Below are positions 1-14,541 of a stretch of DNA of 14,541 nucleotides, in pieces. The notes below the pieces were generated by a model. It was given only the letters and a program-made list of their open reading frames with translations. It was not told where the DNA came from and did not search any database. Within the stretch, counting starts at the first letter, position 1. Every line of letters begins with the position of its first letter. Origin of the DNA: Candidatus Eiseniibacteriota bacterium (GTDB lineage: Bacteria; Arandabacterota; Arandabacteria; JAGLYR01); NCBI GenBank assembly GCA_023132135.1, contig JAGLYR010000065.1, forward strand, positions 1-14,541. Direction: 5' to 3'. Both the position numbers and the translations under genes were made by a program.

Positions 1-18
1 CCCTCTCGCGACGGGATT

Positions 19-36
19 CCTGAATAACCCAGGCTA
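19..36. repeat. Short dispersed repeat, copy 1 (CCTGAATAACCCAGGCTA)
   Basis: This 18-nt string recurs at 4424-4441 in the same orientation with one mismatch (A to G at the ninth base). Both copies lie in noncoding DNA and each sits next to a pair of heptamer arrays. Here the copy is to the left of the arrays, while at the second site it is to the right. This looks like part of a dispersed intergenic repeat family. The window edge may cut the left part of the element. Confidence 0.55.
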
Positions 37-53
37 GGGCCAGGGAAGGGACG

Positions 54-152
54 TAAATGGTAAATCGTAAATGGGGGAAGGCGGCGGACGCAAGGAAGTA
101 GGGGATCTGTTCCAATGCAGTTCTCCGAGCGCCATTTACCATTTACAATTTA
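54..152. repeat. Facing heptamer arrays, locus 1
   Basis: Three exact tandem 7-mers, TAAATGG TAAATCG TAAATGG, fill 54-74. Three 7-mers of the opposite orientation, CCATTTA CCATTTA CAATTTA, fill 132-152. The two arrays are complementary with a few mismatches and could pair across a loop of about 57 nt. The loop sequence is GC-rich and shows no convincing gene. The same design with different 7-mers is found at 4269-4361. The function is unknown; it may be a miniature mobile or REP-like element. Confidence 0.6.
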
Positions 153-170
153 CGGGTGTTGGAGTCATTA

Positions 171-227
171 GAACGGGGACAAGGCAAAGGGCGACCCGGT
201 GGGTCGCCCTTTGCCTTGTCCCCGTTC
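171..227. repeat. Perfect 27-bp hairpin, REP-like
   Basis: Positions 171-197 and 201-227 are perfect reverse complements separated by the 3-nt loop GGT. The outer end reads GAACGGGGACAAGG and its complement CCTTGTCCCCGTTC. No T-tract follows on either strand, so it does not look like a simple intrinsic terminator, and no gene ends just before it. Palindromes with a GGGGACA core are familiar in many genomes as REP elements mobilised by RAYT (TnpA_REP) transposases. That link is inferred by resemblance, since no RAYT gene lies in the window. Confidence 0.75.
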
Positions 228-492
228 CCTGCGAAGCCTCGCAAAATGCAAGGATTCTGACCAAACGGGGATTGCACTCTGCAAGAATCTACCAGTGGGA
301 ATCACCGGATTTCCCATTTCTGTCTACTGCCGGACTGTGCCGGACGGGATGAATCCCGCTGCCCAGCAATACCGGCCCAATCTTCCACAGCTTTCCAGCA
401 TATGGAGCCCGGCCATTCCGTCGGCACAGTCCTTGCGCATACCGAGGGTGGGTTTCCAGCGAATTGCACCAGGAAAGGAGTGGAGGGACAAC
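228..492. other. Leader region before the receiver gene
   Basis: This 265-nt stretch carries no convincing gene. An open frame on the plus strand runs through it into the receiver gene, but the extra N-terminus shows no domain and starts inside the 27-bp hairpin. A small palindrome, CGGGAT-GA-ATCCCG, lies at 345-358 and could be an operator. No good sigma70 or sigma54 promoter was recognised by eye. A promoter for the cluster is expected here. Confidence 0.4.
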
Positions 493-891
493 GTGGGCGA
501 AAAAGGAATGGGCCGGGTACTTGTGGTCGAAGATGAATTGACCATTGCCAAGACGGTCCGCCTGGGTCTGGAGGCGGAAGGTTTTAAGGTAACGTTGGCC
601 GAAGACGGACTCGAGGCTCTCAAGCAGGTTCGGAAGGACCCGCCGGATCTCGTCCTGCTGGACATCATGCTGCCGAAGTTCGATGGTTTTAAGGTCTGCA
701 GGCTCATCAAGTTCGCCAGGAACACGGGCCACATCCCCGTCATCCTCTGCAGCGCGCGGAACTCCGAGGCCGACAGAGAGAAAGGACGCAAGGCCGGAGC
801 GGACGACTACATCCTCAAACCCTTCAATCTGGTTGAGCTCATCGAGAATGTCAGAAGCCGGATCACGCCGGTCACCGTTGCGTCATCATAG
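493..891 (+). CDS. Stand-alone response regulator receiver (CheY-like)
   Basis: This is a 132-residue single-domain receiver protein with no DNA-binding or enzymatic output domain. It accepts a phosphoryl group from a histidine kinase and would act by protein contact. The acidic pair E13-D14, the phosphoacceptor D57 in LLDIMLPKFDG, the switch residue S87 and the conserved K109 in the YILKPF motif are all present, so it should be phosphorylatable. GTG 493 was chosen as the start because GGAGGG at 482-487 lies 5 nt before it. ATG 508 is an in-frame alternative that lacks a well-placed ribosome site. It precedes the assembly ATPase by 55 nt on the same strand, so a role in controlling the T4P/T2SS machine is a reasonable inference. 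No partner kinase is in the window. Confidence 0.88.
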   Translation: MGEKGMGRVLVVEDELTIAKTVRLGLEAEGFKVTLAEDGLEALKQVRKDPPDLVLLDIMLPKFDGFKVCRLIKFARNTGHIPVILCSARNSEADREKGRKAGADDYILKPFNLVELIENVRSRITPVTVASS

Positions 892-946
892 CCATCGCGT
901 AGCCACAGCGTAGCTGTTGCACAATCATTGGCACAGGGGCCAATCT

Positions 947-2644
947 ATGGAACACAGTCTCGTCGAAGTGATCAACCTGGAAGAAGAACTCCTGGATGCC
1001 GGGATCGTTACTCCGGAGGAGGTGGGGGGGGCGGGGGACATCCTGGAACTCATCAGCCGCCTCCTCGAGGAAGAACGAGTGACGGAGGATACCCTTCTCG
1101 ATCTCGCGGCTCAGAAGCTGGGCGTCCCGTACATGGACGTCTCGGAGTACGACATCGAGTCGGCCGTTCTCGGTCTCATCAGCGCCAAGACCGCTCGAAG
1201 GTATCAGCTGATTCCGCTTTTCCGGTTCGACAACACGCTGAATGTCGCCATTGCCAATCCCAACGACGTCCATGCGCTGGACACCGCCCGGCGGGAATCC
1301 GGATGCGAAATTGAGCCCGTCCTCTCCAGCGCGGAGGCCATAGCGCATCTCATTGATGGAAAGTACGGCAAGGGAGATCCGGGGCAGGAGGTCTTCGACA
1401 CGCTGTCCGACGAGGCATTGCCGGCGGTCGGATCTGTGCCGGGCCACATCCTGCCGAGCTTTGAGGAGGAGGACCTCGCAGATGCCCCCGTGGTCCGGAT
1501 TGTGGATCTGCTTCTTCAGCGAGCGGTTGCCGAAGGGGCCAGCGATATCCATCTGGAACCAGGGGAGAGATCCCTCCGCGTCCGGTTTCGTGTTGATGGC
1601 CGGCTGAGGGGAATGGCCTCCCCCAACTGGCAGCTGTTCGCTCCGGTCGTTTCCAGGATCAAGATTCTGGCGGAGATGGATATAGCGGAGAAGCGCCTGC
1701 CGCAGGACGGCCGTTTCGAATACCGGAGCGAGAACAGCGCCGCGGATATTCGCGTGTCAACCTACCCGACGAGCTTTGGCGAAAGCGTGGTTCTCAGAAT
1801 CCTGGACAAGGCCCGCAGTCTTGTGAGCCTGGAAAATCTCGGCTTTGAAGGGGACAACCTCCGCCGGTACGGGAAACTCGTGAAGAGGCCCTACGGGATC
1901 TTTCTGGTCAGCGGACCCACGGGGAGCGGCAAGACAACCACTCTCTACGCAACCCTCGCCGCGCTCAAGTCCCCGGAGAAGAACATTATGACTCTGGAAG
2001 ACCCGGTGGAGTACCAGATTCCGGGGGTGCGACAGACCCAGACCAACCCCAAGGCGGGTCTCACTTTCGCCACGGGTCTTCGATCGATCCTGCGGCAGGA
2101 TCCGGACATTCTTATGATTGGGGAGATCCGGGATTCCGAGACCCTCGATATGGCTGTCCGGTCGGCTATGACCGGACACCTTGTTCTCAGCACCCTTCAC
2201 ACGAACGATGCCCCCTCCGGTATCATGCGTCTCGTGGACATGGGTGCGGAGCCATTTCTGGTTGCCTCCAGCACCGTGGGGGTCATGGCCCAGCGACTCA
2301 TGCGCCGGATCTGCGAAGATTGCAGGGTCCAGTACAGCTCCTCACCCGAAGTGCTGGAAGAGCTCAGGAACGAGGGCTGGAATGGCGAGGGTCCCTTCTA
2401 TCGGGGGCAGGGCTGCAAGGCCTGCAGGGGTACAGGATACAGAGGGCGCGTGGGGATTTTTGAGCTCATGACCATCACCGAAGGGGTCGAAAGACTGGTA
2501 GTGGAGAAGGCGCCGGCCTCGGCCATCGCGAGGGTGGCCAGAGGGGAGGGCATGGTCCCGCTCCGGGAGGCCGCCTTGGCCAAGGCACAGAGGGGAGTCA
2601 CGACGCTGGAAGAGGTGTTGGAGGTGACGGCCTCGACCTCGTAG
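947..2644 (+). CDS. T4P/T2SS assembly ATPase, GspE/PilB family
   Basis: This 565-residue protein is a cytoplasmic hexameric ATPase of the GspE/PilB family that powers pilin assembly. An N-terminal T2SSE_N (MshEN-like) region covers about 1-145. The catalytic core contains Walker A GPTGSGKTT (323-331), the Asp box TLEDPVEYQ (349-357), Walker B ILMIGEIRD (388-396) and the His box STLHTND (415-421). C456, C459, C490 and C493 form the tetracysteine zinc site typical of GspE/PilB and absent from PilT, so this is an extension ATPase rather than a retraction one. The usual MshEN RLG...Q pattern is poorly kept, so cyclic-di-GMP binding is doubtful. ATG 947 is preferred because AGGGG lies 7 nt upstream; an in-frame TTG at 917 would add ten residues. 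The platform gene follows 12 nt later. Confidence 0.95.
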   Translation: MEHSLVEVINLEEELLDAGIVTPEEVGGAGDILELISRLLEEERVTEDTLLDLAAQKLGVPYMDVSEYDIESAVLGLISAKTARRYQLIPLFRFDNTLNVAIANPNDVHALDTARRESGCEIEPVLSSAEAIAHLIDGKYGKGDPGQEVFDTLSDEALPAVGSVPGHILPSFEEEDLADAPVVRIVDLLLQRAVAEGASDIHLEPGERSLRVRFRVDGRLRGMASPNWQLFAPVVSRIKILAEMDIAEKRLPQDGRFEYRSENSAADIRVSTYPTSFGESVVLRILDKARSLVSLENLGFEGDNLRRYGKLVKRPYGIFLVSGPTGSGKTTTLYATLAALKSPEKNIMTLEDPVEYQIPGVRQTQTNPKAGLTFATGLRSILRQDPDILMIGEIRDSETLDMAVRSAMTGHLVLSTLHTNDAPSGIMRLVDMGAEPFLVASSTVGVMAQRLMRRICEDCRVQYSSSPEVLEELRNEGWNGEGPFYRGQGCKACRGTGYRGRVGIFELMTITEGVERLVVEKAPASAIARVARGEGMVPLREAALAKAQRGVTTLEEVLEVTASTS

Positions 2645-2656
2645 CCCGGTGGACGG

Positions 2657-3871
2657 ATGGCGAAGTTTATCTACTGTGGTATCCGGCCCGACGGCCGGAG
2701 AATCGAAGCCGAAATCGAGGCGGGTGATAGCGATGCGGCCGCCAGGCAGCTGAGCTCGAGTGACGTCATCGTCACTGGAATCAGGCGCAAATCGAGATCG
2801 CTCGCGGATCTGCTGCATCTGCCTGCCAGGCCGCTCAAGGGGCAGAAGGTTATCTTCTTCGCCCGTTCGCTGGCCACCCTTCATCGATCGGGTGTCGCTC
2901 TGGCCGCGTCGCTCGAGTTGGTTGCCTCACAGGCGTCCGAGGAGGATGAGAAACAGGTCATTGAGGCGGTGCGTTCGGAGGTGATGAAGGGCAAGAGCCT
3001 GGCCGAGGCCCTCAGAAGCCAGGCTCCTGCGTTTCCGGATCTCCTTTCGGGCTCTGTGGAGGTGGGAGAAGCCTCGGGCGCGCTGGATACGACGCTGGAG
3101 TCGGCGGCGTCCCTCCTGGAGAGGGATGAAAAGGCAAAGACCGATCTGAAATCGGCGCTTCGGTACCCGGCGTTTGTCATGCTGGCCATCGGTGCAGCGT
3201 TGATTGTTTTGCTGACGCTGGTAGTTCCGAAATTCGCGAAATCCTATGCGGAGATGGGGACTGCGCTCCCGCTGCCCACAGTTCTGCTCCTATGGGTGAG
3301 TGAGATGCTCATCCACTATTGGTACTACCCGGCTCTTGGGCTGGTCTTCACGTGCGCGGGTGTGTGGCGGTGGCTCCAGACCGAGGCCGGTCGCAGGAGG
3401 ATGGATGCAATGGTCTTGAGCCTGCCTGTGATCGGCTCGCTGGCGGCCAAGTCTCTGACCTCCAGGACATGCGAGATCATGAGGGTGCTGTCCGCGGCGG
3501 GGTTGCCGGTTCTGGGCGCGCTGGAGATGACAGGCAGAACCATCGGCAACCGTCTCGTGGCTGCCGAACTTGCGGATATCCGCAACGCGGTGGCCGGCGG
3601 CAGCGACCTTGCCAGCCGGTTCCGGGGCAGTCGGGTGTTTCCACCGCTCGTGGCGGAGCTGATTTCTGTCGGCGAGCGTTCCGGCGCGCTGGAGGAAATG
3701 CTGGGAGCGGCAGCGGACTACTTTCGCGAGCAAACGGACAGTCAGCGAAAACGGATGACAGCGATGATCGAACCTACACTCACAATCTGCCTGGGATTAA
3801 TGGTCCTGGGGATCGCGTTGGCAATCTTCCTTCCCATGTGGGAATCGGTGTCACTCTATCGAGGAGGTTGA
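2657..3871 (+). CDS. Inner-membrane platform protein, GspF/PilC family
   Basis: This 404-residue protein is the inner-membrane platform that the ATPase acts on to insert pilins into the growing fibre. Two T2SF domains are visible, at about 64-190 and 265-395. Each has the typical pattern of a helical cytoplasmic bundle (FFARSLATLHRSGV at 67-80; the second copy begins near ILSLP-like residues VLSLPVIG) followed by a membrane segment. Membrane helices lie at about 172-191, 207-237 and 377-396, with the common LRYPAF and VVPKFA motifs around the first. The length matches the family norm. The gene starts 12 nt after the ATPase gene and its TGA stop overlaps the ribosome-site region of the next gene, which supports co-transcription. 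Confidence 0.95.
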   Translation: MAKFIYCGIRPDGRRIEAEIEAGDSDAAARQLSSSDVIVTGIRRKSRSLADLLHLPARPLKGQKVIFFARSLATLHRSGVALAASLELVASQASEEDEKQVIEAVRSEVMKGKSLAEALRSQAPAFPDLLSGSVEVGEASGALDTTLESAASLLERDEKAKTDLKSALRYPAFVMLAIGAALIVLLTLVVPKFAKSYAEMGTALPLPTVLLLWVSEMLIHYWYYPALGLVFTCAGVWRWLQTEAGRRRMDAMVLSLPVIGSLAAKSLTSRTCEIMRVLSAAGLPVLGALEMTGRTIGNRLVAAELADIRNAVAGGSDLASRFRGSRVFPPLVAELISVGERSGALEEMLGAAADYFREQTDSQRKRMTAMIEPTLTICLGLMVLGIALAIFLPMWESVSLYRGG

Positions 3872-3874
3872 TCG

Positions 3875-4216
3875 ATGAAGATCGGCAAGTGGTCGGACAA
3901 CCGGGGATTCACTCTCATTGAACTGGTGATGATCATCGTTGTGATCGGGATTCTGGCGGCGGTGGCTGTGCCCAAGTACGCCAGCATCTCCACCGACGCC
4001 GAGCGGGCGACGTGCCACGGCAAGCAGGGCGCGATTCACGCGGCCATTGCCATCTACTATGCCAGTCACCGCGAACTCGCAGACTCGCTCATGACGGACA
4101 TGTTTGCCAGTGGCGTGATTCCGACTTGCCCGGGAAGCGGCACAATGGTGTACACGCCGGCGGGGGATTCGACCTACACCCTGACGTGCACGGTGCATGG
4201 TAATCCGGACTATTAG
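3875..4216 (+). CDS. Small type IV pilin-like protein (pseudopilin 1)
   Basis: This 113-residue protein has a class III signal. An 11-residue leader ends in Gly, followed by FTLIELVMIIVVIGILAAVA, with the cleavage site after G11 and the conserved Glu at mature position 5. It should be processed and N-methylated by a prepilin peptidase, then packed into the fibre. The C-terminal part is short and has three cysteines (C47, C85, C104); C85 and C104 could form the C-terminal disulfide common in small pilins. It lacks the GspG AWG/GWG motif seen in the two later pilins. The start is firm: GAGGAGG at 3861-3867 lies 7 nt upstream, and the gene begins 3 nt after the platform gene stop. It could be a minor pilin or a small major pilin; sequence does not decide. 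Confidence 0.9.
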   Translation: MKIGKWSDNRGFTLIELVMIIVVIGILAAVAVPKYASISTDAERATCHGKQGAIHAAIAIYYASHRELADSLMTDMFASGVIPTCPGSGTMVYTPAGDSTYTLTCTVHGNPDY

Positions 4217-4232
4217 CTTGGACTATGCACAA

Positions 4233-4302
4233 GTCCGGGAGGATTCGTACACAGTCCAGGCAGAGCAATAGAGAAGTAGACAATAGAGAATAGATCCCGG
4301 AC
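4233..4302. repeat. 8-bp inverted repeat around the left heptamer array
   Basis: GTCCGGGA at 4233-4240 and TCCCGGAC at 4295-4302 are perfect reverse complements that enclose the left heptamer array. A shorter pair, GGACT/AGTCC, lies at 4220-4236. These are downstream of the pseudopilin 1 stop and could stabilise or end its mRNA, but no T-tract is present. They may simply belong to the repeat element that fills this spacer. Confidence 0.4.
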
Positions 4303-4361
4303 AAGAACATCATAGAAAAGCAGCAGGTTCTCTATTGCGGTCTAATTTCTAATGTCTAATT
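4269..4361. repeat. Facing heptamer arrays, locus 2
   Basis: TAGAGAA-G-TAGACAA-TAGAGAA-TAGATCC fills 4269-4297 and TCTAATT-TCTAATG-TCTAATT fills 4341-4361. The second array, read on the minus strand, again gives an AGA-centred 7-mer (consensus near AGANAWT), so the arrays face each other as at 54-152. In addition GCAATAGAGAA (4265-4275) is the exact reverse complement of TTCTCTATTGC (4328-4338). The design matches locus 1 while the 7-mer sequence differs. The block lies between pilin genes and has no coding potential. Confidence 0.6.
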
Positions 4362-4370
4362 TCCTGTCCG

Positions 4371-4441
4371 ACAATGTGCTGGTGCATTGTGAATGGCCTT
4401 GTTCATGCATAATGCAGCCTAGGCCTGAATAGCCCAGGCTA
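4371..4441. repeat. Palindromic tail with dispersed repeat copy 2 (CCTGAATAGCCCAGGCTA)
   Basis: The 18-nt string at 4424-4441 matches 19-36 with one mismatch. With the ten bases before it, it forms an imperfect hairpin: AGCCTAGGCC, loop TGAAT, AGCCCAGGCT (8 of 10 pairs). A second small inverted repeat, ACAATG/CATTGT, lies at 4371-4390. Together with the heptamer arrays these fill the 266-nt spacer between pseudopilin genes. A CATAAT hexamer at 4408-4413 has TTGTGA 15 nt upstream, too close for a convincing promoter. Confidence 0.5.
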
Positions 4442-4482
4442 TGATCCGGGCGATAGGGGCAGGGTTCCTGGAGCTATGGTCT

Positions 4483-4926
4483 ATGAACCGCAGCAGGCAT
4501 TCCGGTTTCACGTTGCTCGAACTGGTCATGGTGATCGTGGTCCTGGGAATAATGGCCGCGGTGGCTGTACCCAGGCTCTCCGGCATAACGGATGAGGCCA
4601 AACGGTCGGCGACCCTGAAAGAGATGAACGCGCTTCGCGAAGCCATTGCGGGGAACCCGTCCGGCATTTCGGGGGGACATGCTGTCCTGGGAGGCTACGA
4701 GGGGGATGTGGGCGCGCTGCCTTCATCTCTCCAGGATCTTGTCACCAAGCCCGGGGGAGTTGCTTCGTGGGATCGATACACCCAGACGGGCTGGGACGGG
4801 CCCTATGTCGACTCTGGCGGGGGATACTCTACGGATGCCTGGGGAAACGCGTACCAGTACAACTCCGGTGCGAGAACGATCACGAGCACAGCCGGCGGTG
4901 GAACACAGATCGTCGTGTACTTCTGA
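4483..4926 (+). CDS. GspG-type pilin (pseudopilin 2)
   Basis: This 147-residue pilin has an 8-residue leader ending in Gly, then FTLLELVMVIVVLGIMAAVA, with Glu at mature position 5. Past the helix it reads like the GspG major pseudopilin: ALREAIAGNP (50-59), DVGALPSSLQDLV (75-87), GWDGPYV (103-109) and TDAWGNAYQY (117-126), equivalent to the DPWGNPY loop that binds calcium in GspG. The Pro of that loop is Ala here. ATG 4483 is preferred because GGAG at 4470-4473 lies 9 nt upstream and it gives a normal leader; an upstream in-frame ATG at 4441 would add 14 residues and overlaps the repeat. It is probably the main fibre subunit, judging by its GspG likeness and compact size. It is a paralogue of the next gene. 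Confidence 0.92.
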   Translation: MNRSRHSGFTLLELVMVIVVLGIMAAVAVPRLSGITDEAKRSATLKEMNALREAIAGNPSGISGGHAVLGGYEGDVGALPSSLQDLVTKPGGVASWDRYTQTGWDGPYVDSGGGYSTDAWGNAYQYNSGARTITSTAGGGTQIVVYF

Positions 4927-4939
4927 GTCTGCCGCCGGA

Positions 4940-4961
4940 CCCTGTGTTGACCGGAACAGGG
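4940..4961 (+). other. Possible stem-loop between the two GspG-like genes
   Basis: CCCTGT (4940-4945) and ACAGGG (4956-4961) form a 6-bp stem with a 10-nt loop in the 48-nt gap. There is no T-tract. A stem-loop just after a major pilin gene can act as a partial terminator or mRNA stabiliser and make the pilin more abundant than the downstream products. That role is only an inference here. Confidence 0.3.
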
Positions 4962-4974
4962 GGATCCTGAGGCC

Positions 4975-6123
4975 ATGAAACGCTGGGGAGAAGCAGGATT
5001 CACGCTGCTCGAGCTGGTGATGGTGATTGTGATCATCGGCATCCTCGGGGCAGTGGCCGTTCGCAGCGCCGATCTGACTCTGGACCGGAACCGTTACTAT
5101 GCCACCGTGGAGGAGATGAAGACTCTCGGGCATGCGATAGCGGGGAATCCTGATCTCGTTAGTGCGGGAAGACGCACGGACTTCGGCTACGTTGGGGACA
5201 TGGGAAGTTTGCCGGGCAATCTGGACGCTCTCGTCACGAGCCAGGGCGGAACCTGGAACGGCCCCTATGTAGTGAATCCACTGGGAGAGGACGCGTACGC
5301 GTACAAAACCGATGGCTGGGGACAGGCATACACGTACCCGGTCAGCGGCGCGAAGTACAAGATCCTGAGCGGCGGTGGGGGAGAATCAATCACATACCAA
5401 TTCGCCAACTCCGAAGCGGAACTGACATCGAACACGGTCTTCGGAACAATCACGGACTGGAACGGATCTAACCCCACGGTCTCCGATCTTTCAAACATCA
5501 CCGTGACGGTACGTCATCCCAGCGGTGGATCCATGACCAGCACGAGCGCGACCCCGAGCGCCGGGGGAGTCTTCTCAATCACCGGGATTCCCATCGGAAT
5601 CCGCCGGGTGGTCGTGACGCACTCGGCTCTCGCGGATTCCGCAGTCAAGTACGCAACTGTCACTCCCGGGTGCAACGTGAGTGTGGAGCTCCGGCTGAAT
5701 GCAACCCTTCCCGGAACAGAAGCGGGGGGCGGCTCATCCACGTCGCTGGTCTACGTGCCGGGTACGGCGGAGGCGAAGGGAGGGGGAAACAGGGATATCA
5801 TTTTCTGGATCCAGAATGCTTCCTCGGCTCCTGTTGCCCTGACGAGTATGACACCGGTCTACACGGTGACCCCCACGGCGTACTACAAACAGATCAAGGT
5901 GGGGTTGACCAGCGTGTGGAGCCAGAACAACCCGCGTCAGGGCAGCGGCGAAGAAACCACATTCAACCAGACGAAAGCGATTGTCGGCGGCGGCTCGACC
6001 TGGATTGAGATCAAGGAGTTCAAGGACGCCCGTAGCGGCGGGAGCAACGTCAACATGGGCAACGTCGACTTCGAAATCACGTTCAGTGACGGCTCCGTTG
6101 TCGAGTTTACGACGGCTCCGTAG
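4975..6123 (+). CDS. GspG-like pilin with large C-terminal extension (pseudopilin 3)
   Basis: This 382-residue protein has an 8-residue leader ending in Gly, then FTLLELVMVIVIIGILGAVA. Its first 145 residues parallel pseudopilin 2: AIAGNP (54-59), YVGDMGSLPGNLDALV (72-87), WNGPYV (94-99) and TDGWGQAYTYP (112-122). About 155-245 resembles a carboxypeptidase regulatory-like beta-sandwich (VFGTITD, then GGVFSITGIPIGIRRVVV). About 255-382 is a second beta-rich region of no recognised family, rich in Gly, Ser and Thr, with a single Cys in the whole chain (C233). Most GspG proteins end near residue 150, so over 200 residues are added. It may be a tip or adhesive subunit, or may carry a surface-exposed module. 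GAGG and AGGGGG lie before the ATG. The PilM-like gene follows after 16 nt. Confidence 0.9.
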   Translation: MKRWGEAGFTLLELVMVIVIIGILGAVAVRSADLTLDRNRYYATVEEMKTLGHAIAGNPDLVSAGRRTDFGYVGDMGSLPGNLDALVTSQGGTWNGPYVVNPLGEDAYAYKTDGWGQAYTYPVSGAKYKILSGGGGESITYQFANSEAELTSNTVFGTITDWNGSNPTVSDLSNITVTVRHPSGGSMTSTSATPSAGGVFSITGIPIGIRRVVVTHSALADSAVKYATVTPGCNVSVELRLNATLPGTEAGGGSSTSLVYVPGTAEAKGGGNRDIIFWIQNASSAPVALTSMTPVYTVTPTAYYKQIKVGLTSVWSQNNPRQGSGEETTFNQTKAIVGGGSTWIEIKEFKDARSGGSNVNMGNVDFEITFSDGSVVEFTTAP

Positions 6124-6139
6124 CCTAAGGATAGTGAGA

Positions 6140-7912
6140 ATGCGTTGGTCCGGTTTCAAGGCGCCGAAGATCAGCCTGGGCAGCACCGGCAAATGGAACA
6201 GCGCGCGGGCATTGTTCAAAGACGCGGCGCTCCCGATGATGGAGTTCCGGCCCCGGAGCGTGGTAGGGGTTGACATCGGGTCGGGGACAATCAAAGCGGT
6301 GCGGATCGAGTGCGACAAGGGGAGGGCGAGCGTTTCCCAATGGTCCATGCGGCAACATTCGGGTGGGAATGAGAAAAGGGAGACCGGTCTCCTTCGGCAG
6401 GATGTGATGGAGGTGCTCGAGGGAGTGGGAGGCGCGGGTGATCATCTTGCCCTCAACCTTTCCGGGCCGGAGGTTCGATTCCACCAGATCACGCTTCCCA
6501 GTCTTCGAGGAGAGGAACTGGAGAGCGCGGTCCAGTGGCAGGTGAAGAAAGAAATCGGGGATGAGGCTGCGGAGATCAACATCGCGTTCACCACGCAGGA
6601 AATCCAGACAGGCCTCCCGGAAGAGATGATCCTGGTCCTGGCAGTCTCCGTGCCGAGCGTGTTCATTCACACTGTGCTTGATGCCCTTGGAAACCTCCGG
6701 GTTCATCGGATTGGGGTAACAGCCGGAGCGTACGCTAATCTTCTGGCCGGATTCCACCCGGGGAAGGAGGGGGAGGGCTACGCCGTCGTCGATATCGGGA
6801 ATGACGAAACGTGGGTTTGCATTTTCCGCCGAGGCGGCCTTGTCTATGCCAGGCGGATAGGCGTAACCGGGCGGCATTTCACCAGCGCCCTGACACAGCC
6901 GGTCCAGACCCCGGAGGGACCACTCCGCTACTCCCGGGAAGAAGCAGAGAGGATAAAAAGCGAAAAGACTCTCAATATCGAGGACTTCGCCGGCCAGGGA
7001 GACTCGCCGGACTACTTTTCCGTCCTGCTGAGACCAGCGGTCGAGAAGCTCTCGGCCGAAATCGAACGAACTCTCGTACATTTCGTGAATGCCAACGTCG
7101 GGGATCTGATCGGGCGCGTGTATCTCTCCGGTGGGGGAGCTCTGCTGAAAGGGCTCCCCGAAGCCCTGAAGGGGCGACTGGGCATGCCTGTCGAGCGTCT
7201 CGATTTTGGCCGGCTCCATGCAGTGGACGAATCGGTCCTCCAGCCCATGGGGGAGGAGAGGCTGCAACTTGCCGGGGCGATTGGAAGTGCCCTGGGTTGG
7301 GCAAGTGGTGTCAATCTGGTGCCCGCGACCCGGAGGACGACACCCGCGTTCGCAGTGGCGCAGACGTTTCTGTTCTGGGGAGGGGCGGTCCTTCTGGCCA
7401 GTATCCCGTTCCTCACGGGACTTGCGGAACTTGGTGTCAGTGCTCTTGAAGCGGATGTAGTCCAGGCCGAGACCAGGTACGCGGCAATGGAGCCGCGGCG
7501 GGCCCGGCTTGGTGAGCTGGCTCTTGGTAGGGAGCGGTTGCAGGCCGGGCAGGCACTGGTTTCCGTTCTGCCGGAAGGACAGGATGTTCTTCCGCAGGTT
7601 CTCAAGGAACTGGGGGGACGTCTCCGCCCTGGCATGGTTCTCAACGGGCTTTGTCTCGAGGGAGGGAATGGCGGAGATCTCCCGAAGCTGTCGCTGGCAG
7701 GAGAAGTGCACGGTTCTACAAAGGAACTGGATGCCACATTGCTCGAGTTCCTTCTTGAACTCAGGGGGTTGCCCTTTTACCGCGATCCGGTGGTTACGCT
7801 GAAGAAGCAGATCCACCGGGATGGTGAGAAGGGGATTGAGTTTCAGATTACATGCGACCTGGACTGGGAGAAGCCCGGGCACAGCGACGCCGGCAGCGGA
7901 GTGTGGGAATGA
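6140..7912 (+). CDS. PilM-PilN fusion protein, GspL-like layout
   Basis: This 590-residue protein joins two parts that are usually separate in T4P systems. Residues 40-388 are a PilM-type actin-like fold with phosphate motifs VVGVDIGSGTIKAVRI (41-56) and VVDIGNDETWV (216-226) and an adenosine motif YLSGGGALLKGL (328-339). The PilN signature appears directly after, as GVNLVPA (390-396), then a membrane helix at about 406-427, a helical stretch to about 475 and a periplasmic alpha/beta domain to about 575. In T4P, PilN's INLLP tail docks on PilM; here the two are covalently linked, matching GspL topology. Residues 1-39 precede the PilM core and have no assignment. ATG 6140 has AAGGA 8 nt upstream; ATG 6236 is a weaker alternative. 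Its stop overlaps the next start. Confidence 0.92.
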   Translation: MRWSGFKAPKISLGSTGKWNSARALFKDAALPMMEFRPRSVVGVDIGSGTIKAVRIECDKGRASVSQWSMRQHSGGNEKRETGLLRQDVMEVLEGVGGAGDHLALNLSGPEVRFHQITLPSLRGEELESAVQWQVKKEIGDEAAEINIAFTTQEIQTGLPEEMILVLAVSVPSVFIHTVLDALGNLRVHRIGVTAGAYANLLAGFHPGKEGEGYAVVDIGNDETWVCIFRRGGLVYARRIGVTGRHFTSALTQPVQTPEGPLRYSREEAERIKSEKTLNIEDFAGQGDSPDYFSVLLRPAVEKLSAEIERTLVHFVNANVGDLIGRVYLSGGGALLKGLPEALKGRLGMPVERLDFGRLHAVDESVLQPMGEERLQLAGAIGSALGWASGVNLVPATRRTTPAFAVAQTFLFWGGAVLLASIPFLTGLAELGVSALEADVVQAETRYAAMEPRRARLGELALGRERLQAGQALVSVLPEGQDVLPQVLKELGGRLRPGMVLNGLCLEGGNGGDLPKLSLAGEVHGSTKELDATLLEFLLELRGLPFYRDPVVTLKKQIHRDGEKGIEFQITCDLDWEKPGHSDAGSGVWE

Positions 7913-8478
7913 CGGATCCTCTGCGCAAGCGTCGATGGCGCGTGGCCCTCTGTGTAGGAGGGTGCATAGCGATCTGGGTTACCTGGGTACTGCTGTACGC
8001 TATTCCAAGGTTCGGCCACATTGTCTCGATTTGGGATAACCTGGAAACAACAGAACTCAGCTGCCGTCAGCTGTCCAGAGAGACACGGAACCTTTCTGAG
8101 GATCTGGCGTTTCTCCGGCAAGCGGCGCGCGCGCTGGACAAGAGACTGGCGGCTTTGCCGCCACATGAGAGGATCCCGGACACGGCTCGCTACATTGCCG
8201 AGCGCGCCGGAGCCTGCGGCCTCGATGTGATTGATGCCGATCTCGATCTTGATGCGGCTCTCAGCTGCACACCTGCCGGGACCGGATCCGGGATATCGGA
8301 AGTGCCGTTCAGTCTGGTTGTAGTTGGCACCTACGGCGAAGTCGGGCGGTTTCTGGAGAGCATTGCGGAATCAGGAATCTTCATTCAGTACAGGTCCATC
8401 GAGATGGAACGTTTCCGCGTGGGTGCGGGTCAGCTCGAGGCTACCATCCTGATGAACCTGTTTGTGGGTGTGGAATAG
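7909..8478 (+). CDS. PilO/GspM-like inner-membrane protein
   Basis: This 189-residue bitopic protein has a short basic cytoplasmic tail, a membrane helix at about 11-32, a helical, probably coiled-coil segment at about 42-82 and a periplasmic domain of about 90-189 compatible with the PilO ferredoxin-like fold. The stretch VPFSLVVVGTYGEVGRFLESI (132-152) is the pattern most like PilO. PilO forms heterodimers with PilN and positions the secretin-linked alignment complex. The assignment rests on topology, length and gene order more than on strong motifs. The start is fixed by an ATGA overlap with the PilM-PilN gene, a sign of translational coupling; an upstream frame extension to 7852 lacks support. 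Confidence 0.82.
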   Translation: MTDPLRKRRWRVALCVGGCIAIWVTWVLLYAIPRFGHIVSIWDNLETTELSCRQLSRETRNLSEDLAFLRQAARALDKRLAALPPHERIPDTARYIAERAGACGLDVIDADLDLDAALSCTPAGTGSGISEVPFSLVVVGTYGEVGRFLESIAESGIFIQYRSIEMERFRVGAGQLEATILMNLFVGVE

Positions 8479-8492
8479 TTGGAGAAGCCTGG

Positions 8493-9020
8493 ATGAAACG
8501 CAGTTCCTGGAACTTGCGACAGATCACAATCGCTGTGATTCTTGTCATGACCATCATCTACAGTGCTGGTCAGCTTCTGGGGGGCGATTCATCCTCCGGG
8601 TCGAGGGAAGCGCTTTCGAGCAAGCGGGCACAGGACATCATAGCAGGTCCACTCGCGCCCTCGGAGCTGGATTGCCCCCCGGAACAGGTGGAAGCGCGGG
8701 CGGGACCACCAAAACCCGGTGAAGCGATTCTCTCAGAGGCCAGGCGGCTGCGCGCAAGGGGATGGAGCAACATCGATCCCTTCTCGGGAGTGAGCTGGCT
8801 GGGCGGTGACGACTCGGAGGAGGGGGAAGAAGAGAGCCCGACGGGGGACGTTGTTCTCCAGGCGACGTCGTACTCTCCTGCCGGGTGGCGAGCGGTCATC
8901 GAGGACAGAATCCTCGCGGTTGGAGACGAACTCATCGGCGGCCGGATTGCAGCGATTTCGGACGGGAGAGTTGTGGTGCGTGGGCCGGGTTGGGAGAAGG
9001 TGCTTCGCTTTTCTGAATAG
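8493..9020 (+). CDS. PilP/GspC-like protein
   Basis: This 175-residue protein has an uncleaved-looking membrane helix at about 11-28 rather than the lipobox of classical PilP, so its topology is closer to GspC. A low-complexity linker rich in Gly, Ser, Pro and acidic residues follows. DPFSGV (95-100) recalls the RDPF motif of PilP. Residues 119-173 form a compact beta domain like the GspC HR or PilP domain (VLQATSYSPAGWRAVIEDR, then VGDELIGGRIAAI). In both families this domain contacts the N-terminal domains of the secretin, whose gene follows 15 nt later. The start has GGAG at 8481-8484, 8 nt upstream. Function is inferred mainly from domain pattern and position. Confidence 0.82.
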   Translation: MKRSSWNLRQITIAVILVMTIIYSAGQLLGGDSSSGSREALSSKRAQDIIAGPLAPSELDCPPEQVEARAGPPKPGEAILSEARRLRARGWSNIDPFSGVSWLGGDDSEEGEEESPTGDVVLQATSYSPAGWRAVIEDRILAVGDELIGGRIAAISDGRVVVRGPGWEKVLRFSE

Positions 9021-9035
9021 AGAGGGGACTGAGAC

Positions 9036-10310
9036 GTGCGATTTCCAGTCTTGGGTGTCTGCATCTGGATTCTGGCGCTTGTGCCACAGGGGATCTGTGG
9101 ACAGCTGAGTACGATGGACAGGCTTAGCGGCGAACTTCCCGGCGATCTGGGAAACCGGCCCGTGACGCTGGATATCCGCAATCTGGAACTCCAGAGCGCC
9201 CTGAACCTGATTGCCCAACAGCACGGACTCAACATTGTGTGTGGAGATGAGGTGAGCGGTCAGGTCACGGGGCATTTCGATGAAGTGCCTCTGGGGGTAG
9301 TTCTGGACGCGCTGCTCAGTGCATGCAGTTGCAGGTACGAGAGGGTCGGCGATGTTGTTGTTGTGACGCCTGCGGATGAGGGTGTTCCCCGCTGGGGAAC
9401 AACCCGGGTCATCGAACTGAACCACGCGAGGGCGGACAAGGTTCGCTCGGCGGTGGAGAAGATGCTCTCGCCCCGCGGCTCCATCCAGTTGTACCCCGAG
9501 CAGGAAGAACAATCGGGGATGGAAGAAGGCGGGCCGGAAGCAACCGTCCTGATCATCCACGATGAACTGCGGCGGGTGGAGGAGATTGCTTCGGTGGTTG
9601 CCGAACTCGACAAGGTTCCCAGGCAACTGTCCATTGAGGTCAGGCTGGTGGAAACCGTGATCGGCAACGAGCTGGATCTGGGCTTCGATTGGAACGCCAC
9701 TGCCACCGTGGACGGAAACCCGGAGCCGCAGTCCCTGCCGCTGGACAGAGATCGATTCACTTTCGGCACGTTGTCTCTGGAGGAATTCCAGGCGGTCCTC
9801 CGGACTCTGGACGAGGACAACAATTCGAAACTGATCTCTAATCCCAGAATCACCACCCAGGAGAACCGGGAAGCCAGGATCAGTGTGGGAACGATATTCC
9901 CGGTGCGGACGGTGAGCCGGTTCAGTGAAGCGGGGATCACGCAGGACCTCTTGACCTACGAGGACAAGGAGATCAATATTGAGCTCGCCGTGACCCCCCG
10001 GGTGGATGACAACGGTCTGATCTCCCTTGTGGTCACCCCTGTTGTAGAGGACATCATCGGCTGGACAGGGGATTTCAAGGATCAACCGATTACTTCCAAG
10101 CGGAGTCTCTCGACACGGGTCACCGTTCGCAACGGCGACACGGTGGCCATGGGCGGCCTGATCAAGGAATCCGATATCGAGACGGTCCGCCGCGTGTGGC
10201 TTCTGGGCCGAATCCCCATCCTCGGTCGTCTCCTTTTCACAAATGTGATTCACAAAAAGGAAACGACAGATATGCTCATCTTCATTACTCCGCATATTCT
10301 GGAAGACTAG
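9036..10310 (+). CDS. Secretin, PilQ/GspD superfamily
   Basis: This 424-residue protein should form the multimeric outer-membrane pore. A signal peptide covers about 1-22 without a clear lipobox. An STN-like N0 domain spans about 42-112 (LDIRNLELQSALNLIAQQHG), one N1-type domain about 121-195, and the secretin core about 196-422. Core landmarks are KLISNPRITTQENREARISVG (265-285), TVAMGGLI (369-376) and LLGRIPILGRLLF (389-401). It is shorter than most GspD proteins because only one N-domain follows N0, and it lacks an evident pilotin-binding S domain. The start is a GTG with GAGGGG 8 nt upstream. It is the last gene of the cluster and converges on the next gene, with 29 nt and no visible terminator between the stops. 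Confidence 0.94.
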   Translation: MRFPVLGVCIWILALVPQGICGQLSTMDRLSGELPGDLGNRPVTLDIRNLELQSALNLIAQQHGLNIVCGDEVSGQVTGHFDEVPLGVVLDALLSACSCRYERVGDVVVVTPADEGVPRWGTTRVIELNHARADKVRSAVEKMLSPRGSIQLYPEQEEQSGMEEGGPEATVLIIHDELRRVEEIASVVAELDKVPRQLSIEVRLVETVIGNELDLGFDWNATATVDGNPEPQSLPLDRDRFTFGTLSLEEFQAVLRTLDEDNNSKLISNPRITTQENREARISVGTIFPVRTVSRFSEAGITQDLLTYEDKEINIELAVTPRVDDNGLISLVVTPVVEDIIGWTGDFKDQPITSKRSLSTRVTVRNGDTVAMGGLIKESDIETVRRVWLLGRIPILGRLLFTNVIHKKETTDMLIFITPHILED

Positions 10311-10339
10311 CCCTTATCGCCACTCAGACACCCGCCCGG

Positions 10340-12532
10340 CTACTCACCCCTGAATAACGCCCGAAACCGCGCATCTCCGCGTAGCGGTTCCAGGTCCGGA
10401 TCCCGCTGCATGAAGGTGAATTCAACGAAGCCGTCTTCCACGGCCCGCTCGAGCCAATCGAGCGCCTCGGCCCTCCGGTTCTGTCTGCTGCGGATGCACG
10501 CGATGTTGTAGCAGGCGTCGACCATCCGGGGATCGAGCTGGACGGCGCGCTCGTACCAGTGCGCGGCTTCGTCGAGGAGACCCAGTCGTGTGAGGGTATG
10601 GCCGAGGAAAAAGGGCGGATCGGGGTTCAGGGGTTGGAGTCGTGTGAGTTCCTTGAGATGCGGAACCGCTCCCTCGTAGTTTCCGGTCTGCCGCAGAGTC
10701 TCAACCAGAAGGTAGAGCACCCGCGTGTTGTCCGGATCCTGCCGGAGAATGTCCTCCAGAATGGGGACAACAGCATCCGGCCTGCCACGATCCATCTGGA
10801 GCCGGACGAGTTCGGCCAGAGCATCCTCATGATCCGGATTCACTTCCAGCGCCCGTTCGTATGCCTGCACTGCCCGCCCGACGTCGCCGCGCAGCCGGTA
10901 CATGCGGGCCAGGCCCAGATGCGCGTTCACGTAGGCGGGGTCAAGCTTGAGAGCGTCCCGGAAAACCGAGGCCGCCCTCTCATATTGCTCCAGCCGGACG
11001 TATGCCGCGGCGAGGTTCACGTGGCGCAGGGGACTCCCGGGTTCGATCCTCAGCGTCTCCAGAAAAGCATCGAGCGCACCCCCTGGATCCCCGGATTCGA
11101 GCAGCGCCCAACCCGTACGGGTGTGCCGGCTGGCCAGCTGGCATCGATTGAAGGCCTCCATCTGACTCCTGGGATTTGGAAGCATTTGCCCCTCGGCGTC
11201 CCGGGATCCGCTCATGCCTGAAAGGTAACCCAGCGATGCCAGTCGTTCCCGGGTGGTCTCATCTCGCGGGACTTCGGTTGGCCTGCAGGCTTCGCTTGCG
11301 GGGAAGGACGCTATGAGCTCATCCAACTGCTCTACGAGGACTTCCTCGATGGAAAGGCCTGTTCCGGAGAGGTTGGTTGTTTCCCCGCGGTCACGGATGA
11401 GGTCATACAACTCCGGTTCCGGCGCGCGGATGTATTTCCACATCACCGTCCGTATTCCCTGAAGATGGCTCCAGCCATAGCTCAGTCGCGGGCGGTAGGT
11501 CTCGCAGTAAGCAGCGTCCGGTCTTTGCACCGGGCTCCCCTCGAAGATAGGGGAGAGGTCGGATCCCTGGAAGTCCTCGGGAGTTTTCACGCCCAGGAGC
11601 GGGAGAACCGTGGGAGCGATGTCCACCAGACTCACCTGGGTAAAGACTCGCGCTGCCCGGGGACAGACCTCCGGGCATGTGAAGATCATTGGAACGCGCA
11701 ATGTGGAGTCGTAGATCAGAAGGCCGTGCTGCGATTCCTCATGGTCCATGAGGCCTTCGCCGTGATCGGACGTGAGGACGATCAGGGTGCGTCCCGGAAT
11801 CTCGAAGGCGCCAATGGCGTCCAGGAAGCGACCGATCTGGTAATCGGTGTAGGCGATCTCGCCATCGTAGGGGCTCCCGGCGTAGAGGGAGTCGAAGGGT
11901 GGTGGCGGATCGTAGCAGGCGTGTGGATCGAAAAGGTGAAGCATGACGAAGAAGCGGTTCTGCCTGTTCCGCTTGATCCAGCTCAGAGCATTGCGTGTAA
12001 CCGCATCAGCCCGCCGTTGGGTTGTGCGCAGCTCCTCGGCCAGCGACAGGTACTCAAGATTACAGGGAACGTAGTCGCTCTCGAAGTGGTCGTCGTAGAT
12101 GTGGAAGCCCTGTCCCAATCCGTAGATCGAGTCCATCACAGCCGATCCCAGGAACGCGGCGGTACTGAAGCCCTCCTCCTCCAGAACCTCCGCCAGCGTG
12201 ACCATGTCCTCCGCCAGCGTGAACAGTCCGTTGTCCCGGATCCCATGCGTCGGGGGATAGGTGGATGTCAGGAGAGAGGCAAAGGCCGGGTTGGTGACCG
12301 GAACCGGGGTAATCGCTTGCTCGAACAGGGTTCCGTTGCGGGCCATCCCGTCAATCACGGGTGTCTGGATGCAGGGGTACCCGTAGCATCCCAGGTGATC
12401 GGACCTCAGGGTATCGATCACGATGAGAACGAGGTTCGTAATCCTGGCTTCGGGTTTGTGCGCGCAGCCCGGGGAGAGAAATGCAGGGACCAGAAAAAGG
12501 ACCAGAAGAATGCTCAGGTTGCGACCGGTCAT
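10340..12532 (-). CDS. Sulfatase-superfamily lipoprotein with TPR tail
   Basis: This 730-residue protein starts with a lipoprotein-type signal (hydrophobic 6-19, then LSPGC with C23). Residues 31-390 are an alkaline-phosphatase/sulfatase-fold domain with metal ligands likely at D40, D256 and H257, plus H204 (FDPHACY) and H269. The formylglycine signature C/S-x-P-S-R is replaced by T80-N-P-A-F in PVTNPAFASLLTS, so T80 is the likely nucleophile. That points to a phosphodiesterase or phosphotransferase-type activity rather than a formylglycine sulfatase; the substrate is unknown. About 466-700 holds roughly six to seven TPRs (for example LGLARMYRLRGD, ALEVNPDHEDALAEL), a protein-binding scaffold. 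It faces the periplasm. Its own promoter lies at 12583-12611. No functional tie to the pilus cluster is shown. Confidence 0.9.
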   Translation of the reverse strand: MTGRNLSILLVLFLVPAFLSPGCAHKPEARITNLVLIVIDTLRSDHLGCYGYPCIQTPVIDGMARNGTLFEQAITPVPVTNPAFASLLTSTYPPTHGIRDNGLFTLAEDMVTLAEVLEEEGFSTAAFLGSAVMDSIYGLGQGFHIYDDHFESDYVPCNLEYLSLAEELRTTQRRADAVTRNALSWIKRNRQNRFFVMLHLFDPHACYDPPPPFDSLYAGSPYDGEIAYTDYQIGRFLDAIGAFEIPGRTLIVLTSDHGEGLMDHEESQHGLLIYDSTLRVPMIFTCPEVCPRAARVFTQVSLVDIAPTVLPLLGVKTPEDFQGSDLSPIFEGSPVQRPDAAYCETYRPRLSYGWSHLQGIRTVMWKYIRAPEPELYDLIRDRGETTNLSGTGLSIEEVLVEQLDELIASFPASEACRPTEVPRDETTRERLASLGYLSGMSGSRDAEGQMLPNPRSQMEAFNRCQLASRHTRTGWALLESGDPGGALDAFLETLRIEPGSPLRHVNLAAAYVRLEQYERAASVFRDALKLDPAYVNAHLGLARMYRLRGDVGRAVQAYERALEVNPDHEDALAELVRLQMDRGRPDAVVPILEDILRQDPDNTRVLYLLVETLRQTGNYEGAVPHLKELTRLQPLNPDPPFFLGHTLTRLGLLDEAAHWYERAVQLDPRMVDACYNIACIRSRQNRRAEALDWLERAVEDGFVEFTFMQRDPDLEPLRGDARFRALFRGE

Positions 12533-12582
12533 GGATGGAGTCTCTCCGCCGAAAGGGATCCGCGTATCGCGCGCTGCACGGG

Positions 12583-12611
12583 AGTATAGGGGCGGCGCTG
12601 AAGCGGTTCAA
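12583..12611 (-). promoter_or_regulatory. Sigma70-type promoter for the sulfatase-like gene
   Basis: On the minus strand TTGAAC (12611-12606) is followed after exactly 17 nt by TATACT (12588-12583), four and five of six consensus matches. Transcription would start near 12576, giving a leader of about 44 nt with GGAG about 11 nt before the ATG at 12532. It lies between the upstream terminator hairpin and the start codon, as expected for an independent unit. Confidence 0.6.
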
Positions 12612-12622
12612 GCAATACGGAA

Positions 12623-12653
12623 GAGCCCCGCCCGGGATTCCCGGGCGGGGCTC
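12623..12653 (-). terminator. GC-rich terminator hairpin after the PPC-repeat gene
   Basis: GAGCCCCGCCCGGG (12623-12636) and its exact complement at 12640-12653 form a 14-bp perfect stem with the 3-nt loop ATT. It lies 32 nt past the stop of the minus-strand gene at 12686. The T-tract on the minus strand is weak (TTCCGTATTGCTT). The position between two minus-strand genes and just before the next promoter supports a terminator role. Confidence 0.75.
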
Positions 12654-12685
12654 AGGTCTATCTGAAATCTCCGGCTGCGAACTAA

Positions 12686-14089
12686 CTAGCGATACATCGC
12701 TTTCACACCACTCCAGGTGGTTTCCTCAACGGCCGAAGGGCCACCACCGATGATGTTGATCGTCAGCAGGAACTCGCCGTAGGAGTAATAGGCATAGCCA
12801 TCGGCGATGAGGTAGAAGATCCCGCCGTCTACGCTGGCCCAGGAGATTTCCTCGAAGCCGTAGGCGCTGTCACTTCCCACCACGCAGCTGCCGGGGACAT
12901 CATCGCAGTCGGTCACCAGGTACAGGGACGCGTCGAAGGCGCCGTCCATGCTGGCGTAGAGCGAACCGCCGGGCAGCAGAACAATGCGGTACACCACATC
13001 GGGACCCTCTGCGCCGTAGCCGGTGCAGCCGCCGTAACCGGGATCGTAGTCGTTCGTGGCGCCGGTTGTGGTGTCGTTGCAGAAGATATTCACATCGCCG
13101 CAGAAGGTGATGGCCTCGTCACAGGTGTCGTGCGGAGGGAAGTCGCAGTCCTGCGATTCGCACGGTCCGACCGCGATATCGAGGGTGAAATCGCCTTCCT
13201 GTTCGTTCCATCCGTCCACGATGATATAGTACAAGCCGCCCTCATCACTGCAGCAAGTGACGGACTCGCCGGAACCCCAGATATCATCACCGGCGCAGCA
13301 CGTGTTCCAGATATCGTCGCAGTCGGTCACGATGTAGAGGACGGTGTCGAAGTTGCCGTCGATCGAGGCAGCGACCTGCTCATGGGCCGCGAGCTGGACG
13401 TAATAGACCACATCCGCCCCGGTCGAGCCGCAGCAGGTGCAGGCGCCCGAGTCATAGTCATTGATGGAACCAACGGTGGTTCCATCAATGCTGGATCCAT
13501 CAAATACCTCAATGGCTTCCCCGCAGGTGCCATTGTTCTGCGCGGTGGGGCAGGGCTCGACAAGGACGTCGAAGTAGAAATCGCCCCAGCTGCCTGCGGC
13601 GTAGCCGTCGCAGATGATGTAGTAGATTCCACCTTCCTCGCTGCAGTAGGTGATAGACTCCGGATTGCCGCTGTCATCACCTACCACGCACGTTCCCACC
13701 ACGTCACCGCAGTCGGTCACCATGTAGAGCGAAGCGTCGAAGTAGGAAACCGGGTCCATTGTCGCAATGACACGGTACCCGGGAGCGAGATCGACGAGAT
13801 AGGCGATGTCTGGACCGGCAGCCTGGAAGCCGGTGCAACCTCCGGAGCCCGGATCGTAATCGTCCAGCGCCTCCGCCGTGCTTGCCACTCCCGAGAAACC
13901 AGCCGAGACGTCGATAGCGCCTTCGCACTGATCATTCACGGGTGGATCCAGAGTCCCGCGCCCGTCGAACACTTCTACCTTCATCTCATGGGTTTTCTTG
14001 ATCCCGGAATCGCCGAATGCAACCGACGTTCCAATGAGCAAGACACCAGCAACTGCGATCATCACAAACCAGGAACTGCCACGCATCAT
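12686..14089 (-). CDS. Secreted Cys-rich protein with three PPC-like repeats
   Basis: This 467-residue exported protein has a signal peptide (about 1-26, ending SVAFG). Three repeats follow at about 51-180, 184-310 and 319-447. Each has a Cys-led start, NDYDPG or a variant, GCTG or CTCC, a GPDVVY-type strand, MDGxFDASLY, VTDCDD, a Cys plus GDD, and GGxYYIIxDGY. The layout fits bacterial pre-peptidase C-terminal (PPC)-like beta domains used as carbohydrate- or surface-binding modules. The protein is strongly acidic, which fits calcium binding. No catalytic domain is seen. It ends in VEETTWSGVKAMYR, a possible C-terminal tag. The start ATG has AGGGGG 6 nt upstream. The role is unknown; it may be a surface protein or a substrate of the secretion machine encoded alongside. 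Confidence 0.82.
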   Translation of the reverse strand: MMRGSSWFVMIAVAGVLLIGTSVAFGDSGIKKTHEMKVEVFDGRGTLDPPVNDQCEGAIDVSAGFSGVASTAEALDDYDPGSGGCTGFQAAGPDIAYLVDLAPGYRVIATMDPVSYFDASLYMVTDCGDVVGTCVVGDDSGNPESITYCSEEGGIYYIICDGYAAGSWGDFYFDVLVEPCPTAQNNGTCGEAIEVFDGSSIDGTTVGSINDYDSGACTCCGSTGADVVYYVQLAAHEQVAASIDGNFDTVLYIVTDCDDIWNTCCAGDDIWGSGESVTCCSDEGGLYYIIVDGWNEQEGDFTLDIAVGPCESQDCDFPPHDTCDEAITFCGDVNIFCNDTTTGATNDYDPGYGGCTGYGAEGPDVVYRIVLLPGGSLYASMDGAFDASLYLVTDCDDVPGSCVVGSDSAYGFEEISWASVDGGIFYLIADGYAYYSYGEFLLTINIIGGGPSAVEETTWSGVKAMYR

Positions 14090-14280
14090 GCCGCACCCCC
14101 TATGTCAGCGCAATATCCCCAAGACTCCCACGTCCTTAATTCCCAAAGGCAGTCACAAGAAACCCTAGGCACTCAACCTCCCTTCGATCCTCGTCGGAGC
14201 GATGTGATACGCCACACAACCCCGGCAGCCAGAGGAACCGTCGCACACTCAGGCAACAAGAGAAATTACTTATCAAAACC
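14090..14280 (-). promoter_or_regulatory. Long 5' leader of the PPC-repeat gene
   Basis: About 190 nt separate the predicted transcription start from the start codon. The minus-strand RNA can form a hairpin at 14203-14186 (AUC-G-CUC, loop CGAC, GAG-GAU). Further upstream, GCGACGG and CC...GUUGU can pair around CCUCUGG. It does not match a riboswitch class that I recognise. It may be an RNA control element or simply an untranslated leader. Confidence 0.35.
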
Positions 14281-14286
14281 GCTGTC

Positions 14287-14316
14287 ATTATAGCATGCTG
14301 AAGCCATGGGTGTCAA
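14287..14316 (-). promoter_or_regulatory. Consensus sigma70 promoter with extended -10
   Basis: On the minus strand TTGACA (14316-14311) and TATAAT (14292-14287) both match the consensus at all six bases, with an 18-nt spacer. TGC directly before TATAAT gives the extended -10 TGN motif. The predicted start is near 14280. It points at the PPC-repeat gene and predicts strong basal expression. Confidence 0.8.
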
Positions 14317-14541
14317 GGAAAACGTCCTAAAGTGGAGTGTAGCAGAATTCCCGGCATTATTGCCCGAAGCGACCGATCTGCTGCGACTGTAGGCACTTGA
14401 CAGGTATTAGAAGGTTGCGGAAGCGCGGAATCATGGAAATCCTTCTCCGAGAGACGCCGTCGTGGAGACAATGCACTATCCCGGCCAGCATTTATAGCTG
14501 GCGGAATTCTGCCCTATTTCCTCGACACTTGTCACTCGCCC
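14317..14541. other. Noncoding end of window
   Basis: No gene was recognised in this stretch. A small inverted repeat, GCCAGC-ATTTATA-GCTGGC, lies at 14484-14502. A TTGACA hexamer on the plus strand at 14397 has no matching -10 element at 16-19 nt. The region probably separates the PPC-repeat gene from a unit beyond the window. Confidence 0.4.

Follow-up and report, generated by a model that had tools for sequence, protein, structure and literature searches.

A recurrent PilM-PilN fusion with a conserved docking-type peptide at its joint in a T2SS-like type IV filament locus of a Candidatus Eiseniibacteriota bacterium

In classical type IV pili, PilM and PilN are separate proteins, and the INLLP-type peptide that forms the N-terminus of PilN binds PilM. 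The window, by which we mean the whole stretch of 14,541 nucleotides analysed here (contig JAGLYR010000065.1 of a Candidatus Eiseniibacteriota bacterium), contains a gene that a preliminary description read as PilM and PilN joined in one polypeptide. This raises the question of whether the fusion is genuine, what kind of machine it serves and whether it says anything about the origin of GspL, the corresponding subunit of the type II secretion system (T2SS).

The fused gene and its locus

The gene (6140-7912, + strand) is a single open frame of 590 amino acids without an internal stop. It starts with an ATG at 6140 preceded by AAGGA, and translation may instead begin internally at 6236 or 6239. 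Behind an N-terminal extension, the protein comprises a PilM domain (about 36-389), the motif VNLVP (391-395, within GVNLVPA at 390-396), a membrane helix (about 404-428) that coincides with the hydrophobic maximum following the PilM domain, a coiled coil and a PilN-like domain (about 483-575). The stretch 162-183 is equally hydrophobic, but it corresponds to a strand and a helix within the PilM fold. When we searched the protein with profiles, Pfam PilM_2 matched residues 43-385 at 79 bits, well over its cut-off of 27, while PilN reached a sub-threshold 13 bits (cut-off 22.8) over residues 487-573, and the PilN part was assigned by alignment to relatives that do match PilN. Residues 483-573 are predicted to form a helix-strand-strand-helix-strand-strand succession compatible with a ferredoxin-like domain. 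Among NCBIfam models, pilM scored 88 bits, under its cut-off of 133, and the Amuc_1101 family model scored 65 bits over residues 85-492, spanning the joint. A PilM domain above the curated cut-off and a PilN-like membrane and periplasmic part thus share one frame, with an INLLP-type peptide placed after the PilM domain and before the membrane helix, and fused homologues align with the protein throughout, so that both the fusion and the docking-motif peptide at its joint stand as they were first described. The nucleotide motifs typical of PilM are also kept, namely phosphate-1 (GVDIGSGTIK, 43-52), phosphate-2 (DIGNDET, 218-224) and the adenosine motif GGG (331-333). The contig matches two other contigs of the genome in GC content (0.599 versus 0.603 and 0.612) and in tetranucleotide make-up (r 0.946), which makes contamination unlikely.

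The neighbouring genes, all on the + strand, form an apparent operon with the order receiver, GspE/PilB, GspF/PilC, three pilins, PilMN, PilO-like, PilP/GspC-like and secretin, an order which had been called T4P-like and which indeed resembles that of type IV pili, and that of T2SS alike. The first gene encodes a receiver-only response regulator (508-891; Response_reg 102 bits) and is followed by that of an extension ATPase of GspE/PilB type with an MshEN domain (917-2644, exact start uncertain; T2SSE 444 bits, MshEN 61 bits), for which PilB scored 589 and GspE 572 bits, each under its cut-off. The GspF/PilC platform protein (2657-3871; T2SSF 178 bits) scored higher with GspF than with PilC (322 versus 246 bits), again under cut-off. 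Next come a type IV pilin-like protein of 113 amino acids (3875-4216; N_methyl 31 bits), a GspG-like pseudopilin of 161 amino acids (4441-4926) matching N_methyl and T2SSG as well as typeII_sec_gspG at a below-cut-off 57 bits, and a large pilin of 382 amino acids (4975-6123) whose GspG-like N-terminus and CarboxypepD_reg-like (Ig-like) domain were seen as sub-threshold Pfam matches; the last may be a minor pilin that sits at the tip or binds cargo. Downstream, the end of the fused gene overlaps that of a PilO/GspM-like protein (7906-8478, start uncertain; PilO 25 bits, cut-off 22). The secretin of the PilQ/GspD family (9036-10310) scored 137 bits with Secretin, over its cut-off, and 196 and 175 bits with PilQ and GspD, each under cut-off. 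The gene between these two encodes a PilP/GspC-like protein (8493-9020), named by its position, which equals that of unassigned small genes in the fused-gene loci L063, L064 and L067, and by a weak, non-significant similarity (GspC_delta 11.8 bits, E 0.15). Beyond the secretin, on the opposite strand (10340-12532), a sulfatase-family domain is joined to a TPR array in a protein of 730 amino acids.

ATPase, platform protein and secretin did not reach the PilB, PilC and PilQ cut-offs that would mark a type IVa pilus, and the T2SS models stayed under theirs as well. Since the two sets of models score closely for the ATPase and the secretin and all remain below their cut-offs, the locus is best named a generic PilT-less T2SS-like type IV filament system. 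There is no PilT gene within the window; the PilT genes of this genome are on contigs C223 and C59, and either product could act on the system in trans. On C223, genes for an extension ATPase, PilT and PilC together with split pilM and pilN make up a classical type IV pilus locus. A second T2SS-like cluster was found on C39 (3085-9622; locus L079) with pilins, split pilM and pilN (the latter with MKNINLIPP), pilO and a secretin; its ATPase and platform protein may be encoded on C238. A receiver-like gene stands after the secretin on C39.

Taken together with the domain make-up of the protein, these neighbours indicate that the product of the gene is very probably the coupling subunit of the PilT-less system in cytoplasm and membrane, with PilM and PilN in one chain. 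The PilM part would lie under the inner membrane, where it is expected to bind ATP and to contact the ATPase. The PilN-like part would cross the membrane once, and its periplasmic partner would be the PilO-like protein, itself joined to the secretin by way of the PilP/GspC-like protein. The system as a whole presumably takes part in secretion or in pilus assembly. Compared with the split PilM and PilN of type IVa pili (Thermus thermophilus, Pseudomonas aeruginosa, Myxococcus xanthus), the protein has in common the actin-like fold, the nucleotide motifs, the INLLP-type peptide, the single membrane helix and the PilN-like periplasmic part, and differs in being one chain, in its weak PilN profile and in the absence of PilT from the locus.

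Recurrence, descent and the relation to GspL

The idea that this architecture is unusual did not hold. When 372 sampled genomes were searched with a profile of fused proteins, 20 of them, the window's own included, had a full-length match without a stop; they belong to 17 families. Seventeen fused homologues and the window protein could be aligned end to end, and PilM_2 matched all 18, PilN 14 and T2SSL 4 (weakly), with NF045709 also matching 18/18. Natural fusions are known from the literature too (PMC6916266, PMC11870540, PMC10191384), for example in Clostridioides difficile (PMC6916266) and in most type IV pilus clusters of Campylobacterota, where pilM and pilN are fused (PMC11870540). The window's gene is therefore an ordinary, well-preserved case of a known, recurrent PilM-PilN fusion. 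It is one gene as in C. difficile and most Campylobacterota, and probably as in the Amuc_1101 family of Akkermansia and its kin, but it belongs to another lineage, has a shorter linker than the fused pair L073/L074 and lies in a T2SS-like neighbourhood. A search of named genomes with the window protein gave no match, and the same search with GspE returned mostly split PilM/PilN loci. In about ten sampled genomes, two class-mates among them, pilM and pilN are adjacent, in the same frame and separated by a stop; fusion and fission can thus differ by one base, which may explain the recurrence.

To place the window protein, a careful tree was built from 63 PilM domains, with GspL left out as too divergent. 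The protein, on a long branch (3.0), fell in a group of ten rows that are all fused (UFboot 93, SH-aLRT 96, under the strict support line), and L073/L074, two fused proteins close to the Amuc_1101 family, were placed elsewhere among split PilM. A single origin of all fused forms was rejected (AU p 1.6e-7); when L073/L074 were set aside, one clade of the remaining fused forms was not rejected (p 0.096). On these trees, fusion or fission took place more than once. Of the proposed "intermediate or independent path", independence therefore survives in this sense alone, and the intermediate part is not supported.

The same tree bears on a recent fusion within this genome, derived from a split pair like that of C39 and independent of the other fused forms. 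Pairing the window with its own C39 PilM was not rejected (p 0.37), and the fused gene was absent from all seven class-mates examined. However, the best tree, the linker length, the similarity of the secretin and the receiver-first gene order all point to the fused group instead, and we consider a recent fusion unlikely. The secretins nearest to that of the window are those of L067, L064 and L065, which are also fused-gene loci, in a compared set biased to such loci. In the relative L063, the order receiver-E-F-G-pilins-MN-O-P-D is like that of the window, and this distant relative with a fused gene also has its receiver gene (14515-14898) before GspE.

The link with GspL deserves closer attention, since PulL/GspL has already been described in the literature as a PilM-PilN fusion and the PilMN complex has been named an orthologue of GspL (PMC4471445). 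GspL/PulL of the T2SS likewise has an actin-like domain, a membrane helix and a periplasmic domain in a single chain, in the same order as in the window protein, and the neighbours at our locus are GspF-like and GspG-like with no PilT beside them. At the equivalent joint, GspL shows an LNML/ISLL-type peptide, namely DMLHG, LNMLWG or ISLLSG in the sequences of Escherichia coli K-12, two Gallionellaceae and Thiobacillus. The weak T2SSL matches in 4/18 fused proteins and an hhalign match to GspL (E 1e-5), local and limited to 104 columns, could also be read as signs that the protein is a true GspL with ancestral motifs kept, or a genuine intermediate between PilM/PilN and GspL. In contrast, T2SSL (PF05134), GspL_C (PF12693) and TIGR01709 (gspL) gave no match to the fused protein at E values up to 1 in Pfam and NCBIfam, and the PilM profile was far ahead, so that plain GspL is not what the profiles describe. 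For each of the two structural models described below, the 50 best PDB matches included no GspL chain, which is compatible with a relation between GspL and the fused protein. The GspL examined are 387-446 amino acids long and the phosphate motifs were absent from all four sequences (phosphate-1 from those of E. coli, Gallionellaceae and Thiobacillus), whereas the fused protein, with its motifs present, lacks the degeneration expected of a GspL. The contrast with GspL that was first drawn consequently holds for the nucleotide motifs and fails for the peptide at the joint, which GspL has too. Because the fused forms are not one clade, being fused cannot alone place the window on the GspL branch, and with the all-fused clade rejected and a peptide at the joint of GspL itself, a step towards GspL is not supported. 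We regard either version of the GspL reading as quite improbable, and the picture of the origin of GspL is unchanged by this gene.

A sequencing or assembly error that erased a stop between adjacent in-frame genes, for which one base could suffice as the in-frame split pairs of other genomes illustrate, is most improbable, since frame, layout and linker length are common to homologues in several families and the C39 pair of the same genome would yield a far longer linker.

The peptide at the joint

The fusion has kept its docking peptide conserved. Computed over 14 rows including the window, no other five consecutive columns beyond the PilM core are as well conserved as those of VNLVP ([VI]-[ND]-L-L-P), which carry 1.81 bits per column where the mean is 0.93. 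The linker that leads from the PilM domain to the motif is short, about five residues in the natural fused group, and equal in the window, L062-L067 and L069/L070; it is longer in other fused lineages. An engineered P. aeruginosa construct, PilM:PilN(1-12) (5eou), likewise has PilM followed by INLLP in one chain, but its end (LALR-SFDSSGMAR-INLLP) includes a nine-residue spacer. It is not new for a docking peptide to lie within a single chain, given the LNML/ISLL-type peptide at the same joint of GspL, and by their position and resemblance the GspL peptides may dock as that of PilN does.

Structure models were consistent with a PilM fold. Superposed on 2ych_A, the PilM of T. thermophilus, the PilM domain of the full-chain model (pLDDT 66) reached Z 32.6, and residues 34-402 folded alone (pLDDT 80) reached Z 33.7, at 3.0 A for 325 residues; an alignment mixing PilM and PilN had misaligned the PilN rows and was left out of the folding. 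Residues 390-393 have a pLDDT of about 70 and those after them, the membrane-proximal part included, less than 50, the joint beyond 394 being of low confidence in both models. In the shorter model, DSSP assigned a bridge at 394-396, and the range matched to 5eou reaches residue 398, which at best hints that 390-396 might dock.

The INLLP-type peptide at the joint has probably kept its binding to PilM, in a groove either of its own chain or of a neighbouring one. A more specific idea, which we hold to be doubtful, is that about five residues of linker may not let the peptide reach the groove of its own chain, so that INLLP would dock in the PilM of the next chain and the resulting domain swap would lock a cytoplasmic ring. 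If that were true, the LNML/ISLL peptide of GspL would be the same device, and one docking rule would cover type IV pili, fused systems and T2SS. A conserved joint peptide, repeated fusion or fission and a similar peptide in GspL in any case make the PilM-PilN contact worth comparing across type IV filament machines.

A C-terminal tail elsewhere in the window

The window's most unusual feature has nothing to do with the fused gene. A protein with an apparent signal peptide encoded at 12686-14089 (- strand) ends in VEETTWSGVKAMYR (12686-12715). The corresponding pattern, [ST]-W-[SG]-x-[IV]-K-x-[LM]-[YF]-R-COOH, was found in 31 copies in the genome and its reversed control in none; at the positions left free by the search pattern, [ST] occurred at -10 in 25 of 25 and [SG] at -8 in 24 of 25. 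No NCBIfam or Pfam model matches the tail and our literature search found no paper on it. Many of the carriers have signal peptides, as judged by eye, and the tail looks like a C-terminal tag, so far undescribed, for sorting or anchoring. We considered a tie to the fused-PilMN system and rejected it: the tag is present in class-mates that lack the fused gene, and it is missing from the genomes in which the nearest fused systems lie. With tag and fused gene so differently distributed, the exporter of the tagged proteins is not the fused-PilMN system. The tail itself recurs in each of the seven class-mates, with 9-23 copies, and several other families carry up to 60; elsewhere it is rare or absent.
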